In this document: piece after piece, positions 1 through 64,000 of the stretch
How positions within the stretch are numbered: position 1 is the stretch's first letter
How the letters are laid out: the number at the start of each line of letters is the position of its first letter
Origin: Acidimicrobiia bacterium
GTDB taxonomy: Bacteria > Actinomycetota > Acidimicrobiia > Spongiisociales > UBA11373
Length of the DNA: 64,000 nt
Direction: 5' to 3'
Assembly: GCA_040878325.1 (NCBI GenBank)
Contig: JBBDMM010000012.1
Location: 123,153-187,152 of the forward strand
Notes under the pieces: generated by a model
Database searches by the model: none
Seen by the model: the letters and a program-made list of their open reading frames with translations, nothing else
What the model was told of the DNA's origin: nothing
Program-made: the position numbers and the translations under genes

Positions 1-186
1 GACCGCCGCCATCGCATTCGGGGTCACGACCGGAGCACCTCCCGCAAGAACCTGCGGCCGCAGACCGCCGCCATCGCTTTCGGGGTCACGACCGGAGCAC
101 CTCCCGCAAGAACCTGCACTCGCAGACCGCCGCCATCGCTTTCGGGGTCACGACCGGAGCACCTCACGCAAGAACTTGCCCGTGTA
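1..186. repeat. 62-bp tandem repeat at the 3' end of uvrA (three copies)
   Basis: Three head-to-tail copies start at 1, 63 and 125. Copies 1 and 2 differ by one base in the core (position 16) plus a few at the end. Copy 3 holds the true last codons and stop of uvrA. Read on the minus strand, each copy can encode the same terminal peptide, [10 protein letters not shown], followed by TGA, so the tail of uvrA was duplicated twice downstream of the gene. The unit is not a multiple of three, so the extra copies do not extend the protein. The array may continue left of the window. Confidence 0.9.
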
Positions 187-2979
187 CGACTCGGACACCG
201 CCGCCACCGCCTCCGGAGACCCTTCGGCGACGATGCGGCCGCCTTCTTCGCCGCCCTCCGGGCCGAGATCGATGATCCAGTCGGCCGACTTGACCACGTC
301 GAGGTTGTGCTCGATCACCAGGACCGTATTCCCGCCATCGACCAGGCGCTGCAGCACCATCAACAACTTGCGGACATCCTCGAAGTGCAGGCCGGTTGTG
401 GGCTCGTCGAGGATGTAAAAGGTCCTCCCGGTGGAGCGCTTGCCCAGTTCGCTGGCGAGCTTGACGCGCTGCGCTTCTCCCCCCGAAAGCGTCGGGGCAG
501 GCTGCCCGAGGCGGATGTAGCCGAGGCCGACATCGAAGAAGGTCTGCAGCACGCGGGAGATACGGGGTTGATTCTCGAAGAAGTCGAGTGCCTCGCTGAC
601 GGACATCTCGAGCACATCGGAGATCGAGTGACCCTTCCAGAGGATCTCGAGCGTCTCCCGGTTATATCGCTTCCCCTTGCATTGCTCGCACGGGATATAG
701 ACGTCGGGCAGGAAGTGCATCTCTATCTTGATGGTGCCGTCGCCCTTGCAGGCCTCACAGCGCCCCCCGGACACGTTGAACGAGAACCGTCCCGGCTTGT
801 AGCCGCGGGCGCGCGCCTCGGGCACCGATGAGTACAGCTCCCGAATCCGATCGAACACCTTCGTGTACGTCGCCGGGTTCGAACGAGGCGTGCGGCCGAT
901 CGGCGACTGATCGATGTCGATCGCCTTGTCGATCTTGTCGAGTCCTTCGACCCGCCGGTGGCGACCGGGGATGTCGCGAGCCCGGTATAGCTCGAAGTGC
1001 AGCGCCTTGGCGAGGATCTCCTCCACGAGCGTCGACTTGCCGCTGCCGGAGACTCCGGTGACCGCGATGAACATTCCGAGCGGAAACTCGACATCGAGGT
1101 CCTTGAGGTTGTTCTCGGTCGCTCCGATCACCTTGATCGACTCACCTGATGGCTCGCGGCGTGCCGCCGGCGTGACCACGGACCTCCGCCCGGCCAGGTA
1201 GTCGCCGGTGATCGAGGTCTCTTCGGCGAGGATCGCGTCAAGGGTTCCTTCGGCAACGATCCGACCACCGTGCTCGCCAGCACCAGGGCCGATGTCCACG
1301 ATGTGGTCGGCGACCCTGATGGTCTCCTCGTCGTGCTCGACGACGATGACCGTGTTCCCCAGATCGCGCAGTCGGATCAGCGTCTCGATCAGTCGCTGGT
1401 TGTCGCGTTGATGGAGGCCGATCGACGGCTCGTCGAGGATGTACAGGACCCCCACCAGACCCGAGCCGATCTGGGTCGCCAGCCGGATGCGCTGCGCCTC
1501 ACCGCCGGCGAGAGTGGCGGCCCCGCGGGCGAGGGTCAGGTAGTCGAGGCCGACGTCGAGGAGGAAGCGCAGACGGGCGCCGATCTCTTTCAGGATGGCT
1601 TCGGCGATCGACTGGTCTCGATCGTCGAGTTTCAAGGCATCGATCGCGGCAAACGCATCCCGCAAGGAGAGCGTCGAGAGCTGATGGAGGTTCATACCCC
1701 CCACGGTGACCGCGAGCGAGACGGGATTGAGGCGAGACCCCTCGCAGCCGTCGCACGGGACAAGGCGCATGAACTGTTCGTACATCTCGCGCGCCGACTC
1801 GGAGTCGGCCCCTTCGTGGCGCCTGGTCAGCCACGGGATGAGACCCTCGTAGGCCGTCTGGTAGCGGCGCTGGCGGCCGAACCGATTGACGTACGACACG
1901 GTCACCGGCGTGTCGCCCGTCCCGTTGAGGACCACATCGAGGGCCTTCTTGCTGAGTTTCCTGAACGGGGTGTCCATCGAGAAGTTGTGAGTCGCCGCGA
2001 CTCCTTCGAGGACCCGCTGGTAATAGGAGGCGCGATGGCGGCCCATCCACGGGTTGATGGCGCCTCCGGCCAGCGATCGCTCGTCGTCGGGAACCGCCAA
2101 CTGCCAGTCGACCTGGAACCTGGTGCCGAGCCCGTTGCATGCCGGGCAAGCGCCGTAGGGGCTGTTGAACGAGAAGTTGCGCGGCTGGAGCTCGTCGAAG
2201 GAGATGCCGCAGTGGTCGCAGGCGAGGTGCTGGCTGAAGGTGAGCACCGGACCGTCGGTCACGTCGACCACGGCGATGCCTTCGGCGAGGCGGAGGGCCG
2301 TTTCGAGCGAATCGGTGAGGCGCCGCTGGATGCCCTCCTTCTGAACGAGGCGGTCGACCACGACTTCGATCGTGTGCTGGAAGTAACGATCGAGTTTGAT
2401 GTCCTCGGTGAGGTCGCGCACCTCGCCATCGATGCGCGCCCGGCTGAACCCCTCGTGGCTCAGTTCCTTGAGGAGGGACTCGTACTCCCCTTTTCGTCCC
2501 CGCACCACCGGGGCGAGCACCTGAAACTTGGTGCCCTCCTCGAGCTCGAGGATCTGATCGACGATCTGTTGCGGGGTCTGCCTGGCGACTTCACGCCCGC
2601 ACTGGGGGCAATGCGGCACTCCGATGCGGGCGAAGAGGAGCCGGAGGTAGTCGTGGATCTCGGTCACGGTGCCGACGGTGGAACGCGGGTTACGGCTCGA
2701 CGTCTTCTGATCGATCGAGATCGCCGGCGAGAGCCCCTCGATGAACTCGACGTTCGGCTTCTCCATCTGACCGAGGAACTGGCGGGCGTACGCCGACAGG
2801 CTCTCCACGTACCGGCGCTGGCCCTCGGCGTAGATGGTGTCGAACGCCAACGACGACTTGCCCGATCCCGACAGACCGGTGAAGACGATCAGCCGCCCGC
2901 GCGGGAGCTCGAGCGAGATGTTCTTCAGGTTGTGCTCGCGGGCTCCCCTGATGACGATCGAATCGGAAGACATGCCCAT
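148..2979 (-). CDS. uvrA: UvrABC excinuclease subunit A
   Basis: This is the ATP-dependent damage-recognition subunit of nucleotide excision repair; it loads UvrB onto lesions. At 943 aa it has the full family length. The first Walker A is GLSGSGKSS (residues 35-43) and the second is GVSGSGKST. The two ABC signatures are LAGGEAQR and LSGGEAQR. Zinc-binding Cys pairs are visible (CPQC, CDHC with CPAC, CEAC with CEQC). The ATG at 2979 is used; a second ATG lies 6 nt further in. A TATCAT -10-like element about 27 nt upstream suggests its own promoter. The gene sits downstream of tatA and uvrB on the same strand, separated from tatA by a heptad hairpin. Its 3' end is tandemly duplicated. Confidence 0.98.
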
Positions 2980-3047
2980 CCTGAAACGCCGGAAAAGAGA
3001 TGATACCCGGGCCTCACGACGAGAATCTCAGGCATGGCATTCGAGGA

Positions 3048-3122
3048 GAGTCAAGAGTCGAGAATCAAGAGTCAAGACAGGAGGGTCTTGGTTCTTGGCT
3101 CTTGATTCTTGGTTCTTGGCTC
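3048..3122. repeat. Heptad-repeat hairpin after tatA
   Basis: The left arm (3048-3078) is made of 7-nt units of the form GAGTCAA/GAGTCGA/GAATCAA. The right arm (3086-3122) is the reverse complement of the same kind of array. A 7-nt spacer separates them, so the transcript can fold into a long stem. The right arm overlaps the tatA stop codon (3121-3123). On the minus strand it is therefore the immediate 3' UTR of tatA, a plausible transcript end before uvrA. There is no U-tract. Confidence 0.85.
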
Positions 3123-3309
3123 AGTCCTTCGGCGGATCCGCCGCTTCCTGTGCCGTGTCTTCCTGCTCGCCCTCGCGGAGACCATCCTTGAGTTCCTTGG
3201 CTGAGCGTCCCAACGACCTGGCCAGTTCCGGGAGTTTCTTGGCACCGAACAGGAGCAAGAGCACGGCAAGGACCAGGATGATCTCGCCGGCACCGATCTG
3301 GCGGAACAT
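3121..3309 (-). CDS. tatA: Twin-arginine translocase component TatA/TatE
   Basis: This 62-residue protein has the TatA layout: a short N-terminus, one membrane helix (about residues 8-22, ending LLLLFGAKKLPELARS), the F-G hinge with the LPELAR amphipathic helix, and a charged tail rich in Glu/Asp/Lys. TatA oligomers form the passage for folded Tat substrates across the cytoplasmic membrane. The N-terminal MFRQIGAGE is TatA-like rather than TatB-like, and no tatB or tatC is nearby. A GAGGGAG ribosome-binding site precedes the ATG. Heptad-repeat hairpins flank the gene on both sides, so it is probably its own transcription unit. Confidence 0.93.
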   Translation of the reverse strand: MFRQIGAGEIILVLAVLLLLFGAKKLPELARSLGRSAKELKDGLREGEQEDTAQEAADPPKD

Positions 3310-3355
3310 GAGGCTCCCTCAGGTTGCGGACTCAAGGACAGTGTAGGGAGGGCCA

Positions 3356-3479
3356 GAGAATCAAGAATCAAGATTCAAGAATCAAGAAGGAGTCTGCTCT
3401 TGGCTCTTGACTCTTGGCTCTTGACTCTTGGCTCTTGACTCTTGGCTCTTGAATCTTGGCTCTTGACTCTTGGCTCTCC
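3356..3479. repeat. Heptad-repeat hairpin after uvrB
   Basis: This is the longest array of the family. The left arm (about 3356-3389) consists of AATCAAG units. The right arm (about 3395-3477) has roughly twelve units alternating GGCTCTT and GACTCTT. The arms are inverted, so the left arm can pair with any register of the right. The right arm ends three bases before the uvrB stop codon (3480). On the minus strand the array is the 3' UTR of uvrB and precedes the tatA promoter region. Confidence 0.88.
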
Positions 3480-5492
<2,013 letters not shown>

Positions 5493-5499
5493 GGCGAGA

Positions 5500-5505
5500 A
5501 CCCTA
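5500..5505 (-). promoter_or_regulatory. -10 element for leaderless uvrB
   Basis: TAGGGT on the minus strand lies 7 nt upstream of the uvrB ATG, which would put transcription start at the start codon. There is no Shine-Dalgarno sequence between them. It supports 5492 as the start. Confidence 0.5.
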
Positions 5506-5524
5506 ATCCCCCCTGAAATCTGAA

Positions 5525-6097
5525 TCACACGTTGGTGATACGCCTCCATACGGAGCGGCACTCGGTCTCGAGTTCCATCAGATCCCCGCGGTTGTCGACC
5601 ACCAGGTCGGCCGACTCGAGCCACTCGCCCCGCGTCGGCTGGGCGGCCATCCTGGCCGCGGCATCGTGCCGTCCCATGCCCCGAGCCAGCAGGCGCTCGA
5701 GCCGCACCGCCTCGGGCGCATCGACCACGATTCGCTTCCATCCCGGCCCGAGGAAGTCACCAATGAGAGGCAACTCGACCATGACCACGCCAGCGACTCC
5801 ATCGACGATGTCATGGATCTTCGCCCGGATGGCCGGGTGGGTGATCGCTTCGAGCGCCTGCAGCTCGCCCCGCTCGGTGAAGACATGGGCGGCGAGCCGG
5901 GAACGATCGACCGCCCCATCGACGACAAAGCTGGGGAATCGCTCAACCACGGCAGCGTGGGCGGCGCCACCCGGGGCGATCATCTCGTGACCGATGCGAT
6001 CGGCCGACACGACAAGTGCCCCGAGGATCTCGAAGTAGGTGGCAGCCGTCGACTTGCCGCTGCCGATTCCGCCGGTGAGGAGATGGCGCCGGTCCAT
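5525..6097 (-). CDS. coaE: Dephospho-CoA kinase
   Basis: CoaE catalyses the last step of coenzyme A synthesis, phosphorylating the 3'-hydroxyl of dephospho-CoA. This 190-aa protein begins [17 protein letters not shown], with the P-loop at residues 9-17. The family motif [14 protein letters not shown] follows, then the HPAIR substrate-lid segment and VVVD-type central strand. Its length matches single-domain CoaE. The position next to uvrB and rpsA/polA is a common actinobacterial arrangement. TACTCT lies 7 nt upstream of the ATG with no ribosome-binding site, so it is probably leaderless, initiating in the 17-nt gap after the preceding gene. Confidence 0.95.
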
Positions 6098-6104
6098 CCC
6101 GACG

Positions 6105-6110
6105 AGAGTA
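6105..6110 (-). promoter_or_regulatory. -10 element for leaderless coaE
   Basis: TACTCT on the minus strand lies 7 nt before the coaE ATG. It has the same geometry as the elements at uvrB, polA, csaA and bagA in this window. Confidence 0.5.
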
Positions 6111-6114
6111 CCGG

Positions 6115-7851
6115 TCAGCGTTTCCGGCGAGTGGGTTCGGGAAGATGAATCAGCGCGGCAAGCGTGTGGAAGGCTCGGGCCACCCGGGACCGCGGGCTGA
6201 GGGCGACCACTGGGATCCCTTCGTTGACCGACTGCGGAATCAATCGGTCCGACGGGATCGACCCGGCGACCCGAAGACCGAGGCTCCGCTCCAATTCGAC
6301 CAGGTCGAGCCGGGCCTTGGCGTTGGCTCGATTCACCACGAGTCGCACCCGCTCCATGGGGAATCGGCCCGACCTGAGGGCCTCGAGCGCGATCTTGGCG
6401 TTCTTCACCGAAGGAAGGTCCATGTCGACGACCACGAGCACCTCGTCGGCTCCCTCGAGAACCGTCACCAGGTGGTCATCGAAGATCGGCGGCGTATCGA
6501 TCACGACCACCTCGTACATCCCCCGGAGGCGCTCGACAACTTCGACGATCGCCTTAGCGGGGACGTCGGCCTCCGAGGCCGGATAGAGAGGCGCGGCAAG
6601 CACCCGAAGACCGCTCTCATGGCGAAGGAGCATGCCGTCGAGTCGGGCGTCGCTCAATTCATCCAGCCGGGTGACGGCGTCGACCAGGGTCCGGGCGGGC
6701 TCCAGTTGGAGCAACAGGGCGACGTCGCCGAACTGCAGGTCTGAGTCGACGAGCACTACCGAGTCCTCGCCGCGCTGCATCGTCAAAGCCATTGCCAGGT
6801 TGGTAGCGGTGATCGTCTTACCGGATCCGCCCTTGCCCGACATGACCGCGACAACGTGGCCGGCACCCGCGCGGCGGTCGGGGCGACGCCCGTCGGCAGG
6901 TAACAGACCCATCCCTTCCAGGTCGGCAGGCGGGCGTTTCTTCGCAGGAGCGGAGTCGGGCGGCGTCGGCGGAGGGTCGAACGGCGGAGGCGGAGGCGGC
7001 TCCGCCGCGGGTGGCGCCGCCGACTCGAGGCGGGGCGTCGGGGTGACCGGAGGTACGGCGGGTTCGGTCGGTCTGGCGAGATCCGGAATCGCTTCAGGTG
7101 GCGCCGAGAACGCCTCGAACTTCGGGACCGGCAATGGATCGGAGTACCCGAACTCGACCGGGACCACCGGGTCGACCTGAGCGGGAGCGGTTGGCTCCGA
7201 CGGGATCTCGACCGCCGACGCCGGCTCAGGTTGCGCCGAGACGATCGGCACGGCCCAGGCGTCCGGAATCGGAGGAGCCGCCGGCTGGGGTACCACAGAT
7301 CGCACTGGCTCGTCTTCCTGGACAAAGGTCACCGGCGTCGAAAGGCTGGACGAGCCCTCGAACGTGATCGTGACGGGTTCAAAGCCGGGCTGGGTGGTGT
7401 GGACCCGCTCGACACCGGATTCTGCTCCGCGCTCGTCGAGCAGCACGGTATCCCGCGCCTCTTGGCGCGCGGGCACCCGCTCGAGGATCCCCGAGAGTTT
7501 GCGGGCGGTCAGCGGCATGTCGATGACATCGGCTACGCCGGATCGGAGGGCGGCCAGCAGAATGCGATTGGTGACGATGTTGGCGGCGAGGACCACGGCC
7601 ACACCCGGGTCGACCTCACGCAACAGAGCCGCGGAACCGACCCCAGCCTCGTTGCCGAAGGAGGGGCCGAGCAGAACAAGGTCGACCCGGCCGCCCACGA
7701 CGATCTCGGCGGCATCCTCGATCGAGCGGGCCGTAAGGACGCGGTCACCGGCGATGAGTTGTCTGGTGTCTTCGCCGAAGCTCGGGTCGGTGTCTGCCAC
7801 CAGCACGAGTCGGCGCGTGTGCGGAGCCGTCATCAGAGTGTCTTTCGACAC
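6115..7851 (-). CDS. CpaE/TadZ-like ParA-family ATPase with receiver-like N-terminal domain
   Basis: The 578-aa protein has three parts. Residues 1-130 resemble a degenerate response-regulator receiver (RRLVLVADTDPSF, VDLVLLGPSF). Residues about 140-330 are a Pro/Ala-rich, low-complexity linker. Residues about 335-578 are a ParA/MinD ATPase with the deviant Walker A MSGKGGSGKT, VLVDSDLQFGD and VVIDTPP. This order is that of CpaE/TadZ, which positions Flp/Tad pili at the membrane or pole. No tad pilus genes are in the window, so pilus function is only family knowledge; a general polarity or positioning role is as likely. The start is a GTG at 7851; an ATG at 7833 is an alternative. It is followed closely by coaE. 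Confidence 0.82.
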   Translation of the reverse strand: MSKDTLMTAPHTRRLVLVADTDPSFGEDTRQLIAGDRVLTARSIEDAAEIVVGGRVDLVLLGPSFGNEAGVGSAALLREVDPGVAVVLAANIVTNRILLAALRSGVADVIDMPLTARKLSGILERVPARQEARDTVLLDERGAESGVERVHTTQPGFEPVTITFEGSSSLSTPVTFVQEDEPVRSVVPQPAAPPIPDAWAVPIVSAQPEPASAVEIPSEPTAPAQVDPVVPVEFGYSDPLPVPKFEAFSAPPEAIPDLARPTEPAVPPVTPTPRLESAAPPAAEPPPPPPFDPPPTPPDSAPAKKRPPADLEGMGLLPADGRRPDRRAGAGHVVAVMSGKGGSGKTITATNLAMALTMQRGEDSVVLVDSDLQFGDVALLLQLEPARTLVDAVTRLDELSDARLDGMLLRHESGLRVLAAPLYPASEADVPAKAIVEVVERLRGMYEVVVIDTPPIFDDHLVTVLEGADEVLVVVDMDLPSVKNAKIALEALRSGRFPMERVRLVVNRANAKARLDLVELERSLGLRVAGSIPSDRLIPQSVNEGIPVVALSPRSRVARAFHTLAALIHLPEPTRRKR

Positions 7852-7937
7852 CAGATCGGCGATACCTGAGGGGGATTGCAGGGCGAAAGCCGATCGGAGT
7901 CAATCGCCGCCGGGCATGACGCCCTGATCCAGGCGCA

Positions 7938-7958
7938 CCGGCTACCGACTATCGGCTA
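7938..7958. repeat. Three TAGYCGR heptads overlapping the rpsA stop
   Basis: On the minus strand, starting with the TAG stop codon of rpsA itself, the sequence is exactly three 7-nt units: TAGCCGA, TAGTCGG, TAGCCGG. No long complementary arm is evident. It has the same period and the same placement at a stop codon as the longer hairpin arrays. Confidence 0.55.
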
Positions 7959-9431
7959 CTTCCGGCCGATGCCTCGCTGTTTGAGTTCTTCGAGGATGGC
8001 CTCGAGAGACGCATCCGCGTTGAACACCGGCTGGGCGGGCTCGTCGGCGGGCTCGTCTTCGCGCTCGAATTCCTGGGTCTTCTTGCGCTTGCCTCCGCCC
8101 GTCGGTGCCGCAGGCGCCTGCTGATCGTCCTGCCACTGGCTCCGATTCTCCCACTCGGGGAGTCCCTGCTTGATCGAAAGGCTGATGCGGCGCCGTTCGC
8201 CGTCGATCTCGGTGATCTTGACCTTGACAGGCTGATCAACCGACAGCTCGAGCTCCGGACTCTCGACGTGATGGATCGCGATCTCTGAGACGTGCACGAG
8301 GCCCTCGACGCCTTCAGACACCGCGACGAATGCTCCGAATGGGACGGTCTTCGTCACCTTGCCGTCGACGACGTCGCCGACGGCGTGCGCTCCACTGAAG
8401 GACTCCCACGGATCGTCGCGGGTCTGGCGGATGGACAGAGATATCCGCTCACGGTCGAGATCGACCTCGAGCACCTTCACCTTCACCTTGTCGCCGACCG
8501 ACACCACCTCGCTCGGGTGGCTGACGTGTTGCCACGAGAGCTCCGAGACATGGACCAGTCCGTCCATGCCACCGAGATCGACGAAGGCGCCGAAGTTGAC
8601 GACCGAGGACACGACGCCGTCACGATGTTCGCCCGAGGTGAGCTCGTCGAGGAAAGCCTGACGCTGTTCGGCCTGCTCCTCCTCGAGGTAGGCCCGCCTC
8701 GACAAAACCACGTTGTTGCGGTTCTTGTCCAGCTCGATGACTTTCGCTTCGAGCGTCTGACCGATGTATGGGTGGAGGTCGCGGACCCGGCGCAACTCGA
8801 CGAGCGATGCCGGCAGGAAGCCACGCAGGCCGATGTCGACGATCAGGCCGCCCTTGACGACTTCGATCACCTGACCGCTGACGGTGCCCTTCTCTTCCAT
8901 GACCGTCTCGATACGACCCCAGGCCCGCTCGTACTGCGCTCGCTTCTTGGAGAGGATAAGGCGCCCCTCGGCGTCTTCCATTTGCATGACCAGGGCCTCG
9001 ACGGCATCTCCGACCTTGGCCACCTCGCTGGGGTTGACCGTGTTGCGGATCGATAACTCTTTGGCCGGGATCACACCCTCAGACTTGTATCCGATGTCGA
9101 CCAGCACCTCGTCGGGGTCTACCCGCACGATCGTGCCGGTGACCAGGGTGCCTTCCTTCAGCTCGACGACCGTGCGCTCGACGGCCGCGGCGAAGTCCTC
9201 GGCCGAGAGATCGTCGGCCACCTCTCCGAGTCGCTGCATCGCAGCCGCGGGGTCCGCGACCTCGATGCCGTCAAAGGCGGGGGCATCGGCGGTTGCCTCG
9301 GCTGCGTCGGCATCGGCGCTCACGACGGCTGCGGTGGCTGGGGCGGTGTTGTTGGTCGGAGCCTCGCCCTCGGCGGCTTCGACTGCGCTTGCGGTTTCGT
9401 CCGCAGGCGCGTTCGCGGTCTCATCGGTCAT
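7956..9431 (-). CDS. rpsA: 30S ribosomal protein S1
   Basis: S1 helps the 30S subunit bind and unwind mRNA. This 491-aa form has an Ala/Glu-rich acidic N-terminal extension (about residues 1-95) and four S1 RNA-binding domains. They begin near GTLVTGTIVRVDPDEV, GTVSGQVIEVVKGGL, GVVSSVVNFGAFVDLGG and GKVTKTVPFGAFVAV. A charged, disordered C-terminal tail follows. Four S1 repeats is typical of actinobacterial S1, against six in E. coli. A GAGG site precedes the ATG. It is transcribed away from polA, with a 102-bp gap in which I see no further element. Confidence 0.96.
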   Translation of the reverse strand: MTDETANAPADETASAVEAAEGEAPTNNTAPATAAVVSADADAAEATADAPAFDGIEVADPAAAMQRLGEVADDLSAEDFAAAVERTVVELKEGTLVTGTIVRVDPDEVLVDIGYKSEGVIPAKELSIRNTVNPSEVAKVGDAVEALVMQMEDAEGRLILSKKRAQYERAWGRIETVMEEKGTVSGQVIEVVKGGLIVDIGLRGFLPASLVELRRVRDLHPYIGQTLEAKVIELDKNRNNVVLSRRAYLEEEQAEQRQAFLDELTSGEHRDGVVSSVVNFGAFVDLGGMDGLVHVSELSWQHVSHPSEVVSVGDKVKVKVLEVDLDRERISLSIRQTRDDPWESFSGAHAVGDVVDGKVTKTVPFGAFVAVSEGVEGLVHVSEIAIHHVESPELELSVDQPVKVKITEIDGERRRISLSIKQGLPEWENRSQWQDDQQAPAAPTGGGKRKKTQEFEREDEPADEPAQPVFNADASLEAILEELKQRGIGRK

Positions 9432-9533
9432 GGATATTGGTCACCTCGAAGAATGGAACTCCCCAGACAGAACGCCTGGAGAGGCGGCAAGCGTAACACA
9501 AGGCGTAACGGGTTCCACCGAGAACGGTCGCCA

Positions 9534-12152
9534 CTACGCCTTCGTCTCCGCCAGGGTCTTGCCAACCCCCACTTCGACCACCAGGGGAACGTCGAGTTTG
9601 ACCACGCCCTCCATGATCTCGACGATCGTCGCCGAAACTCGATCCACTTCGGCGTCAGGCGCCTCGATCACCAATTCGTCGTGCACCTGAAGCAGCATTG
9701 CGGCGCCTCCGCCCTCCAGGGCAGCGTCGAGATCGATCATCGCCTTCTTGATGATGTCGGCGGCCGAGCCCTGGATGGGAGCGTTGAGCGCCATCCGCTC
9801 GCCGCTCTGGCGTTCGCGGAAGTTCCCCGACACCAGCTCCGGCAGGTACCTGCGCCGGCCGAGCAGGGTTTCGGTGTAGCCGTTGTTTCGAGCCTCGGCG
9901 ACGATCCCCGCCATGAATGCCTTGACCCCGGGGAATTGGGCGAAGTAGGCCTCCATGTGGTCTTTGGCTGCCTCGGCCGAAATCTCGAGCCGCTGGCCCA
10001 AACCGTAGGCCTCCATCCCGAAAAGGAGGCCGAAGTTGATGACCTTCGCCATACGGCGCATGTCGGCATCGACCGCACCGGGTTCTACTCCGAACACGCG
10101 GGCGGCCGTGGCGGTGTGGACGTCCTGCCCGGAGGCAAACGCCTCGACCAACGCCGGCTCCCCGCTCAGGTGGGCAAGAATCCGCAATTCGATTTGGCTG
10201 TAGTCCGCAACCACGAAGGTATGGCCCTCGGCAGCGACGAAGGCCCGCCGAATGGTCCGTCCCTCCTCTGACCGGATCGGGATGTTCTGCATGTTCGGCT
10301 GCTCCGACGAGATCCGCCCGGTCGAGGCGCCGGTCTGGTTGAAGAGGCAGTGGATGCGCCCATCGGTTCCGATCAATGGCAGCAGGCCGTCGACATAGGT
10401 GGAACGGAGCTTTTCTAGTTCCCGGAACCGCAAGAGCTGATCGACGATGGGGTGATCGTCGGCCATCTTCTGGAGAGTGGCGGCGTCGGTTGAGGGCTGA
10501 CCCTTAGGCGTCTTCTTGAGAACGGGCAGACCGAGACGGTCGAAGAGGATCTCGCGCAATTGCAGCGTCGAGTTGACGTTGAATGCCTCACCGGCATGCT
10601 CGTAGATCTTCGTCTCGAGGGTCGCCAATCGGTCGCGGAGGCTCTCCCCCAACTCCTCGAGATAGGCGCGATCCACCCCGATCCCCGCCTCCTCCATCCG
10701 GGCGAGAACTCGCACCAGGGGGAGCTCCACCTCTTCGAACAGCGCCAGCCCCCCGCGGGCCTCCATCTGCTCGGTGAGCGGGCCAACCAGCAGCCCCACC
10801 GCGGCGGCCCGGCGGCCGGATGCCTCGATGTCGAGACCCGATCCGTCGAAGTCGAGGGTTCCTTGCGCCTTAGCCGCTCCCGACCCGACCTCCGGGTCGA
10901 TCTCCAGACCGAGCACGGTCCCTGCCAGGTCGGCGAGAGTCGGCGACCCCGAGGCCGGGTTGATCACATAGGCCGCCAGGGCGGTGTCGAACGCCAGCCC
11001 CCGGAGATCCAGGTCGGCCTCGAGCAGAGCGCGGGTGAGCCGCTTGGCGTCATGGAGCGCCTTCGGTCGCGCCGGGTCGGCGAGGGCGGGGCCAAGTGCT
11101 CCCAGCCGGTCGAAGGGCACGAACGTGGCGTCGTCGTCGGTGGCCGCCACCGCCACCCCGACGAGATCGGACCCGTCCCAAACGGCCTCGATCGCCATGA
11201 GATCGCCGGCCGCGGCGAGGGCCTCCGCCCCCGATCCGGTGACCACCTCCACTTCGAGCATCTCGTCGGGCTCCGGCTGACCACCGCCCCCCACCTCCTG
11301 GAGGCGCTGCCAGAGCGACCGGAAGGCCAACCCGTCGAAGACCCGGCGCACCTCCTGGGGATCCCAGGGGGCGAGTGCCATGGCACTCGGATCGAACTCG
11401 ATGGGGACGTCGTCGACCAGTCGGGTGAGGTCGCGGTTCAAGTACACCTGCTCGCGCGACGCCTCGAGGTTCTCCCGGAGTTTCGGGGTCTGCTCGGCCA
11501 GGTGCTCGTAGATGCCCTCAAGCCCCCCGAACGCCGCCACCAGCTTCCCTGCGGTCTTCTCGCCCACCCCCGGCACCCCTGGCAGGTTGTCCGACGTGTC
11601 GCCCCGCAGCGCGGCGTAGTCGGCGTACTGGTCGGGGCGCACCCCGTAGCGCTCCTCTACATACGCCGCGTCGGCCATGATCGTGTCGGTGATCCCCCGG
11701 CGGGTGTAGTAGACCCGGATCGTCCCCTCGATCAGTTGGAAGGCGTCGCGGTCCCCGGTGACGATCAGCACGTCCCAGCCATCGGCAGCCGCCTTGCGGG
11801 CGATGGTGGCGATGATGTCGTCTGCCTCCCAGCCGGGCGCCTCGAATTGCTTGAGGTTGAGCACATCGGCCACCTCGCGAATCAGCGGCAGCTGGCTGCG
11901 GAACAGGTCGGGCGCAGCAGCGCGTTGCGCCTTGTACTCGACGTATCGCTCGGAACGAAAGGTCGCCGTCGGGGTGTCCCACGCCACCGCCAGCGCCTCG
12001 GGATGCTCGTCACCAAGCAGCTTGATGATCATCGAGGTGAAGCCGTAGACCGCGTTGGTCACCTGCCCGCTCGGGGTCGCCAGATCCGATGGGAGTGCAA
12101 AGAAGGCGCGATACGCCAGCGAGTGACCGTCGATCAAGGCGAGGGTGGGCAT
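9534..12152 (-). CDS. polA: DNA polymerase I
   Basis: Pol I fills repair gaps and removes Okazaki primers. The start chosen is the ATG at 12152 (MPTLALIDGHS), giving 872 aa; an upstream in-frame ATG would translate the heptad repeat and is rejected. The 5'-nuclease domain (about 1-290) has VTGDRDAFQL and LPGVPGVGEKTA. The middle domain lacks the proofreading acidic residues: MAIEAVWDG replaces DxE, and the later Asp motifs are absent, so 3'-5' exonuclease activity is probably lost. Polymerase motifs are intact: VVADYSQIELR, RRMAKVINFGLLFG and LLQVHDELV. TACCAT 7 nt before the ATG suggests leaderless transcription. Confidence 0.97.
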   Translation of the reverse strand: MPTLALIDGHSLAYRAFFALPSDLATPSGQVTNAVYGFTSMIIKLLGDEHPEALAVAWDTPTATFRSERYVEYKAQRAAAPDLFRSQLPLIREVADVLNLKQFEAPGWEADDIIATIARKAAADGWDVLIVTGDRDAFQLIEGTIRVYYTRRGITDTIMADAAYVEERYGVRPDQYADYAALRGDTSDNLPGVPGVGEKTAGKLVAAFGGLEGIYEHLAEQTPKLRENLEASREQVYLNRDLTRLVDDVPIEFDPSAMALAPWDPQEVRRVFDGLAFRSLWQRLQEVGGGGQPEPDEMLEVEVVTGSGAEALAAAGDLMAIEAVWDGSDLVGVAVAATDDDATFVPFDRLGALGPALADPARPKALHDAKRLTRALLEADLDLRGLAFDTALAAYVINPASGSPTLADLAGTVLGLEIDPEVGSGAAKAQGTLDFDGSGLDIEASGRRAAAVGLLVGPLTEQMEARGGLALFEEVELPLVRVLARMEEAGIGVDRAYLEELGESLRDRLATLETKIYEHAGEAFNVNSTLQLREILFDRLGLPVLKKTPKGQPSTDAATLQKMADDHPIVDQLLRFRELEKLRSTYVDGLLPLIGTDGRIHCLFNQTGASTGRISSEQPNMQNIPIRSEEGRTIRRAFVAAEGHTFVVADYSQIELRILAHLSGEPALVEAFASGQDVHTATAARVFGVEPGAVDADMRRMAKVINFGLLFGMEAYGLGQRLEISAEAAKDHMEAYFAQFPGVKAFMAGIVAEARNNGYTETLLGRRRYLPELVSGNFRERQSGERMALNAPIQGSAADIIKKAMIDLDAALEGGGAAMLLQVHDELVIEAPDAEVDRVSATIVEIMEGVVKLDVPLVVEVGVGKTLAETKA

Positions 12153-12159
12153 TGAGGCG

Positions 12160-12165
12160 ATGGTA
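12160..12165 (-). promoter_or_regulatory. -10 element for leaderless polA
   Basis: TACCAT on the minus strand lies 7 nt upstream of the polA ATG at 12152. It argues against the longer frame that begins inside the repeat at 12218. Confidence 0.5.
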
Positions 12166-12204
12166 GGTGGCCCATGCAGTGGAGCGATGGGCGGCGAAGG
12201 AAGG

Positions 12205-12259
12205 GAGCCAAGAATCAAGAATCAAGAAACTCCGTCTTGGCTCTTGACTCTTGGCTCTC
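12205..12259. repeat. Heptad-repeat hairpin between a small ORF and polA
   Basis: The left arm (12205-12230) reads GAGCCAA-GAATCAA-GAATCAA. The right arm (12234-12259) reads CTTGGCTCTTGACTCTTGGCT. The arms are inverted with a spacer of only a few bases, forming a strong stem. The right arm touches the TAG stop (12259-12261) of the small minus-strand gene. Confidence 0.87.
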
Positions 12260-12528
12260 TACATCCGGCCCAGCAGCCGTCGGCGCTGTTCTTCGAGACG
12301 GGACTCCTGGGATCGCAGGTCGACGAGCAGGCGTTCGAATCGGTTGACGTCGCCAGAGGTGATGCGGGCGTCTTCCCGCTCGAGCGGGCCTCCGACCGCC
12401 GCATCGCGGCGGGCGTCGTCGTCGAGGTGCTGGTGGATGCGCAACTCCTCCTCGGTCAGGCGAACCTGCTCGCGCAAGTGCCCCAGTTCGTCGGAGATGC
12501 GGAGAATCCGACGCTCGATGCGTCTCAT
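12259..12528 (-). CDS. Small coiled-coil protein of unknown function
   Basis: An 89-residue soluble protein starting MRRIERRILRISDELG. It is almost entirely charged and helical with heptad spacing (LGHLREQVRLTEEELRIHQHL, and later RLLVDLRSQESRLEEQRRRLL), so it is likely a two-helix coiled coil with a short polar break. There is no signal peptide, membrane segment or known motif. The start at 12528 is favoured over an upstream ATG (12573) because TAGGTT sits 7 nt in front of it. It lies just upstream of polA on the same strand but is separated from it by a hairpin. I do not recognise a family. Confidence 0.7.
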   Translation of the reverse strand: MRRIERRILRISDELGHLREQVRLTEEELRIHQHLDDDARRDAAVGGPLEREDARITSGDVNRFERLLVDLRSQESRLEEQRRRLLGRM

Positions 12529-12535
12529 CGCCGGC

Positions 12536-12541
12536 AACCTA
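12536..12541 (-). promoter_or_regulatory. -10 element for the leaderless coiled-coil gene
   Basis: TAGGTT on the minus strand lies 7 nt upstream of the ATG at 12528. It decides the start codon of this small gene. Confidence 0.45.
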
Positions 12542-12583
12542 ACAGTGGCAAGGATGTGCCCGACCCGTATCATCGTGCCTCGC

Positions 12584-12666
12584 GCCGGGGTGGCGGAATG
12601 GCAGACGCGGCGGACTCAAAATCCGTTGGGCGCAAGCCCGTGGGGGTTCGACTCCCCCTCCCGGCA
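12584..12666 (+). tRNA. tRNA-Leu (anticodon CAA)
   Basis: The acceptor stem GCCGGGG pairs with TCCCGGC (one G-T pair), followed by discriminator A66 at 12666. The anticodon stem GCGGA/TCCGT encloses the loop CTCAAAA, with CAA at 12617-12619, reading UUG. A long variable arm (around GGGCGCAAGCCC) marks a class II tRNA, and a GGGGG-TTCGACT-CCCCC T-arm is present. The 3' CCA is not encoded. It is the only plus-strand gene between two minus-strand genes, and a heptad hairpin follows 5 nt downstream. Confidence 0.96.
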
Positions 12667-12670
12667 CAAA

Positions 12671-12742
12671 GAGATTCAGGAGTCAAGAATCAAGATTCGA
12701 AATTCAATCTCTTGGCTCTTGACTCTTGATTCTTGGCTCTCA
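12671..12742. repeat. Heptad-repeat hairpin between tRNA-Leu and nadE
   Basis: The left arm (12671-12700) is GAGATTCAGGAGTCAAGAAT and continuing 7-nt units. The right arm (12708-12742) is CTTGGCTCTTGACTCTTGAT and continuing. The arms are inverted. The right arm overlaps the nadE stop (12740-12742) and the left arm begins 5 nt after the tRNA, so the element serves both convergent genes. Confidence 0.87.
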
Positions 12743-14443
12743 GCTGTACTTGTTGGTGATCGGCAACCTGCGGTCCCGGCCCAAAGCCTTCGTCGTGATC
12801 TTGACACCTGGAGCGGCCTGGCGGCGCTTGTACTCGTTGCGGTCGACCATTCGGGTGATCTGCCTCACCAACGAACGATCGAACCCCGAGGCGACGATCT
12901 CGTCCGCGGTCTGGTCGCCCTCGATGTAGCGCATGAGGATCGGGTCGAGCACCTCGTAGGGCGGGAGCGAGTCGGTGTCGACCTGACTCGGTCGGAGCTC
13001 GGCCGACGGCGGCTTCTCGAGCACCGCCTCGGGAATGACCAACCCCTCGCGGTTCCGCCACCGGGCGATCCGATACAAGTGGGTCTTGTAGATGTCCTTC
13101 AACACCGCGTATCCGCCCACCATGTCTCCGTATAGGGTGGCGTAGCCGACCGACATCTCCGACTTGTTCCCCGTCGCCACGACCATGCCCCCGAACTTGT
13201 TCGAGAGCGCCATGAGGATCGCCCCGCGTGCCCGGGCCTGAAGGTTCTCCTCGGTCACGTCTTCGCCGGTTTCCTGGAAGACCCCCGACAGGGCCTCGAG
13301 AAAGCCTTCGAACGGCGGCTCGATCGAGATCTCGTCGAACCGGATGCCCAGGTTCCCGGCGAGTTCACTGGAGTCGGCCACCGAGCCTTCCGACGAGTAG
13401 CGCGATGGCATGGTCACGCCCCACACCGCCTCCGGCCCCAGCGCGTCGGTAGCGATGACGGCGGTCAGCGAGGAGTCGATCCCGCCGGAGAGGCCGATGA
13501 CGACGGAATCGAACCCGTTCTTTCGCACATAGCCCCGCAGCCCCGCCACCAGTGCCCGATACACCTCGGCATCCTCTTCGAGGGGTGCGTGCGAGGGCGG
13601 CGGCCGCTCGGGGTCGCCTTCGAGCAGGTCGCCAGACGATACGGGCAACGCGTCCACATCGGCCCGACCCGACTCGGGAAGCGGCACATCCACCCAGAAG
13701 AGATCCTCCTCGAACTGGGGCGCCCGGTAGAGGAGGTCGCCCCCGGCGCCGAACACCATGCTCTGGCCGTCGAAGACCAGTTCATCCTGCCCGCCGACGG
13801 AGTTGAGGTAAACCACGGGCACGCCGTAGGCCCGGGCTCGATCGGCGATCATCCGCTCGCGCTCGACCCCCTTCCCCTGGTGGTAGGGCGAGCCATTGAT
13901 GTTGAGCAGGATGTCGGCACCGCCCTTGGCTTGGAGCGAAGGGGGGCCATCGGGCACCCAAATATCCTCGCACACCGACACGCCGACGACGGCGCCGTTG
14001 ATCTCCCACAACGACCCTGGTCGCTGGCCGGCCGAGAAGTAACGGTCTTCGTCGAACACCCCGTAATTGGGGAGTAGACATTTGTGATAGATGCCGCGCA
14101 CCCGGCCTCCGCTGACCAGCGCTGCCGCGTTGTGCACCCGCCGATGGCCGGCATCGTCGCGGTTCGACCCGCCCGTCCGATCGACGAAGCCGATAACCGA
14201 CGTCGTCGACCCGGAGCGCTCGGCGATGGTGCGAAGTTCGGCGACATTGGCCGACACGAAGCCGTCCCGGAGTACGAGATCCTCGGGGGGATACCCCGTG
14301 AGGGCCAGTTCGGGCAAGAGCAGTACGTCCGCCTGGCAGTCCTCGGCCCACGCCATTGCCTCGACGATGCGGGAAGCGTTGCCGCCGAGGTCGCCGACCA
14401 CCAGGTCGATCTGCGCACAGGCAACGCGGAGGAAGTCGGTCAT
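12740..14443 (-). CDS. nadE: Glutamine-dependent NAD+ synthetase
   Basis: The enzyme amidates deamido-NAD+ in the last step of NAD synthesis, using glutamine through an N-terminal amidase. At 567 aa it is the two-domain form. Residues 1-270 are a nitrilase-fold glutaminase, with the active Glu in LLLPELALTGYP, Lys in HKCLLPNYGVFDE and Cys in VSVCEDIW. Residues about 290-567 are the synthetase with the pyrophosphatase P-loop GLSGGIDSSL and GNKSEMSVGYATLYGD. Start ATG at 14443; TACTCT lies 9 nt before it. Confidence 0.97.
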   Translation of the reverse strand: MTDFLRVACAQIDLVVGDLGGNASRIVEAMAWAEDCQADVLLLPELALTGYPPEDLVLRDGFVSANVAELRTIAERSGSTTSVIGFVDRTGGSNRDDAGHRRVHNAAALVSGGRVRGIYHKCLLPNYGVFDEDRYFSAGQRPGSLWEINGAVVGVSVCEDIWVPDGPPSLQAKGGADILLNINGSPYHQGKGVERERMIADRARAYGVPVVYLNSVGGQDELVFDGQSMVFGAGGDLLYRAPQFEEDLFWVDVPLPESGRADVDALPVSSGDLLEGDPERPPPSHAPLEEDAEVYRALVAGLRGYVRKNGFDSVVIGLSGGIDSSLTAVIATDALGPEAVWGVTMPSRYSSEGSVADSSELAGNLGIRFDEISIEPPFEGFLEALSGVFQETGEDVTEENLQARARGAILMALSNKFGGMVVATGNKSEMSVGYATLYGDMVGGYAVLKDIYKTHLYRIARWRNREGLVIPEAVLEKPPSAELRPSQVDTDSLPPYEVLDPILMRYIEGDQTADEIVASGFDRSLVRQITRMVDRNEYKRRQAAPGVKITTKALGRDRRLPITNKYS

Positions 14444-14452
14444 GCGCGGCGG

Positions 14453-14458
14453 AGAGTA
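14453..14458 (-). promoter_or_regulatory. -10 element near the nadE start
   Basis: TACTCT on the minus strand lies 9 nt upstream of the nadE ATG, implying a leader of 0-3 nt. Confidence 0.4.
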
Positions 14459-14463
14459 ACCAC

Positions 14464-14570
14464 AGAGTCAAGAGCCGAGAGTCAAGAGCCAAGAGTCAAG
14501 AGCCAAGAGTCGAGAGTGGGGTCGAGAAACGAGATTCGGCGTCAATCGGATCGTGAGTCTCGACTCTCAT
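14464..14570. repeat. Heptad array after the histidine-kinase gene
   Basis: The long left arm (14464-14517) alternates GAGTCAA and GAGCCAA/GAGCCGA units, about seven in all. The complementary arm is short (14553-14570, GTGAGTCTCGACTCTCAT) and overlaps the stop codon of the kinase gene (14567-14569). About 35 nt separate the arms, so this copy looks partly eroded. Confidence 0.8.
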
Positions 14571-15934
14571 CCCAACAGGACCCGGATCGTGGTCCCTTCA
14601 CCAGGTGCGCTCACCACTTCGGTGGTGCCGCCCATCGCCTCGACCAGCTCGCGAACGATGGACAGACCGAGGCCACTGCCTTCGGGTCGCACCGGTCGAT
14701 ACCGGGTCGCCACGTAGAGGCGCTCGAAGATGTGCGGGACGTCCGATTGGTCCATCCCGGGCCCCGAGTCCGCCACTTCGATCTTCAGGCCGGAGGGTCG
14801 CCGCTCGAGTCGCAGCGTCACGCTTCCCGCCTCGGGGGTGTAGCGCAGCGCGTTCTCCAGCAGGTTGCCCACCACCTGGGCGATGCGATCGGGGTCGATC
14901 TCCACCGCGCCAACATCCGCCAGATCGAACTCGAGGCGAACCCTCGCCGAGTCGGCACGCTCACGAAAGCCCTCGAGCACGCCCTTGAGATGCCCGGCGA
15001 GGTCCACGGGCTCGGGACGAAGGCTGAACTCCCGCGCCTCGATCCGCGCCAGCAGCATCAGGTCTTCGACCAGTCGGCTGAGCCGAGATGCCTCGATCCG
15101 CAGCACCGAGGCGACTCGCGTCATCTCCTCCGGGGTGACCCGCCCTTCCTGGATCGCCTCGGAATACCCGGTGATCGTCGTCAGCGGGGTGCGGAGATCG
15201 TGGCCCACGGAGACCAGGAACTCTCGCTCCCGGCGACGGGAGGCCTCGAGCTGCCTGGCCATCTCGTTGAACGCCACCGCCACCTGGGCGACCTCGTCAT
15301 CACCGTCCACTTCGACCCTGGCACCGAGATCCCCGCCGGCGATGTCGCCCGAGGCGTCCCGCAACGCCTCGAGGCGCCGCCCGGCGACTCGAGCGAACGA
15401 GCCCGCGAGCACCGCAGCCAGCAGTACCGCCAGCACCATTGCCCAGCCGAGCCGAAACAGCACCTCGCGCCACGGCACCAACTCGAGGGTGGTGCCGATC
15501 ACGACCACCACCGTGCCCCGGTTCCCCGTGGCGAAGGGCTGGGCCACCACGGCCACCTTCGTCCCGTCCACCGTCGCGTCGAAATGAAGGGGGGCGCTGA
15601 GATTCCCAAGATCGGGAACGAGGTCGAGGAGGGCGGTGCCATCGCCGAGGATGGTGACCGTCCCCCGCGGCCCTACGAGCGCCGCCTCGACGTAGTCGTG
15701 CCCTCCGATCGACGCGACCACTGCCAGCACCCCGGCGAGGCTCCGGGCCCCAAGACCAGGAGTCCGAGCCAGTTCGGCCTCGATGATGCGAGCGGTGGCG
15801 TTGGCCTGGCGCGCGAACTCGGACCTCACCGACGACTCGACCGACCGATTGATCAAGATGGCGCCGGTCAGCCCCCCGATGGTCAGAGTCACCAGGGCCA
15901 CCCCCACCATCCCCCAGAAGAACCGGCGCTTCAT
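14567..15934 (-). CDS. Two-component sensor histidine kinase (HAMP, HisKA, HATPase)
   Basis: A 455-aa membrane sensor kinase. TM1 is at about residues 6-28 (FFWGMVGVALVTLTIGGLTG). An extracytoplasmic sensor region spans about 29-160. TM2 (LGWAMVLAVLLAAVLAGSFA) is followed by HAMP, then the H-box SVGHDLRTPL, the N-box NLLENALRYTP and G-boxes DSGPGMD and GSGLGLSIV. The ATG at 15934 is chosen; longer frames overlap the regulator. Its partner is the regulator upstream on the same strand, and a 7-nt-period hairpin lies between them. The stimulus cannot be read from the sequence. Confidence 0.94.
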   Translation of the reverse strand: MKRRFFWGMVGVALVTLTIGGLTGAILINRSVESSVRSEFARQANATARIIEAELARTPGLGARSLAGVLAVVASIGGHDYVEAALVGPRGTVTILGDGTALLDLVPDLGNLSAPLHFDATVDGTKVAVVAQPFATGNRGTVVVVIGTTLELVPWREVLFRLGWAMVLAVLLAAVLAGSFARVAGRRLEALRDASGDIAGGDLGARVEVDGDDEVAQVAVAFNEMARQLEASRRREREFLVSVGHDLRTPLTTITGYSEAIQEGRVTPEEMTRVASVLRIEASRLSRLVEDLMLLARIEAREFSLRPEPVDLAGHLKGVLEGFRERADSARVRLEFDLADVGAVEIDPDRIAQVVGNLLENALRYTPEAGSVTLRLERRPSGLKIEVADSGPGMDQSDVPHIFERLYVATRYRPVRPEGSGLGLSIVRELVEAMGGTTEVVSAPGEGTTIRVLLG

Positions 15935-16033
15935 CCCAGTTCCCAGTCTCCAGTCCCGAGTCCCCCGGCAGTACGGACCGACGGAAAGCCAAGGGTTCTG
16001 CTGGAGACCGGGGACTGGTGACTGGCGACTCTC
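15935..16033. repeat. CCAGTCT-type heptad hairpin after the response-regulator gene
   Basis: The left arm (15935-15968) is CCCAGTT-CCCAGTC-TCCAGTC-CCGAGTC. The right arm (16001-16033), read as the reverse complement, is GAGTCGC-CAGTCAC-CAGTCCC. The word differs from the TCAAGAG arrays, but the period is again 7 and the right arm again overlaps a stop codon (16032-16034). Confidence 0.8.
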
Positions 16034-16712
16034 ACGTGTCCCCCATCCGGTAGCCGACCCCCCATGCCGTCTCGATCGGGAGACCCTCGAGCTTCTTGCG
16101 GAGCTGGCGGACATGCACGTCGACCGTTCGGGTCTCGCCGACGTAGTCGTAACCCCATACTGCCTCGAGGATTTGGGCGCGTGACAGCACCAGCCCTCGA
16201 TTCTCTGCGAGGTACCAGAGCAGGTCGAACTCGCGCGCCGTTGGACGGACGGCTCCCCCGCCGGGCAGGCGGATTTCGCGCCGTCCCGAGTCGATCTCGA
16301 ACCCGGCCACCTCGAGGATCGCCGGTGCTCGCGGAGGCTCCTCCGAGCGGCGGAGCACCGCCCGGACGCGGGCAACGAGCTCCCGGGGCGAAAAGGGTTT
16401 GGTGAGATAATCGTCGGCACCGATCTCCAACCCGACGATCTTGTCCACCTCCCCATCTCGGGCCGTCAGCATGATCACCGGGACGTCCGACCAGGTCCGG
16501 ATCCGACGGCACACCTCGATGCCGTCGATCCCGGGGAGTCCGATGTCGAGTAGCACCACCCGGGGATCACGATCGCGGACCGCGTCGAGCCCACGCTCAC
16601 CATCCGGCGCGTGGACCAGCTTGAACCCCTCCTGTTCGAAATACATCCGGACGAGGTCGGCGATTGGCTCCTCGTCTTCGATGAGCACCACCGTGCCCCG
16701 ATTTGTCGTCAT
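16032..16712 (-). CDS. OmpR/PhoB-family response regulator
   Basis: A 226-aa regulator. The receiver domain (about 5-120) has acidic pocket E12-D13, phospho-acceptor D56 (VVLLDIG), T83 and K105 (LTKPF). The C-terminal winged helix (about 130-225) has the expected TAREFDLLWYLAENRG and VWGYDYVGETRTVDVHVRQLRKKL. It precedes its kinase on the same strand and would bind direct-repeat promoter sites; none is identified here. A GGAG site 8 nt before the ATG supports the start. Confidence 0.96.
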   Translation of the reverse strand: MTTNRGTVVLIEDEEPIADLVRMYFEQEGFKLVHAPDGERGLDAVRDRDPRVVLLDIGLPGIDGIEVCRRIRTWSDVPVIMLTARDGEVDKIVGLEIGADDYLTKPFSPRELVARVRAVLRRSEEPPRAPAILEVAGFEIDSGRREIRLPGGGAVRPTAREFDLLWYLAENRGLVLSRAQILEAVWGYDYVGETRTVDVHVRQLRKKLEGLPIETAWGVGYRMGDT

Positions 16713-16757
16713 CGCGCCAACTCCATGGGAGGATCTTCGGGAACGATTGTTAGAGAT

Positions 16758-17708
16758 CTATGAAACATCGAAGTCGTCCAGTGGGAGTGCCCGCACCTCT
16801 GCCGAGGCGGCACCACCAGGCCATCGAATCTCTACCTCGGTTCCAGGTTCGACCTCCCGCCGGATCGTGCCGAGGGCGATGGGGGCCCGCAGGGTCAGTG
16901 ACTCACCGACGGATGAGAGCGCCCCGACCACCTCGCCGCCGTGGACGACGTCTGCTCCCACCGGCGGCACGACCGTCTCGCGCAGCACGATGCCGCGGAG
17001 GAGGCGATTCACATGGCCCCGCGAATCGATCCGGGCAACTAGTTCCTGGCCGACATAACAACCCTTGGTGAACGAGACTGCGGCTGGAACCAGTCCCGTC
17101 TCTTGGGGAATGGTCGCTTCGGTCGCATCCTGGCCCATCACCGGCTCGCCGGCCTCGATCCGAACGGTGGTCGCCGCGATCGAGCCGATGGGGCGGGCGC
17201 CCGCCAGGTCGGCACCGCCCACGACGAGAAACCGAGGAACTCCTACCGGAATCGAGGCGACGACCGAGCCGTCGGCTGCCACCGCCCATCCCTCCGGGAC
17301 CGGCAAACCTGCGTGCACCAACACCGCCGGGGCCTCTGGCCCCCACAGAGCCGCGATCGGCCGATCGTCGAGCGAGATGGTCGCGTCGACTCGAAAGCGA
17401 AACCGTTCGAGGAGTGTCGCCGCCGTCGGGCCCACGCCGCGGTCTGTCACCAGGCCGACCCGGTCCGCACCCCTCAGCACCCAAAGGATCGCCCGCAATT
17501 TCCCGCGGGGTTCGAGCAGGAACGATCGCGCCACTTCGCCGGGCTTCATCACGCCGAGATCCTGACTCAGTTGGCCGTCGAGGAACCGGACTGCGTCGGG
17601 TCCGTCGACCCAGATCAGATCGTGTGATCCCTGGACCACCGCCGCCCCCCGGCGCGCCGCAAAGTACTCGCCGGTGGTGTCGCCATAAGAGAGAGGTGTC
17701 GTGGTCAT
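16758..17708 (-). CDS. ygfZ: YgfZ/GcvT-like folate-binding protein
   Basis: The family signature KGCYVGQE is near the middle of the C-terminal half. The protein has the GcvT-like fold (WVDGPDAVRFLDGQLSQDL, SFLLEPRGKLRAILWVL). YgfZ/IBA57 proteins use tetrahydrofolate to support assembly or repair of certain Fe-S clusters; they are not aminomethyltransferases. The start is uncertain: the ATG at 17708 gives 316 aa, while an in-frame ATG at 17747 adds a low-complexity 13-residue extension. It lies between ccdA and the two-component pair on the same strand without clear coupling. Confidence 0.88.
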   Translation of the reverse strand: MTTTPLSYGDTTGEYFAARRGAAVVQGSHDLIWVDGPDAVRFLDGQLSQDLGVMKPGEVARSFLLEPRGKLRAILWVLRGADRVGLVTDRGVGPTAATLLERFRFRVDATISLDDRPIAALWGPEAPAVLVHAGLPVPEGWAVAADGSVVASIPVGVPRFLVVGGADLAGARPIGSIAATTVRIEAGEPVMGQDATEATIPQETGLVPAAVSFTKGCYVGQELVARIDSRGHVNRLLRGIVLRETVVPPVGADVVHGGEVVGALSSVGESLTLRAPIALGTIRREVEPGTEVEIRWPGGAASAEVRALPLDDFDVS

Positions 17709-17790
17709 CGGGGACGCGGGGGGCACTGTGCCGCGGGTGGCAGGCATCGGTTGACCGGGAGCGGGTGACAGTTCCCCGGAGCCACGGGCT

Positions 17791-18537
17791 TCATACGTTC
17801 CACAACCACTCTGGGAGAATCCGCTGGAACCAGATGTTGAGGTCGATCAGCCGGCCAGAGATCATCAGCAGGCCGAACACGGCAAGGAGCAGGCCCGAAG
17901 CCACGGTGATCGGTGTGAAGTGGCGCTTGAACCAGCCGAACGCCCCATACGCCTTGTTGATGCCAAGCCCGGCGAGCACAAAGGGGACACCGAGCCCCAT
18001 GGAGTAGACAAAGAGCAGGAACATGCCCTCCCCCACGGTGTCCTCGGTGGCGGCCACGGTGAGGATCGCCCCCAAGGTCGGTCCGATGCATGGGGTCCAT
18101 CCAAAGCCGAACGCCGCCCCCATCACCGGCGCGGCCCACGGGCCGAGGCGGGAGGGCCTGACGTCGACCCGGCGCTCGCGCATGAACGGGGCGAGCAGCC
18201 GGGGATTGATGAGCGCGGACAGGGCGATGAACAAACCCATCCCCAGAACGATCCACCCGGCGATGGCGAGGATCGTGCTCTCGTTGCGAACCAGCAGCCC
18301 GCGCAGCGACGTGGCCGTCGCCCCGAGGGCGACAAATACGGCGGTGAACCCGGCGACGAACAACAGCGTCACCCGCAGCATCCGCCGGGTCGACACCTTC
18401 CCGTCCGCCATGTCGGCCGCCGAGTACCCGGACATCATCGACAAGTAGCCCGGGAGCAACGGGAGGACGCACGGCGACAAGAACGAGAGCGCTCCGAAGA
18501 GAAAGGCCGCGATCACATTGACGTTGCCGATGTCCAC
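17791..18537 (-). CDS. ccdA: CcdA-type cytochrome c biogenesis / thiol-disulfide membrane protein
   Basis: CcdA carries reducing equivalents from cytoplasmic thioredoxin across the membrane. This 248-aa protein has six predicted membrane helices and the two conserved cysteines, in FLSPCVLPLLPGYLS (TM1) and GFGWTPCIGPTLGAIL (TM4). It starts at a GTG (18537) with a GCGGAG site. No thioredoxin-like partner, resB or resC lies beside it, so whether it serves cytochrome c maturation or other extracytoplasmic thiols cannot be told. The start is 66 bp from csaA, which is transcribed in the opposite direction. Confidence 0.92.
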   Translation of the reverse strand: MDIGNVNVIAAFLFGALSFLSPCVLPLLPGYLSMMSGYSAADMADGKVSTRRMLRVTLLFVAGFTAVFVALGATATSLRGLLVRNESTILAIAGWIVLGMGLFIALSALINPRLLAPFMRERRVDVRPSRLGPWAAPVMGAAFGFGWTPCIGPTLGAILTVAATEDTVGEGMFLLFVYSMGLGVPFVLAGLGINKAYGAFGWFKRHFTPITVASGLLLAVFGLLMISGRLIDLNIWFQRILPEWLWNV

Positions 18538-18590
18538 GATGTCTCCGCGCTCTGCTCGCCAACGCTAACGGACGCCCCCCTTGTTCCCTG

Positions 18591-18596
18591 TAACCT
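18591..18596 (+). promoter_or_regulatory. -10 element for leaderless csaA
   Basis: TAACCT lies 7 nt before the GTG of csaA, with no ribosome-binding site between. It lies in the 66-bp divergent gap with ccdA and is identical in sequence and spacing to the element at bagA. Confidence 0.55.
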
Positions 18597-18603
18597 CCCG
18601 GCG

Positions 18604-18930
18604 GTGCCCACCATCAGTGACTGGCACGAACTCAGAGTCCGCGCGGGGACGATCAAGCGTGCCGAGACGAACGACGGAGCATGGATGCCGTCGTATCGTC
18701 TCTGGATCGACTTCGGCGACCTGGGAGAACTGCAGTCGTCGGCGAAGATCACCGACCTCTACAGGGTCGACGCGCTGCCCGGAATGCAAGTGATCGCGGT
18801 GACCGGTTTCGAACCGATCAGGGTCGCCGGCTTCCGCTCGGACGTGCTGGTGCTTGGCGTTCTCACCGACGATGGGGTCGTGCTGCTCCGCCCCGATCGG
18901 CCCGTGGCGCCAGGCAGCGAGATCGCCTGA
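18604..18930 (+). CDS. csaA: CsaA-like tRNA-binding-domain protein
   Basis: A 108-aa protein matching CsaA over its whole length: GTIKRAE near the N-terminus, SSAKITDLY in the middle, then GFRSDVLVLG and the terminal DGVVLLRPDRPV. CsaA is a dimeric OB-fold (Trbp111-type) protein with reported chaperone or export-related activity in Bacillus. Its role in other bacteria is unclear, and tRNA binding is a family inference. The start is GTG at 18604, supported by an upstream TAACCT. It is followed after 2 nt by an MFS permease, so the two are co-transcribed. Confidence 0.9.
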   Translation: MPTISDWHELRVRAGTIKRAETNDGAWMPSYRLWIDFGDLGELQSSAKITDLYRVDALPGMQVIAVTGFEPIRVAGFRSDVLVLGVLTDDGVVLLRPDRPVAPGSEIA

Positions 18931-18932
18931 CG

Positions 18933-20189
18933 GTGGGGCTGCTCCGGGCGCTCCGACCCGCCGTTCGGATCGAGCATCGCGAAGCCGTCATTCTCACCCT
19001 GTTCTCGGTGGTGGCCCTCACTCAGGGCTGGGCGGGGACCGTGGTCACCCATGCCCTGTCGTTCGTTCAGACCGACCTGGCCCTATCCGACGCGGAAGTC
19101 TTCGACCTGATGGCCACCATCCGCGCCGCGTCGCTGCTTGCCCTGGGGCTGTCGTGGTGGAGCGATCATCGCGGTCGTCGCCTTCCGTTGCTGGTGGCGT
19201 TCGCCATCCTCACCTCGGCGAATCTGGTGACGGCGCTGCTACCGGGTACCGGCTCTTTCACCATCAGCCAGGCCATTGCCCGCATCGGCACAGTTGCCGT
19301 CGGCTCGCTGGCCCTGGTCGTCCTCGCCGAGGAGATCGGACCCCGGATTCGGGGATACGCCATCGGCCTGTATGCGCTGTTCACCTCGCTTGGGACTGGG
19401 GTGGGCCTGTTGCTCCGCCCACTCGGTGCCGGCGGCGACGAGTGGCGCCTCCTCTTCGGGCTGAGCGCAGTGCCACTGGCGGCACTCCCCTTTCTGGCAC
19501 GCCGGGTCCGAGAGTCGCGCGCATTCCAGATCCCGGCCGCTCGTCCCCCGCTGGCGGCCGTGTTTCGTCGCGGCCATGCCGCCCGCTTCTGGCCGATGGC
19601 GCTGCTGTCGTTCGCCATCTCCGCATTCACCGCCCCGACCGCGAACCTCTTGCTGGTTCGCCTCGAGAACGTCCTGGGCTGGTCGCCCGGCTCGGCCTCA
19701 TTGCTGCTCGCCGCCACGAGCGCGCCCGGGGTGGCGATCGGCCTCCTCGCCGGCGGAAGGATCGCCGATGTCGCCGGCAGACGGCCAACCGAGGCGGTGG
19801 CGATTCTCATCGGCGTCACCGGAGGCGTCGGCGTCTACTTCGCCGAGACAGGTCCGCTGCTTGCCGTTGGCATCTTTCTGTCGACCCTGGGTGGATCGGC
19901 CTTCGGACCGGCATTCGCGTCGCAGCGGTCAGAGCTCTTCCCGACCGACCTTCGAGCGACCGCGGGGGCCTGGATCGTCAACGCCAGTGTCCTCGGCGGC
20001 ATCACCGGATTCGCCGCGGGTCGGTTCGCCGTCGACGCTTGGGGCGTCCCGCAGACGATCGCCATCCTCGGGGGCTTTCTGCTGCTGTCGAGCGGCGTGA
20101 TCGCACTGCTCCCGGAGACGAAGGGAATCAGCCTCGTGCCGGACTCGCCAACGGGCCCTGCCGAGCCGCCCGTCTCCATGCCAGGGTGA
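18933..20189 (+). CDS. Major facilitator superfamily transporter
   Basis: A 418-aa permease with twelve hydrophobic segments, starting at GTG 18933 two bases after csaA. The loop 2-3 motif WWSDHRGRRLPLL and the corresponding loop 8-9 GGRIADVAGRRPTE are the MFS A-motifs. ETKG near the C-terminus is typical of the sugar/metabolite:H+ symporter and related families. The substrate cannot be assigned. Its last 62 bp overlap the 3' end of the oppositely transcribed MATE gene. Confidence 0.9.
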   Translation: MGLLRALRPAVRIEHREAVILTLFSVVALTQGWAGTVVTHALSFVQTDLALSDAEVFDLMATIRAASLLALGLSWWSDHRGRRLPLLVAFAILTSANLVTALLPGTGSFTISQAIARIGTVAVGSLALVVLAEEIGPRIRGYAIGLYALFTSLGTGVGLLLRPLGAGGDEWRLLFGLSAVPLAALPFLARRVRESRAFQIPAARPPLAAVFRRGHAARFWPMALLSFAISAFTAPTANLLLVRLENVLGWSPGSASLLLAATSAPGVAIGLLAGGRIADVAGRRPTEAVAILIGVTGGVGVYFAETGPLLAVGIFLSTLGGSAFGPAFASQRSELFPTDLRATAGAWIVNASVLGGITGFAAGRFAVDAWGVPQTIAILGGFLLLSSGVIALLPETKGISLVPDSPTGPAEPPVSMPG

Positions 20190-21450
20190 GGCCCCGTATC
20201 ACCAGGAGAGCGCCAAGCGACCACCACACGCCATCGAGTCCCCAATCGAGTGGCAGCACCAGTCCGAGCAACCCGACCGCGATGGCCGACGACACCACCA
20301 TGGCGACCGCGAGGAATCCGAAGTCACCGGCGCCGATGAACACGCCGTCCCAGACGAACACGACTGCCGCGACCGGTTGCATCAGCACGAGAATGGTGAA
20401 GGCGCTTTCGATCGCCTCGCGGGTCTCCGGGTCCGAGGTGAACCATCCGGCAATGAACGGGGCGAGCGCCCATAGGACCACGGTGGCCACTACCCCCACC
20501 GCCACCCCGATCACCAGCAGGCGGTCTGCGACCTGTCGGGCCGCCACCCGGTCACCCGACCCGAGCACCCGCGCCACCAACGCCTGGGCAGCGATGGCCA
20601 ACGCGTCGAGCCCGAGCGCCAGGAAGAGGAACAGCTGGAACACCACTTGATGGGCCGCTACGGCAACGTCCGACACTCGGGTGGCGATCGCCGTTGCGAT
20701 CGTGAAAGTGGCCAGCAGCGCCCCGGTACGGATCGCCAGATCCCGTCCCACCCGTAGGAAACGGCGAACCTCCCCCGCGACCGGTCGTGCCCCGACGAGG
20801 CCGAAACGTGCCCGCCCCCGCGCGAACAGGCCGACGAACCAGATAGCCCCGATCCACTGAGCGGTCACGGTTGCCCACGCCGCCCCGGCCACCCCCCAGT
20901 CGAACCCGAAGATGAGTATCGGGTCGAGAACGAGGTTGACCGCGTTGACCCCAAGCGCGACGACAAACGGCATGCGGGTGTCCTGGTAACCGCGGTACGC
21001 GCCGTGGGCGGCCCGGCTGAGCAACACCGCCGGCGCTGCCAGGGCACGGATACCGATATATACCATCGCACCCGACTTCACCCCGCCGGTGGCACCAAGC
21101 ATCTCGACGATCGGAGTCCGCAGCAGCACCAGCGTGATGGCGACCGCCGAACCACACACGACGCCGAGCACCCCGGCAGTGATGGTGGCTCGCCCGGCCG
21201 CCGCCAGATCTCCCCTTCCTACCGCCCGGGCCACTTCCGTCGTCGTCCCGTACTCGAGGAAGTTGAAGAGAAAGAACGCAAGGCCGAATACGGCAGACGC
21301 CACCCCCAGCGCACCGAGGGCATCGGTGCCCACCCGGCCGATGAAGGCCGTGTCCACGAGGCTGAGAACCGGCTCGGCAATGAGGGATCCCAACGCCGGC
21401 ACCGCCAGCGCGGCGATTGCCCGGTCATGGGGCGACCGCCACCGGGTCAC
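20128..21450 (-). CDS. MATE-family efflux transporter
   Basis: A 440-aa membrane protein with about twelve helices in two similar halves. PALGSLIAEPVLSLVDTAFIGRVG at the N-terminus is the DinF/NorM-like MATE opening (shown here in pieces: PALGSLIAEP, LVDTAFIGR). Such proteins export cationic or aromatic compounds using Na+ or H+. The start is GTG at 21450, whose GTGA overlaps the nth stop, so it is translationally coupled to nth. The pairing of nth with a MATE gene is known from DinF-like contexts but no damage-inducible promoter is visible. Confidence 0.9.
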   Translation of the reverse strand: MTRWRSPHDRAIAALAVPALGSLIAEPVLSLVDTAFIGRVGTDALGALGVASAVFGLAFFLFNFLEYGTTTEVARAVGRGDLAAAGRATITAGVLGVVCGSAVAITLVLLRTPIVEMLGATGGVKSGAMVYIGIRALAAPAVLLSRAAHGAYRGYQDTRMPFVVALGVNAVNLVLDPILIFGFDWGVAGAAWATVTAQWIGAIWFVGLFARGRARFGLVGARPVAGEVRRFLRVGRDLAIRTGALLATFTIATAIATRVSDVAVAAHQVVFQLFLFLALGLDALAIAAQALVARVLGSGDRVAARQVADRLLVIGVAVGVVATVVLWALAPFIAGWFTSDPETREAIESAFTILVLMQPVAAVVFVWDGVFIGAGDFGFLAVAMVVSSAIAVGLLGLVLPLDWGLDGVWWSLGALLVIRGLTLAWRRAARQGPLASPARG

Positions 21451-22121
21451 GGGGGAGGCGTCTTGTCCGGATAGGGGCACAGGTCCCGCAACGGACACTC
21501 CCAACAGCGGGGCTTGCGCGCCGAGCAGACATCCCGACCGAACTGGATCACCCGCATCGAGATGCCCGCCCACCGGGCGCGTGGATAGAGGCCCCGGAGA
21601 TCTCCCTCGACCTTCACCGGATCGGTTGCCGCGGTCAACCCCAAGCGGCGCGCCACCCGCTTCACGTGAGTGTCGACGGCGATGGCGGGTTTGCTCCATG
21701 CCTCGGCGAGCACCACGCTCGCCGTCTTTCGGCCGACACCTTTGAGTGTGACCAGGCGGCCGAGGTCGTCGGGCACTTCCCCATCGAACCGATCGATGAG
21801 ATCCGCGCTCAGTGCGATGATCGCCCTGGTCTTTTGGCGATAGAAGCCGGCCGAGTAAACCACCTGCTCGACTTCATCAGGGTCGGCGTTGGCCAGGTCG
21901 ACCGCCGTCGGCCAACGGGCGAACACCGAGGGGGTCACCCGATTGACGTTCTCGTCGGTCGTCTGGGCACTCAGCACAGTGGCGACGAGCAACTGCCACG
22001 GGTTGTCGTACTCGAGCGCCGTGCCGATATCGGGATAGCGACGCTGGAGTCGATTCAAGATCGTGCGTGCCCGGCGTCGCTCCGCGGCCTCGGCGACGGA
22101 GGAGGGAGAAGCGGGTGCCAT
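21447..22121 (-). CDS. nth: Endonuclease III (base-excision DNA glycosylase/AP lyase)
   Basis: A 224-aa repair enzyme removing oxidised pyrimidines. The helix-hairpin-helix LKGVGRKTASVVLAEAW carries the catalytic Lys, and the catalytic Asp is in AIAVDTHVKRVARRLG. The C-terminal [4Fe-4S] ligands follow the canonical pattern C-X6-C-X2-C-X5-C (CSARKPRCWECPLRDLC). Start ATG at 22121 with TACCAT 8 nt upstream, hence probably leaderless. Its stop overlaps the start of the MATE gene. Confidence 0.97.
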   Translation of the reverse strand: MAPASPSSVAEAAERRRARTILNRLQRRYPDIGTALEYDNPWQLLVATVLSAQTTDENVNRVTPSVFARWPTAVDLANADPDEVEQVVYSAGFYRQKTRAIIALSADLIDRFDGEVPDDLGRLVTLKGVGRKTASVVLAEAWSKPAIAVDTHVKRVARRLGLTAATDPVKVEGDLRGLYPRARWAGISMRVIQFGRDVCSARKPRCWECPLRDLCPYPDKTPPP

Positions 22122-22129
22122 CGGCGGCG

Positions 22130-22135
22130 ATGGTA
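22130..22135 (-). promoter_or_regulatory. -10 element for leaderless nth
   Basis: TACCAT on the minus strand lies 8 nt before the nth ATG. It is the same hexamer as at polA. Confidence 0.45.
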
Positions 22136-22206
22136 CCGACGCCGCCCTCTCTCCCTCGGGGACCGTGCGGGTGCCCGAAACCCTCTAACCTCGGCGACCA
22201 GTTCCC

Positions 22207-22992
22207 TTGCCGTCCCCGGAGCCCAATTTGCAGCCGCAGCATCGCCCACCCTCCACGACCCTGGCGTTTCACGCCTCGCGAATCGTGATCGACGTCGGAG
22301 TGCTCCTTGCGATGGCCTCGCTGAGTTTCGAGTTCGTCACTTCTCCGAGCGGGAACCGAACCGCGCTGCAGGCTGATGCACTGCCCGCGGTCGCCCTTCT
22401 TCTCCCCATCTTCCTCATCACCCTGCTCCCCGACCACACCCGGCCGCTCCCCCGCCCGCTGTCGTGGGCCTCGCTCGTCCTCGGCCTGGCGGCCTTCCCC
22501 TACGCAATCGTCAAGCATCTCGATGCCTCCGTTCTCGCTGACACCCTGGGAGGCTCGGTCGGCATCGGTGCCCGCCTCTTGGTGTTCGGAACTTTCGTCA
22601 CCCTGGTTGGTATCGGCATCGGACTCACCCGCACCTTTCTCGGCCTGCCAACCGGGGCGCATCCGTCCCGGCCGCGCACGCCGCAGGCGGCCAGGTCCCG
22701 GCCGGCCCCCGCGGAGGACGTGGCCGCGGCGCGGCCTGCACAGACCGAGCGGCGCCCTGAACCGGCGCGGCCAGCCCCGGCGGATCCAAAGCCCACCACA
22801 CCGAGCCCCAGCCGGACACCGCAGAGGGGCGATCCCGAAACCAGCCCGTTCGGGGAACCGCTGTTCGACTCTCTCGAGATCCCCGCATTTCTCGAATCCG
22901 TCGACACGGACGGCGACGCGACGCTGACTTTCGATGCTGAACCCGCCAGCGACCGGTCCGCCGACGACGGCGACCGGCGACGCGAGGACTGA
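22207..22992 (+). CDS. Membrane protein with disordered cytoplasmic tail, unknown function
   Basis: A 261-aa protein. Residues about 25-145 contain four hydrophobic segments (VIDVGVLLAMASLSF, ALPAVALLLPIFLITLL, PLSWASLVLGLAAFPYAIV, LLVFGTFVTLVGIGIGL). Residues 150-215 are Pro/Ala/Arg-rich and disordered. The last 45 residues are acidic. The start is uncertain: a TTG at 22207 is used, with TAACCT at 22186-22191 about 15 nt upstream. It runs in the same direction as the next two membrane genes. No family recognised. Confidence 0.65.
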   Translation: MPSPEPNLQPQHRPPSTTLAFHASRIVIDVGVLLAMASLSFEFVTSPSGNRTALQADALPAVALLLPIFLITLLPDHTRPLPRPLSWASLVLGLAAFPYAIVKHLDASVLADTLGGSVGIGARLLVFGTFVTLVGIGIGLTRTFLGLPTGAHPSRPRTPQAARSRPAPAEDVAAARPAQTERRPEPARPAPADPKPTTPSPSRTPQRGDPETSPFGEPLFDSLEIPAFLESVDTDGDATLTFDAEPASDRSADDGDRRRED

Positions 22993-23034
22993 CCGGTTGA
23001 TTCCCCAGACGAAGCCGATCCGGGCCGGCTGAAC

Positions 23035-23412
23035 ATGCACCCCCACCGCCCGCTAGTGCTCGCAGGTGCAGTGTTCGGGGTGCTCGCCCTCTTTCTCCCC
23101 TTCGCCAGGCTGCCGGTGCTCGGCGCCATCGACGGCATCGCCGGTGACGGATGGCCTGCGGTGGTGATTGCCGCCCCGGTGGTGGTCAAGGCGGCCTGGG
23201 GTGACTGGAGCCGCGGCAACTCCCCGGTGATCGGGATCACGCTGACGCTGGTCGGTTGCCTCGCCACGGTGTTCGCCGCGGTGAAGTTGACGGACGCCAT
23301 TCACGCCGTAACGGGTCTCGAGGGTGCGGCGCTGGGCCCGGGGGCCCCCCTGCTGGTGGGGGCAATGGCACTCGTGGCGGCGGGCGCGGCGATTTCGCTC
23401 TGGCGGCCCTGA
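23035..23412 (+). CDS. Small four-helix membrane protein, unknown function
   Basis: A 125-aa protein with four hydrophobic stretches (LVLAGAVFGVLALFLPFARL, PAVVIAAPVVVKAAW, GITLTLVGCLATVFAAVKL, LLVGAMALVAAGAAISLW). It resembles small uncharacterised actinobacterial membrane proteins in layout only. It sits 42 bp after the preceding membrane gene and 23 bp before the DMT transporter, probably in one transcript. Confidence 0.65.
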   Translation: MHPHRPLVLAGAVFGVLALFLPFARLPVLGAIDGIAGDGWPAVVIAAPVVVKAAWGDWSRGNSPVIGITLTLVGCLATVFAAVKLTDAIHAVTGLEGAALGPGAPLLVGAMALVAAGAAISLWRP

Positions 23413-23435
23413 CGGCCAATACTCGACGGCCCGTC

Positions 23436-24299
23436 ATGGCGTATGCCGCCCTGGCGGTGGCATCCCTTCTGTTCGGAGTCACCTTCGTGGTGGTCAAGGA
23501 TGCGGTCGAGATCGTCCCGCCGCTGAGCTTTGTAGGGTGGCGGTTCCTTCTTGGAGCGAGTCTGCTCTTCGCGATCCGACTCCCCACGGGGCGGCGGGTC
23601 TGGCGCGACGGCTCGATCGCCGGCGTGCTGCTATTCGCCGGATACGCCCTGCAGACGCAGGGATTGACCGCCACATCGGCTTCCAACTCCGGGCTGGTGA
23701 CCGGCCTCTACGTCGTCCTGACGCCGCTGCTAGCAGCGGCCGTCGGTCGGCGTACCCCCCGCGGCATAGTTCTCGCGGGCGCGGCGCTCGCCGTCTCCGG
23801 GTTCGGCGTGCTGACCATCGGCGATGGCTTTCGACTCGAGGCAGGGGACGCCTACACGGCGGGGTGCGCCGTGGCTTTCGCCGCTCATATCGTCTTCCTG
23901 GCACGCAGGGCCCACCAACACCCGGTCCTCTCGTTCACCGGCGTGCAGTTGGCTGTCACTGCCGTGCTCGGCCTCGCCGCCTCCGGGCTGGTGGAGGGCG
24001 TCGGAACACCGCCACGAGCGTCGTGGGCGGCGATCGCGATCACCGGCATCCTCGTCAGCGCCGGAGCCTTCTACCTGCAGGTGTGGAGTCAGACGGTGGT
24101 GGGGCCCTCGAGGACCGCGATCGTGCTGGCGCTCGAACCGGCGTTCGCGGCACTATCTGGCGCCGTGCTGCTCGGCGAACGCCTCGGCAGTCGCGGCCTG
24201 GTGGGGGCCGCGCTCATCCTCGGGGGGATCTATGTCGTCCTCGCCGGCACCGGTCCTGAGGACGACCTGGAGACCATTGCAGTCGGCGCACCCCGCTGA
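23436..24299 (+). CDS. EamA/DMT-family transporter
   Basis: A 287-aa protein with ten hydrophobic segments arranged as two EamA repeats. It starts MAYAALAVASLLFGVTFVVV, and the second repeat ends with VLALEPAFAALSGAVLLGE, the EamA hallmark. Members export or import small metabolites and amino acids; the substrate is not readable. ATG at 23436 is chosen since earlier in-frame starts overlap the preceding gene. Confidence 0.87.
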   Translation: MAYAALAVASLLFGVTFVVVKDAVEIVPPLSFVGWRFLLGASLLFAIRLPTGRRVWRDGSIAGVLLFAGYALQTQGLTATSASNSGLVTGLYVVLTPLLAAAVGRRTPRGIVLAGAALAVSGFGVLTIGDGFRLEAGDAYTAGCAVAFAAHIVFLARRAHQHPVLSFTGVQLAVTAVLGLAASGLVEGVGTPPRASWAAIAITGILVSAGAFYLQVWSQTVVGPSRTAIVLALEPAFAALSGAVLLGERLGSRGLVGAALILGGIYVVLAGTGPEDDLETIAVGAPR

Positions 24300-24305
24300 C
24301 GGGCA

Positions 24306-24677
24306 TCAGGGGCGATGCGGTTTCCGCCCGAATTCTGCCGCCGCACCCTCGGCCTCGCGTCGTTGCTCTATGAGAGACCGAATGTGAAAGGCTGCGCGGA
24401 GCAGCATCAGCAGGAGAAGGAGCACCACGACGAGCAACCCGACCAGCTCCGGGCCATCGAAGTACGAGGTGCGGCACGATCCGAGACCGTCGGTGCACAG
24501 CCCCAGGCCGTCCCCGCCACCGGCAAGGTCCAACAGGGCGAACATCGGCACCAGGGCGATCAGCACGATTGCCCCGATGACGATCCCGATCACGATCCGA
24601 ATGCCGGTCACTCCGGGGACGGTATCAGCCTGCGGCTCCAAGCTTCTTGTTCGTCGGCGGCTCACTTGCCCCACCAT
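24306..24677 (-). CDS. Two-helix membrane protein, unknown function
   Basis: A 123-aa product with two strong hydrophobic segments (IRIVIGIVIGAIVLIALVPM; LVGLLVVVLLLLLMLLRAAF). The loop between them has two Cys (GLGLCTDGLGSCRTSYF) that could form an extracytoplasmic disulfide. The C-terminal tail is basic and charged. The start is uncertain: ATG 24677 is given, but GTG 24611 just before the first helix would remove 22 weakly protein-like residues. It is divergent from the ThyX-like gene, with 48 bp between them. Confidence 0.6.
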   Translation of the reverse strand: MVGQVSRRRTRSLEPQADTVPGVTGIRIVIGIVIGAIVLIALVPMFALLDLAGGGDGLGLCTDGLGSCRTSYFDGPELVGLLVVVLLLLLMLLRAAFHIRSLIEQRREAEGAAAEFGRKPHRP

Positions 24678-24725
24678 CGGCCGCGGTGATACCGTCGCAA
24701 CGGTGGCGAATTACATGGGTGTGAG

Positions 24726-26402
24726 ATGACTGCGACGACCAGGCATCTGGTCGGGGCTCTGCCCCCGGTCGGGTACCACACAGAGGCGTTCACGCCCGAC
24801 GAGACCGCGGTGCTCCAACGTTTCTTCACCAACACCACCGAGCCGGTGGTCGGGCTCGTCAATCTCCCCGAAGTCGTCAAAGGCGCGCTGTTCGCCCGCT
24901 ACAGCCGCTCTCCCAAGTCGGTGAGGCGACTGTTTCTCGATGAGTTCTACGACGCCCCGGAGGTGGGGATCGCGGCGATAGCCGCGGGACTCGAGGGCGA
25001 CGACGAGCGGATCAAGCTGGGTCGGGCCGAGGACCTCTACAACCGGGTCTTCACGCAGTACGGCGACGATTCCGTGGCGCAGCTCGGCGGGGTGCACCTC
25101 GCCTGCGAGCAGGCCTCCAACATTCTCACCAAGGTCCTCGAACGGGGACGGCTGGCGGCGTATCTGGAGCAGAGCACGCGGTACATGTTCTACGACCAAC
25201 GCCTCGGTGGGCGCTATCGATTTCTCATCCCCCCCGAGGTCGCCATCTCTCCGCTGGCAGCGGAGTACTCGTCGACGATGGAGCGCCTGTTCGACACCTA
25301 CGCCGGGCTGACCGGGCGACTTACCGCGTACTATGAGTCGTTGTTCCCCAAGTCATCAGATGATTCCGACTTCGTCTACCGGTCGACGATCAGGGCGAGG
25401 GTCTGTGACGATCTGCGCGGCTTGCTACCCGCGGCCACGCTGTCGAACGTCGGAATCTACGGCACGGGACAGGCGTACGAGATGCTGCTGCTTCGCATGC
25501 GGGCCAACCCCACCGCCGAGGTGCGCCAGGTGGCCGACCGAATGCTGACGGAGCTCCGGAAGCTGATTCCCGCCTTCCTCGTCCGGGTGGACAATCCGGA
25601 ACGGGGCGGGGCGTGGAGTCGATACCTAGAGGACACCGCAGCCCGGATGCGCGAGGTGGCCGGAGAGATGTCCGAGCCGGTGCCGGCGCGCCCCGAGGTG
25701 ACCCTGGTCGAGTGGGATACCGATGCCGAGACCAAGATCGCCGCGGCCGCGCTCTATTCCTACACCGATCTGCCGGACGACCGTCTCCTCGAGATGGCGC
25801 GGCAGATGGCGGCGGAGGATCGGTCGAGGGTCATCGCCGCCTACGTTGGCGACCGCGAGAACCGCCGCCACAAACCCGGTAGAGGGATGGAGCGGGTCGC
25901 CTACCGGTTCGACATCCTGTGTGACTACGGAATCTTCCGAGATCTCCAACGCCATCGCATGCTCACCCTCGACTGGCAGCGGCTCGGAACTCTCCACGGG
26001 TACGTGGTGCCTGAGTCCATCATCGACGTCGAGGCGGAAGGGGCGTGGCATGAGGCAATGGCCCGTGCCGAGGCGCTCCACGGGGAGATGACGTCATCCC
26101 TCGGAGCCGAACTCGCCCAATTCGCGGTGCCGTTCGCGTACCGCATCCGGTTCTTCATGCACCTCAACGCCCGCGAGGCATTCCACCTGCTCGAATTGCG
26201 AACCGCCGAGGGCGGGCACCCCGACTACCGGCGGGTCTGCCAGGAGATGCACCGGTTGATACGTGATCAGGCGGGGCATCGGGCCATCGCCGATGCCATG
26301 CGCTTTGTCGATCATGGCGACCACGGCCTGGGCCGGCTCGCCACCGAGCGCCGGGCCGCAGCCAAGCGAGCCGCGGCTGGAGTCGCCGATCCCGACGACT
26401 GA
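24726..26402 (+). CDS. Two-domain ThyX-like (FAD-dependent thymidylate synthase family) protein
   Basis: A 558-aa protein built of two ThyX-like halves, where ordinary ThyX has about 220-260 residues. The first half has RGRLAAYLEQSTRY (140-153), aligning with the ThyX signature RHRxxSxNExSxRY but lacking the His, the first Ser and the Asn. The second half has RHRMLTLDWQR (409-419), which keeps RHR but not the rest. Each half also has the C-terminal ThyX-like pattern (LLPAATLSN...LLLRM; PFAYRIRFFMHLNAREAFHLLELR). No conventional thyA/thyX is in the window. It may be a bifurcated active thymidylate synthase or a flavoprotein with another role. Confidence 0.8.
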   Translation: MTATTRHLVGALPPVGYHTEAFTPDETAVLQRFFTNTTEPVVGLVNLPEVVKGALFARYSRSPKSVRRLFLDEFYDAPEVGIAAIAAGLEGDDERIKLGRAEDLYNRVFTQYGDDSVAQLGGVHLACEQASNILTKVLERGRLAAYLEQSTRYMFYDQRLGGRYRFLIPPEVAISPLAAEYSSTMERLFDTYAGLTGRLTAYYESLFPKSSDDSDFVYRSTIRARVCDDLRGLLPAATLSNVGIYGTGQAYEMLLLRMRANPTAEVRQVADRMLTELRKLIPAFLVRVDNPERGGAWSRYLEDTAARMREVAGEMSEPVPARPEVTLVEWDTDAETKIAAAALYSYTDLPDDRLLEMARQMAAEDRSRVIAAYVGDRENRRHKPGRGMERVAYRFDILCDYGIFRDLQRHRMLTLDWQRLGTLHGYVVPESIIDVEAEGAWHEAMARAEALHGEMTSSLGAELAQFAVPFAYRIRFFMHLNAREAFHLLELRTAEGGHPDYRRVCQEMHRLIRDQAGHRAIADAMRFVDHGDHGLGRLATERRAAAKRAAAGVADPDD

Positions 26403-26459
26403 CGAGGATGGGCCGATCGGCCTTCTAGGCTTGAGTCCCTGCCGACCGGAGTTGGAGCG

Positions 26460-26681
26460 ATGGCGACATTCGACGTAGATGCCTTCAAGGAGCGCTTTCG
26501 GCGACGAGCCGAGGCGGTCAAAGAGCGCGGCGTTCCCCCCCTCGAAGGTGAAGCGCGTCGCAAGTTCCTCGCCGGGGCGCAACAGGACTTTGTCGACTAT
26601 TCGCTCGTTGCCGACGCCGCCGTCTCGGTCGAGGACGACGCGCTGGTGCTGCGAGTCCCCCTCGGCGACCAAGCGGGGTGA
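26460..26681 (+). CDS. Small soluble protein of unknown function
   Basis: A 73-aa acidic/basic mixed protein beginning MATFDVDAFKERFRRRAEAV. It has a helical N-terminal half, a DFVDYSLVADA segment and a strand-rich end. A GGAG site lies just upstream of the ATG, and TAGGCT about 30 nt upstream may be a -10 box. It lies between the ThyX-like gene and the bagA-like gene. No family recognised. Confidence 0.65.
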   Translation: MATFDVDAFKERFRRRAEAVKERGVPPLEGEARRKFLAGAQQDFVDYSLVADAAVSVEDDALVLRVPLGDQAG

Positions 26682-26731
26682 GGTGGGGAGCGAATAGCTC
26701 GCCCCCCACCGAAACGACGACGGGCCTTCTC

Positions 26732-26737
26732 TAACCT
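26732..26737 (+). promoter_or_regulatory. -10 element for leaderless bagA-like gene
   Basis: TAACCT lies 7 nt before the ATG at 26745, with no ribosome-binding site. It matches the csaA element exactly. Confidence 0.55.
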
Positions 26738-26744
26738 CTTTCGC

Positions 26745-27593
26745 ATGCTTGAACGGCGCCTCCTCATCGTCACCGGCAAGGGTGGGGCGGGCCGGAGCGC
26801 GCTGAGCGCCGCCGCCGCCATCCATGCGGCGAAGCACGGCAGGCAAGTGCTCGCCATCGGCATGACCGACGCCACCGGGCTCGGTTCCCACCTCCGGGTC
26901 CCGATCCTGGGCACGCAGCCCGCGTTGGTACGACCCGGACTTCACGCGCTGGCGGTCGATCCTGCGGCCGCCCTCGACGAGTATCTGCGGCTCCGCCTCA
27001 AGGTCCCTCGCTTTGGCCCGGCCACCAGGGCGTTTCGAGTGCTCGCGGAAACGGTGCCCGGAATCCGGGACACCGTGGTCATGGGCAAGATTCTTTTCGA
27101 GGCGACTCGCGATCGGTGGGATCTCGTGGTGGCCGACGCTCCTCCCACCGGGCAGGTCATGTCCTACCTGCGCGCCCCGGCGACGATCGAGTCGCTGGTC
27201 CCGAGAGGAAGGGTCAAGGAACAGGCCAGTTGGATGCGGATGACCCTGCATGACCCCGGCGTGACCGGCCTGATGATCACAGCCACGCCTGAGGAACTGC
27301 CTGTGGCTGAGACGAAAGAGACGCTGGCCGCCCTCGCCGCCGAGGGCTTGATCGAAGGCACCGCGGTGGTTGCGAACCGCGTCCTGCCACCCCTCAATAT
27401 CCCTGAGGAACGCATCGGTCGGGAACCTGCCGGGTCCCGGCGCGACGCCGCCACGCTCCACCTCGAGCTGGAGGCGGCACAGCGAGTTCATCTCGACCGA
27501 CTCAAACCCGACATGAGGTTTCCGCTGCTCTTCGGGCTGCGCACTCCCGGCGAGGTGGCAAGTCGGCTCTCGGAGCTCTGGGGAAACCAATGA
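26745..27593 (+). CDS. ArsA/Get3-like ATPase subunit A (BagA/Rv3679-like)
   Basis: A 282-aa member of the ArsA/GET3 SIMIBI ATPases. The P-loop is GKGGAGRS (11-18): the intermonomer signature Lys (K12) is kept, but the phosphate-binding Lys is replaced by R17. DAPPTG supplies the switch II/Walker B-like motif. The paired gene arrangement matches mycobacterial Rv3679-Rv3680 (BagA/BagB), which form a heterodimer implicated in stress and glycerol tolerance. There are no tail-anchor Cys pairs. It overlaps the next gene by ATGA. Confidence 0.85.
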   Translation: MLERRLLIVTGKGGAGRSALSAAAAIHAAKHGRQVLAIGMTDATGLGSHLRVPILGTQPALVRPGLHALAVDPAAALDEYLRLRLKVPRFGPATRAFRVLAETVPGIRDTVVMGKILFEATRDRWDLVVADAPPTGQVMSYLRAPATIESLVPRGRVKEQASWMRMTLHDPGVTGLMITATPEELPVAETKETLAALAAEGLIEGTAVVANRVLPPLNIPEERIGREPAGSRRDAATLHLELEAAQRVHLDRLKPDMRFPLLFGLRTPGEVASRLSELWGNQ

Positions 27594-28612
27594 CCACGAT
27601 CGTGCTGGTGGTGGGGGCAGGCGGAGTCGGCAAGACGACGATGGCCGCGGCGATCGCCGCCGCCGCGGCGCGCGACGGGGCGAAGACCCTCGTGCTCACG
27701 GTGGATCCCGCCCGGCGCCTGGCGGATGCCCTGGGGTTGGAACTGGGAAACCACCCCACGCCGGTCCCCGGCATCGATGGCCTGGAGGCGGCGATGCTCG
27801 ACGCCGCGGCCTCCTGGGAGGCGATCGTCCGAACCCACGCCAGCGGCCCCGTCGCCGACCGACTGGTAGCCAACCCGCTGTTTCGCGCCGTAGCCGACCG
27901 GTTCCCGTCGGGTCAGGCATACGCCGCGGCCGAGGAGATGACGACCCATGCCGACTCGGGGGTCTGGGACCTGGTGGTGGTGGACACCCCGCCGTCGTCC
28001 GGTGGAATCGACTTCCTGGCCTCGCCGCAACGGATGAGAGCGCTGGTGGCGGGCCGGGCCCTTCGTTGGCTCACCGGGCCCAAGCTCCCAGGCAGACGAG
28101 CCGTCTACTCCTTCACCGCCCGGCCCGCGCTTCGCCTCGCCGATGCCGTGCTGGGGGGTCCTCTGCTGGAAGATGTGGCCGAATTTCTGCTCGATCTGCG
28201 CGAAACCTATGACGGCATCTCCAAGCGGTCGCGGCAGGTGGAAACCGCGTTGCGACGGGCAAAGACCGTGATCGTGACCACTGTAGATCCAACCCCGATT
28301 CGGGAGATGGTCCGGTTCTTCGACGAGTTGCCGTCGTGGGCCGGGCGACCCCAGGCAGTCGTGTTCAACCGGGCGCTGCCCGCCGCCTGGGCTCACGCCA
28401 TCACCGACCCCGATGACGCCCTCGATGCCAATTTGGCGCGCTGGGGATTCGAGGCCGCCCGGCAGGAGGACATTCGTACGGAGATCTCGCTACGCCATGG
28501 GCTCATCCCCATCGTGGTCCCCTGGCTTGCGGAGATGCCGGCCGACCCCGTGGCTCTGGCAGCCGTCGCCGAGCAGGCAGGGGGTCTCGATCCGGAGAGC
28601 CTCACCCGCTAG
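27590..28612 (+). CDS. ArsA/Get3-like ATPase subunit B (BagB/Rv3680-like)
   Basis: The 340-aa partner of the preceding ATPase, with overlapping start codon. Its P-loop GAGGVGKTT (9-17) has the normal phosphate Lys (K15), but A10 replaces the signature Lys that reaches into the partner's site. LVLTVDPARRLADALG is the ArsA switch I region, and VVVDTPPSSGGIDFL is the switch II region. One subunit thus supplies the P-loop Lys and the other the signature Lys, so the heterodimer should contain a single competent composite ATP site. It ends 8 bp from the convergent dnaE. Confidence 0.88.
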   Translation: MTTIVLVVGAGGVGKTTMAAAIAAAAARDGAKTLVLTVDPARRLADALGLELGNHPTPVPGIDGLEAAMLDAAASWEAIVRTHASGPVADRLVANPLFRAVADRFPSGQAYAAAEEMTTHADSGVWDLVVVDTPPSSGGIDFLASPQRMRALVAGRALRWLTGPKLPGRRAVYSFTARPALRLADAVLGGPLLEDVAEFLLDLRETYDGISKRSRQVETALRRAKTVIVTTVDPTPIREMVRFFDELPSWAGRPQAVVFNRALPAAWAHAITDPDDALDANLARWGFEAARQEDIRTEISLRHGLIPIVVPWLAEMPADPVALAAVAEQAGGLDPESLTR

Positions 28613-28620
28613 GGGGTGCC

Positions 28621-31600
28621 CTAGGTGAGCACGGAGTCGGCGCCCAAGAGGGCCCGCAGCTCTGCGTATAGAGAACTCCTCGCCTCCACCGTGTGCTCCG
28701 GGCCGAGCCGGACCACCTTCTCGGCGGGCTTGCCTTCGAGGTGCAAGTAGACGGGCGTCGGACCCGGATGGTTCGACAGCACATCCTTGAGTCGATTCAC
28801 CAGGGTCACCGACATCCGATGGGCGGCGACCCGGAGGCGGACGACGCGCTCGGCGTCGATGTCGGGCTCGTGAATCTTCTGGGCAATGAACTTGAGGCTG
28901 TCGCCCCGCTGGTCGACCCGGCCGGCCACCACCAGTACCGCGTCGTCACGTACCAAAGGCCCGGTCTCGGCGACCGTCCGGGGAAACGCCAGCACCTCGA
29001 CGCTCCCCTCCAGATCCTCGAGCGTGAAATAGAGCATCAACTCACCGGCGCGGGTGTAGCGGCGGGTGACCGCGCTGACGATTCCGGCGATGCTGGCGAC
29101 AGTGCCGTCGCGGTGGTCCTCGAGCCCGGCGATCGAAGTGGTCGCCAGCGCCTTGAGTGCGGTCTCGATTCCGAACAACGGATGATCCGACACGTAGAGG
29201 CCGAGCATCTCCTTCTCGAACTGAAGCTTCACCTTCTTGTCCCACTCCATGTCGGGGATGTCGATGACCCCGGAGTGGGTCGACGGCTCCTCTGCGCCGA
29301 ACAACGAGAACTGGCCCATGTCTTCGGCCCGCCGCCGGGTAACCACCGCTTCGATCATCTGCTCGTGCACCGCCATCAGCCCCTTGCGGGGAGCGCCGGT
29401 GGAATCGAACGCGCCCGCTTTGATGAGTGATTCGATGGTGCGCTTGTTCAAAACCGACAAGTCGACGCGGTCGATGAAGTCCTGGAAGGACTCATAGACA
29501 CCGTTCTTGCGGCGCTCTTCGGTGATCAGCTCGACCACACCCTCACCGACGTTGCGAATCGCCGACAGGCCGAAGGGCACTGCCCCGTCCCGGGCCACGA
29601 AGTCCGACTCCGACGCGTTCACGTCGGGTACGAGCACTCGCACGCCCATCACCCGGCACTCGTTGAGGTACACGGCGGTCCGGTCTTTGTCGCGCTTGGC
29701 CGAGGTGAGCAACGCAGCCATGTACTCGGCGGGATAGTGAGCCTTGAGCCACGCGGTCTGATAGGCGATCAGCCCGTAGCCGACCGCATGGGGCTTGTTG
29801 AAGCCGTATCCGGAGAAATGGGCGATCAGGTCGAAGAGCTCCTTGCCCAGCTCTCGTGGATGTCCCTGCGCGATGCAGCCCTCGATAAACTGCTGCTCCT
29901 GCTCGGTCATCACCGACGCGATCTTCTTGCCCATCGACTTGCGCAGGCTGTCCGCCTCCTCCATCGAGTAACCGGCGATCAGCGCGGCCACCTGCATCAC
30001 CTGCTCCTGATACACGATGATCCCGTAAGTGTCGCCGAGCACCTCCTCCAACGCAGGGTGGAGATGGCCGATGGCGACCCTGCCGTTCTTTCGATCTGCA
30101 TAGAGGTTGTGAGTTCCTGCACCCATAGGCCCGGGCCGGTAGAGCGACAGCAGGGCGACGATGTCGTTGAACCGGTCCGGCTGGAGGTTGCGCATGAGCG
30201 ACCGCATCCCGGACCCCTCCAACTGAAAGACGCCCATCGAGTCGCCACGGGAGAGCATCTCGTAGACACGCGGGTCGTCGAGGGGCACGCCGTCGATGTC
30301 GGGCCGTTCGCCTCGCGTCTCCTGAATCAGCTCGAGGCATCGCTCGATCGTCGAGAGGTTGCGTAGCCCGAGGAAGTCCATCTTCAGCAACCCGAGACGC
30401 TCGATTGCATGCATTTCGAACTGGGTGACGACCTCGGCGTCCTCCCCCTTCTGCTGGATGGGCACGATGTCCGTGAGCGGGTCCGGGGTGATCACCACCG
30501 CAGCAGCGTGGATCGAGTCCTGACGGCGCAACCCCTCGAGCCCCAGGGCCGTATCGATCACCCGACGGGCATCAGGGTCGGAGGCGTACATCTCGCGCAG
30601 CCCCGAGGCGTTGGCATGCGAGTCCCGCAGACCAGAGTCGGCGTCGTCGGGCAGGTCATCGAGGCACTGCGCCAGGCTCGCCTCCCGGCCGAGGATGGGG
30701 GGCGGCATCGCCTTGGCGGTGCGGTCGCCCACGGCGTAGGGATAGCCGAGAACCCGGGCGGCATCACGCACGGCCTGGCGGCCCTTGATGGTCGAAAAGG
30801 TGATGATCTGGGCGACATGGTCGCTGCCGTATCGCTCCGACGCGTAGCGGATCATTTCGGCGCGGTAACGCTCGTCGAAATCCATGTCGATGTCGGGCAT
30901 CTCCCGCCGACCGGGGTTGAGGAATCGTTCGAAGATGAGCCCGTACGCGATCGGGTCGAGATCGGTGATGCGCAGGCAATAGGAGACGATCGACCCGCCC
31001 GCCGATCCTCGACCCGGACCCACCCTGATCCCCTGCTCGCGGGCATGCCGGATCAGGTCCCAGACGATCAGGAAGTAGGCGGGGAAGCCCATCTCGTCGA
31101 TCACCCGCAGCTCGTACTCGATCCGATCACGGATCTCGGTCGTCAGCGAATCCCCGTACCGGAACCGGGCGCCCTCCTCGACCAGGTCGCGCAGGTAGGC
31201 GTTCTCGGTACGCCCGGCCGGCACCGGGAAATTCGGCAGGAGGATGTTGCCGAAGTCCATCGTGACGTCGGCCCGCTCGACCACGAGAAGGGTGTTGTCG
31301 CAGGCTCCGGGGAAATCCTCGTCGGGGAACAGGCCGCGCATCTGGGCGGCGGTCTTCACGTAGTACCCCTCGCCCTGGAACGCGAACCGGCCTTCATCAC
31401 CCATCTGCGCTCCGGTTTGGATGCACAACAGGGCGTCATGCGCCTCGGCCTCGTCGACCCGGCTGTAGTGGCAGTCGTTGGTGGCAAGCAGTGGCGCCCC
31501 CAGTTCCTTGGCGATCGACAGGAGGTCGGGCAGCACCTTCCGCTGCGCCGCCACCCCATGGTCCATCACCTCGACGAAGAAGTTGTCCTTGCCGAAGATG

Positions 31601-32133
31601 TCCTGGTACATCGCGGCGGCCGACACCGCGGCCGTGTAGTCGCGTTGGCCACCGACATTCCCCTCCTCGGCCGAGGCATCCGGGGCAAGCAGTTGCGGAA
31701 CGTGTCCCCCGAGACATCCGGTGGTGGCGATCAAACCCTCCGAGTATTCGCTGAGCAGTTCCCGATCCATCCGGGGCTTGTAATAGAAGCCCTCGAGATA
31801 CGCCCGGCTCGCCAGCTTGACCAGGTTGCGGTAGCCCTGCTGGGTCACCGCGAGGAGAGTGATGTGGTACCGGATGTCATCGCGGCGAGCGGGACGATCG
31901 AACCGCGAACCTGGGGTCAGGTAGGCCTCCATCCCGATCACGGGGGTGACGCCGGCGGCGGTCGCCTGCTGGTAGAAGTCGACGGCGCCGTACAAGACGC
32001 CGTGGTCGGTAAGGCCTACGCCCGGTTGGCCATCCGCCACGACCGCCCGCATCACATCGGCGACCCGGGCCGCCCCATCGAGCATCGAGTATTCAGTGTG
32101 CAGATGCAGATGGGCGAAACCGCGTCCTGACAC
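28621..32133 (-). CDS. dnaE: DNA polymerase III alpha subunit
   Basis: The replicative polymerase subunit, 1170 aa. The N-terminal PHP domain starts HLHTEYSMLDG and continues LTDHGVLYG. The palm has VGPGRGSAGGSIVSYCL and the catalytic PDIDMDF aspartates. A C-terminal helix-hairpin-helix region and an OB-fold (GIVSAVTRRYTRAGELMLYF) follow. It is DnaE1-type, without an inserted exonuclease. The start is a GTG at 32133 with a GAGGAG site, and TGTAAT upstream may be the -10 box. The proofreading state of the PHP domain cannot be settled without alignment. Confidence 0.97.
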   Translation of the reverse strand: MSGRGFAHLHLHTEYSMLDGAARVADVMRAVVADGQPGVGLTDHGVLYGAVDFYQQATAAGVTPVIGMEAYLTPGSRFDRPARRDDIRYHITLLAVTQQGYRNLVKLASRAYLEGFYYKPRMDRELLSEYSEGLIATTGCLGGHVPQLLAPDASAEEGNVGGQRDYTAAVSAAAMYQDIFGKDNFFVEVMDHGVAAQRKVLPDLLSIAKELGAPLLATNDCHYSRVDEAEAHDALLCIQTGAQMGDEGRFAFQGEGYYVKTAAQMRGLFPDEDFPGACDNTLLVVERADVTMDFGNILLPNFPVPAGRTENAYLRDLVEEGARFRYGDSLTTEIRDRIEYELRVIDEMGFPAYFLIVWDLIRHAREQGIRVGPGRGSAGGSIVSYCLRITDLDPIAYGLIFERFLNPGRREMPDIDMDFDERYRAEMIRYASERYGSDHVAQIITFSTIKGRQAVRDAARVLGYPYAVGDRTAKAMPPPILGREASLAQCLDDLPDDADSGLRDSHANASGLREMYASDPDARRVIDTALGLEGLRRQDSIHAAAVVITPDPLTDIVPIQQKGEDAEVVTQFEMHAIERLGLLKMDFLGLRNLSTIERCLELIQETRGERPDIDGVPLDDPRVYEMLSRGDSMGVFQLEGSGMRSLMRNLQPDRFNDIVALLSLYRPGPMGAGTHNLYADRKNGRVAIGHLHPALEEVLGDTYGIIVYQEQVMQVAALIAGYSMEEADSLRKSMGKKIASVMTEQEQQFIEGCIAQGHPRELGKELFDLIAHFSGYGFNKPHAVGYGLIAYQTAWLKAHYPAEYMAALLTSAKRDKDRTAVYLNECRVMGVRVLVPDVNASESDFVARDGAVPFGLSAIRNVGEGVVELITEERRKNGVYESFQDFIDRVDLSVLNKRTIESLIKAGAFDSTGAPRKGLMAVHEQMIEAVVTRRRAEDMGQFSLFGAEEPSTHSGVIDIPDMEWDKKVKLQFEKEMLGLYVSDHPLFGIETALKALATTSIAGLEDHRDGTVASIAGIVSAVTRRYTRAGELMLYFTLEDLEGSVEVLAFPRTVAETGPLVRDDAVLVVAGRVDQRGDSLKFIAQKIHEPDIDAERVVRLRVAAHRMSVTLVNRLKDVLSNHPGPTPVYLHLEGKPAEKVVRLGPEHTVEARSSLYAELRALLGADSVLT

Positions 32134-32200
32134 CGATGCTCCTCAGAGAATTACAGGCGTGTGAGCAGAGGTTAGTCAGGGTCAGGCAGGGCCCGCCCCT

Positions 32201-32325
32201 GACCAACCAGCCACCAGTCTCCAGACTCCAGCCAGCCACGCTCTGTCGGTGGTGGTGAGCGTTCGGCCACTCGAACGGACCGTAACCCGTAGATCCGTCT
32301 GGCTGTCGGCTGTGGGCTGTGGGCC
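32201..32325. repeat. CCAGNCA/GGCTGTG heptad arrays between dnaE and the DUF2090 gene
   Basis: The left array (32201-32239) reads ACCAACC-AGCCACC-AGTCTCC-AGACTCC-AGCC. The right array (32299-32325) reads CTGGCTG-TCGGCTG-TGGGCTG-TGGGCC. The two are roughly inverted, 57 nt apart. Both have period 7. Unlike the others, this copy lies between divergent genes rather than behind a stop codon. TACAAT (32330-32335) just after the right array is a good -10 box for the plus-strand operon. Confidence 0.65.
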
Positions 32326-32368
32326 TTCTTACAATGTCGCTCGGACCACACCACGGAGTCAACCCATC

Positions 32369-33271
32369 ATGGACCTCGGCTATGACGGCGACCTGTTCCT
32401 GCTCGCGTTCGATCATCGGGGCAGCTTCAAGTCGAAGATGTTCGGGATCGAAGAGGAGAACGCAGCCGACACCGCCCGGTTGAGTTCAGCCAAACGGCTC
32501 GTTTGGGAGGGTTTCGAGTCGGCGATGGCCACCGGGCTGCCTGCAGGCGCCGGCGTGCTGGTCGACGAGGAGATGGGCGCCGACGTGGCGAGGGCGGCCC
32601 GCCGGGCGGGAGTCCCTTTGGCGATGCCCGTCGAGAAGTCGGGCCAGGACGTGTTCGACTTCGAGTACGGCGACGACTTCGGCGACCATATCGAGGAGTT
32701 CGATCCCACCTTTGCAAAGGTCCTCGTCCGATGGAACCCCGAGGACCACCCCGCGACGAAAGCGATCCAGGCCGAGCGCCTCGCCGCGCTCGGCACCTGG
32801 CTCCACGATCGAGGGAGAAAGTTCTTGTTCGAACTGCTCGTCCCGGCGTCGCCCCGCCAGAAGGAGCTCGTCGCCGGCGACATCGACGCTTACGACCGGC
32901 AGATCCGCCCCGCGCTGATGCTGGCGACAATCGAGGAGCTTCGCGCCGCAGGGATCGAGCCGGATATCTGGAAGATCGAAGGTATCGACGCTACCGACGA
33001 CTGCCGCTTCATAGCCGACCTGGTTCGTGCGGGCGGCCGGAACCGGGTTGCTTGCGTGGTGCTGGGCCGCGGCGCCGACGAGGCGAGGGTCGACCATTGG
33101 CTATCCGCCGCAGCACCCGTGCCCGGCTACTCGGGTTTCGCAATCGGCCGTTCGATCTGGTGGGAGGCCGTAGCCGGATGGCGGGATGAGCGGATCCCCA
33201 CCGCCGGCGCCGCGGCCCGGATCGGCGAGACCTACCGGCGCTTCATCGACGTCTATCAGACCTCCCGTTGA
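32369..33271 (+). CDS. DUF2090-family aldolase-like TIM-barrel protein
   Basis: A 300-aa protein, started at ATG 32369 because of the GGAG site 12 nt upstream. It opens with LFLLAFDHRGSF and has AMPVEKSGQ, KVLVRWNPEDHP, KFLFELLVP and DIWKIEGID, a barrel-like strand order. It resembles the DUF2090 domain found fused to the inositol-catabolism kinase IolC, a class I aldolase relative linked to 2-deoxy-5-keto-gluconate-6-phosphate cleavage. Candidate Schiff-base lysines are in MPVEKSG and WKIEG. It stands alone here, one base upstream of a phosphofructokinase, so a sugar-bisphosphate aldolase role is an inference. No other inositol genes are present. Confidence 0.75.
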   Translation: MDLGYDGDLFLLAFDHRGSFKSKMFGIEEENAADTARLSSAKRLVWEGFESAMATGLPAGAGVLVDEEMGADVARAARRAGVPLAMPVEKSGQDVFDFEYGDDFGDHIEEFDPTFAKVLVRWNPEDHPATKAIQAERLAALGTWLHDRGRKFLFELLVPASPRQKELVAGDIDAYDRQIRPALMLATIEELRAAGIEPDIWKIEGIDATDDCRFIADLVRAGGRNRVACVVLGRGADEARVDHWLSAAAPVPGYSGFAIGRSIWWEAVAGWRDERIPTAGAAARIGETYRRFIDVYQTSR

Positions 33272-33272
33272 G

Positions 33273-34289
33273 ATGCCCACGGTCGGACTTCTCACCGCCG
33301 GAGGGGACTGCCCGGGACTCAACGCAGCAATCCGGGCAGTCGTCGCGGCGGCGATCGCGGATGGGAATCGTGTAGTCGGCTTCCGTAACGGATGGGCGGG
33401 GACGATGGACGATGACACCATCGACCTCGACCGCGACAGGGTGCGCGGAGTCCTCGGACGCGGCGGCACGATTCTGGGCACCTCACGCCGGGACCCATTC
33501 GTTCATGGGAATGGCGCCGCTTCAATCAGTCCCGTCCTCGACAAGCACGGCGTCGGCACTCTCATCGTGATCGGTGGCGACGGCACCCTCCGTACCGCTG
33601 CCCGCGTGGAGGCCGAGGGGATTCCGGTGATTGGAATCCCCAAGACGATCGACAACGACGTGCCCGCCACTGACGTGTCCTTTGGATTCGACACGGCAGT
33701 CGAGATCGCAACGGAAGCGATCGACCGGCTCACCACTACCGCCGAAGCGCACAACCGGGTGCAGCTCGTCGAGGTGATGGGCCGCACCCAGGGATGGATC
33801 GCGGTTCACGCCGGCATCGCCGCCGGCGCGGACGTGATCCTGATTCCGGAGTTTCCGATGCCACTCGAGGAAGCCGCCAAAATCATCCGCGGGCGCCACG
33901 AGCGCGGGCGCAACTACTCGGTGGTCGTGGTCGCCGAGGGCATCGACAACCCCCGCGTCGCTCCGCTGCCAAAGGACGCGTACGGCTTCGAGAGACTCGG
34001 CGGCGTGGCATACGAGGTGGCTCCAATCCTCGAAGCGCTCACCGGATTCGAGACCCGGGTGACCGTCCTCGGCCACCTCCTGCGCGGCGGGAGGCCGACT
34101 GCCCGCGATCGGGTACTGGCAAGCCGGCTCGGGGCCGCGGCGATCGAGGCGGCGGCGCGGGGCGACCGCGGCGTGATGATGGCGGTGCGCGGCACCGCGA
34201 TCGTCCCCGTGCCACTGGCGGAGCTCGGTGACGAGCCCCGCGGGGTGCCGCGTGAGTTGTACGAGGTCGCCCGCACCTTCTTCGGGTGA
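33273..34289 (+). CDS. pfkA: 6-phosphofructokinase
   Basis: A 338-aa phosphofructokinase A-family enzyme, converting fructose 6-phosphate to the 1,6-bisphosphate. TAGGDCPGLNAAIRA is the N-terminal phosphate loop, PKTIDND carries the catalytic Asp, and VEVMGRTQGWIA the F6P-binding segment. GGDGT has the Gly typical of ATP use, whereas the Lys in PKTIDND is typical of the pyrophosphate-linked and group III enzymes. The phosphoryl donor is therefore uncertain. It is the second gene of an operon with the aldolase-like gene (1-nt gap). Confidence 0.94.
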   Translation: MPTVGLLTAGGDCPGLNAAIRAVVAAAIADGNRVVGFRNGWAGTMDDDTIDLDRDRVRGVLGRGGTILGTSRRDPFVHGNGAASISPVLDKHGVGTLIVIGGDGTLRTAARVEAEGIPVIGIPKTIDNDVPATDVSFGFDTAVEIATEAIDRLTTTAEAHNRVQLVEVMGRTQGWIAVHAGIAAGADVILIPEFPMPLEEAAKIIRGRHERGRNYSVVVVAEGIDNPRVAPLPKDAYGFERLGGVAYEVAPILEALTGFETRVTVLGHLLRGGRPTARDRVLASRLGAAAIEAAARGDRGVMMAVRGTAIVPVPLAELGDEPRGVPRELYEVARTFFG

Positions 34290-34297
34290 ACCGGAAG

Positions 34298-34392
34298 GCG
34301 CTATGCGCTATGCGCTATGCGCGAACGGTCAGAATCAACGCGACGAGCCAAGGCGCGCCGCGCATTGCTCATTGCTCGCAGTATTCATTGCG
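34298..34392. repeat. GCGCTAT / GCTCATT heptad hairpin between pfkA and rluD
   Basis: The left arm (34298-34324) is three perfect GCGCTAT units plus a partial. The right arm (34360-34392) is GCGCATT-GCTCATT-GCTCGCA. The reverse complement of the left arm agrees with the right arm at most positions. It lies between convergent genes, 8 nt after the pfkA stop and 25 nt after the rluD stop. Confidence 0.75.
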
Positions 34393-34417
34393 TGTCGCTC
34401 ACCGACCATCCCCATCG

Positions 34418-35296
34418 TCATAGAGCGTCGATCACTGCCTGGAGGTCGTCGGGCAACGGGCTTTCCACCTCCACCCGGGCTCCCGTGACGGGATGGTCGA
34501 AGGTCAGTCCGGCGGCGTGGAGAAACACCCGGGGAGCTCCCCGCCCGACCCCATACACCGCGTCTCCCACGACCGGCAGGCCGATCGCCCCTAGGTGGAC
34601 CCGGATCTGGTGGGTCCGGCCCGTCTCGAGCCGAAGTTCGAGCAGCGTGTGCTCTGCCCAAGTGCCGAGTGTGCGGTAGTGGGTGCGAGCCGGACGCCCT
34701 TCGGGATCGACCTTCATCTCCATCGGTCTTGCCCGATCGCGGCCGAGCGGAGCATCGATGGTCCCCGTGGGAATGGCGGGACGGCCCGCCACCAGCGCCA
34801 GATAGCGCCGTTCAATCGCGTGGGTGCGGATTGCCGTCCGCAGGCCTTCATATGCCGGCCAGTCGAGAGCAACGACGAGTAGGCCCGATGTCCCCCGATC
34901 GAGTCGGTGCACCAACCCCCATCGATCTTCTGCTCCGACTCCCCGAACCCGCGGCCAGCGATGGAGGATCCCCGCGGCGAGCGTTCCCGTTCGGTTGCCG
35001 GCACCCGGATGCGTGACTACCCCGCTCGGCTTGTCGACGACCGCCAGATGTGGATCCTCGTACCGCACCGCGAAGTCGACGATTTCCGGTTCCAGACTCG
35101 GGGCGGGCGCAGGCGGCTGGAATTCGACGACGCTGCCGGCCGCCAGCCGGCGTTTCGAGGTGGTGGACGCCCCATCCACCACTACTTCCCCGAGGTCGAC
35201 GAGTGCCCTCGCCTGTGCCCGGCTCAGCCTCCCCAGCCGGGCAACTATCAAGTCAGCCCGCTCACCGTCCAGCGCGGCCGGCACCTCGAACCTCAT
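34418..35296 (-). CDS. rluD: Large-subunit rRNA pseudouridine synthase, RluD family
   Basis: A 292-aa enzyme with an N-terminal S4 RNA-binding domain (about 10-60, ADLIVARLGRLSRAQARALV). The RluA-type catalytic domain has the active Asp in GLVHRLDRGTSGL and the ETGRTHQIRVHL motif. By family it isomerises uridines in 23S rRNA helix 69. The start ATG at 35296 overlaps the lspA stop (ATGA), the usual lspA-rluD coupling. Confidence 0.94.
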   Translation of the reverse strand: MRFEVPAALDGERADLIVARLGRLSRAQARALVDLGEVVVDGASTTSKRRLAAGSVVEFQPPAPAPSLEPEIVDFAVRYEDPHLAVVDKPSGVVTHPGAGNRTGTLAAGILHRWPRVRGVGAEDRWGLVHRLDRGTSGLLVVALDWPAYEGLRTAIRTHAIERRYLALVAGRPAIPTGTIDAPLGRDRARPMEMKVDPEGRPARTHYRTLGTWAEHTLLELRLETGRTHQIRVHLGAIGLPVVGDAVYGVGRGAPRVFLHAAGLTFDHPVTGARVEVESPLPDDLQAVIDAL

Positions 35297-35772
35297 TCGC
35301 GCTTGAACGCGAGGAAGAGCGCCAGAAACGCACCGATCGTGATTGCTGAGTCGGCGACATTGAAGGATGGGAAGAAGGAGAACGAGATGAAGTCCACGAC
35401 GCCACCGTCGAGAAGGCCGTCGCCCCGAAACACTCGATCGAGCAGGTTCCCCATGGCCCCGCCCAGCACCAGGCCGAGCGCAGCCGCCTCCGGGCGGTGA
35501 GGCACCTTGCGAACCACAATCACAATGAAGACGACGATCGCAATCGCCAACAGTGCGATGATCGATCCCGCCCCCTGGAGCAGGCTGAAGGCCGCGCCCG
35601 TGTTCGTCACGTACTTCAACTGCAGGAAGTCGTCGATCAGGACGATTGGGTTTCCCGGCAGCACCGCGGACGCCCACCACTTGGTGAGTTGGTCGAGGGC
35701 GACCACTGCCCCGGCGGCGACCAGCGCCGTGATTCTGGGGGTCAGCGCCGGCTGGCCGAGCAGTCGACGCAC
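35293..35772 (-). CDS. lspA: Lipoprotein signal peptidase
   Basis: A 159-aa aspartyl membrane protease that removes signal peptides from diacylated prolipoproteins. It has four membrane helices: N-terminal helix ending VVALDQLTKWW, the NTGAAFSLLQ loop, and catalytic Asp residues in GNLLDRVFRG and VVDFISF. Start: the GTG at 35772 overlaps the end of the traR-like gene by 31 bp and gives a basic N-terminus before TM1. A CTG at the overlapping CTGA (35745) is the alternative. It is coupled to rluD. Confidence 0.92.
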   Translation of the reverse strand: MRRLLGQPALTPRITALVAAGAVVALDQLTKWWASAVLPGNPIVLIDDFLQLKYVTNTGAAFSLLQGAGSIIALLAIAIVVFIVIVVRKVPHRPEAAALGLVLGGAMGNLLDRVFRGDGLLDGGVVDFISFSFFPSFNVADSAITIGAFLALFLAFKRE

Positions 35773-36116
35773 AGTTTGGTGTAGGGGAGGGCGTCGAGCC
35801 TTGCCACCGGGATCGCAGAGCCGCACTCGGCGCAGCGGCCGTAGGTGCCGTCCTCGATGCGAGTCACGGCCTCTTCGATTTTCGAGAGGATGTCCTGGGC
35901 GTTTTGCCACAGCGACAGCTCTTTCTCCATCTCGAAGGCCAAAGAGCCGCCTTCCGCAGTGTTTGGATCGGGGCTGCGATCCGACGAGGTCTCGGTGAGC
36001 CTCACCTCTTCCCGCTCGGCCTCGATGTCACGCACCATCTCACCGAGGCGCGTTTGCTCAACCTCGAGCCGTTTGCGGAAACGTTCCAGTGTGGATGGGG
36101 CGAGATCGCGTGCCAT
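35742..36116 (-). CDS. DksA/TraR-family zinc-finger protein
   Basis: A 124-aa protein (from ATG 36116; a 139-aa form from 36161 is possible). It has a long charged coiled coil (about 5-90) followed by a four-Cys zinc finger with spacing C-X2-C-X17-C-X2-C (CAEC ... CVDC). DksA/TraR proteins insert the coiled coil into the RNA polymerase secondary channel. The actinobacterial short forms near lspA are poorly characterised, so the target is inferred. It precedes lspA with an overlap, indicating co-translation. Confidence 0.87.
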   Translation of the reverse strand: MARDLAPSTLERFRKRLEVEQTRLGEMVRDIEAEREEVRLTETSSDRSPDPNTAEGGSLAFEMEKELSLWQNAQDILSKIEEAVTRIEDGTYGRCAECGSAIPVARLDALPYTKLCVDCSASRR

Positions 36117-36161
36117 GAGCCCTCCCTGCGAGCGAGCGACGATACCACGGGCGGCCAACAC

Positions 36162-36204
36162 CGGGCGCTGCCCGCAACAGGGCGCTACCCGCTACCAGCT
36201 GCCG
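36162..36204. repeat. Short GCGCTAC-type heptad tract after yggU
   Basis: On the plus strand GCGCTAC-CCGCTAC-CAGCTGC (36182-36202) is preceded by CGGGCGCTGCCCG, giving several possible small stems. It starts about 18 nt beyond the yggU stop. It is a weaker, eroded-looking example of the 7-nt-period elements. Confidence 0.45.
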
Positions 36205-36221
36205 GCAAGAAGGGCGACCGG

Positions 36222-36503
36222 TCAGGCGATACCCAGCGACGATCGAGCGCTGGCTGGTGAAACGCCCTCGATCAACACTCGTTTGCGCCTGGTGGTGGCG
36301 CCGCTCAGCAGTACGGCCCGATGTCCGGGAAATTGGGTTTCCAACAACCGGATCACGGCCTGGTTGGCCCGCCCCCCTTCGGGCGGCGCCGCCACCCGGA
36401 TACGAAGGGCATCGGCGTGCTCGCCGACGATCTCGCCCCGGCTAGCCCCCGGCACCACCCAAACGGTCACCACCGTCCCCTCCGGATGATCAGATACGAC
36501 CAC
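36222..36503 (-). CDS. YggU/DUF167 family protein
   Basis: A 93-aa protein matching DUF167: VTVWVVPGASRGEIVGEHADAL at the front (given in part: VPGASRGEIVG), APPEGGRANQAVIRLLE in the middle, and LLSGATTRRKRVLIEG at the end. The fold is known but the function is not. It commonly occurs between yggT/sepF and ileS or lspA in Gram-positives, as here. It is transcribed away from the ileS leader. Confidence 0.9.
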   Translation of the reverse strand: MVVSDHPEGTVVTVWVVPGASRGEIVGEHADALRIRVAAPPEGGRANQAVIRLLETQFPGHRAVLLSGATTRRKRVLIEGVSPASARSSLGIA

Positions 36504-36608
36504 ATCTCACCTCCTGACCCATTCTGGCGAGTACTGGTGATCGCGCAGAGATCAGCGATCCCCCGGTCTGGCCGGGGCTGGAGCCGGAGCAGGGGCCGTC
36601 TCGACTGC

Positions 36609-36866
36609 TATCTTTTCAGCCGCAAGGCGTCGAAGAGGACGCCATCGGGTCGGGACGGGCTCAGCGAGCCGGCGAATGGTGTGAGGCCGGCGCCCCGGAT
36701 CCGATGGGCATCACCTCTGAGCCGTGGGAAGAACGGGCCACCCCGATTAGAACCCACCGACCTCCCCGCGAGAAGGGGCCATGAGCGGCCGTCTCCAGGC
36801 GGCAAGCCGGGTGGTACCGCGGGCCTCGAGCTCGTCCCGGCGGCACGACCGCCGACCGAGGACGAC
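36609..36866 (+). promoter_or_regulatory. Translational T-box leader of ileS
   Basis: TATCTT (36609-36614) is a plausible -10. The T-box core GGGTGGTACCGCG is at 36809-36821, with the tRNA-acceptor bulge TGGT at 36812-36815 (T pairs with an A discriminator). GCCGGG (36806-36811) can pair with CCCGGC (36836-36841) to close the antisequestrator. The alternative is a stem TCGTCC-CGGCGG (36832-36843) with CCGCCG (36849-36854) and GGACGA (36860-36865), which buries the GAGGA ribosome-binding site right before the ATG. Uncharged tRNA-Ile would thus free the site. The leader is short, like the ultrashort Stem I type of actinobacterial ileS. ATC at 36699-36701 or 36710-36712 is a candidate specifier. 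Confidence 0.88.
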
Positions 36867-39800
36867 ATGGCCGACTCATCGTTCGACCGGGCACCTTCGG
36901 ATGTCTCGTTCCCCGCGCTCGAGGAGCAGATCCTCGACCTGTGGGATCGGATCGACGCGTTCCACGAATCGGTGCGGATGCGGCCCGAGGACAACGAGTA
37001 CACCTTCTACGACGGCCCGCCCTTCCCCACCGGGAGCCCCCACTTCGGGAACCTCCTCGCCGGTGTCCTCAAAGACATCGTTCCCCGCTACTGGACGATG
37101 CGGGGACACCGCGTGGTGAGGCGCTTCGGCTGGGACACCCACGGACTCCCAATCGAGCTCGAGGTGCAGGACGAATTGGACCTTTCCGGCCCATCGGATA
37201 TCCGCGATTACGGAATCGCCCGATTCAACGAAGCGTGCCGCGAGCGCGTCATGGCAAACACCGAGGTATGGGAGTCGGTCACACGCCGTATCGGTCGCTG
37301 GGTCGACTTCGAGGATGACTACAAGACGATGGACACCGACTTCATGGAGTCGGTGTGGTGGGTCTTCAAGCGGCTGTGGGATGAGGGCTTGGTCTACAAA
37401 GCCTTCAAAGTGCTCCCGTACTCATGGGGCGCGGCGACGCCACTCTCCAACTTCGAGGTCAACCTCGGGGAGTACCGCGACGTCGAAGACCCGTCCATCA
37501 CGGTGCGACTCGCCGTGACCGAGGGCACCGGGCTGGTGGAACCCGGCGACCTGCTCCTGGTATGGACCACCACGCCATGGACGATGCCGTCGAACCTCGG
37601 AGTGGCCGTCGGCCGCGACATCACCTACATGCGGATCGATGAGCCCCTCGACGGCGAACCGGGGCGCCATTGGATCGCCGCTGATCGGGTATCGGCGTAC
37701 TGGCCGGAGGGCACCACGGGAACCGTGACGGCATCGGGTGAAGAGCTTCTGGGGACGCGCTACCGGCCCGCCTTCGATTACTTCGCCTCCCTCGCCGGTG
37801 ACGGCGCCTTCGTGGTCATTCCCAGCTCCGAGGTGTCCGTCGAGGAGGGGACCGGCCTGGTCCATATGGCACCCGCCTTCGGCGAGGCCGACCTGGCGGC
37901 CTTTACCGACGTCGGCCTCGACCACCTGCTCGTCGACCCGGTCGACGCCGAGGGACGATTCACCGCGGAGATCCCCGAGGTGGCAGGGGTGAGGGTCAAG
38001 GACGCCGACCCGACCTTGATAAAGCTGCTCCGGGAACGCGGTGCACTGGCCCGCAGCGAACGGATCGTGCACTCGTACCCGTTCTGCTGGCGAACCGACA
38101 CCCCGCTCATCTACAAGGCGATCCCCACCTGGTTCGTCGCCGTCGAGACGATCCGCGACCGCATGGTGGAGCTCAACGAGACCATCCACTGGGTGCCCGA
38201 TCATGTGGGCTCCCGGCGGTTCGGCAACTGGCTCGAACAGGCGCGAGATTGGGCTGTCTCCCGCAACCGGTTCTGGGGCTCGTGCATCCCCGTGTGGGAG
38301 TGCGACGGATGCGACGAAATCGTGTGCCTCGGCAGCATCGAAGAGTTGCACGAGCGAAGCGGTGTCCGCGTCGACGACCTTCACAAGCACATCGTCGACG
38401 AGGTGACCTTTGGATGCAGTGCCTGCTCCGGCACGATGCGCCGCGTCCCCGAGGTGCTCGACGTCTGGTTCGAGTCCGGGGCGATGCCATACGGGCAGAA
38501 CCATTACCCCTTCGAGAACAAGGAGCGATTCGAGCGCGGGTTCCCGGCCCAATACATCGCCGAAGGCCTCGATCAGACCCGGGGATGGTTCTACACCCTC
38601 GTCGTCCATGCGACCGCGCTCTTCGATTCGGTGCCGTTCCGCAACGGTGTGGTCAACGGCTTGATCCTCGCGGAGGACGGTCGCAAGATGTCCAAGAGCC
38701 TCAAGAACTACCCGGACCCGATGGTCCTGATCGATTCGACCGGGGCCGACGCGTTGCGGGCGTATCTGATCAACTCCCCGCTGGTTCGGGCCGAACCCAT
38801 GCGATTCTCCGAGCGGGGCGTTCGCGAGGTGGTTCGTACCGTGATGCTCCCCTATTGGAATGCGTACTCGTTCTTCACCACCTACGCCGCCGCCGAGCGG
38901 CTCACCGTCGAAGACCTTGCCTCCGCCCCAGCCCCCGCCGCCCGGCCCGAGATCGACCGGTGGATCCTCTCCGTGCTGCAGAGCCTGGTGAATCGGGTCA
39001 ACACGGAGATGGAGGGCTATTACCTGTACAACGTCATTCCCCCGCTGATCGACTTCGTGGACGACCTGACCAATTGGTACATCCGCCGCTCGCGCCGGCG
39101 CTTCTGGACCGTGCGGGGCACCGACGCCGCTGACAGCCCGGCTGCCTTCGCCACCCTCTATGAAGTGCTCGTGACCTTTTCAAAGCTGATGGCCCCGGTG
39201 TTGCCCTTCGTGACCGAAGCGATGTACCAGGAGCTCGTCGTCGCCCGGAGGCCGCGGCCGAAGGGCGGCCCCGCGAGCGTCCACCATGAGGACTATCCGG
39301 CGTCGGACGCCACGCTGATCGACCGGCGCCTCGAGGCAGACATGGCCGCGGTGCGCGAGACGGTCGGCCTCGGGAGGGGGCTTCGGGTGACGGAGGGGAT
39401 CAGGATTCGCCAGCCCCTCGCCACCCTGACCGTCGTCAGCCACGACAGTGAGGTCCGCCACGCAGTCGACCGGCACCGCGAGCTGGTTGCCGACGAGCTC
39501 AACGTCAAGTCGGTGGTCACCTCGTCCGACGAGGGAAGCCTGGCGGTGGTCACCGCCAAGCCGAACTACCGCACCCTCGGACCGCGCTTTGGGGCACGGA
39601 TGGCCGAAGCAGCCGCCGCCATCGAGCAGCTAGATCCTGCGGCCGTTGTCCGGGTCCTGGCCGGCGAGACGATCGAGTTGCTGGGCGAGGCTCTCGGCGT
39701 AGCCGACCTGGTCGTGTCCAGGGAGCCGCATCCGGGAGTAGCGGTGGCCAGCGGCGAGCGCTTGTCGGTGGCCCTCGACACCACCATCACCGCCGAACTG

Positions 39801-40337
39801 GCCCGGGAGGCGCTCGCCCGCGAGATCGTCAAGCTGGTGCAGGGCGAACGCAAGGATGCCGGCCTCGACGTCTCCGACCGCATCGATCTCACATGGGACT
39901 CCGCCTCGTCGGCCGTCGCGGCGGCATTCGAGCACCACACCGAGTGGATCGCATCAGAAGTACTGGCCGAAAAAGTCACCAGGGGCGAAGCCGGCGCGAA
40001 CCAAGACGCCGCCGGAGAGCCAGTAGCGCTACGAGTCAAGAAGTTCATCGCCAAGAAGGCACCAGAACCTCCAAAAGAGGCTGCCGCCAAGAAGGTCACT
40101 CCCAAGACAAAGGCCAAAAAGGGAAGCGCGGTTCACACCCTCCCCCACGACAAGGGCTGGGCCAACAAACGCGCCGGCGCTTCCAAGGTGAGCAAGGTCT
40201 TCTCGACGAAGACCGCCGCCCAGAAGGCGGGCCGCGAGACGGCCATTCGGGAGAAGGTGGAGCACGTAATCCACACCGCCGACGGGAAGATCGGCGTGCG
40301 GAAGTCTTACGCAATCGACCCGAGCGGCAGGCGCTAG
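36867..40337 (+). CDS. ileS: Isoleucyl-tRNA synthetase with C-terminal DUF2188-like extension
   Basis: Charges tRNA-Ile. Start ATG 36867 follows GAGGACGAC; longer frames run through the T-box. The product is 1156 aa, about 100 longer than usual. Class I motifs: PTGSPHFGN (HIGH) and GRKMSKSLKN (KMSKS). The CP1 editing domain lies between (TTPWTMPSNLG), and the anticodon-binding region follows. The protein looks like the eukaryote-like (IleS2) type. Residues about 1057-1085 are a Lys/Ala/Pro linker. The last 71 residues (HTLPHDKGWANK, VFSTKTAAQKAGRE, DGKIGVRKSYAIDP) match the DUF2188 pattern. This fusion is unusual. Regulated by the T-box. Confidence 0.96.
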   Translation: MADSSFDRAPSDVSFPALEEQILDLWDRIDAFHESVRMRPEDNEYTFYDGPPFPTGSPHFGNLLAGVLKDIVPRYWTMRGHRVVRRFGWDTHGLPIELEVQDELDLSGPSDIRDYGIARFNEACRERVMANTEVWESVTRRIGRWVDFEDDYKTMDTDFMESVWWVFKRLWDEGLVYKAFKVLPYSWGAATPLSNFEVNLGEYRDVEDPSITVRLAVTEGTGLVEPGDLLLVWTTTPWTMPSNLGVAVGRDITYMRIDEPLDGEPGRHWIAADRVSAYWPEGTTGTVTASGEELLGTRYRPAFDYFASLAGDGAFVVIPSSEVSVEEGTGLVHMAPAFGEADLAAFTDVGLDHLLVDPVDAEGRFTAEIPEVAGVRVKDADPTLIKLLRERGALARSERIVHSYPFCWRTDTPLIYKAIPTWFVAVETIRDRMVELNETIHWVPDHVGSRRFGNWLEQARDWAVSRNRFWGSCIPVWECDGCDEIVCLGSIEELHERSGVRVDDLHKHIVDEVTFGCSACSGTMRRVPEVLDVWFESGAMPYGQNHYPFENKERFERGFPAQYIAEGLDQTRGWFYTLVVHATALFDSVPFRNGVVNGLILAEDGRKMSKSLKNYPDPMVLIDSTGADALRAYLINSPLVRAEPMRFSERGVREVVRTVMLPYWNAYSFFTTYAAAERLTVEDLASAPAPAARPEIDRWILSVLQSLVNRVNTEMEGYYLYNVIPPLIDFVDDLTNWYIRRSRRRFWTVRGTDAADSPAAFATLYEVLVTFSKLMAPVLPFVTEAMYQELVVARRPRPKGGPASVHHEDYPASDATLIDRRLEADMAAVRETVGLGRGLRVTEGIRIRQPLATLTVVSHDSEVRHAVDRHRELVADELNVKSVVTSSDEGSLAVVTAKPNYRTLGPRFGARMAEAAAAIEQLDPAAVVRVLAGETIELLGEALGVADLVVSREPHPGVAVASGERLSVALDTTITAELAREALAREIVKLVQGERKDAGLDVSDRIDLTWDSASSAVAAAFEHHTEWIASEVLAEKVTRGEAGANQDAAGEPVALRVKKFIAKKAPEPPKEAAAKKVTPKTKAKKGSAVHTLPHDKGWANKRAGASKVSKVFSTKTAAQKAGRETAIREKVEHVIHTADGKIGVRKSYAIDPSGRR

Positions 40338-40353
40338 GCCCGCTACCGCCGCG

Positions 40354-40419
40354 CTCTCGCCAATCGCCAATCGCCAATCGCTGCCCGGAACTGGCGACTG
40401 GAGACTGGAGACTGGTCAG
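40354..40419. repeat. TCGCCAA / ACTGGAG heptad hairpin between ileS and yggT
   Basis: The left arm (40354-40383) is TCGCCAA repeated three times plus a partial. The right arm (40389-40419) is ACTGGCG-ACTGGAG-ACTGGAG-ACTGGTC, roughly its inverted complement. The right arm overlaps the yggT stop codon (40416-40418). It lies between convergent genes. Confidence 0.8.
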
Positions 40420-40667
40420 CAAATCACCGCTGACAAAATCCCCAAGCCGATCAGCAGGATCAACGGCGAGAGGTCGAGACCCATCCCCCCGAGCCGGACC
40501 GGCGGCAGCAGGGCGCGAAGCGGGCGAAGCACAGGCTCGGTGACGGCGCGGAAGATGGCTCGCACCCGGGCCACCGGGTGGTCATACGAGACGGGGATCC
40601 ACTCGAGCACGATCCGGGCGAAAACGACGATGCTGTACGCCTGGATGAGGAAGCAGAGGATCCCCAC
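40416..40667 (-). CDS. YggT family membrane protein
   Basis: An 83-aa protein with two membrane helices (residues about 2-20 and 62-82) around a conserved loop (ARIVLEWIPVSYDHP, VTEPVLRPLRALLPP). YggT sits downstream of sepF in most Gram-positive division clusters. Links to osmotic tolerance or cell shape are reported, but no mechanism is known. It starts 3 nt after sepF and is the last gene of the dcw operon here; no divIVA follows. Confidence 0.92.
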   Translation of the reverse strand: MGILCFLIQAYSIVVFARIVLEWIPVSYDHPVARVRAIFRAVTEPVLRPLRALLPPVRLGGMGLDLSPLILLIGLGILSAVIC

Positions 40668-40670
40668 CGG

Positions 40671-41417
40671 TCAGGGTTCTTCCGGCGCCTGGTAGTAGCC
40701 GAGTTCCTTCAAGCGACGCTTTTCGTCCCGAGAGATGTTCACATTGGCCGGGTTGACGAGCACCACCCCTTGCCCGATCTTTCGCATCGAGCCGCCGAGG
40801 GCGTAGGTGAGCCCGCTCGAGAAGTCGACCAGCCGACGCACCATGGCCGGTTCGACCTTACGCAGGTCGAGGACCACCGGGATGTTCGATCGAATGTGGT
40901 CTGCCAGCACTTGCGCGTCGGTGTACGACCGGGCGACTATCACCTCGCATTCGAGGTCGGCGTCCGACATGGTTCTGACCATTGGGCGATCGGCCGGCGT
41001 GAGGGTCACGCCTGCTTCCGACATCGATGGATCCGCCCCGACCCTGCGACGCCGGGTTGTCATCGGGGGCTCTACCCGGCGACCCTGTACACCGCTCGGG
41101 GCAGGGACCACTCGAGGCTCACCGCGACGATTGGCGGCAATGCGCTCGCCGGTGGTGAGGGTGGGGTCGAGGTTGGGCTCGTCGAGCTCGCTGCGGTTGC
41201 CGAGCGACACGCGGGGGCGTTGCGGCTGACGCGCCTGGGGCTGGCGGCCCTGGGGCTGCCGAGCAGTCGGAGGGCGTCCCACCGTCTGCCGGGAGGGCTC
41301 GCGGCCCTGCGGGGCGACGGGTTCTTGCTCCCAGCCCTGCTCACCGGATTGCTGCTCTTCGACGGCATCCTCGTCGACGAGCCCCAAATAGAAGAGTGTC
41401 TTTTGCCACATGCTCAC
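40671..41417 (-). CDS. sepF: Cell-division protein SepF
   Basis: A 248-aa SepF. The N-terminal membrane-binding amphipathic helix is MWQKTLFYLGL. A Gln/Arg/Pro-rich linker covers about 20-130. The C-terminal domain (about 155-240: VIVARSYTDAQVLADHIRS, VVLDLRKVEPAMVRRLVDF, GVVLVNPANVNIS) polymerises and binds the FtsZ tail. In bacteria without FtsA, SepF is the FtsZ membrane anchor, and no ftsA is in this cluster. The GTG at 41417 overlaps the yggS stop; ATG 41411 is the alternative. Confidence 0.95.
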   Translation of the reverse strand: MSMWQKTLFYLGLVDEDAVEEQQSGEQGWEQEPVAPQGREPSRQTVGRPPTARQPQGRQPQARQPQRPRVSLGNRSELDEPNLDPTLTTGERIAANRRGEPRVVPAPSGVQGRRVEPPMTTRRRRVGADPSMSEAGVTLTPADRPMVRTMSDADLECEVIVARSYTDAQVLADHIRSNIPVVLDLRKVEPAMVRRLVDFSSGLTYALGGSMRKIGQGVVLVNPANVNISRDEKRRLKELGYYQAPEEP

Positions 41418-42091
41418 TGATTCAGCCCCTTTGGGGGAACGGGATCAAAGATAGCCCGTCCGATTCGCAACACGGTGGCACCCTCCTCCACCGCCACCTC
41501 GAAGTCATCGGTCATGCCCATCGACAATTGGGCGATCGCGGGATGATCTTGGCGAATCCGGTCACGCAGCTCCCGCAGCCGCCGGAACCAGGGTCGGGAG
41601 TCTTCGGGACGCTCCCCCAGGGGCGGGACGGTCATCAGCCCGATCACGTCCAGGCCGAGCGATGTCGCCATCTGGATCAACTGGCCTGCTTGGTCCGGCG
41701 CGACGCCGCCCTTCTGCACCTCCCCGGCGAGGTCCACCTGAACCAGCACGGGCGGCGGCATCCCCGGGCCCTTGACCCAGTGCTCGGCGAGGGCGGAGCG
41801 GTCGAGCGAATGAAGCATGGAAACAATCGGTCGAACCTGTCGAACCTTGTTCCCCTGGAGGCGCCCGACGAAGTGCCACCGGACCCCGGCCGGGAGGAGG
41901 ACCGAGCGAGCCGCCAGCTCCTGGGCCCGGTTCTCTCCGAAGTCGGTGAGGCCCTCGGCATGGGCAGCGACGACCGCGGCGTCGTCGGCATACTTGCTCA
42001 CCCCGACCACTGTGATGCCTCCAGGATCGCGTCCGGCCCGTTCAGCAGCCGCGACGATCCTGCGCCGAACTTCGGTCAGCCCGGTAGCCAT
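41414..42091 (-). CDS. yggS: YggS/PROSC pyridoxal-phosphate homeostasis protein
   Basis: A 225-aa PLP-binding TIM barrel resembling alanine racemase domain 1. The PLP Lys is in ITVVGVSKYADDA, ENRAQEL and WHFVGRLQGNK are family motifs, and SMGMTDDFEVAVEEGATVLRIG closes the barrel (quoted in part: SMGMTDDFEVAV). It buffers free PLP. It starts at ATG 42091, overlapping pgeF by 16 bp. The yggS-sepF pairing is widespread in Gram-positive dcw clusters. Confidence 0.94.
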   Translation of the reverse strand: MATGLTEVRRRIVAAAERAGRDPGGITVVGVSKYADDAAVVAAHAEGLTDFGENRAQELAARSVLLPAGVRWHFVGRLQGNKVRQVRPIVSMLHSLDRSALAEHWVKGPGMPPPVLVQVDLAGEVQKGGVAPDQAGQLIQMATSLGLDVIGLMTVPPLGERPEDSRPWFRRLRELRDRIRQDHPAIAQLSMGMTDDFEVAVEEGATVLRIGRAIFDPVPPKGLNQ

Positions 42092-42702
42092 GCCACTGCC
42101 ACCTGCCGCTCGACGGCGCGGTCGCGCCGATATGAGTGGTAACCGTCGTCCGACATTGTGCATACGCCCGCGTCCCAGACATCGAGGCCGTCGAGGGCGG
42201 CGAGGATGGCGTCGCGCAGGTCCACCGAGAGGGTGCCCCACGAGGTCTGGCGTCGATGGTCGGGAAGCTGCGCAGCCACCTCCGCTCCGACCTCGAAGCA
42301 ACACGCGCCGATGCCGGGGCCGATCGCGGCGCGTACCGGGTTGAACCCGGCGGCTGCCATCGCCTGGCGGAGTGCAGCGACCACGCCCGCGGCCGTGCCT
42401 CGCCAGCCCGAGTGGGCGATCCCGACCGCGCCGTCAGCCTCGAGGATCACCGGGTAACAGTCGGCGGTGGACACGGCGAGGGGAAGCCCTGCCTGCGCCG
42501 TGAACGCCGCGTCGGCATCGCCCTGAGGGCCCGGGCGAGACACTCTGACGACTTCACGACCGTGGACCTGGTGGAGCCACGCCCAGTCGGCGGTAATGCC
42601 GAGCGATGTCGAGATCGCGGCTCGGGACGCTGGGTCGGACCGACCGTCGCCGTCGAACTCGTCACCGAACGCGGCGCCGCGAAAGCCCGGCGGCCGGATC
42701 AT
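42076..42702 (-). CDS. pgeF: Multicopper-polyphenol-oxidase fold purine nucleosidase / PgeF (YfiH family)
   Basis: A 208-aa YfiH/DUF152 protein. The metal-binding His/Cys residues appear in [20 protein letters not shown] and [10 protein letters not shown], and [14 protein letters not shown] is a family signature. Members have been assigned a role in peptidoglycan editing (removal of UDP-MurNAc with wrong amino acids) and, biochemically, purine nucleoside phosphorylase/deaminase activity. The start ATG overlaps the ftsZ stop, and the end overlaps yggS. Confidence 0.9.
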
Positions 42703-43802
42703 CCCTTGAGGAAGTCGGGAATATCCAGATCGTCGAGCGAGCCGGTGCCGTCGTCGAACCCTGCCGGTGCGGGCTCGTCGCGTCGGGTCGGCTTCGGAAT
42801 CGACGGGGACTGAACCGACGGCGACTGCATCCGCGGGCGCTCCGGCGGCCCGCCACCGAATCCGGCGGCGATCACCGTCACCCGCATCTCGTCCCCCATC
42901 GAGTCGTCAATGGTTGCGCCGAAGATGATGTTGGCATCGGGGGTGCAGTGCTCGGCGATAGTGGTCGCCGCCTGGTTCACTTCGTGGAGGCTCATCGATT
43001 TCGACCCGGCAACGGAGAGCAGCACTCCGCTGGCGCCTTCCACCGACGACTCGAGCATCGGGCTTGCGATCGCCTTGGTCGCCGCCTGCACCGCCCGATT
43101 TTCACCGGAGGCCCTGCCGATGCCCATGACCGCGGTGCCGGCGCCCCACATCACCGACTTCACGTCGGCGAAGTCGACGTTGATGAGACCGGGCGTGGTG
43201 ATCAGATCGGTGATGCCGCCCACGCCATGGAGGAGCACCTCGTCGGCCAGGCGAAACGCGTCGACGATGGGAAGGCTCTGGTCGGCATGCTCGAGCAGCC
43301 GTTGGTTGGGGATCACGATCAGCGTGTCCACCGCATTCCGTAGGGCGGTTATCCCCTGTTCCGCCTGCACGGAGCGGCGGCGGCCCTCGAAGCCAAAAGG
43401 CCGGGTCACCACTGCGACCGTCAGCGCTCCGAGGCTGCGGGCGATTTCGGCCACCACGGGGGCGCCTCCGGTGCCGGTGCCGCCGCCCTCGCCGGCGGTG
43501 ATGAACACCATGTCGGCGCCGCGCAGCGAATCCTCGATGTCGTCGCGGTGAGCCTCAGCGGCGCTGCGGCCGACTTCGGGATCCGCCCCGGCGCCGAGAC
43601 CCCGGGTGAGTTCGCGCCCCACGTCGAGCTTCACGTCGGCGTCCGACATGAGCAATGCCTGCGCATCGGTGTTGATGGCGATGAACTCGACGCCGCGCAA
43701 CCCGGCATCGATCATCCGGTTCACGGCGTTCACGCCGCCGCCGCCGACACCTATTACTTTGATGACGGCCAGATAGCTCTGGAGACCGTCGTTGCTCACC
43801 AT
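42699..43802 (-). CDS. ftsZ: Cell-division GTPase FtsZ
   Basis: The tubulin homologue that forms the Z-ring, 367 aa. The tubulin signature GGGTGTG is at residues 106-112. The synergy loop appears as [11 protein letters not shown]. The N-terminal [15 protein letters not shown] is the G1 loop. A short linker leads to the conserved C-terminal peptide LDIPDFLKG, the SepF/FtsW-binding tail. A CTCCTC (minus-strand GAGGAG) site precedes the ATG. The 114-bp gap upstream is the longest within the cluster and may hold an ftsZ promoter; I see no confident -35/-10 pair in it. Confidence 0.98.
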
Positions 43803-43916
43803 GGGTTCTCCTCGGTCTGCAGCCCACTGTGGGGCCGGCGACCGACCTCGGGGGACGGGAGGCAGGATACTCCACCCTCGACCCGAGGATCACGATTCAT
43901 CTTCAGTACCCTCGAC

Positions 43917-44663
43917 CTAGCCTTGAGGGTCGGCGACGACGATGGCGGGACGCGACGCCGAGGTGAGGTCGATCACCGCACCCGGCGGAAGCTCCTGGCC
44001 CAGGAGGACGAGCAGGGTCCGCGCCTTGTCGGCTAGGTCGATCGGGTGGCCGAGACGGACCGGATGGCCCAGGGCCTCGGTCCACATCTCGGCGCCCTGC
44101 ATTTCGAGGACGATGGTGCCCCCGATGAACTCGTCGAGAACCAGCGCCATTTCGACGATCTCGTGCCAGGCAGGATCGACCGGACGTACCCCGGGATCCA
44201 CATCGGGGAAGGCAACCGAGGCCCGGAGCCGCCCCGCCTCGGGGTCGGGGGCACGTGCGACGACCGTGCCATCCTCGGCCACCAGCATCCATCCGAGAAC
44301 CCCCTCGATCCATGCGACCGGCCGGTGTTCGAGCACCTCCACCACAAGCCGGTTGGGAAACACCTTGTCGACCCGGACATCGCTCACCCACGGGTCGGCA
44401 AGCACCGCCCGTTCGATCGCTCCCGAATCGATCCAGACCAGCAGCGCTCCCTCCCCCACCCCCGCCCCGGCGATGCGGGCACGAGTCTCGGACCGCACCT
44501 GACCGAGCACCTCGACCTCGCCGATGGAGAGCCAGGGGCTATGGGCGATCAGGGTTGCGGCGGCAAGGACCAAAACAAGGACGAGCCATCCGATCCATCG
44601 ACGGCGGCGGGGAGCGACCGGGCGGTTGCGGTCGGCAGAGATCTGATCGCGGATCGCGGTCAT
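43917..44663 (-). CDS. ftsQ: Cell-division protein FtsQ/DivIB
   Basis: A 248-aa bitopic membrane protein. A basic cytoplasmic N-terminus (APRRRRW) is followed by one membrane helix (about 24-41, IGWLVLVLVLAAATLIAHS). The POTRA domain begins IGEVEVLGQV and contains NRLVVEVLEHRPVAWIE. The FtsQ beta domain follows. It bridges FtsL/FtsB and the septal synthase. Its start overlaps the murB stop (ATGA). Confidence 0.92.
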   Translation of the reverse strand: MTAIRDQISADRNRPVAPRRRRWIGWLVLVLVLAAATLIAHSPWLSIGEVEVLGQVRSETRARIAGAGVGEGALLVWIDSGAIERAVLADPWVSDVRVDKVFPNRLVVEVLEHRPVAWIEGVLGWMLVAEDGTVVARAPDPEAGRLRASVAFPDVDPGVRPVDPAWHEIVEMALVLDEFIGGTIVLEMQGAEMWTEALGHPVRLGHPIDLADKARTLLVLLGQELPPGAVIDLTSASRPAIVVADPQG

Positions 44664-45565
44664 CGAGGAAAATTCCCGACGAACCTGATCTCCGGCTCGA
44701 GATCGACGCCGGTCGACTCGAAAATGCGCCGGCGCACTTCCTCCACGAGCCGACGCAGGTCGTCGGCGCTGACCCCGGCATCGGCTACGAAGAAGTTGGC
44801 GTGGCGCTCGCTCACTGCCGCCCCCCCGATGCGGAGGCCCTTCAAGCCGGCGTGATCGATGATGCGGCCTGCCGAATCACCCGGCGGGTTCTTGAACACA
44901 CTGCCCGCGTTGAGGGTTCCTCCTGGCTGGTTGTCGCGACGCCAGCGGGTGATCTCGCGAATCGTCGTCTCGCCCTCGCCCGGGTCTCGGTCGACGGTTC
45001 GGAAGGCGGCACTGACCACGAACTGCCGATCCGTCAGGTTGGTGTGCCGGTAACCCATGTCCAGTTCGAGCGGGGTCGGCGACGACACCGCGCCATCGAC
45101 GAGGTCGAATACCCGGGCGCTGACCAGCCAGCCGGCCGTGTCGCTCCCATGGCAGCCGGCGTTCATCCGAACCGCTCCACCCACGCTTCCGGGTATCCCG
45201 GTGAAGAACTCGAGCCCGCCCCGGCCTGCTCGCACCGTCTCGCGGGCGAGCAGCGGGAGCGGAGTGCCCGCACCCGCAGACACGACGCCACCCTTACCGA
45301 GGGACCATCCCGAAAGACCAGGCCCGGGCCGGATCACCACCCCGGGAAACCCGGAGTCGGCGACGATGAGATTGCTACCCCGGCCGAGTGCAATCAGGGG
45401 CAACCGTTCTTCGGCGGCCAGCGAGGCGGCGAGTCGGAGGTCGTCCTCGTCGTCGACCACCACCAGGAACTTCGCCGGTCCCCCGACCTTGTAGGTGGTC
45501 AGTGGAGCCAACGGGGCGCCGCCGGTCACCTTGCCGCGGTCGACGAGGGTGGCGAGTGATGTCAT
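44660..45565 (-). CDS. murB: UDP-N-acetylenolpyruvoylglucosamine reductase
   Basis: A flavoenzyme that completes UDP-MurNAc by NADPH-dependent reduction. It has 301 aa, the short type IIb form. FAD-binding LGRGSNLIVADSGFPG, the GSVGGAVRMNAGCHG loop and the catalytic Ser in AGSVFKNPPGDSAG are all present. The ATG at 45565 overlaps the murC stop; its stop overlaps ftsQ. Confidence 0.96.
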   Translation of the reverse strand: MTSLATLVDRGKVTGGAPLAPLTTYKVGGPAKFLVVVDDEDDLRLAASLAAEERLPLIALGRGSNLIVADSGFPGVVIRPGPGLSGWSLGKGGVVSAGAGTPLPLLARETVRAGRGGLEFFTGIPGSVGGAVRMNAGCHGSDTAGWLVSARVFDLVDGAVSSPTPLELDMGYRHTNLTDRQFVVSAAFRTVDRDPGEGETTIREITRWRRDNQPGGTLNAGSVFKNPPGDSAGRIIDHAGLKGLRIGGAAVSERHANFFVADAGVSADDLRRLVEEVRRRIFESTGVDLEPEIRFVGNFPR

Positions 45566-46929
45566 CCGGCACCCGCCAGCAGGGGTGCGATCTCGTCGGC
45601 CACGAGCGTGATGTCGCCGGCTCCCATGATGAGGATCAGGTCGCCTTCCACCGCCTCGGCGGCGATCGCCTTCGCCAGGTCGGCGCGGCGGGGCACATAT
45701 GACACGTTGGCACCGGCGCCGGCAGCAGCATCGGCCACCACCCTGCCCGTCACCCCCGGGACCGGGGTCTCGCTGGCCGCGTACACGTCGGTGACGAACA
45801 CTCGTGCCGCCCCGGCGAGGGCGGTTCCCAGCTCCACCCCCAGTTCAGCGGTTCTGCTGAATCGGTGAGGCTGGAACACCGCGATGATCCGACCCTGGCG
45901 CGCCTGGCTGGCGGCGTCGATCGTGGCGGCGATTTCCGTCGGGTGGATGGCGTAGTCGTCGATCACGGTGACCCCGCGGATCCGGGCCCTGGTCTCGAAC
46001 CGTCGGCGGACTCCGGCGAAGCGCTCGAGGCCGGCAGCCGCCGCCACGACATCGAGGCCCAACTCACCGATGAGCGCCAGCACCCCTGCCGCGTTGCGAG
46101 CGACGTGGGTTCCCGGTTTGGGAACCCGCACCGGCAGGTCCGCGTGAGGGCCGCGGAGCCGGAACCACACTGAATCCGCTGCGTGCCCGATGTCGCTGAT
46201 GTGCCAAGCGGCTTCGTCGGAGGTTCCGTACCCGACGACCCCATCGACCCTGGCTGCAACTGCCGCAGCGCCCCGGTCGTCGATGCCGGCTACCACCGGG
46301 CCGTCCACCGCCCCGGCCACTTCGGTGAAGGCATCCTCGAGGTCGGCCAGCGACCCGTAGTGGTCGAGGTGGTCGGGCTCGACATTGGTGATCACCAGGC
46401 CCTTCAGCTGGAGTGAGAGAAACGTTCCGAAGGCCTCGTCGGCCTCCAGGACGAACAGGTCCTCCTCGCCCAGGTGAGAGTTGGTGGCGAGGTCGACGAG
46501 CACACCCCCCACCATGAAGGACGGATCGTGACCAAGCGCCCGGAACGCGGCGATGGTCATGGCGGTGCCGGTGGTCTTGCCGTGGGTGCCGGTGACGCCA
46601 ATGGTTCGTAGCCGCCGGGTGATCGCCTGGAGCAGGCGGGGACGATCCCACACCTCGACCCCCCGCTGGCGAGCCGCGGTGATTTCGGGGTCGCGATCCG
46701 GCACCGCGCTCGACGCCACCACCAGGTCCCATTCGGTGGCAGCCTCCGGCCGATGGCCCACCCATACGGCGACCCCGGTGCCGGCGAGGGCATTCAGGTG
46801 GGCGCCCGGCTTCAAGTCCGACCCGGTGACCTGATGGCCCCATTGCGAGAGGATCTTGGCAAGACCCGACATTCCCGCTCCCCCCACACCGACCACATGG
46901 ATCCGCCGATGAGGCACCAGATCAGCCAT
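45562..46929 (-). CDS. murC: UDP-N-acetylmuramate--L-alanine ligase
   Basis: Adds L-Ala to UDP-MurNAc. It has 455 aa and three Mur-ligase domains. HVVGVGGAGMSGLAKIL is the N-terminal Rossmann motif, GVTGTHGKTTGT the ATP loop, and NVEPDHLDHYG and DDYAIHPTEI are the central and C-terminal motifs. It overlaps murG by 8 bp upstream and murB by 4 bp downstream. Confidence 0.97.
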   Translation of the reverse strand: MADLVPHRRIHVVGVGGAGMSGLAKILSQWGHQVTGSDLKPGAHLNALAGTGVAVWVGHRPEAATEWDLVVASSAVPDRDPEITAARQRGVEVWDRPRLLQAITRRLRTIGVTGTHGKTTGTAMTIAAFRALGHDPSFMVGGVLVDLATNSHLGEEDLFVLEADEAFGTFLSLQLKGLVITNVEPDHLDHYGSLADLEDAFTEVAGAVDGPVVAGIDDRGAAAVAARVDGVVGYGTSDEAAWHISDIGHAADSVWFRLRGPHADLPVRVPKPGTHVARNAAGVLALIGELGLDVVAAAAGLERFAGVRRRFETRARIRGVTVIDDYAIHPTEIAATIDAASQARQGRIIAVFQPHRFSRTAELGVELGTALAGAARVFVTDVYAASETPVPGVTGRVVADAAAGAGANVSYVPRRADLAKAIAAEAVEGDLILIMGAGDITLVADEIAPLLAGAG

Positions 46930-47995
46930 CGGCCGCCTCCATGAGATGGCGGGCGATCACGGCTCCGGCGTCGGGACGCCCCACCCCGCGTGCCCGGGCT
47001 CCCATCCGATCCAGCTCCCCGGCATCGAAGAGCAGGGATCGAACGATGCCGGGAAGCGCCGCGGCGGTGGCTTGCGGTACCACCCGGGCTCCGCCAGCCC
47101 CGGCGAGCATCCGAGCATTTTCTCCCTGCCCCACCCGGTCGAGCGGCACCAGGAGCGAGGGGGTGCCGGTGGCTGCCAGTTCACTCACCGTCATCGCTCC
47201 GGAACGGCAGACGACGAGATCCACCGCAGCGTAGAAATATTGCATCTCGGCCTCGAAGGGTCGGCAAGTCCACGGTACCCCGGCCTCGGATGCCAGCCGC
47301 GCCATGGCCGGGTAGGCGTCGGGTCCGGTGAGATGCACCGTCCCTGCCGCCCCCGACCCGTCCACCATGGCCGCGGCGGCATCGTTGAGCACCCGGGCCC
47401 CCAGTGACCCTCCAAGGATTCCGAGCACGGGTCCCGAGGCCTCGAGCCCGTAACGATGGCGGGCCTCGGGTCGGAGTGCGAAGCGATCGACCCCGGCAAT
47501 CTCCCCACGGAGCGGATTCCCCACCACGGTGCTCCGGGGGAGCCGCTCCGACTCGCCGGGGAGGCCGAGGAAGGTCGCCCTGGCCCGCCGGGCTGCAAAC
47601 CGCGATGCTCGGCCGGGGCTGGCATTCTGCTCCTGGAGGAAGAACGGGACACCGACCCGGTTGGCCGCGATCGAAGCGGGGACCGAGACGTATCCCCCCA
47701 TGCCCACGACGACCCTGGTGCCGCTCTCCCGAAGGTGGTCGGCGATCGCCGCGGCGCTGCGGCGGACCACGAACGGAATCGTGAGATTGGCCGGGCTCGA
47801 CCAGTCGCGCAGGCGGGCCAGCCCGAACGACCTGAACGAATATCCCGCCTCAGGCACGGCCCGAGCCTCGAACCGGTCGCCGCCGAGGAAGCCGATCTCG
47901 TGCTGGGGCACTCCCAGGTCCTCCAGTGCCCGCGCCAGCGAGAGGGCGGGATAGACATGGCCGCCCGTCCCGGCGGCGACGATGGCGAATATCAC
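46922..47995 (-). CDS. murG: Undecaprenyldiphospho-muramoylpentapeptide beta-N-acetylglucosaminyltransferase
   Basis: Transfers GlcNAc onto lipid I to make lipid II on the cytoplasmic face. The 357-aa protein begins at GTG 47995 (IFAIVAAGTGGHVYPAL), overlapping the ftsW stop as GTGA. The glycosyltransferase family 28 loops GTGGH and GGSLGARVLN are present, together with the UDP-GlcNAc site CRSGAMTVSELAATGTPSLL. Confidence 0.96.
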   Translation of the reverse strand: MIFAIVAAGTGGHVYPALSLARALEDLGVPQHEIGFLGGDRFEARAVPEAGYSFRSFGLARLRDWSSPANLTIPFVVRRSAAAIADHLRESGTRVVVGMGGYVSVPASIAANRVGVPFFLQEQNASPGRASRFAARRARATFLGLPGESERLPRSTVVGNPLRGEIAGVDRFALRPEARHRYGLEASGPVLGILGGSLGARVLNDAAAAMVDGSGAAGTVHLTGPDAYPAMARLASEAGVPWTCRPFEAEMQYFYAAVDLVVCRSGAMTVSELAATGTPSLLVPLDRVGQGENARMLAGAGGARVVPQATAAALPGIVRSLLFDAGELDRMGARARGVGRPDAGAVIARHLMEAADG

Positions 47996-49161
47996 CGCTC
48001 GGGCACCGGGGAGGTCGGTGCCTGCCGTGCCACCGACACGAGCACCCCGACGCCGACGAGGGAGACCACGAGTGCGCTCCCTCCGGACGAAACGAACGGC
48101 AGCGGGACGCCGGTGATGGGGAGGAGGCCGACCACGCCGCCGATGTTGACGATCGCCTGCGCCGAGAGCCAGGAGGTGATGCCGACCGCCAGAAGGCGAC
48201 CGAATCGATCGGCGCACCGTAGGGCGATGAGCGTGCCAGCGACGGTGAACACGCCGAACATCGCCACGATGGCGAGCGAGCCTGCCAGCCCGGTCTCCTC
48301 ACCAAGAATTGCGAAGACGAAATCGGTATGGGCATTGGGCAGGAACGACCATCGCGCCCGGCTCGCCCCCAGGCCGACTCCCCACAAGCCCCCGGTTCCC
48401 AGGGCCACCAGCCCCTGTACCGCCTGATACGAGGTGCCAAGAGGGTCACTCTGGAGATCGAGGAATGCGGTCACCCTCGCCCACCGATAGGGCGAACTTA
48501 TCGCCAGGACGAAGGCGGCGCCGCCCGCGCCGATGCCCGTGCCGATCACATGCCGCAGGGGGACGGCACTGGCCCAAAGCACCGCGAACGCCCCGGCGGC
48601 GACGAGCAGGGTGGTCCCGAGGTCGGGCTGGAGCATCACCAGCCCGCCGACCAGACCGACGGTGGCGGCCACGGGTCCGAAGAAATCGCGGTATCGCCTC
48701 ATCGACAGCTCACGACGGCTGACGACCGTGGCGAGCATCACGACGGTGGCCAGCTTGGCGATCTCGGAGGGCTGTATCGATACCGGTCCGACTATCAGCC
48801 AGCGGGTCGCCCCGTTCACCCGGGTGCCCACGAACAAGACCGTGACGAGCAAGCCGAGGGTCGTCACGAACATCGGGAGTGCAAGCTTCTTCCACCACCG
48901 CAACGGGATGAATGCGGCCACGACCATGGCCACCACCCCGACCACCAGCCAGACGATCTGACGCTTGAAGTAGAAGAGCCCGTCGCCTGTCTCGCGCAGA
49001 CCGACGACCGATGACGCCGACAGGATCGCGCCGAGGCCGATGATCACGAGCAATACCACCGGCACCAGCAGGAACATCATCGTGCGCGACACCCCCCGCT
49101 CGACGGCGCGAATGGTCCGCAAGGCGGCCCGGGCGCTCGGCATCGAAACGACGTTCGCCAT
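47992..49161 (-). CDS. ftsW: Peptidoglycan glycosyltransferase FtsW
   Basis: The SEDS-family septal glycan polymerase, 389 aa from ATG 49161 (MANVVSMPSA). It has ten membrane helices, the PVSIQPSEIAKLATV motif, the large extracytoplasmic loop with WSFLPNAHTDFVFAILGEE, and the terminal PFVSSGGSALVVSL. It works with FtsI from the same operon. It starts 1 nt after the murD stop, and its end overlaps murG. A longer frame from 49197 would read into murD. Confidence 0.96.
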   Translation of the reverse strand: MANVVSMPSARAALRTIRAVERGVSRTMMFLLVPVVLLVIIGLGAILSASSVVGLRETGDGLFYFKRQIVWLVVGVVAMVVAAFIPLRWWKKLALPMFVTTLGLLVTVLFVGTRVNGATRWLIVGPVSIQPSEIAKLATVVMLATVVSRRELSMRRYRDFFGPVAATVGLVGGLVMLQPDLGTTLLVAAGAFAVLWASAVPLRHVIGTGIGAGGAAFVLAISSPYRWARVTAFLDLQSDPLGTSYQAVQGLVALGTGGLWGVGLGASRARWSFLPNAHTDFVFAILGEETGLAGSLAIVAMFGVFTVAGTLIALRCADRFGRLLAVGITSWLSAQAIVNIGGVVGLLPITGVPLPFVSSGGSALVVSLVGVGVLVSVARQAPTSPVPER

Positions 49162-49162
49162 G

Positions 49163-50443
49163 TCAGGCCCGCTTTCTCGCCAGGACGGCTGCGGCAAAGC
49201 GCTCGCCGCGGTCGGCGTAGGAACGGAACATGTCGAATGAGGCGCATCCGGGGGCGAGCAGCACGGTGTCCCCAGGCCGGCTGGCGTGATCTGCCGCAGC
49301 CACCGCCTCCTCCAGGGTGGCGACGATGGTCACCGGGCCCCCGGTGGCGGCCAACTCGGCGGCGGCCTCGCCGATGGCAAACACCTGGCGGACATTCGGT
49401 TCGAGCGGAAGTCCTCCCACGTCGAGGCCCTTGTTGCGGCCACCGGCGATCAAGACGACCGGGCCGTGATCCCGGATCGCGGCGAGGGCTGCATGGGGGT
49501 TGGTCGCCTTCGAGTCGTCGACCCAGGCGACGCCGTTCCAGGTGCCGATGAACTGGCGGCGGTGGGGCCCGGAAGTGAACTCGGTGACTGCCGAGAGGAC
49601 CCCGCCGGGTGTGGCCCCCACGTGAAGGGCAGCCTGCGCCGCCGCTGCAACATCGACCAGCATCACTGGATCCCGCCGGGGGATCTGCTCCAGCGGAATC
49701 TCGAGGCCGGCGATGACCAGCGCGCCGCCCTCGGGTCCCCAGCCCCCATCGGGACGGGCGCGCCCGCTCACCGGCACCCGTTGCGACCGGGCGCCGGCGA
49801 CCAGGGTCGATGCGCCTTCGTCGTCGGCGTCGTAGATGACCACGTCGTCGGGGGTCTGCCGCTCGAGAATCCTCGCCTTGGCAGCGGCGTAGGCGTCGAA
49901 GGACCCGTGCCAATCGAGATGGTCGGGGGCGACATTGAGCAGCACCGCCGCATCCGCGTGAAAGGTATCGACGAACCTGAGCTGGAAGGAAGACGCCTCG
50001 ACGACCACGACGTCCCAGTCATGGCCCACGGCACCGCAGAGCGGGTCGCCGATGTTGCCGGCGGCGGCAGCATCGAGGCCCGACGACCGCAGCATCCGGG
50101 CCGCGAGCTCGGTCACCGTGGTCTTGCCGTTCGTGGCCGTCACGGCCACCACCGGGCAGCGGAGGTGCCGGAACCCGAGTTCAAGCTCGCTCCAGATCGG
50201 CAGGCCGGACGCCAGTGAATCCCGCACCGGTGGCGCATGTTCGGGAACGCCCGGGCTGGTGATCACGAGGTCGATGCCGTCGAGCAGCGAAGGTTTCCAC
50301 GGACCCCCGTGCACTTCGTCGGCGTCGACTCCCTCGATCGCAGCAGGGTCGGCGTCGTACACGATCACTTTGTCGCCGAGGGAACGGAGCAACGAGGCGG
50401 CGGCCCTGCCGCTCACTGCCGTTCCAATCACGAGCGCGGTCAT
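49163..50443 (-). CDS. murD: UDP-N-acetylmuramoylalanine--D-glutamate ligase
   Basis: Adds D-Glu to UDP-MurNAc-L-Ala. It has 426 aa from ATG 50443 (MTALVIGTAVSG), overlapping mraY by ATGA. The ATP loop is AVTATNGKTTVTEL. NVAPDHLDWHGS is the central metal/His motif, and VDDSKATNPHAA and IAGGRNKGLDV lie in the C-terminal domain. Confidence 0.96.
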   Translation of the reverse strand: MTALVIGTAVSGRAAASLLRSLGDKVIVYDADPAAIEGVDADEVHGGPWKPSLLDGIDLVITSPGVPEHAPPVRDSLASGLPIWSELELGFRHLRCPVVAVTATNGKTTVTELAARMLRSSGLDAAAAGNIGDPLCGAVGHDWDVVVVEASSFQLRFVDTFHADAAVLLNVAPDHLDWHGSFDAYAAAKARILERQTPDDVVIYDADDEGASTLVAGARSQRVPVSGRARPDGGWGPEGGALVIAGLEIPLEQIPRRDPVMLVDVAAAAQAALHVGATPGGVLSAVTEFTSGPHRRQFIGTWNGVAWVDDSKATNPHAALAAIRDHGPVVLIAGGRNKGLDVGGLPLEPNVRQVFAIGEAAAELAATGGPVTIVATLEEAVAAADHASRPGDTVLLAPGCASFDMFRSYADRGERFAAAVLARKRA

Positions 50444-51486
50444 CCGATACCCCCGGAAGCGATGAAATCCCCGTAGAAGAGGCCGAGCCCGAGGCCCACG
50501 AACAGCGCGGCGAGGATCCAGAATCGGATGATGATCATGGTTTCCGGCCACCCCTTCAGCTCGAAGTGGTGATGCAGGGGTGCCATCTTGAAGATCCGCC
50601 TCTTGAAGCCGCGGAAGGCCATCACCTGGAGGATCACCGACATCGTCTCCATCACATAGAGGCCGCCGAGAACGACGAGCAGCAGGTGGGTGTTGGTGAG
50701 CAATGCCATCGCCGCCATCGCTCCGCCCAGAGCCTGCGAGCCGGTATCACCCATGATGATTTTGGCCGGCGCGGCGTTCCACCACAGGAACCCGAGCACC
50801 GCCCCGGTGAGGGCGGCCGCGAGCAGCGCCAGCTCGAGTGTTCCCACGATCTCGTAGAACTCCGGGTGCCGAAACTGCCAGAACGAGATGATCACGAAGG
50901 CCCCGAAGACGAGCGCGCTGGAACCCGAGGCGAGACCGTCGAGGCCGTCGGTGATGTTCACTGCGTTGGCAGCCGCCGTCAGCATGACCAGCACCCAGAG
51001 CACGTACCACCACCCGAGGTCCACCCCGAACGGCCGCGTGAACGACATCTGCGTGGCGACTCCATAGTTGATCGCGCCCCAGGCGAACAGACTGGCGATG
51101 GTCAGCTGGCCGACGAACTTCCAGCGCTTGTTCAGGCCGAGGTTGCGCGCCCGGGTGACCTTCGACAAGTCGTCGAGGAACCCGATCAGACCCATGCCGA
51201 GGAAGGCCACCAGCACGAGCAGGCCGGGGACCTGGAACTCGCGCCAGGAGAGGCTCCAGTCCCCTTCCGGTGTCCGGGCGTCGAGGTGTCCCACCAGCCA
51301 TCCGACGACCACCGCCAGGATCATGACCAGACCGCCCATGGTCGGAGTCCCCTGCTTGTGCTCGTGGGCGACTTCGACCTGGATGAACTGCCCGATGCCC
51401 CGGGTGCGGAAGAACCGGATTGCGACCGGGGTGAGCAGGATGGTCACCAGGAACGCCACAGCCGCGGAAGCGAGCATGGCGATCAT
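50440..51486 (-). CDS. mraY: Phospho-N-acetylmuramoyl-pentapeptide transferase
   Basis: Makes lipid I by transferring phospho-MurNAc-pentapeptide to undecaprenyl phosphate. The 348-aa protein has ten membrane helices and catalytic motifs GFLDDLSKV, NAVNITDGLDGLASG and APLHHHFELKGWPE. TPTMGG near the N-terminus is diagnostic. Start ATG 51486 overlaps the murF stop. Confidence 0.97.
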   Translation of the reverse strand: MIAMLASAAVAFLVTILLTPVAIRFFRTRGIGQFIQVEVAHEHKQGTPTMGGLVMILAVVVGWLVGHLDARTPEGDWSLSWREFQVPGLLVLVAFLGMGLIGFLDDLSKVTRARNLGLNKRWKFVGQLTIASLFAWGAINYGVATQMSFTRPFGVDLGWWYVLWVLVMLTAAANAVNITDGLDGLASGSSALVFGAFVIISFWQFRHPEFYEIVGTLELALLAAALTGAVLGFLWWNAAPAKIIMGDTGSQALGGAMAAMALLTNTHLLLVVLGGLYVMETMSVILQVMAFRGFKRRIFKMAPLHHHFELKGWPETMIIIRFWILAALFVGLGLGLFYGDFIASGGIG

Positions 51487-52820
51487 GCCGCCGCACCCTC
51501 GATCGCCTCTGCCACCGCTTCGAGGCCGGCGGCGCGCGAACCTTTGACCAGCACGACATCCCCAGGGCGAACGATCTCCGCCAGGGCGGAGACGGCCTCG
51601 GCGGCGTCGCTGACGACCACAGAGGCGGACCCTGCGCCGACGGCGATCCCGGGATCGTCTCCGACCACGATCACGATCGCGAACCCCGCCGCGATCGCCG
51701 ATCGGCCGATGGCTCGGTGCAACTCGCCCTCCGCGGTTCCCAACTCGTGCATCTTGCCGAGAACGGCAATCCGCCGACCTGACATCGCCGCAACGGTGGC
51801 GAATGCCGCCCGCATCGAGTCGGGATTGGCGTTGTAGGCGTCGTTGACGAGCAGGATCGCGCCATCCGCGACCGCGACTTCCCGTACCTCCATGCGCCAC
51901 GGAGCGGTCCTGGCGAGCGCCACGCGGTCGGCCGCCTCGGCAAAATCTCGGCCAAGCGCCAGGGCGGCTGCGATCGCGGCAGCGGCGTTGACCGGCTGGT
52001 GGCGGCCCGGCTGTACCAGGGAAATCGTGCTGGCGGATCCCAGGTGGGCGATGCGGAACGAGGCGCAGCCCCGCCCGTCGAGCGAGACGTCGGACACCTC
52101 GACGTCGGCACCGGACTCATCTTCGCCGAAGGTGATCATCGCGCCGGTCCGCCGGCTGGTCAGCCGCGGGTCGGCGGCGGGCAGGACGGCTACCCCTTCC
52201 GGTCCCAACGCATCGACCAACTCCCACTTTGCCTCCAGCACCGAGGCGACGTCGCCGAACATCTCGAGGTGAGCCGGCCCGATGTTGGTCACCACCGCCA
52301 CATCAGGTCGCACCACCGCAGCCAGGGCGGAAATGTGCCCCGCACCCCGGCTTCCGACTTCCACCACGACCGCCGATGCGTCGTCGGGAGCGCCAAGCAC
52401 CGTGAGCGGCACCCCCACCTCGTTGTTGAAAGAGCGCGGCGCGGAGTGGGTGCCCACGCCGAGCGCTGCCGCGGTCATGTCCTTGGTGGTCGTCTTGCCT
52501 GAGCTCCCGGTGATGGCAACGAAGGGGGCGATGATCTCCGATCGGCGCCGCTCGCCGAGACGGGCGAGTGCGCCCCGCGTGTCGTCGACTTCGACCCCGA
52601 GCGCGCCCGCCGGCAGTCGCGACCGCTCGACCAGGACCGCGGCGCCGCGCGCGGCGGCATCGGCGGCGAAGTCGTTCCCGTCGAAGCGTTCGCCGCGCAC
52701 CGCCACGAAGAGGGAGCCAGGTCCGGCCTCGCGCGAATCCACCACCACTCGGTCGACGGTGGCGGCCCCGGTGGCGTGCCCGCCGGTGGCGGAGGCGATA
52801 GCGGCGAGATCCCACTTCAT
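51483..52820 (-). CDS. murF: UDP-N-acetylmuramoyl-tripeptide--D-alanyl-D-alanine ligase
   Basis: Adds D-Ala-D-Ala to complete the UDP-MurNAc-pentapeptide. It has 445 aa: the N-terminal Mur ligase domain (VVVDSREAGPGSLFVAVRGE), the ATP loop FVAITGSSGKTTTKD, NIGPAHLEMFG, and LLVNDAYNANPDSMRAA in the C-terminal half. Its ATG overlaps the murE stop; its stop overlaps mraY. No ddl gene is in this cluster. Confidence 0.96.
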   Translation of the reverse strand: MKWDLAAIASATGGHATGAATVDRVVVDSREAGPGSLFVAVRGERFDGNDFAADAAARGAAVLVERSRLPAGALGVEVDDTRGALARLGERRRSEIIAPFVAITGSSGKTTTKDMTAAALGVGTHSAPRSFNNEVGVPLTVLGAPDDASAVVVEVGSRGAGHISALAAVVRPDVAVVTNIGPAHLEMFGDVASVLEAKWELVDALGPEGVAVLPAADPRLTSRRTGAMITFGEDESGADVEVSDVSLDGRGCASFRIAHLGSASTISLVQPGRHQPVNAAAAIAAALALGRDFAEAADRVALARTAPWRMEVREVAVADGAILLVNDAYNANPDSMRAAFATVAAMSGRRIAVLGKMHELGTAEGELHRAIGRSAIAAGFAIVIVVGDDPGIAVGAGSASVVVSDAAEAVSALAEIVRPGDVVLVKGSRAAGLEAVAEAIEGAAA

Positions 52821-54298
52821 CGGGAAATCGCCTCCTCCCTGACAACCAGCCGGTCGTCGAAGGGAACGACCGTCGTTCCGAAGTCTTGCCCGGACTCGTG
52901 ACCCTTGCCGAGAATCAACACCGCATCACCGGCCCTCGCCTCGCCGAGGGCCACCCGGATCGCCTGCCGCCGGTCGATCTCTTCGATCACCCGACCAGGT
53001 CCATCGGCGCCCGCGGCAACCGCCGCCAGGATGGCCGCCGGATCCTCTCGCCGCGGGTTGTCGGAAGTGAGCACCGCGATGTCGGCGTTCGAAGCGGCCC
53101 TGCCCATCAGCGGTCGCTTCTCCTTGTCACGATCCCCACCGGCACCGACGACCGCGATCACGCGACCGCGATCGCCGACGATGTCGCGGGCGGCCGCAAC
53201 CGCCGCGGCGATGCCATCGGGAGTGTGGGCGTAATCCACCACGACGGTGTAGTCGGTCCCGGTGGGAACCAGTTCGAACCTGCCCGGCACCTGCGCAACG
53301 GCGGCGATGCCTGCGACGATGTCGGTCCAGCCGATCCCGAGGTCCTCGGCGCACCCCATGGCGACAAGGGCGTTGGCGACATTGAAGCGACCGGCGAGCG
53401 GCAGGGTCACCGCGGCATCCCCCGCCCGTCCCTGAGCCACAAAACGCGAGCCCTCGAACCCGAGCACGACATCGTGGGCCGTGACGTCTGCAGGCTGGTC
53501 CACCCCGACCCGCGTCATGGGAATCGACAGGGTGCGAGCGAGACGCTGCCCCCAGGGATCGTCCACCCACACCACGGCGGAATCGGCCTGCTCGAATATC
53601 GAGGCCTTGGCGAGAAAGTAGGACTCCATGTCACCGTGGAAGTCGAGGTGGTCTCGTGACAGGTTGGTAAAGGCGGCGACGGCGAACCTCGATCCGGACA
53701 CCCGTCCCAGGGTGAGGGCATGCGAGGACACTTCGACCGCGGCGAGATCGACTCCTGCCTCCACCATGCGAGCGAGAAGCCTCTGGAAATCGGTGGCCTC
53801 GGGCGTGGTCCTCGACACCTGCACCCCTTCTCCGAGGATTCGGGCGCCGACGGTCCCGACGATGGCCGCGGGGATACCCGCCGCAGCCGCGATCGATTCG
53901 AGCAGGTGGGTGACCGTGGTTTTGCCGTTGGTGCCCGTGACGCCAACAAGCCTGAGCCGGGTCGACGGCATCTCGTGGACCTGGGCAGCGAGAAGACCAA
54001 GGACCGCCCTGGTATCGGGCACCACGACCGCCGAGACCCCGACCGCATATCGTTCGTCCTCGACGCACACGGCCGGCGAGCCCGCGGCGGTAGCGGCGTG
54101 GACAAAATCGTGCCCGTCCGCAGAGAATCCTCTGACCGCCACGAACAGGACGCCGGGTCCGGCCTGGTGCGAATCGTGGGTTGCGTCCGTGACGACGACC
54201 GAGCCATCGCCGACCACCGAGCCTCCGACCGCATCGGCCAGCTGGCGCAGTGTCCTCGGCGCTCGAGGCGAGGTTGGCTTCCGCTTCGGCTCACGCAT
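52817..54298 (-). CDS. murE: UDP-N-acetylmuramoyl-tripeptide synthetase (meso-diaminopimelate-adding)
   Basis: Adds the third stem-peptide residue. It has 493 aa; the ATP loop is GVTGTNGKTTVTHL, and VEVSSHALTLGRV and NLSRDHLDFHG are family motifs. The specificity loop reads SDNPRREDP; DNPR marks enzymes that add meso-diaminopimelate rather than lysine, so the wall is probably of the mDAP type. The start overlaps the end of ftsI by 8 bp. Confidence 0.96.
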   Translation of the reverse strand: MREPKRKPTSPRAPRTLRQLADAVGGSVVGDGSVVVTDATHDSHQAGPGVLFVAVRGFSADGHDFVHAATAAGSPAVCVEDERYAVGVSAVVVPDTRAVLGLLAAQVHEMPSTRLRLVGVTGTNGKTTVTHLLESIAAAAGIPAAIVGTVGARILGEGVQVSRTTPEATDFQRLLARMVEAGVDLAAVEVSSHALTLGRVSGSRFAVAAFTNLSRDHLDFHGDMESYFLAKASIFEQADSAVVWVDDPWGQRLARTLSIPMTRVGVDQPADVTAHDVVLGFEGSRFVAQGRAGDAAVTLPLAGRFNVANALVAMGCAEDLGIGWTDIVAGIAAVAQVPGRFELVPTGTDYTVVVDYAHTPDGIAAAVAAARDIVGDRGRVIAVVGAGGDRDKEKRPLMGRAASNADIAVLTSDNPRREDPAAILAAVAAGADGPGRVIEEIDRRQAIRVALGEARAGDAVLILGKGHESGQDFGTTVVPFDDRLVVREEAISR

Positions 54299-55988
54299 CG
54301 GGGGGCACCCCGAGCTGGTTCAGGGCGGCGAGCATCACTTCGGAGAAGATCGGGGCTGCGCCCTGGCCGCCGCTGGCATATTCGACCGGGCCGTCGAGCA
54401 CGACCACGACGACGACGCGGGGAGAGTCGATGGGTGCCATTCCGATGAAGCTCGCCACGACCTCTTCCTCGCTGTACGACTGTGTCTCCGAGAGGTACTT
54501 CTCGGTCGTGCCGGTCTTCCCGCCCACACGGTATCCCGGTACCACGGCGAGCGAACCGGTCCCCTGCTCGACAACGGCATGGAGCATCGCCCGCACCTGG
54601 CGCGCAGTGCGGGGGGAGATGACCTGACGCTCCGTTGCTTCGACGGCCTGTCGGATTCCGGAACCGTCGAGGATCTCGCGGACGAGGTGTGGCTGCACCC
54701 ACACTCCGTCGTTGGCGATGGTGGCGTAGACCATGGCCATCTGCAGCGGAGTCACCGACACGTGATAGCCGATCGAGGTGCCGGCGAGACAGGTGGTGAG
54801 ACACCACTCCTCCGACGGGCGGAGCACTCCGGACGCCTCTCCGGGAAAGTCGATGCCGGTGCGGGCGCCCTGGCCGAACTGATGCATGATCGCGTGCAGT
54901 TGGCTGGCCCCGATCAGGTCGCCGAGGAGGATCGTGCCCAGGTTCGACGAGTACGTGACGATCTCGGTGACGGAGAGCCGCGAGGGATGCTCGGTGAAAT
55001 CTTCGAAGACCGTGTCCTGGATCTCGATTTGCTCCGGTATGTCGAAGCGAGTCCCCGGGTTCACCAGGCCCGACTCGAGCGCTCCCGACACGGTGACAGC
55101 CTTCTGGGTCGACCCCGGCTCGAAGACATCGGTGACCGCCCGGTTGCGGATCGCATCCCCCGGCACCTCGGCACGCGCATTCGGGTCGTAGCTCGGCAGA
55201 TTCACCATGGCGATCACCTCGCCGTTCGTCGGATCGATCACCACGATCGAGCCCGAGGTGGCACCGGTGCGCTCCAGCCCACGAGCGAGTGCCCGTTCGG
55301 CCGCGTACTGGATCTCGACTTTGATCGTGGTCACCAGGTCGCTCCCCTGCACCGCCGGCTTCACCTGGTACTCGCCCTGGGGGATCACCAGCCCGGCGGG
55401 ATCGCGCTCGACCAGCAGCTCTCCGGGGATGCCGGAGAGTGCCTCGTCGTATTGGAGTTCGAGGCCCTCGAGCCCAACATTGTCGGCCGAACGCACGAAT
55501 CCCACCACGTGGACCGCGAGCCCATCGGTCGGGTAGACCCGCTTCGGTTCCGTGAGGAAGTAGACACCGGGAATGTCAGCCTCCCGAATCGGCTCGACGT
55601 CCTCGGGATCCATCTGCCGGGCGAGATAGACAAAGGCAGTACCGCTGGTGAGATCCCTCGCGACCTCTCGGACCTTGCGGTCGAGGAGCGGGGCCAGTTG
55701 GAGGGCGGCGGCTTCGGGATCGGCCATCTCACGCGGGTTGGCGTACACGCTCACCGAGTCGATCGTGACCGCGAGTTCCCGCCCGTCGCGGTCGAAAATG
55801 GTGCCACGGTCGGCCGGGAGTGTCTTCAGTTGGAGGCGTTGGTCGAGTCCGCGGGCGGCGAACTCGTCGGCCCGGGCGCCCTGGACCACTGTGAGCCGAT
55901 AGCCGACGATCGTCCACGCCAGCACGAGCAAGAATCCGACCGTGGCCAGTCGGCGGTTGCTGGTGGCGCGGCGCGGCCGCTGGTCCAT
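54291..55988 (-). CDS. ftsI: Septal penicillin-binding protein 3 (FtsI)
   Basis: The septal transpeptidase and FtsW partner, 565 aa. A basic N-terminus is followed by one membrane anchor (about 14-32). The class B dimerisation domain opens with PADRGTIFDRDGRELA. The transpeptidase active site has the S-x-x-K box in FEPGSTQKAV, the S-x-N box in TYSSNLGT and the K-T-G box in VGGKTGTTEKY. It is about the usual length. It lies 88 bp after the ftsL-like gene and overlaps murE. Confidence 0.97.
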   Translation of the reverse strand: MDQRPRRATSNRRLATVGFLLVLAWTIVGYRLTVVQGARADEFAARGLDQRLQLKTLPADRGTIFDRDGRELAVTIDSVSVYANPREMADPEAAALQLAPLLDRKVREVARDLTSGTAFVYLARQMDPEDVEPIREADIPGVYFLTEPKRVYPTDGLAVHVVGFVRSADNVGLEGLELQYDEALSGIPGELLVERDPAGLVIPQGEYQVKPAVQGSDLVTTIKVEIQYAAERALARGLERTGATSGSIVVIDPTNGEVIAMVNLPSYDPNARAEVPGDAIRNRAVTDVFEPGSTQKAVTVSGALESGLVNPGTRFDIPEQIEIQDTVFEDFTEHPSRLSVTEIVTYSSNLGTILLGDLIGASQLHAIMHQFGQGARTGIDFPGEASGVLRPSEEWCLTTCLAGTSIGYHVSVTPLQMAMVYATIANDGVWVQPHLVREILDGSGIRQAVEATERQVISPRTARQVRAMLHAVVEQGTGSLAVVPGYRVGGKTGTTEKYLSETQSYSEEEVVASFIGMAPIDSPRVVVVVVLDGPVEYASGGQGAAPIFSEVMLAALNQLGVPPDA

Positions 55989-56076
55989 TGGTCCTCCTCG
56001 TTTCCCCGGCCTTGCGGCCGCCCGCCTCTCCGGCAGAACGGGGTCTTCGCCCTGCCGCTCCGAGCCGAACCCGTAC

Positions 56077-56496
56077 TCAGGGCTCGGCGCTGGCGCTCAG
56101 CAGCGCCTTCAAGTCGATCCACCGATCCTCGATGCCCGGCCCGGGACCGCCCAGGCCGGGCACCTCAATCGTGAGGATCCGATCGGGGTACACCATCCCC
56201 ATCTCCGCGGCGATCGTCGCGATCCGCGCTGCCGACTGCAGCTCGGTCACCTGAAGCCGAAGCTCCCAGTAGCGCGCTTCCTCGGCTGCGATACGGACCT
56301 CGTAGTCCTCCAGGACGAACGCCGCGCGGTCGAGCGCGATCCGCGACGACACCAGCAGCAGGAACATCGCCGACAGCGCAATCGCCAGCCCGATCCAGCC
56401 CCCGATCCGCCGACGGCGGGTCGTCGGCCCGATGACCACGTGAAAGCCGCGGGGGCGAGGGAGGGGAAATCCGGTGGGAGCCGAGCGGGAGACCAT
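56077..56496 (-). CDS. ftsL: FtsL-like cell-division protein
   Basis: A 139-aa bitopic protein recognised mainly by position between rsmH and ftsI. It has a basic cytoplasmic segment, one membrane helix (GWIGLAIALSAMFLLLVSSR, about 32-51) and an extracytoplasmic coiled coil (EDYEVRIAAEEARYWELRLQ). The terminal MGMVYPDRILTIEVPG is an FtsL-like end. Its ATG shares one base with the rsmH stop (TGATG). Sequence conservation of FtsL is always low, so the name rests on layout and context. Confidence 0.82.
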   Translation of the reverse strand: MVSRSAPTGFPLPRPRGFHVVIGPTTRRRRIGGWIGLAIALSAMFLLLVSSRIALDRAAFVLEDYEVRIAAEEARYWELRLQVTELQSAARIATIAAEMGMVYPDRILTIEVPGLGGPGPGIEDRWIDLKALLSASAEP

Positions 56497-57401
56497 CAGA
56501 TCCGCTCCGCGACCCGCAGCCGCGCGCTGCGCGCCCGGGGATTGGCGGTGATCTCGGTGTCGGTCGGAAGTTCGGGGCGGCGGGTCAAGATCCGCAGCTC
56601 GGCGATCTGGTCGCACACGCACACCGGAAACTCCGGAGGGCAGACACAGTCACGCGCGCCGGCGACGAAACGCTGCTTGACGATGCGATCCTCGAGCGAT
56701 TGGTAGGAGATCACGACGATCCGACCTCCAGGTCGCAACAGCCGCAGGGCGAGGTCGAGGCCATCGGCAAGTGCCTCCAGCTCGTCATTGACTGCGATGC
56801 GGATCGCCTGAAAAGTTCGGCGGGCAGGATGCGGCCGGTCGCGGGGCCCAGGCGGCACGGCCCCGGCGACCGCGTCGGCGAGATGCGCCGTGTCGCGGAT
56901 CGGTCGATTGCGGACGATCGCCCTGACGATGCGTTTGGCGAAGCGCTCTTCGCCGAACTGGCGGAGGATCCGGACCAGTTCGGCTTCATCCCAGCGGTTG
57001 ACGACATCGTCGGCGCTCCATGGGGCGTGCGGGCCCATCCGCATGTCGAGAGGGCCAGGCCGTTGATAGGAGAACCCTCGCTCCCCCACGTCGAGCTGAT
57101 GCGAGGAGACCCCGAGGTCGAAGACGGCTGCAGCGAGATCATCGATGCCCTCCAGGTCCAGCGGCCGATCCAGCGAACGGAAGTCGGCGAGATGGAACGA
57201 AAGGCGGGGATGAGGCTGGGTCGGGCGCGCTGCCGGGTCGCGATCGAGCGCGACCACTCGTGACCCCGGTAGCGCCTCGAGGATTGCCGCCGAGTGCCCT
57301 CCGCCGCCGTAGGTCGCGTCGAGGATCACTCCCCCGTCGAGCGGTCGCAGCCAATGGACCACCCGATCGACCATTACCGGAATGTGATAGGCACGGTCCA
57401 C
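56496..57401 (-). CDS. rsmH: 16S rRNA (cytosine-1402-N4)-methyltransferase
   Basis: Methylates C1402 in the 16S rRNA decoding centre using S-adenosylmethionine. The 301-aa protein starts at GTG 57401 (MDRAYHIPVM), with the SAM loop LDATYGGGGHS and the motifs DLGVSSHQLD, GFSYQRPGPLDMRM and VISYQSLEDRIVKQ. Cysteines CVCPPEFPVCVC near the C-terminus might bind a metal and are common in the actinobacterial forms. It follows mraZ after 100 bp. Confidence 0.96.
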   Translation of the reverse strand: MDRAYHIPVMVDRVVHWLRPLDGGVILDATYGGGGHSAAILEALPGSRVVALDRDPAARPTQPHPRLSFHLADFRSLDRPLDLEGIDDLAAAVFDLGVSSHQLDVGERGFSYQRPGPLDMRMGPHAPWSADDVVNRWDEAELVRILRQFGEERFAKRIVRAIVRNRPIRDTAHLADAVAGAVPPGPRDRPHPARRTFQAIRIAVNDELEALADGLDLALRLLRPGGRIVVISYQSLEDRIVKQRFVAGARDCVCPPEFPVCVCDQIAELRILTRRPELPTDTEITANPRARSARLRVAERI

Positions 57402-57501
57402 GGTCAGCCCTCCAGAGCGCTGGCGTCAATATGGAAGCGGGCGGAGTAAGGGGCTTTCCACGTGACATCCGGAGGGCTGACCCTGAGCCGTACCTCATCA
57501 T

Positions 57502-57933
57502 TCAGATTCCTTCCTCGCTGAGAGACTCCTCGATTCCCGAGTAGAGGTCGTCGGCCTCGTGCGAGACAGACTCCCACTGCGCCGTGTCCCAGATCTCCAC
57601 GCGATCCGCCACCCCGAGGACGACGACGTCCTTGTCGAGAGCGGCGTAGGTGCGGAGGGGCTGGGGGATCTGCACCCGGCCCTGCTTGTCCATCTGCTGG
57701 TCGGTGGCCGACCCGAAGAACGACCGCGCGTAGTTCCGGTTGCGGTGGTTGGTCCGTGGCAGTCGGTTGATCCGCGCCACCTCTTCCTCCCATCGGTCCA
57801 TCGGGAATACGTAGAGACACCGCTCCTGGCCCTTGGTGACGACCAGGCCCCGCGACAGGCGATCGCGAAAACGGGCGGGCATGACCACCCTCCCCTTGTC
57901 GTCCACGCTGTGCTGGTACTCGCCGAGGAACAC
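57502..57933 (-). CDS. mraZ: Transcriptional regulator MraZ
   Basis: A 143-aa protein with two SpoVT-AbrB DNA-binding repeats: the first opens FLGEYQHSVDDKGRVVMPARF and the second MDKQGRVQIPQPLRTY (quoted in part: DDKGRVVMPARF). MraZ binds tandem TGGG boxes ahead of its own gene and represses or tunes the division operon. It starts at GTG with a GGAG site. The matching operator is found at 58041-58087. Confidence 0.95.
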   Translation of the reverse strand: MFLGEYQHSVDDKGRVVMPARFRDRLSRGLVVTKGQERCLYVFPMDRWEEEVARINRLPRTNHRNRNYARSFFGSATDQQMDKQGRVQIPQPLRTYAALDKDVVVLGVADRVEIWDTAQWESVSHEADDLYSGIEESLSEEGI

Positions 57934-58040
57934 TCGGTTTCTCCGTCCTTCGCACCGTCATCGCCTCGCTTCCGAGGGCGCTGGGCTGACCGGGCAAGGA
58001 ACAAGTCGTGCTCCGCTTCGGAGATCGACTTGTTCCCGTT

Positions 58041-58087
58041 CTCCACGTTGTCCCACTTTGGACCACTCTAACCCACTTGTCAACCCA
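58041..58087 (-). promoter_or_regulatory. MraZ operator (TGG boxes) and dcw promoter
   Basis: On the minus strand TGGGT, TGGTC, TGGGA and TGGAG start exactly 10 nt apart (plus-strand 58071-75, 58061-65, 58051-55, 58041-45). A fifth TGGGT at 58083-87 is offset by 12. Ten-nt phasing places the boxes on one helical face, as expected for the ring-shaped MraZ. TTGACA (58078-58083) with CAAAGT 17 nt further is a candidate -35/-10 pair within the boxes. The transcript leader to the GTG would be about 110 nt. Confidence 0.8.
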
Positions 58088-58175
58088 TTTGTGACACTTC
58101 GGGGCCAATTCGAACCCCCCGGGGGATATCCGGTGGGACGAGCCGGCGCCCCGGCGTCGCCCCGACCGGCGCATC

Positions 58176-58181
58176 TAGCCT
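58176..58181 (+). promoter_or_regulatory. -10 element for the leaderless SDR gene
   Basis: TAGCCT lies 6 nt before the ATG at 58188, with no ribosome-binding site between them. Confidence 0.5.
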
Positions 58182-58187
58182 GGTCGC

Positions 58188-58913
58188 ATGCTGCAGGGTC
58201 GCAACATCCTGGTTACCGGCGCGTCGAGCGGAATCGGGCGCGGGTTGGCGCTCGAATACGCCGTCAACGGCGCCCGGGTGTGGGCGGTGGGGCGCCGTTC
58301 CGCGCCCCTCGAGCGGGTGGCGGAGGAGGCGTCGGGACTGATCACCCCATTGGCCGTCGACCTCACCACCCTTGGCGGCCGGCGGGCGGTCGCCACCGCC
58401 ATCGAGCACGACGGCGGCCGCCTCGATGTCGCAGTCCACGCCGCCGGGCTACTGGGCCCGGTCGGGATCGATCTCGCCCAGTACCCCGAGGACGAATGGC
58501 GCGCGGTGTTCGAGATCAACGTCACCGCAGTGCACCTGTTGCACCAGGACCTCCAGCGTCACCTCGACCGCGGGGTGGCCCCGGCCGTGATCGGGTTGGC
58601 GTCCACGGTCGGACGCAAGCCGCGGGCGGGCTGGGGGATGTATGCCGTCTCCAAGCATGCGCTCGAGGGATGGCTGGGCACACTCGCCGCAGAGTGGCCG
58701 GCCGGCCGGGTCTACTCGGTGAACCCGGGCGGGACCCGCACCCCGATGCGGGCAGAGGCGCGCCCGGACGAGGATCCGGCGACCGTCCCCGCCCCCGGGG
58801 AGATCGCCCCACTGTTCCTCCGCCTCGCCCACCCGGCGGCACCGGAGCCCTCGGGATCGATTCTCGAAGCCCGGGACTGGATTGGACACGACCCGTGGGA
58901 GGGCCTCGGCTGA
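58188..58913 (+). CDS. Short-chain dehydrogenase/reductase
   Basis: A 241-aa classical SDR. The cofactor loop is LVTGASSGIGRG, with RRSAP after strand 2 suggesting NADP(H) preference. The catalytic Ser is in GLASTVGRKP, and Tyr-x-x-x-Lys is in YAVSKHALEG. The substrate cannot be assigned from sequence. It diverges from mraZ and starts from its own promoter; it is not part of the division operon. Confidence 0.9.
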   Translation: MLQGRNILVTGASSGIGRGLALEYAVNGARVWAVGRRSAPLERVAEEASGLITPLAVDLTTLGGRRAVATAIEHDGGRLDVAVHAAGLLGPVGIDLAQYPEDEWRAVFEINVTAVHLLHQDLQRHLDRGVAPAVIGLASTVGRKPRAGWGMYAVSKHALEGWLGTLAAEWPAGRVYSVNPGGTRTPMRAEARPDEDPATVPAPGEIAPLFLRLAHPAAPEPSGSILEARDWIGHDPWEGLG

Positions 58914-58921
58914 GACGGCTC

Positions 58922-59437
58922 TCAGTCCGCCGCCGCCGAGGCTTCGGCGGTGTCGGCGGTGATGATGTGGATCATGACGTCACCATCCGGGAGGATCCCG
59001 GGTGGGTCGATGCGATGGGCTCCGATCGATCGAGCGTGCTCCCCCACCCGCTCCAGGACGTCGCGAATGATCATCCGGCTGGGACCGGGCCCCTCCGCTG
59101 CATCGAGGAGTGGCACATCGGCTGGGTCCGTGGAGATCACCCGAACCCCGCGTCCCCGCAGATCCCACAGCATGATCTCCTGGACGATCTGGTCGGAAGA
59201 CAGCACCGACACCCCCGGCACGATCACGGCGTCGGCGGCGCCCGAAGCGATCACCCCCAGCAGCCCGAGATAGCCGTCACGGCCGAGCGCCTCGCCGGCT
59301 ACCCGGGCGTCGAGGCAGACGGCCACGATGGACAGCCCATGCTCGAGCGCATGGCGGCGGATCGCCTCTTGTTGCTCGAATGCCGAGTGTCCCGCCGACG
59401 GGTCGGCGGACTCGCGCACATACCCGACGACGCGCAC
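58922..59437 (-). CDS. Serine-recombinase-like (resolvase N-terminal domain) protein, probably inactive
   Basis: A 171-aa protein from GTG 59437; GAGGAGG lies 4 nt upstream, inside the longer frame from 59452, which decides the start. VRVVGYVRESADPS resembles the resolvase opening with its nucleophilic Ser, and HSAFEQQEAIRRHA the following helix. The segment that normally carries the catalytic arginines (LDRLSR) reads VPGVSVLSSDQ. There is no DNA-binding helix-turn-helix; instead an ordinary alpha/beta tail ends in an acidic stretch. Recombination activity is unlikely. A retained regulatory role is a guess. Confidence 0.7.
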   Translation of the reverse strand: MRVVGYVRESADPSAGHSAFEQQEAIRRHALEHGLSIVAVCLDARVAGEALGRDGYLGLLGVIASGAADAVIVPGVSVLSSDQIVQEIMLWDLRGRGVRVISTDPADVPLLDAAEGPGPSRMIIRDVLERVGEHARSIGAHRIDPPGILPDGDVMIHIITADTAEASAAAD

Positions 59438-59510
59438 AGAACCTCCTCGCACCAGAGGCTACCACTACGGAACGTGCGTTATTAGGTCACGGATAGTGCT
59501 CGTAGCCAGG

Positions 59511-59614
59511 CCCCTGCTCCAGCCCCAGCCACGGCCAGAAGCGCGGAACATCTCTCATGCCGACCTCGCTGGAGCCGGAGCCGGATTGGCTGGAGCCGGA
59601 GCCGGAGCCGGGGC
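59511..59614. repeat. GGAGCC hexad array after the HNH gene
   Basis: The right arm (59569-59614) is a run of GGAGCC units (with a GATTGG interruption). The left arm (59511-59538, CCCCTGCTCCAGCCCCAGCC) is partly complementary. The period is six here, not seven, but the placement behind a minus-strand gene is the same as for the heptad hairpins. Confidence 0.6.
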
Positions 59615-59625
59615 TTGGGGGCCCC

Positions 59626-59648
59626 GTCTGAGCCGCCTCGGCTCAGAC
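59626..59648 (-). terminator. Perfect 10-bp hairpin at the HNH stop codon
   Basis: GTCTGAGCCG and CGGCTCAGAC pair perfectly around a 3-nt loop. The HNH stop codon (59643-59645) lies in the stem. No U-tract follows; a C/G-rich tail does. It is likely a transcript end or an RNA-stabilising stem, not a canonical intrinsic terminator. Confidence 0.55.
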
Positions 59649-60143
59649 TGCGGCCCCGAGATAGGCATGCCATGAGGGATGCGGCGGGGACCCGAGGCCA
59701 ACCAATAGCCAGCCGTGCTCGCGGGGGGCACCGGGGGCGCCCCCCAGGCTCATTCCTGCTTCGTGGGGAGTCCGGTCACCCTTACGGGTGTTGCACCGGC
59801 GGCAGGCGGCGACGACGTTCTCCCAGGTATGGGTGCCGCCCCGGGACCGGGGCATCACGTGGTCGAGGTTCTCGGCGCCGTGACCGCAGTACTGGCAGGT
59901 GTGCAGATCACGGGCGAACACCGCGCGGCGATTCAAAGGGACCCTCCGCCGGTACGGCACCCGCACGTACCTGCGAAGCCGGATGACGGTAGGCACCTCC
60001 ACCTCGAGATGCTCCGACCGCCACACCTGGTTCTGCGAGTGGATCAGCTCGGCCTTCTCTCGCACCACCAGGACGACGGCGCGCCGCGCCGACACCACCG
60101 AAAGTGGCTCGAATGACGCGTTCAGGACGAGCGCTTGAGCCAT
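59643..60143 (-). CDS. HNH endonuclease family protein
   Basis: A 166-aa protein. The N-terminal part (ALVLNASFEPLSVVSARRAV) is the conserved lead-in of a chromosomal actinobacterial and cyanobacterial HNH family. The HNH domain (about 80-130) has CQYCG, LDHVMPRSRGG, WENVVAAC and CRRCNTRKG, so the His-Asn-His triad and a four-Cys zinc site are complete. The last 35 residues are Gly/Pro-rich and variable. These stand-alone proteins are not part of mobile introns, and their target is unknown. TATCGT 10 nt before the ATG may be its -10 box. Confidence 0.9.
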   Translation of the reverse strand: MAQALVLNASFEPLSVVSARRAVVLVVREKAELIHSQNQVWRSEHLEVEVPTVIRLRRYVRVPYRRRVPLNRRAVFARDLHTCQYCGHGAENLDHVMPRSRGGTHTWENVVAACRRCNTRKGDRTPHEAGMSLGGAPGAPREHGWLLVGLGSPPHPSWHAYLGAAV

Positions 60144-60197
60144 GCGACGCGCGACGATAGGCGAGCCGCGGACGGCATGCAGCGGGCAGCGACCCGC

Positions 60198-60512
60198 CTA
60201 GTCCCCTTCGACCGAGTGCTTCCGCAGCACGTCGCGTTCGCCGGCCATGCGGCGGCGCCGACGGCGCCACGATCGCCACAGCCAGCCGAGCACCTTGCCG
60301 CCTACCAGCCCTGCCACGAAGGTGGCGCTCAGCACCAGCCACTGGGGCGCGCTCCACTCATAGTTGGCCCAAGCCAGGGTGGCGGTGTCGGTATTCGAGA
60401 CGATGAGGATCACGATTGGGGTCAGGATCACAACCAGGAGGATCAAGGGCCCGAACCATCGTCTGGGCTCTTCGACTGTCTGCTGCTGCGTGTCCGGTCG
60501 ATCGTTGGTCAT
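60198..60512 (-). CDS. LapA/DUF1049-like membrane protein
   Basis: A 104-aa protein with two membrane helices (GPLILLVVILTPIVILIVSN and APQWLVLSATFVAGLVGG) joined by TDTATLAWANYEWS, followed by a strongly basic tail (RSWRRRRRRM). This is the lipopolysaccharide-assembly-protein-A domain layout, common in actinobacteria that have no LPS; its function there is unknown. TATCAT lies 6 nt before the ATG, hence probably leaderless. Confidence 0.82.
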   Translation of the reverse strand: MTNDRPDTQQQTVEEPRRWFGPLILLVVILTPIVILIVSNTDTATLAWANYEWSAPQWLVLSATFVAGLVGGKVLGWLWRSWRRRRRRMAGERDVLRKHSVEGD

Positions 60513-60518
60513 CCGCCG

Positions 60519-60524
60519 ATGATA
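60519..60524 (-). promoter_or_regulatory. -10 element for the leaderless LapA-like gene
   Basis: TATCAT on the minus strand lies 6 nt before the ATG at 60512. Confidence 0.5.
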
Positions 60525-60548
60525 CGGATGTTGGAGCCGGGTTGGGGC

Positions 60549-61298
60549 TCAGCTGCGGAGCGCGACGTAGGCGGCGCGGGCCACCGCGTAGGCCTTGGCA
60601 GCTCTGACGATGGCAGCGCCGGCTACACGCGACCCGTCCGACTTCTCCACGACCACGGTCACCACCTCGGATCCGTCCACGGTCGCCGCCGACACCCACA
60701 GCATTCGCTGCGGCTTGCCTTCGGCGAGTGCGCCCACCGCGGCCACGATCGCTGCGGCCACGGCCTCGTCGGTGGTCGCCGCGGCGCGGCGACTGAACCG
60801 CTGACCGTCCGCGGCAACCGCAGTCACCGTCACCCCGTCAGCCGCCTCCTCGTAGGCGAGTGCGGCCAGAGTGCGGCCACTCCCGGAGGCGTCCTGGGGC
60901 CGACCTGGGGAAGGAGCAACCGCCGCGGGCGCGGACTCGACGACAGGAGTCGAGGGCGGTTCACTCCTGACATCCTCAGCGCGAGGTGGATCGGCTGCAG
61001 GCCGTGGTGGTGCGAGCGCCTCTGGAGTGGGCGGTGGGGCTTCTGGACGAGGCGGGACCGCCCCGGGGGAGAACGGCAGGCTCACCACCGGAGCGAGGTC
61101 GTCGTGGTCTCCCGCCACCCGCGAGCGCATGCCATGTGACGCCAGCACCCGCTGCACCATCGCTCCGATCGCCTGTGGATCGGCGTCCGGACGCAGCCGA
61201 ACCCGGACACCGGAAGGCGACCCGCCTTCGGCGTCCACCTCGGCATCGGCGATGCCGGGCAAGGCCATCAATTCATCACGAAGGCTGTCGGAGGCCAC
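60549..61298 (-). CDS. Hypothetical protein with two small domains and a Pro-rich linker
   Basis: A 249-aa soluble protein starting at GTG 61298 with a GAGGGAG site. Residues about 1-65 form a small alpha/beta unit (LPGIADAEVDAEGG, VRVRLRPDADPQAIGAMVQR), reminiscent of the short domains of asymmetric metal-binding or BON-like proteins. Residues 70-140 are Pro/Ala-rich. Residues 145-249 are strand-rich (TVTAVAADGQRFSRRAAATT, VTVVVEKSDGSRVAGAA) with repeating Ala helices. I do not recognise the family. Confidence 0.65.
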   Translation of the reverse strand: MASDSLRDELMALPGIADAEVDAEGGSPSGVRVRLRPDADPQAIGAMVQRVLASHGMRSRVAGDHDDLAPVVSLPFSPGAVPPRPEAPPPTPEALAPPRPAADPPRAEDVRSEPPSTPVVESAPAAVAPSPGRPQDASGSGRTLAALAYEEAADGVTVTAVAADGQRFSRRAAATTDEAVAAAIVAAVGALAEGKPQRMLWVSAATVDGSEVVTVVVEKSDGSRVAGAAIVRAAKAYAVARAAYVALRS

Positions 61299-61483
61299 CG
61301 GCCACTCCCTCTGCTGTTCCCCGTCGATCGATCCTGGTCACAGAGAGTAGTCACATCTACCACACTCTGTCACGGGGTTCTTCGACCCGGACCGCTCCCC
61401 TGCCCGCCCGGGAGGCGTGTCCATTCGCAATGCGCATCCTCCGGCCACTGATAGGCTCTCCCGCCACGAGACGAGGAGGCTCA

Positions 61484-62461
61484 GTGACGTCCCAACTGGC
61501 CCAGGACGAACTCGCCTGGTTCGCCGATCGGTTCGACGCGGTCGCCGCGAACATCGAACGCGTCATCCAGGGGAAGCGCGAGGCCGTCGACCTGGTGGTG
61601 ATGAGCATGCTGTCGGAGGGCCATGTGCTGATCGAGGACGTCCCCGGAGTCGGCAAGACGCTGCTGGCCAAGTCGCTTGCCCGAAGCATTCACTGCGGTT
61701 TCACCCGCATCCAGTTCACCCCCGACCTGCTGCCCAGCGACATCACCGGGGTCTCAGTCTGGGACCGGGAGCGCAGCGGCTTCGTGTTCCGCGCCGGACC
61801 GGTGTTCACGAACATCGTCCTCGGCGACGAGATCAACCGGGCGAGCCCGAAGACCCAGTCGGCGCTGCTCGAGGCCATGGAGGAGCACCAGGTGACCGTC
61901 GACGGCACCACCCGGGAACTGCCGGCTCCGTTCATGGTCATCGCCACCCAGAACCCGATCGAGCACGAGGGCACCTATCCCCTGCCCGAATCCCAGCTCG
62001 ACCGGTTCATGATGCGGGTGATCATGGGCTACCCCTCCCGGGCCAAGGAGCTCGAGATCCTCGAGACCCACGGACGGCAGTCTTCCTATACCGACCTGGA
62101 GCCGGTGGTGACCGCGGACGACGTGCAACAGATGATCGGTATCGCTCGGCGGGTTCATGTCTCCGATCCGGTGAAGGAGTACCTCGTCGACACGGTGGAG
62201 GCAACCCGCCACGACCCCGACCTCCTGCTCGGCGCCTCACCGCGAGCCACGCTGTACCTGCAGCGGGCGGCGCGGACCCGGGCGGCGGTTGCTGGTCGAG
62301 GATATGTGACGCCGGACGACGTGAAGGCGATCCTGCGCCCGGTGCTGACCCACCGTTTGATCATGCGGCCGGAAGCGCAGATGCGAGGCTCCGAAATCGA
62401 CGAGATCCTCGACGGCGTCGCCGCCGGGATCCCCGTACCGGGGAGCGGGGTCAGGGCCTGA
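61484..62461 (+). CDS. MoxR-family AAA+ ATPase
   Basis: A 325-aa AAA+ protein. The start is GTG 61484 with GAGGAGG just upstream; TAGGCT at 61453-61458 may be the -10. Walker A is EDVPGVGKTLLAKSLAR, Walker B is GDEINRASPKTQSALLEAM, and sensor 1 is ATQNPIEHEGTYPLPESQ. The C-terminal lid carries GASPRATLYLQRAAR. MoxR ATPases act as chaperone-like activators together with DUF58/VWA proteins. The next two genes are the usual partners and overlap (TGATG). Confidence 0.94.
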   Translation: MTSQLAQDELAWFADRFDAVAANIERVIQGKREAVDLVVMSMLSEGHVLIEDVPGVGKTLLAKSLARSIHCGFTRIQFTPDLLPSDITGVSVWDRERSGFVFRAGPVFTNIVLGDEINRASPKTQSALLEAMEEHQVTVDGTTRELPAPFMVIATQNPIEHEGTYPLPESQLDRFMMRVIMGYPSRAKELEILETHGRQSSYTDLEPVVTADDVQQMIGIARRVHVSDPVKEYLVDTVEATRHDPDLLLGASPRATLYLQRAARTRAAVAGRGYVTPDDVKAILRPVLTHRLIMRPEAQMRGSEIDEILDGVAAGIPVPGSGVRA

Positions 62462-63630
62462 TGCCGACGGGCCGGGGCTGGTCCGCCATCGGAGTATCCG
62501 CCAGCCTCTTCGTCCTGTGGGCGGCGTTCGGTGAGAACGACCTGATGACCACGGCGGTGTTCTTGATCGCCGCGGTATTGGTCGGCCTGCTCTTCGTGCG
62601 CATGGTCACCCCGGAAGTAGCGGTGTGGAGGCGGATCACTCCGGCCCAAGTCCACGAGGGCGACACAGTGATCATCGACATGGATTTGATCGCGGCACGC
62701 CGCCTCCGCAACGTCTCTCTCGAAGACACCGTCCACGGGCTGGGTACCGCACGCTTCGCCGCCGGCTCCGCGCGTCCCCGCGAGCCGCTGACCGGACGGT
62801 ACGAAGTCCGCTGCCGCGGCCGGGGCATCTTCCCGGTAGGGCCGCTGGTCCTTTCGGTCTCGGACCCGTTCTCGCTGGCGGAGCGTCGCTCGAGCATCGG
62901 CGAGGTCGACCGCCTCACGGTCTATCCGCGGATCGAAGCGCTCGTCGGACTGCCGGTGGTGAGGGGACTCGACCCCACGGTCAACTCGACCCGGCCGACG
63001 TCGGCCCCCTTCGGCGGAGAGGACTTCTTCACCCTCCGCGAGTACCAGGTTGGCGACGACCTTCGCAAAGTCCATTGGCCCAGTTCGGCGAAGCGCGACG
63101 AGTTGATGATCAAGCAGCTCGAGGTGCCGTGGCAGAACCGGGCGCTGGTGCTGCTCGACACTCGCTCTCACCGCTATCCGATCCCGGAGGCCTTCGAACA
63201 GGCGGTGCGAGGAGCTGCCTCCGCGTTTGTCCACCTCCACCGGGCCGGATTCAGCCCCGAGTTATGGTCGGGCGTCCGCACGCGCAGCCGGTCGTTGAAT
63301 CGCTACGCCGAGGCGATGGAGACACTTGCGACCATCCATGCAGGTGACCGCCTCGACCTTCGCAACACAGTGAGCCGGCTTCTGCGGCACGGCGGCGGAG
63401 GCGGTGCCCTGGTCCTGGTGACCGGTACGCCGGACGAGGGCTTGCGGGGAGCCCACCGGTTGCTCGCCGGCCAGTTCAGCCAGACGATCGTGATGGCAGT
63501 CACCGACGATCCCGACACCGCTTCCTCGCGGCTCCTCGGCATGAACGCGGTGACCGTCACCATCGGGACCCAGGGCCGCTGGGCGCCCTCGTGGCGGGCG
63601 GCGATGGAGGTGACATGGGCTACCGCCTGA
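62461..63630 (+). CDS. DUF58 domain protein
   Basis: A 389-aa protein. Two membrane helices lie near the N-terminus (about 6-45). A beta-rich region follows (GRYEVRCRGRGIFPVGPLVL). The DUF58 core is FGGEDFFTLREYQVGDDLRKVHWPSSAKRDELMIK (key residues REYQ, D, R, HW), and the last third is VWA-like (RALVLLDTRS). It is presumed to work with the MoxR ATPase and the transglutaminase-like protein at the membrane; the process is unknown. Confidence 0.92.
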   Translation: MPTGRGWSAIGVSASLFVLWAAFGENDLMTTAVFLIAAVLVGLLFVRMVTPEVAVWRRITPAQVHEGDTVIIDMDLIAARRLRNVSLEDTVHGLGTARFAAGSARPREPLTGRYEVRCRGRGIFPVGPLVLSVSDPFSLAERRSSIGEVDRLTVYPRIEALVGLPVVRGLDPTVNSTRPTSAPFGGEDFFTLREYQVGDDLRKVHWPSSAKRDELMIKQLEVPWQNRALVLLDTRSHRYPIPEAFEQAVRGAASAFVHLHRAGFSPELWSGVRTRSRSLNRYAEAMETLATIHAGDRLDLRNTVSRLLRHGGGGGALVLVTGTPDEGLRGAHRLLAGQFSQTIVMAVTDDPDTASSRLLGMNAVTVTIGTQGRWAPSWRAAMEVTWATA

Positions 63631-64000
63631 CATGGGTGGCAGGGGTCGCCGCCATCTCTCTCGCGCTGGCACGGGTGGCGCGCCTACTTCTTCCCTCGTC
63701 GAGCGGGCTCCCCTGGGAGATCCTGCTCATCGCCGCCGCGGTACTGGGGGCAACGATTACCTGGGCGGCGGCGGCCTACCGGGTGCCGGGGGCGTTGCTC
63801 GCCATCATCCACCTCGCCGCGATGACGGTAACGGTCGTCCGGGTGGCGGTTCCGGACACGACCTGGTTCATCTTCCCGACCCGCGCCTCCTTCACCGCGT
63901 TGGGCGCCGAGCTCACCTTTGCGCGCGATGTGATTCGGGCGGGCATCGCTCCGGTCCTCCCGCTCGCCGGGCTCGTCGCCATCCTTGCCATCGTGTTCTG
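63615..64000 (+). CDS. TgpA-like transglutaminase N-terminal membrane region (truncated by window end)
   Basis: The frame from ATG 63615 stays open to the last base, giving at least 128 residues. It overlaps the DUF58 gene by 16 bp. The product starts MGYRLTWVAGVAAISLALAR and contains at least four hydrophobic helices (ILLIAAAVLGATITWAAAAY, ALLAIIHLAAMTVTVVRVAV, and another at the edge). A membrane N-terminus directly after moxR-DUF58 is the layout of TgpA/DUF3488 proteins, whose transglutaminase domain would lie beyond the window. That domain is not seen, so the name is from context. Confidence 0.75.
   Translation, partial: MGYRLTWVAGVAAISLALARVARLLLPSSSGLPWEILLIAAAVLGATITWAAAAYRVPGALLAIIHLAAMTVTVVRVAVPDTTWFIFPTRASFTALGAELTFARDVIRAGIAPVLPLAGLVAILAIVF

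Follow-up and report, generated by a model that had tools for sequence, protein, structure and literature searches.

The ileS locus analysed here raises the question whether a DUF2188 domain at the end of an isoleucyl-tRNA synthetase (IleRS) is a true part of the enzyme, from where it was acquired and what it tells about the role of the domain. The locus lies in a window of 64,000 nucleotides (the whole stretch of DNA analysed) on contig C12 of an Acidimicrobiia genome (G000; 2.21 Mb, 18 contigs, completeness 98.94, contamination 0.02).

Domain organisation of the ileS frame

The ileS frame was followed from the ATG at 36867 to the TAG at 40335-40337 and the ORF analysis showed no interruption. 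The Pfam domains were found in the order tRNA-synt_1, Anticodon_1, DUF5915 and DUF2188, and DUF2188 (PF09954) scored 58.9 bits on the full frame (E 5.6e-16, cut-off 22). The score with the ileS equivalog TIGR00392 was 876.8 bits against a cut-off of 621.4, which places the protein among the isoleucyl-tRNA synthetases; the KMSKS motif is also present. The 71-residue tail by itself matched PF09954 over profile positions 2-62 of 62 with 65.1 bits (E 6.2e-18, cut-off 22). A sequence-only reading of this DNA had proposed a Lys/Ala/Pro linker and a 71-residue DUF2188-like module beyond the normal IleRS end, and both were confirmed in a single uninterrupted ORF, with the Pfam match falling within the span predicted for the module (Table 1). 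That reading had also considered that the domain match might fail or that a frameshift might separate two genes; the match is significant, and neither a frameshift nor a stop codon lies between the parts. No in-frame ATG, GTG or TTG was found between 40005 and 40187, and the first such codon, a GTG at 40188, lies inside the domain, so that this frame offers no separate start for the tail. Only one IleRS match and one stand-alone-gene match were obtained for the window genome in the 59-genome sample, and the fused enzyme therefore appears to be its sole IleRS.

The linker and the domain together carry a net charge of +17 over 111 residues, against -55 for the IleRS core. The GC3 of the linker is about 0.61 (over 40008-40121) against 0.86 for the core and 0.89 for the domain. 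The pattern GWANK...TK-AAQ-AGR...EH-IH--DGKIG is common to the tail and the stand-alone DUF2188 members. The family motif NSYGNDP, present as such or in near variants in most members of the 17-sequence alignment, is KSYAIDP in the tail, where S, Y, D and P are retained and N and G are lost; by this comparison the conserved C-terminal motif appears to have decayed.

Table 1. Features of the ileS locus and of the related stand-alone gene (window coordinates unless a locus is named)
Feature	Position	Strand	Basis
ileS, isoleucine--tRNA ligase with C-terminal extension, 1156 aa	36867..40337	+	ORF; TIGR00392; Pfam
Stretch of 385 bp replacing 74 bp in G001	40031..40415	.	blastn L001 vs L103
Lys/Ala/Pro-rich linker	40040..40121	+	sequence; GC3
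Segment matching 3' part of stand-alone gene on G000:C15 (L002)	40088..40328	+	blastn, local alignment
DUF2188 module	40122..40334	+	PF09954 E 6.2e-18, Pfam match 40134-40310; AlphaFold2 model
Convergent gene downstream of ileS	40416..40667	-	ORF; counterpart at same place in L103; colinearity
Stand-alone DUF2188 gene, G000:C15	L002 1474-1914	-	profile match

Origin of the C-terminal extension

The DUF2188 matches in the window genome number two in total, the ileS tail and the gene of a 146-residue protein. This protein consists of a 75-residue Lys/Ala-rich arm followed by the DUF2188 domain, and its net charge is +42, the arm alone having +34. Its score with HC2 (PF07382) was 19 bits (E 0.0016), below the membership cut-off of 40, and going by its residues the protein looks histone H1-like in composition only. 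The tail and the 3' part of this gene were aligned by blastn over 241 bp without a gap at 83.4% identity (E 1.2e-70). Over the domain stretch of 207 bp (69 codons) the identity was 85.5% for nucleotides and 81% for amino acids, and the differences were distributed as 6/6/18 over codon positions 1/2/3. This likeness makes the stand-alone gene the likely parent of the tail or a sister of that parent, although, unlike the tail, it has its own start, the long charged arm and an intact NSYGNDP. A descent of the linker from the stand-alone arm upstream of about 40088 was also considered and was not supported by a codon-shuffle test, in which 63 of 500 shuffles were equally good.

The comparison with the sister species, represented by G001 as the one other genome compared within the genus, showed the unfused state. 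The ileS regions are colinear on either side at 74% identity (blastn L001 vs L103), and the IleRS of G001 terminates in ...GEPVALRVERT-stop, directly after the core. The convergent gene downstream of ileS is presumably YggT-like, without a family call. DUF2188 is encoded in G001 by a separate gene, at a locus identical to L104 (record JAUYIV010000266.1, Actinomycetota MAG). The neighbourhoods of the stand-alone genes differ between the two species, and CTGGCATCATC is present upstream of the gene in both, where it precedes a purine-rich stretch labelled by eye as a presumed ribosome-binding site. The tail, the stand-alone gene of its genome and that of the sister are separated by nearly equal distances (85.5, 80.7 and 85.0% nucleotide identity), which dates the copy to about the time of the species split.

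The origin of the tail by copying of the 3' part of the small gene onto ileS is highly probable, and the fusion is real, well delimited and lineage-restricted, arising through partial gene copying. In the proposed course of events the small gene, with its Lys/Ala arm and DUF2188, would have been separate as in both compared species, and in this lineage a copy of its 3' part would have come to lie at the extreme 3' end of ileS. The inserted copy would have removed the stop codon, thereby adding to IleRS a basic linker and, after it, a folded DUF2188. The tail would then be translated and project from where the C-terminal domain ends, acting as an arm that holds nucleic acid generally and without specificity; such an arm would be tolerated and may modestly aid tRNA capture. 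Taken overall, a partial gene copy onto the ileS 3' end, giving a basic arm and a folded domain, is the best explanation and is favoured with somewhat better than even confidence, while a useful arm function of the tail is doubtful.

Short head-to-tail repeats, CAATCGC and CTGGAGA, were observed at 40359-40420 of the window, in the gap that follows the ileS stop codon, before the next gene. The same repeats were sought around the stand-alone gene and were not found there, and flanking repeats were accordingly rejected as the cause of the copying.

Occurrence of the fusion and of DUF2188

The survey of IleRS proteins for the same fusion, which the sequence-only reading had suggested, gave none outside the window genome in the order, class and phylum samples. 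The C-terminal IleRS query matched 57 of 59 genomes of the order with a tail only in G000, and four of five further genomes with a tail in none. Long DUF2188 frames from the phylum were compared with the IleRS core (81 frames in 78 loci, leaving out L014, L015, L017 and L098 as four weak or partial matches whose loci did not match the DUF2188 profile used, and those phylum-sample matches that had only frames of at most 153 aa, some perhaps cut by contig ends), and only the window's own L001 and L018 matched. A single scan of genomes from GTDB release 220 gave 18 DUF2188 loci and no IleRS; among these, L119 holds a 49-residue frame only and L121 a partial domain, and both were excluded from alignment A2. 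The 184 pattern matches in viral contigs gave no confirmed relative. The domain itself is patchy, being found in 14 of 138 genomes of the order, 21 of 395 in the class sample and 52 of 396 in the phylum sample, these samples overlapping.

DUF2188 had been described beforehand as usually occurring in small stand-alone proteins; it does not always do so, as frames with PRC-barrel/DUF2382, hemerythrin, HTH-peptidase M78 and DUF6766 also carry it. In L060 the domain stands behind another Lys/Ala arm. The genus-level group g285 (L077, L078, L084, L092, L093, L095 and L096) has several frames in which DUF2188 lies near the start and is followed by long charged C-terminal regions; the frame scanned, L092 554-4069, also contains four E3_binding stretches, a PRC-barrel and DUF2382. 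A single stop-free frame in L115 (2840-4213) joins HTH, peptidase M78 and DUF2188, and single frames in L094 (1124-2410) and L101 (1065-1724) join the domain with hemerythrin and DUF6766, respectively. DUF2188 relatives are encoded on 339 records of the plasmid collection, of which 242 come from Klebsiella. In L011, L016 and L105, 3177 bp around a DUF2188 gene are identical in G110 (family f8), G033 (family f5) and record JAPPFC010000032.1, which suggests recent transfer between two families of the order or bin contamination.

Possible selection on the extension

The pairwise dN/dS of the tail and the stand-alone gene, which mixes both copies and so includes the constraint on the stand-alone gene, was 0.26 for the whole, 0.085 for the first 46 codons and 0.55 for the last 23. 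The whole pair departs from a simple neutral expectation with P 0.002-0.009, depending on the transition rate. Among the 12 changes in the first 46 codons three are nonsynonymous (P 0.0003-0.001 against neutrality, the range reflecting kappa), and the last 23 codons, with 12 of 18 changes nonsynonymous, are compatible with neutrality. When the changes were polarised by the G001 gene, the tail branch received 16, seven silent and nine replacement (one of the latter depending on the mutational path), which is not significant (P 0.06-0.13). The domain stretch is gap-free and the frame open at a dS of about 0.4 from the stand-alone copy. From these substitution counts the tail appears to be under partial constraint at most, and its end to be decaying.

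Predicted fold and possible function

The AlphaFold2 model of the domain, made from 17 sequences, had a mean pLDDT of 83.7. The domain looks folded in this model, with three strands (9-14, 17-22 and 28-32 in model numbering), a helix (35-49) and two strands (52-56 and 62-67). The search for solved relatives by sequence gave two chance-level matches with phmmer of the tail and none with the 17-member profile. Foldseek returned nothing at E <= 0.001 and only weak Cas1 rows with a TM of about 0.3. The best match of a second structure comparison was an anti-CRISPR protein (Z 4.9, 59 residues, rmsd 3.1). These searches together were read as giving no assignment. A nucleic-acid-binding fold was not found among the structure matches, and this counts against the arm reading.

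The simplest reading of DUF2188 would be a small, basic domain that can hold on to nucleic acid, and on IleRS such a module could raise the local tRNA concentration. The tail may plausibly serve as a nucleic-acid-binding arm, and its being a passenger that the enzyme tolerates is roughly equally probable. In the sequence-only reading the domain identity and the true fusion were correct, while the nucleic-acid or ribosome-associated role deduced from the fusion to a synthetase is weak, because the fusion was found in one genome only, the tail reproduces part of another gene of that genome, and the domain stands elsewhere beside unrelated partners. No close relative examined shares the tail, and the fusion therefore looks like a local event and not like a general pointer to the role of the domain. 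One isolated fusion gives little ground for assigning DUF2188 a role in translation, and the long Lys/Ala arm of the stand-alone gene is a better, though indirect, hint of nucleic-acid binding.

Synthetases with appended domains, in the titles and abstract openings searched, likewise combine a catalytic core with an added module, and DUF2188 is not named there; a further literature search on synthetase extensions and basic tails returned nothing. An IleRS with an additional domain has a precedent, by its name, in NF040702 (ileS_w_GNAT, NCBIfam), but the GNAT domain is unrelated and the window protein scored 262.8 against the cut-off of 1999. In the extracts of PMC10533825, PMC11206351 and PMC11135667, DUF2188 occurs as a table entry only, and their DUF2188 passages mention no synthetase. 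The window domain agrees with PF09954 in its full-length match above the cut-off and differs in being fused C-terminally to an aminoacyl-tRNA synthetase and in the decayed NSYGNDP. A synthetase with an appended domain is a known kind, and DUF2188 on IleRS is new within the searches made. The locus provides a clean within-genome case of an essential enzyme gaining an appended domain through a small-gene segment copied to its 3' end, as the parent-like gene, the fused copy and the unfused sister are all readable. For DUF2188 the fusion offers one testable hint and no more.

Alternative explanations

The chance that the tail is a neutral passenger is not far below even. The copied segment would then only have removed the ileS stop codon and would be slowly decaying, tolerated because the IleRS C-terminus is exposed. 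The relaxed-looking C-terminal third with its lost motif, the low GC3 of the linker and the presence of the fusion in one genome only agree with such a passenger, whereas the still open frame, the gap-free domain stretch at that distance from the stand-alone copy and the mostly silent pairwise changes of the first 46 codons speak against it. A more ambitious possibility is that the lineage recruited the basic arm and DUF2188 by copying part of a small chromatin-like gene and that the tail now helps to hold tRNA or anchors the enzyme on nucleic acid or on ribosomes; this is rather unlikely, and if true, DUF2188 would be a general nucleic-acid-binding module attachable to proteins.

An old fusion of the genus ancestor, lost in the sister, would make DUF2188 an established IleRS domain. 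The near-equidistance of the three copies fits such an age, but the sister species has 74 bp at that place and tail-bearing IleRS was confined to the window genome throughout the order, class and phylum samples, so this history is very unlikely. Scarcely credible is an assembly or binning artefact, by which the tail of another gene or organism was joined to ileS in silico. The assembly in 18 contigs speaks for it, and the identical 3177-bp loci in two families show that such assemblies can mislead; against this, the tail and the one other copy in the genome differ at about 15% of sites, so that the tail is no mis-joined duplicate, colinearity with the sister species extends over both flanks, and the reported values are 98.94 for completeness and 0.02 for contamination.

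HIGH motif of the synthetase

The class I HIGH motif of the window IleRS is HFGN (residues 59-62, 37041-37052), which is non-canonical at the fourth place. The N-terminal IleRS query was applied to 13 genomes of the family, and the motif was readable in 12, as HYGN in nine, HYGT in two and HFGN in one; the thirteenth, G037, has a divergent IleRS without a HIGH-type pattern. In the class sample (30 loci read from a 60-genome search) HYGN was found in several families, including a group of genomes of about 1 Mb, and HYGH in others. The forms HXGH and G/AXHH of the motif are described in PMC10485003, the main text of which does not contain HYGN or HXGN. The motif is possibly relevant to mupirocin sensitivity.
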